Assembly: GCA_046759145.1 (NCBI GenBank) | Contig: JBHIBR010000131.1 | Location: forward strand, 1 to 5,733 | Direction: 5' to 3' | DNA length: 5,733 nucleotides | Source: JBHIBR01 sp046759145 [NCBI: Nitrospinota bacterium] | Lineage (GTDB): Bacteria > UBA8248 | In this document: in pieces, positions 1-5,733 of the stretch | How the letters are laid out: each line of letters starts with the position of its first letter | Numbering within the stretch: position 1 is the first letter of the stretch | Position numbers and translations under genes: made by a program | Notes under the pieces: model-generated | Told to the model about the DNA's origin: nothing | What the model saw: only the letters and a program-made list of their open reading frames with translations | Database searches by the model: none

Positions 1-419
1 AGGCGGGGGCGGGGGCGGGGGAAGAAGTCGGCCTTGTGATCCTCGACACCCTGGGGGAGCTGGCCTCAGCTTATGAGGTTGCGGACGTGGCCTTCGTCGG
101 TGGGAGTCTCATCCCCCACGGTGGCCAGAACCTCCTCGAGCCGGCGGGTTGGGGCGTTCCGGCACTCTTCGGCCCTCACATGGGCAATTTCCGGGAGGCG
201 GTGGAATGGATTCTGAGGGCGGGAGGGGGCCTCCAAATCTCGCGGAAGGAGGGCCTCTCGGAGGCCCTGGCCTCTCTCCTCGGGGATAGCTCCCGGGCCC
301 GGGAGATGGGAGGGCGGGCGGCGGCCGTCGTGCGGGCCCACCGGGGCGCGCTCGAGCGAAGCCTCGCCCTGGTCGAAGCTTGGCTCGGCCCTTCCGGGGC
401 TGGAGGGGGGACCTCTTGA
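1..419 (+). CDS. waaA: 3-deoxy-D-manno-octulosonic acid (Kdo) transferase, C-terminal part (5' end outside window)
   Basis: WaaA/KdtA transfers Kdo from CMP-Kdo onto the lipid A precursor on the cytoplasmic face of the inner membrane. The reading frame enters from the left edge (first full codon at 3) and runs 138 codons to TGA at 417-419. Visible are the C-terminal GT-B domain hallmarks of the family: LDTLGEL, then ADVAFVGGSL, GGQNLLEPAGWGVPALFGPH and NFREAV, followed by a helical tail containing RGALERSLALVEAWLG. The order and spacing match the end of known Kdo transferases, whose usual length is around 425 residues, so roughly two thirds of the protein lies upstream. The first six visible residues are an AGAGAG run from a G-rich hexamer repeat. 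lpxK follows at once on the same strand, which suggests one operon. Whether the enzyme is mono- or multifunctional cannot be judged from this part. Confidence 0.93.
   Translation, partial: AGAGAGEEVGLVILDTLGELASAYEVADVAFVGGSLIPHGGQNLLEPAGWGVPALFGPHMGNFREAVEWILRAGGGLQISRKEGLSEALASLLGDSSRAREMGGRAAAVVRAHRGALERSLALVEAWLGPSGAGGGTS
3..20 (+). repeat. hexanucleotide tandem repeat GCGGGG x3 within waaA
   Basis: Three copies of GCGGGG run from 3 to 20 and encode AGAGAG. They lie in what appears to be a linker before the LDTLGEL motif, a region that varies between Kdo transferases. The array may extend left of the window. Because the unit is six bases, copy-number change would alter loop length and not frame. 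Confidence 0.7.
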
Positions 420-445
420 GAGCCCCACCCCCCCCGCCCCGCAGG

Positions 446-1600
446 GTGGGCCTTCGCACCAGTCTCGGGGAGGCGCTGGGGGGAGAGGACGCCTCGCTTC
501 CCCTCCGGCTACTCCTGGATGTTCTACGCCCTCTCTCTGTCCCTTATCGCCTGGCGCAGGCCGCGCGCCTGGCCGCCTACCGGAGGGGGTGGCTTCGCGC
601 GGCCCGCCTTCCTATTCCCACGCTGAGTGTGGGCAATCTCTCGGTGGGGGGGACCGGGAAGACTACTACGGCCCTCTTCATCGCCCGCATCCTCCTGGAG
701 GCGGGCCTCAAGCCCGCGCTGGTGAGCCGCGGCTACGGCGGTGAAGGGAGAGGCCCCCTGGTCGTCTCGGATGGCAAGGGGCACCGTCTTCCCTCGCCGC
801 CGGCCTCAGATGAGGCGGCGCTCATGGCGCGGGAACTCCCGGGAGTGCCCGTGGTGACGGGCTCCGCAAGGGTCCGCGCGGCCGAGAAGGCGGTCGAGGA
901 GCTGGGCGCGCAGGCGGTGGTGCTCGACGACGGCTTTCAGCACCTCGCCCTCAGCCGGGACCTCGACCTTGTGCTGCTGAGTGCCCCCCGTCCGCTGGGA
1001 AACGGCCGCCTGCTGCCCGCCGGCCCTTTGCGGGAGCCGCCCGGCGCTCTGGAGCGGGCGCATGCCCTGCTCCTCACCGGACTGGACGGAGGGGAGCTCG
1101 ACAGGGGAGAGGAGGAGCTCCGCGACCGTGCGGTCCGCGCGGCGGCCCCGGGGAAACCGACGTTCGGTGGACCGACGTTCGGTGGACCGATCTTCCGGGC
1201 TCGCTATGTGCCGGAGGCGCTGGCGGCTCTCGGAGGAGAGGGCGAGAGCCAGCCGGTCTCGGCCTTGCGGGGACTCCGGGCCCTCTCCTTCTCTGGTTTG
1301 GCCCGGCCGGGGAGTTTTGAAGGGCTCCTCGAGCGGGCGGGTGTAGAGCTCCTAGGGAGCTGGGCCTTCCCCGACCACCACCGCTACCAGCCCCGCGACC
1401 TCCGCGCTCTGGATGAGGAAGCGAGGCGCCGGAAGGCGGAGCTTTTGCTCACCACCGCCAAGGACGCGGCGAAGCTCGAGAGGCTCGGGCCCCTGGGCTT
1501 TCCCGTCTGGGTGGTGCGGGTGAAGCTCGCCTTCGAGCGGGAAGAGGAGTTCCGCGCCCTCGTCCTGCGGGCGGCCAGTGCGACCGGGCTCAGGTCTTGA
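446..1600 (+). CDS. lpxK: tetraacyldisaccharide 4'-kinase (lipid A 4'-kinase)
   Basis: LpxK uses ATP to phosphorylate the 4' position of the tetraacyldisaccharide 1-phosphate lipid A precursor, giving lipid IVA, at the inner membrane. Numbered from GTG 446 (384 aa), the protein shows an N-terminal hydrophobic/basic segment; the Walker A loop GGTGKTT (68-74) in the family context SVGNLSVGGTGKT; RGYGG; SDEA (Asp122, matching the family GDEP catalytic aspartate); LDDGFQHL (Asp161/Asp162); NGRLLPAGPLREP; FPDHHRY (about His311, the catalytic-dyad histidine); and TTAKDAAKL near 337-345. All expected motifs are present, so it looks active. It is longer than the E. coli enzyme (328 aa), partly through a PTFGGPTFGG duplication at 238-247. 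The start is unsure. The frame is open back to TTG 380, inside waaA, but homology begins near GEDASLPLRLLL, and GTG 446 places that motif close to its usual distance from the N terminus. Neither start has a convincing ribosome binding site. It begins 26 bases after the waaA stop and is probably cotranscribed with it. Confidence 0.93.
   Translation: MGLRTSLGEALGGEDASLPLRLLLDVLRPLSVPYRLAQAARLAAYRRGWLRAARLPIPTLSVGNLSVGGTGKTTTALFIARILLEAGLKPALVSRGYGGEGRGPLVVSDGKGHRLPSPPASDEAALMARELPGVPVVTGSARVRAAEKAVEELGAQAVVLDDGFQHLALSRDLDLVLLSAPRPLGNGRLLPAGPLREPPGALERAHALLLTGLDGGELDRGEEELRDRAVRAAAPGKPTFGGPTFGGPIFRARYVPEALAALGGEGESQPVSALRGLRALSFSGLARPGSFEGLLERAGVELLGSWAFPDHHRYQPRDLRALDEEARRRKAELLLTTAKDAAKLERLGPLGFPVWVVRVKLAFEREEEFRALVLRAASATGLRS
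1157..1186 (+). repeat. 15-bp tandem duplication inside lpxK
   Basis: Two perfect copies of CCGACGTTCGGTGGA lie head to tail (1157-1171 and 1172-1186), followed by a partial third copy starting CCGATCTTCCGG at 1187. The unit is five codons, so the frame is kept and the protein gains PTFGG twice before PIFRARYVP. The matching stretch of other LpxK proteins usually has a single P-x-F-R-A-R-like segment, so the two copies look like a recent slippage expansion in a surface loop between conserved motifs. Confidence 0.9.
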
Positions 1601-1670
1601 GCTTGCGGCCCAGGCGCTCCTCCACCGTCAGCAGCACAGTCCCGTTCCTCCCTCATTGCCCCGCAGGGCC

Positions 1671-1704
1671 AAAGGGCGCCTTTCCTCACGCCCGGGGTGC
1701 CCGG
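1671..1704. terminator. possible weak bidirectional terminator between convergent lpxK and lptG
   Basis: Two small hairpins lie in the 136-base gap between the lpxK stop (1600) and the lptG stop (1737). One is AAAGG-GCG-CCTTT (1671-1683) and the other is CCGGG-GTG-CCCGG (1692-1704). The first is flanked by A on one side and T on the other, as a two-way terminator would be, but the T tracts are only three long and the stems only five base pairs. A further 5-bp inverted repeat GCTCA/TGAGC (1588-1602) straddles the lpxK stop. Converging genes make a terminator here likely by position. The sequence support is modest, and Rho-dependent termination is an alternative. Nothing else was recognised in 1601-1736. 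Confidence 0.3.
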
Positions 1705-1736
1705 AGAAACAAAGGACTGCCTTGCCCCCTCGATCC

Positions 1737-2819
1737 TTAGTTCCGCACCTCGATGAGCTTGCGGGTGCCCGCCGCTGCGAACAGGATGTTGCCCGCCCAG
1801 GCGGCGAGCACCGGGGGCAGCAGCCCCGCATGGCCCAGGGAGAGCCCCAGGTGGTAGAGCAGGAGGTAGAGGAAGCCGATGAGGAGGGTGAGCGCCACGC
1901 CCAGGGCGATCCCGCCGCTGCGACTGGTCCTGAGGCTGAAGGGGACGCCCACCAGCGCCAGCACGAAGCTCACCAGGGGCAGGGAGAGCTTCGCCTGGAG
2001 GTCCACCTCGTAGCGGGTGGGGTCAAGGCCGTTCACCCGCAGGGTGTGGATGTACTCCCGCAGCTCCCCGAAGCTCATCTCGGCCGGGTCCTTCCCCGTC
2101 CGCTTGAAGTCGGAGGGCTTGTCCTCGAGGGGGAAGGTGCGCCGGCTGAAGGGTTCGCTCCGCACACCTCCCCCGGCGGAGAACCGGTGGTAGAAACCCT
2201 CTTCGAACCACCATCGTCCCCCCTCCCAGCGGGCCCCGGCCGCATCCACCCTCTCCCGCAGGCCGCCCGCCCCGTCGGGGCGGAGGAGGCTCACCCCTTT
2301 CATCCGGTCGTTGAACGGGTCGAAGAACTCGATGTGCCAGATGGTGCCGTCCTCGGAGCGGTACCAGATCCGGTTCACCCGCCGGAAGCCCCGGGGCGCA
2401 TGGCCCTTGATCCTGACGTTCAGGATGTGGCTCACGCGGCGGTTGGTGTAGGGGATGACGTACTCGTTGGCGAAGAAGGTGAGGACGCTCAGGCCCAGGG
2501 AGGCGAGGAGGAGCGGGCTCACCACCCGGTGGAGGCTCACCCCGCATGCCCGCATGGCCGTCACCTCATTCTGGCGCGAGAGGGTGAGCAGGCAGAGCAC
2601 CACGGCCATGAGCACCGCCAGCGGGACCGACCACACCGCCAGCTGGGGGATCTTGAAGAGGAAGTAGTTCGCCGCATCCGCCAGGGAGGCCCCCTTCTCG
2701 ATGAAATCGTCCACCCGCTCGATGAACTCTACGGCCAGGAAGATGTTGAGCGCCCCCGCCATCCCCAGCGCCAGGAATTTTAAAAACTGCCCGAGGACGT
2801 GGCGGACCAGCAGATTCAC
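1737..2819 (-). CDS. lptG: LPS export ABC transporter permease LptG
   Basis: LptG pairs with LptF in the inner membrane. Powered by the LptB ATPase, they extract LPS and pass it to the periplasmic LptC/LptA bridge. The protein is 360 aa, the same as E. coli LptG. Membrane segments are visible at about 11-34, 60-80, 98-118, 276-296, 303-325 and 331-351, giving the family's 3+3 plan around a periplasmic beta-rich domain (about 120-265). SRQNEVTAMRACGVS (81-95) is the conserved cytoplasmic coupling-helix region that contacts LptB. The start is GTG 2819: it overlaps the lptF stop as GTGA, is preceded by the purine-rich AGGGAGGGGA (2830-2821), and puts the first hydrophobic helix at the usual place. 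The frame is open upstream to 3110, but that stretch is a shadow of lptF coding. The stop is TAA at 1739-1737. Assignment as LptG rather than LptF rests on gene order and length, as the two are homologous. Confidence 0.93.
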   Translation of the reverse strand: MNLLVRHVLGQFLKFLALGMAGALNIFLAVEFIERVDDFIEKGASLADAANYFLFKIPQLAVWSVPLAVLMAVVLCLLTLSRQNEVTAMRACGVSLHRVVSPLLLASLGLSVLTFFANEYVIPYTNRRVSHILNVRIKGHAPRGFRRVNRIWYRSEDGTIWHIEFFDPFNDRMKGVSLLRPDGAGGLRERVDAAGARWEGGRWWFEEGFYHRFSAGGGVRSEPFSRRTFPLEDKPSDFKRTGKDPAEMSFGELREYIHTLRVNGLDPTRYEVDLQAKLSLPLVSFVLALVGVPFSLRTSRSGGIALGVALTLLIGFLYLLLYHLGLSLGHAGLLPPVLAAWAGNILFAAAGTRKLIEVRN

Positions 2820-3979
2820 GTCCCCTCCCTCCCCACCAGGAGGCGGCCCAGGGGGAGGGCGCCCAGGCCCAGGGTGGCGCCCCGGTGCACGCGCCGGAGC
2901 GCCCACGCGGCCAGCGGGCCGAAGGTGAGGTTGGGAAGCCACACCCCCAGGGCTACCGGGAGGGCTCCCTGCTCCCCCAGGCCCTCGCCCAGGGTGCGGA
3001 CCACGTAGTAGAGGAAGAGCGCCGCAAGGCTCAGCACCATCCCTCCCCCTCTGCCCGAGCGGCGGTTCTGCACCCCCAGGGCTGCCCCCAGGAAGCCCAG
3101 GATGAGGCACGCGAAGGGCGTGGCGAACTTCCGGTGGTACTCCATCAGGTAGCGTCGATATTTCGGGTGGTCCGGGGTCAGCTCCTTCAGCTTCTCCTTC
3201 AGGGCATCGAGGGAGAGCTGCTTGAGGGAGCGGCCCAGCGGCCTCTGCCCCTCCAGGGCGCCGTGGGGTTCGAGGAGGAGGTCGTAGGTCGAGAAGCGGA
3301 CGAGGTGGTATTCGCGCTTCGCGGGGAGGAAGCGGTGGAGCGCCCCGTCAGCCAGCCGCAGCACGACGCGGAAGGCATGGGGCTGGGCGAGGAGTTCCCC
3401 CCGCTTCGCCACAATGAGCTGGTCGGCCTCCTTGGGCCGGGTGTCCGAGATGAGCACCCCGCGGAACTCTCGCCCCCCGGGCCGGACCTCCCGCACATAG
3501 AGAACCACCCCGTCGAAGGCGTCGTTGAACACCCTCTCCTTCACCTCGAAGGCCGAGGGCCGCGCCTGGACCACCTGGTATTTGAGCTCCTCGAAAGCGC
3601 GCAGGCTCCAGGGAAGCGCCTGGAAGATGAGGAGCACCGAGGCCAGATAGGCCAGCGTGGAGAGGACGGCTACCCCCACCAGGAGCCGGAGGAAGCTCAC
3701 CCCGTGGGCCGCCATGGCCACCAGTTCGCCATCGGTCGAGAGGCGGCTGAAGGTCATCACCGCCGCCACCAGCAGCGCCACCGGGATGGTGACGATGAAG
3801 AACGAGGGGGCGATGATGGCCAGGAGCTTCCCCACCAGCAGGAGCGGGACCCCCTTGTTCACGATGAGCTCGGTGAGCTGGAGGAGGCGGTTGAGGAAGA
3901 GCAGGAAGGTGAAAAGGCAAAGGGAGAGCAGAAAATAACAGGAGAGCTCGGCAAAAATGAACCGGTGGATCCGGACCAT
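2816..3979 (-). CDS. lptF: LPS export ABC transporter permease LptF
   Basis: LptF is the partner of LptG in the LptB2FG transporter that lifts LPS out of the inner membrane. From ATG 3979 the product is 387 aa (E. coli LptF is 366). It has membrane segments at about 13-30, 50-75, 98-120, 287-303, 314-330 and 338-361. SRLSTDGELVAMAAHGVS (78-95) is the coupling region facing LptB, and a periplasmic beta-rich domain lies at about 125-265. EYHRKFATPFACLILGF (280-296), which opens the fourth membrane segment, is typical of the family. A tail of about 25 residues after the last helix (RVHRGATLGLGAL onward) is somewhat long. ATG 3979 is chosen because MVRIHRFIFAELSCYF matches LptF N termini. The frame stays open to 4156, but only through a tandem repeat that reads as low-complexity Arg/Gly/Pro. 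The nearest clear purine run, GAGGGAG (4000-3994), is 14 bases upstream, so the ribosome site is not ideal. It is the first gene of the lptF-lptG operon. Confidence 0.94.
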   Translation of the reverse strand: MVRIHRFIFAELSCYFLLSLCLFTFLLFLNRLLQLTELIVNKGVPLLLVGKLLAIIAPSFFIVTIPVALLVAAVMTFSRLSTDGELVAMAAHGVSFLRLLVGVAVLSTLAYLASVLLIFQALPWSLRAFEELKYQVVQARPSAFEVKERVFNDAFDGVVLYVREVRPGGREFRGVLISDTRPKEADQLIVAKRGELLAQPHAFRVVLRLADGALHRFLPAKREYHLVRFSTYDLLLEPHGALEGQRPLGRSLKQLSLDALKEKLKELTPDHPKYRRYLMEYHRKFATPFACLILGFLGAALGVQNRRSGRGGGMVLSLAALFLYYVVRTLGEGLGEQGALPVALGVWLPNLTFGPLAAWALRRVHRGATLGLGALPLGRLLVGREGT

Positions 3980-4001
3980 GGTGCCCGCCCCGACTCCCTC
4001 G

Positions 4002-4022
4002 CCGGGGGCCACGCGGCCCCGG
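4002..4022. other. hairpin in repeat copy 1
   Basis: The inverted repeat CCGGGGGCC (4002-4010) / GGCCCCGG (4015-4022) has loop ACGC and one bulged G. It is copied exactly at 4101-4121. In RNA read from the minus strand the same stem forms just ahead of the lptF ribosome binding region (start codon at 3979), so it could influence translation initiation. Confidence 0.6.
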
Positions 4023-4096
4023 GCGGGAAGCCAACTATCTTGAGCCCCCCTTCCCCGCCGGGGCTCCAACGGAACGGGGGATTTCGCTCCGGCCCG

Positions 4097-4121
4097 GTGG
4101 CCGGGGGCCACGCGGCCCCGG
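4097..4121. other. two overlapping, mutually exclusive hairpins in repeat copy 2
   Basis: GTGGCC-GGG-GGCCAC (4097-4111) is a perfect 6-bp stem. It shares bases 4101-4111 with the larger CCGGGGGCC/GGCCCCGG stem (4101-4121), so only one can form at a time. A further perfect stem, GGCTC-TTTT-GAGCC, follows at 4132-4145. Such competing stems are seen in attenuators, but in G+C-rich DNA they also arise by chance. Confidence 0.5.
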
Positions 4122-4192
4122 GCGGGAAGCCGGCTCTTTTGAGCCCCCCTCGGCAACCGGGCTCAGGGGAAGTGGGCGCCTTCGCTCCGCCC

Positions 4193-4210
4193 GGGTGCCG
4201 GGGGGCACCC
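4193..4210. other. hairpin in degenerate repeat copy 3
   Basis: GGGTGCC (4193-4199) and GGCACCC (4204-4210) form a perfect 7-bp stem with loop GGGG. The position corresponds to the GTGGCC/GGCCAC stem of copy 2, but the sequence and register differ. The stem therefore persists even where this copy has diverged. It lies just downstream of the predicted lptF transcription start (about 4219, minus strand). Confidence 0.6.
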
Positions 4211-4225
4211 CGGTGGCCGGGAGCC

Positions 4226-4254
4226 AAGATAGGAGGCTTTCCGCCCCCTGTAAA
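4226..4254 (-). promoter_or_regulatory. predicted sigma70-type promoter for lptF-lptG
   Basis: Read on the minus strand, the -35 box TTTACA (4254-4249) is followed by exactly 17 bases and then the -10 box TATCTT (4231-4226). Each box differs from consensus (TTGACA, TATAAT) by one or two bases, and the spacing is optimal. Transcription would begin near 4219 and give a leader of about 240 bases containing the whole tandem repeat before the lptF start codon at 3979. Confidence 0.6.
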
Positions 4255-4266
4255 GGGTTCTCTTCG

Positions 4267-4295
4267 TTGACTGAGGCCCTTCATTTTGCTAGCTT
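4267..4295 (+). promoter_or_regulatory. predicted sigma70-type promoter for lpxL-waaF
   Basis: The -35 box TTGACT (4267-4272) and the -10 box TAGCTT (4290-4295) are separated by exactly 17 bases, inside a locally A+T-richer patch (CATTTTGCTAGCTTTTC) that stands out from the surroundings. The -35 matches consensus at five of six positions. Transcription would start near 4302, giving a leader of about 60 bases before ATG 4362. Its -35 box is 12 bases from that of the divergent lptF promoter. Confidence 0.65.
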
Positions 4296-4297
4296 TT

Positions 4298-4312
4298 CTC
4301 CGTTTGACGGAG
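4298..4312 (+). promoter_or_regulatory. inverted repeat at the predicted lpxL transcription start
   Basis: CTCCGT (4298-4303), loop TTG, ACGGAG (4307-4312) is a perfect 6-bp inverted repeat spanning the expected +1 position. A second, GCCCA-TCGGG-TGGGC (4326-4340), follows before the coding region. They could be an operator next to the promoter or stems at the 5' end of the lpxL mRNA. The sequence does not tell which, and no known operator consensus was recognised. Confidence 0.4.
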
Positions 4313-4361
4313 ACGGTAGGGGAAAGCCCATCGGGTGGGCCGGGGAGGTGCCCTCGACCGG

Positions 4362-5354
4362 ATGAATGCCTCGCCCCTCTCACGGCGCCCCGGAAAGCGC
4401 CGCCGCAGCAAGGATCGCAGCGCCCTCCGCAAGCGCCTCGAGGCCCAGCTCCTCCTGGCCGGCGCCTGGTTGGTGGGAGCCCTCCCGCCCGGTTGGGGGA
4501 ACGGGCTGGCGCGAGCCGCCGGGGGTTGGGCTTGGAAGAGGTGCACCAGCCGGCGCGAGGTGACCCTCTCCAACCTCCGCAGAGCGCTGGGCTCGGAGCT
4601 GGGCGAGGAAGCCATCGAGCGCATCGGCGAGCAGTCGTTCGAGAACCTCGCCCGCACCGTGGTCGAGAACTGCCGCCTCTGGGTCCGGGGGCCCGATCGG
4701 GTGGGCGAGGTCGTCCGCGTCGAGGGCCTCCACCACGTGGAGCGCGCCCGGCGCGAGGGGAAAGGGATCATCTTCTTCACCGCCCACCTGGGCAATTGGG
4801 AGCTGGTGGCCCTTTACTCCGCCCATCGGGGCTATCCTCTCCACCTGGTGGCCCGCCCCCTGGACTATCCCTACCTGGACGCGCGTCTCTCCGCCCTCCG
4901 GAGCCGGTGGGGGAACCGGGTGGTGAGCAAGCGCAACCCCCTCTGGGATTGCGTGCGCCTGCTCCGTCAAAATGCTGCCCTTGCCATCCTCCTGGACCAG
5001 AACGTGCTCCCGCGCCAGGGGGTGTTTGTGGACTTCTTCGGACGCAGGGCTTGCACCTCCCCCATGGCCGCGATGCTGGCCCTGCGGACGGGAGCGGCGT
5101 GCCTGCCCGTTTTCGTCACGCGCGAGCCCGATGGGCGCCACCTCATCCGAGTGGGGGAGCCCATCCCTCCCGTGCGCACGGGCGATGTCGCCCGAGATGT
5201 AGTCGAGACCACCGCCCGCTTCACCCGGGCCATCGAGGCCGCCATCCGGGAGCGGCCGGGGCAGTGGCTCTGGATGCACCGCCGGTGGAAGGCCCGCCCC
5301 GACGAGGAGGTTCGCGTGGGGGGCTCGGTCCGCCGAACGGAGGCGGGGCGATGA
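4362..5354 (+). CDS. lpxL: lipid A biosynthesis lauroyl-type acyltransferase (LpxL/HtrB family)
   Basis: LpxL-type enzymes add a secondary acyl chain from acyl-ACP to Kdo-lipid A (or its precursor) at the cytoplasmic face of the inner membrane. From ATG 4362 the product is 330 aa, a normal family length. The catalytic H-X4-E motif is HLGNWE (His142-Glu147) within GKGIIFFTAHLGNWE. Further family marks are SKRNP (189-193), LLDQNVLPRQGVFVDFFGR (210-228), TSPMAAMLALRTGA (232-245) and PGQWLWMHRRWK (299-310). A very basic N terminus (SRRPGKRRRSKDRSALRKR, 7-25) precedes a hydrophobic stretch (about 29-42) that would attach it to the membrane. A GTG at 4335 is an in-frame alternative start. ATG 4362 is preferred, with GGGGAGG (4342-4348) about 13 bases upstream, a long spacing. 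It overlaps the next gene by ATGA. Whether it adds lauroyl, myristoyl or another chain, and at which position (LpxL or LpxM role), cannot be read here. Confidence 0.9.
   Translation: MNASPLSRRPGKRRRSKDRSALRKRLEAQLLLAGAWLVGALPPGWGNGLARAAGGWAWKRCTSRREVTLSNLRRALGSELGEEAIERIGEQSFENLARTVVENCRLWVRGPDRVGEVVRVEGLHHVERARREGKGIIFFTAHLGNWELVALYSAHRGYPLHLVARPLDYPYLDARLSALRSRWGNRVVSKRNPLWDCVRLLRQNAALAILLDQNVLPRQGVFVDFFGRRACTSPMAAMLALRTGAACLPVFVTREPDGRHLIRVGEPIPPVRTGDVARDVVETTARFTRAIEAAIRERPGQWLWMHRRWKARPDEEVRVGGSVRRTEAGR
5339..5343 (+). promoter_or_regulatory. ribosome binding site of waaF inside lpxL
   Basis: GGAGG at 5339-5343 sits 7 bases before ATG 5351 and lies in the last codons of lpxL. It is the clearest Shine-Dalgarno sequence in the window. 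Together with the ATGA overlap it fixes the waaF start and points to coupled translation. Confidence 0.8.
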
Positions 5355-5733
5355 GGGCTTCGGTTCCCCTGCCGAGCGAGGCCGGGAGCGTTCTCGTTCT
5401 GGGCCCCACATGGGTGGGGGACACAGTTCTGGCCACCCCCTTCCTCGCCTCGCTGCGGTCCGCGCTGCCGGAGGCGCGGGTGAGCTTCCTCGCCAACGGC
5501 TGGACGCGCGCCCTGGTGGGGACCTTCCCCTGGGTGGACCGGGTGTTGGTCTTGGGAGAGGGAGGCGGCGGCGGGCGCAGGGGCCGCTGGCGGGGGCTTC
5601 GCCGGGTCGTGGCAGAGCTCCGAGAGGAAGCGCCCGACATTGCCTTCCTCCTGCCCAACTCCTTCCGCTCCGCCCTCGTGGCCTTCCTCGCCGGGGCAAA
5701 GCGGCGGGTGGGCTACGCCACAGGGTGGAGGAA
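5351..5733 (+). CDS. waaF: ADP-heptose:LPS heptosyltransferase, WaaF-like, N-terminal part (3' end outside window)
   Basis: GT9-family heptosyltransferases add L-glycero-D-manno-heptose to the inner core of LPS. WaaF adds the second heptose. The first 127 codons are visible from ATG 5351 and the frame is open at the right edge. SVLVLGPTWVGDTVLATPF (13-31) matches the N-terminal family signature, including the Gly-Asp pair (Asp24) of the expected catalytic site. AFLLPNSFRSALVAFLAG (98-115) and KRRVGYAT (117-124) are close to the LPNSF-[KR]-SAL and R-[VT]-G-[YW] segments typical of WaaF and favour it over WaaC. A Gly/Arg-rich insert (GEGGGGGRRGRWRG, 69-82) sits between the first strands, in a variable part of the family. 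The start is supported by GGAGG seven bases upstream and by the 4-base overlap with lpxL, so the two are cotranscribed. About two thirds of the protein lies outside the window. Confidence 0.88.
   Translation, partial: MRASVPLPSEAGSVLVLGPTWVGDTVLATPFLASLRSALPEARVSFLANGWTRALVGTFPWVDRVLVLGEGGGGGRRGRWRGLRRVVAELREEAPDIAFLLPNSFRSALVAFLAGAKRRVGYATGWR

Follow-up and report, generated by a model that had tools for sequence, protein, structure and literature searches.

A diverged GC-rich repeat with an inverted junction between lptF and its predicted promoter

Gene content and predicted promoters

The window, by which we mean the whole stretch of DNA analysed (5.7 kb, GC 70%), holds LPS genes. On the minus strand lie lptG (1737-2819; Pfam LptF_LptG, 8.2e-90) and the LPS export permease gene lptF (2816-3979; Pfam LptF_LptG, 3e-85), the latter starting with an ATG at 3979. 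To the left of lptG is lpxK, the ends of these two genes being convergent, and the partial frame at the left end of the window is presumably a waaA-like KDO transferase gene, judged by its position, as it gave no Pfam match. Within lpxK, a 15-base tandem repeat, ACCGACGTTCGGTGG, is present in 2.3 copies with 100% match (1156-1190) and in frame, so that it is translated as a PTFGG repeat. Divergent from lptF is an lpxL/htrB-like lipid A acyltransferase gene on the plus strand (4335-5354; Pfam Lip_A_acyltrans, 4.3e-56), with a GTG start and an in-frame ATG at 4362 as an alternative. It is followed at the right end by the start of a family-9 glycosyltransferase gene, the match to which (22 bits) is at the cut-off. 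The repeat array described here is located in the divergent lptF/lpxL intergenic region (3980-4361, taken up to the ATG at 4362).

A promoter scan of positions 3800-4500 identified a single site, where 0.0 +/- 0.1 were expected. This predicted sigma70-type lptF promoter (4226-4254, minus strand) reads TTTACA-17-TATCTT, and the consensus used may not be that of the host. GC content is 79% in 4001-4225 and only 52% in 4226-4320, and a drop in GC is a frequent feature of promoter regions. For the divergent lpxL, a possible plus-strand promoter (4267-4295; TTGACT-17-TAGCTT, 8/12) was recognized by eye and is under the scan threshold. Also upstream of lpxL, GGGGAAAGCCC (4319-4341) resembles by eye the start of the junction motif described below, and it appears to begin a perfect short hairpin, GCCCA-TCGGG-TGGGC, at 4326-4340.

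The sequence-only reading of this DNA had proposed that the array fills most of the space between the predicted lptF promoter and start codon. The geometry agrees with this: the array borders the -10 box on one side, and 21 bases separate its other end from the lptF ATG. A transcript from about position 4219 would plausibly carry an lptF leader of about 240 bases made mostly of array, a length derived from the one promoter match.

Repeat units and the inverted junction

The same reading had reported an exact 32-base segment recurring at a distance of 99 bases, and this was found as described: 4001-4032 is identical to 4100-4131, each copy holding the hairpin GGGGCC-ACGC-GGCCCC. At this spacing the similarity extends well beyond the exact block, with 62 of the 77 positions identical between 3986-4062 and 4085-4161. 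Local self-alignment of 3980-4080 against 4081-4240 gave a score of 82, whereas the highest score among 500 dinucleotide shuffles was 33. The repeat is real and beyond chance. Read in the direction of lptF on the minus strand, it comprises two complete copies of the unit and an incomplete third. The promoter-proximal full copy, unit A (4130-4225, 96 nt), aligns over its whole length to unit B (4031-4129, 99 nt), the second full copy, which was delimited by repeat analysis and by its alignment to A. Unit C (3986-4030) adjoins the lptF start and is partial; its first ~30 nt alone are well kept, and it shares the exact block with B.

Alignment of unit A with unit B scored 44, which was reached in 0 of 2000 shuffles (maximum 36), and a manual count found 62 of its 99 columns identical. 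The period is 99 at one step; at the next it varies between about 94 and 98 with the landmark chosen (97 for one repeat family, with the rest counted manually). A further degenerate copy, as had been claimed, is therefore present, but the constant period of ~98 claimed with it is not. With a minimum score of 30, Tandem Repeats Finder did not include the array in its output, and excessive divergence of the copies is the presumed reason. Divergence is graded, from 32 exact bases shared by B and C to 62/99 columns between A and B, which fits duplications of different age. The 15 mismatches among the 77 positions aligned at the 99-base spacing are clustered (32-match run, p 0.0017 in 20,000 permutations), and such clustering may reflect selection or gene conversion.

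Pattern searches also recovered a motif at the unit junctions, GGGCGGRAAGCC-N2-CTATCTTG-RGCYCCC, which occurs on the plus strand at 4021-4049 and, with 2 mismatches, at 4120-4148. An inverted copy with 3 mismatches lies on the minus strand at 4218-4246, where it overlaps the predicted lptF -10 box; this inverted junction is new beyond the sequence-only reading. Using a shorter-seed search, the arms 4021-4042 and 4225-4246 were found to be 86% complementary over 22 nt. The junction pattern has 3 sites in the window and 0 in 200 shuffles, a count that is descriptive because the pattern was derived from the same copies. When 4200-4361 was compared with the reverse complement of 3980-4199, the observed score was reached in 13 of 3000 shuffles, and in 21 of 3000 when the test was restricted to 4226-4361. 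The inverted copy makes the array a mosaic in which direct pieces are combined with inverted ones. Thus, what had been described as a tandem repeat does contain direct copies, but it is not a pure tandem array.

Hairpins, folding and the lptF start

A scan for perfect hairpins detected a 7-bp hairpin in unit B (GAGCCCC-N11-GGGGCTC, 4042-4066) and another 7-bp hairpin at the corresponding position of unit A (TGAGCCC-N12-GGGCTCA, 4140-4165). The stem GAGCCC/GGGCTC is common to both, and the loop has diverged. Positions 3980-4250 contain 11 short perfect hairpins, compared with at most 5 in each of the other window tiles (n=55). Shuffled sequences of the same composition contain 4.9 +/- 3.3, however, and 57 of 1000 reach 11. 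Stems of at least 7 bp number 3, against a shuffle mean of 1.7, and 80 of 300 shuffles reach 3. The array is hairpin-rich relative to the rest of the window, as had been noted, but not clearly beyond what its base composition provides.

On the lptF-sense strand, predicted folding was moderately stronger than in dinucleotide shuffles: z was -3.0 over 3980-4225 and -2.4 over 3977-4219 (1/100 shuffles each), compared with -1.6 for both spans on the opposite strand (8/100 and 7/100). Folding the lptF-sense leader RNA over 3960-4240, close to the span proposed with the sequence-only reading, likewise indicated moderate over-stability (z -2.5, 0/200 shuffles). Both the geometry and the sense-strand fold support the predicted lptF leader that had been suggested, and the length of 240 bases is plausible. 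The whole intergenic region (3980-4361) gave z -4.1 on the plus strand and -4.4 on the minus strand (0/100 each; -4.0 in a separate plus-strand run), and 4226-4361 alone (z -0.5 and -1.9) is not clearly over-stable. The arms 4000-4024 and 4100-4124 represent complementarity between copies of one palindrome, and the over-stability may result from such complementarity and the long inverted junction alone. A transcript from 4219 would lack the inverted arm, which is located upstream of the transcription start predicted for lptF.

Taken singly on the minus strand, units A, B and C have z-scores of -2.1, -0.5 and -1.3, with 6, 58 and 19 of 200 shuffles folding equally well. Units A and B adopt different predicted minimum free energy structures (-57 and -53 kcal/mol alone), and their RNAalifold consensus reaches -25 kcal/mol, under half of either unit's folding energy. 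In this consensus, which compares two units, 4 of 21 pairs are altered on both sides yet remain paired; the opposite-strand consensus is comparable (3 of 20 pairs).

With the array in place, opening the lptF start region is predicted to cost 25.0 kcal/mol; shuffled arrays give 22.8 +/- 2.9 kcal/mol, and 19 of 100 reach the observed value. Removing unit A, or A and B together, lowers the cost to 22.8 kcal/mol, and removing the whole array lowers it to 18.4 kcal/mol. Sequestration of the ribosome binding site driven by the array was rejected, as burial of the start is no greater than with shuffled arrays. Together, the opening energies and folds leave generic damping of translation possible and a dedicated switch unsupported. 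No Rfam family matched the array at the gathering score, and four sub-threshold matches (E 1.8-4.6) fall far below it. The proposal that the array is a regulatory leader tuning LPS export accordingly found no specific support, given the differing unit folds, a start buried to the same degree as with shuffled arrays and the lack of an Rfam family.

Copies elsewhere, known elements and the origin of the array

Outside the array, a possible degenerate fragment of unit A lies at 1674-1704 (local score 31), in the convergent lpxK/lptG gap (1601-1736), which is the only other sizeable intergenic gap of the window. This match ranks at the top of 154 window tiles (three overlapping tiles; next score 29). 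Its score was reached by 1/500 and 8/3000 shuffles in separate runs; of 3035 random tile pairs, 1.0% reached it, the highest scoring 36. When R1, a sequence-only model of units A and B, was run over the window, 49 matches were obtained at E <=10, of which the top ones were units A and B, the partial copy at 3986-4029 (16.2 bits, 4.7e-5) and the opposite strand within the array (0.0033 and 0.007). Its match in the lpxK/lptG gap (1661-1706, E 0.0063) is near the intragenic matches at 0.012 and 0.013. The fragment at 1674-1704 hints at a dispersed repeat but does not demonstrate one.

Exact-pattern searches with a 27-base piece of the exact block gave no match in 84,980 species genomes, nor did a 24-base piece of the block or three further patterns in IMG/VR; such scans are blind to diverged copies. 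Candidate origins from plasmids and phages were rejected, since blastn returned short scraps only, with a lowest E of 0.1 among the best 20 of 31 plasmid records and of about 1 among phage records (12/12).

For the LptF protein, a pattern search of the 84,980 species genomes matched 70 stretches, of which 4 proved to be relatives, with 23-30% identity. All 19 genomes examined from the phylum of one compared genome (recorded as Verrucomicrobia) gave an LptF-like match, the best-scoring being 26% identical and short partial matches reaching 36%. Plasmid-borne LptFs are 20-28% identical (22 records). In IMG/VR, no relatives of LptF, LptG or LpxL were found among 18, 6 and 9 stretches, respectively, and comparison of six window proteins with six comparison loci gave matches for LptF and LptG only. 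Because these protein scans rely on exact matches to peptide words, moderately related genomes would escape them. The LptF of the window is distant from every relative found in these scans.

REP and BIME elements recur many times in a genome. REP repeats are often clustered and located mostly between convergent or unidirectional genes, with stems of 5-13 bp (GTAG) or 8-9 bp (CGTC) and an unpaired GTAG or CGTC tag at one end, and untagged REP-like families exist too, according to PMC3733652. The array resembles REP and BIME elements in its short GC-rich stem-loops, which are clustered, in direct and inverted orientation, intergenic and possibly transcribed. Its perfect stems of 6-7 bp in both units fall within the GTAG range given there (PMC3733652), although the number of hairpins is not clearly beyond composition. 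It differs from them in that neither GTAG nor CGTC was found in a search of both strands of 3980-4250, that its period is about 99, and that the flanking genes lptF and lpxL are divergent. MITEs are characterized by terminal inverted repeats and a target-site duplication. The imperfect inverted 22-nt arms of the array (4021-4042 and 4225-4246, 86%) recall these elements, but the direct repeat continues past the left arm, and the array does not look like a clean MITE; no target-site duplication was seen by eye outside 4021 and 4246, the ends of the element being uncertain. Tandem riboswitches are tandem structured 5' leaders, and the array likewise places two similar units in a predicted leader. 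In contrast to them, its units differ in their best fold and match no Rfam family at the gathering score.

A dedicated lptF leader was not found in the passages of open-licence papers surveyed. Inducible lptFG strains have been described, with no leader mentioned in the text surveyed (PMC5874903), and one table lists lptF and lptG as neighbours of candidate segments that are apparently not at an lptF leader (PMC4448311). In E. coli, double-stranded RNA between pepA and lptF, marked 5', is tabulated (PMC7373196); to judge from that entry, transcription would overlap at the 5' end of lptF there, and the entry is silent on repeats.

The most likely explanation is a local mosaic duplication that is at most passive with respect to lptF. 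Its fuller form, in which GC-rich quasi-palindromic non-coding DNA was duplicated in tandem in place and now probably serves as a passive structured lptF leader, we hold at about even chances. Duplication of such a quasi-palindrome, by slippage or recombination at hairpins, would have produced units A and B and the incomplete unit C; one inverted junction lies at the outer edge. The array would then be transcribed from the one matched promoter as most of a 240-base lptF 5' leader, which would be structured and passive, would lack a dedicated switch and would, if it had any effect, modestly lower lptF translation. Several observations count against the passive-duplication reading. The clustered mismatches (p 0.0017) may reflect selection or gene conversion. 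In addition, the leader and intergenic region are over-stable, the GAGCCC/GGGCTC stem has been kept, and 4/21 pairs changed on both sides. The 1674-1704 fragment may indicate dispersal instead of local duplication. Dispersal is the main rival: a REP/BIME-like cluster of intergenic palindromes of the host genome would have come by chance to lie between lptF and its promoter. This is possible, if clearly less probable; it would account for short GC-rich palindromes that occur both directly and inverted, and for a best outside match in the lpxK/lptG convergent gap (8/3000 shuffles; E 0.0063), but that match is near background (intragenic E 0.012 and 0.013), the GTAG and CGTC tags are absent from an array that sits between divergent genes, and there were zero exact copies of the core in 84,980 species genomes or of the four patterns in IMG/VR.

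The remaining explanations assign the array a function. Selected cis-regulatory RNA, with tandem structured lptF-leader units tuning LPS export, appears unlikely: the position between promoter and start codon, the sense-strand z of -2.4 to -3.0, the 4/21 A-B pairs changed on both sides and kept, and the clustered conservation would fit it, but A and B differ in their best folds, the opposite-strand consensus is comparable (3/20), start burial is not beyond composition, and the Rfam matches comprise none at the gathering score and four far below. Decidedly unlikely is a reading in which the array, as a regulatory leader in tandem or an operator array specific to this lineage, would adjust the expression of lptF/lptG to the supply of LPS, one copy of the junction functioning at the promoter and the other two in the transcript. 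Very unlikely, too, is an operator array in which GGGCGGRAAGCC-N2-CTATCTTG would be a putative protein-binding site, with one copy over the -10 box of lptF and two in the leader. Three motif copies, one of them inverted on the promoter (13/3000 shuffles), are what such an array would show, but GGGCGGRAAGCC alone, with 2 mismatches allowed, occurs 8 times in the window, no enrichment over the 6.3 occurrences expected, and copies 1 and 2 overlap the longer exact repeat, so that conservation of the motif at these two places is not independent. That the repeat encodes an N-terminal extension of LptF is scarcely credible, even though a period of 99 equals 33 codons and the frame is open from a TTG at 4156 (2816-4156), since the Pfam domain starts at residue 6 of the ATG-started protein. 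This candidate was rejected, as GC at the three codon positions of the lptF frame is 0.81/0.73/0.78 in the array vs 0.72/0.41/0.91 in lptF, and the other frames of the array are flat too; the lack of a clear codon-position signal contradicts coding. The array is very probably non-coding, judging from its composition.

If the array were a selected leader, it would represent an unusual post-transcriptional control of LPS export. It is also a reminder that base composition alone makes GC-rich repeats appear structured. On present evidence, the array represents an intergenic duplication, small and probably local, in a GC-rich bacterium, to be regarded as ordinary until shown otherwise.
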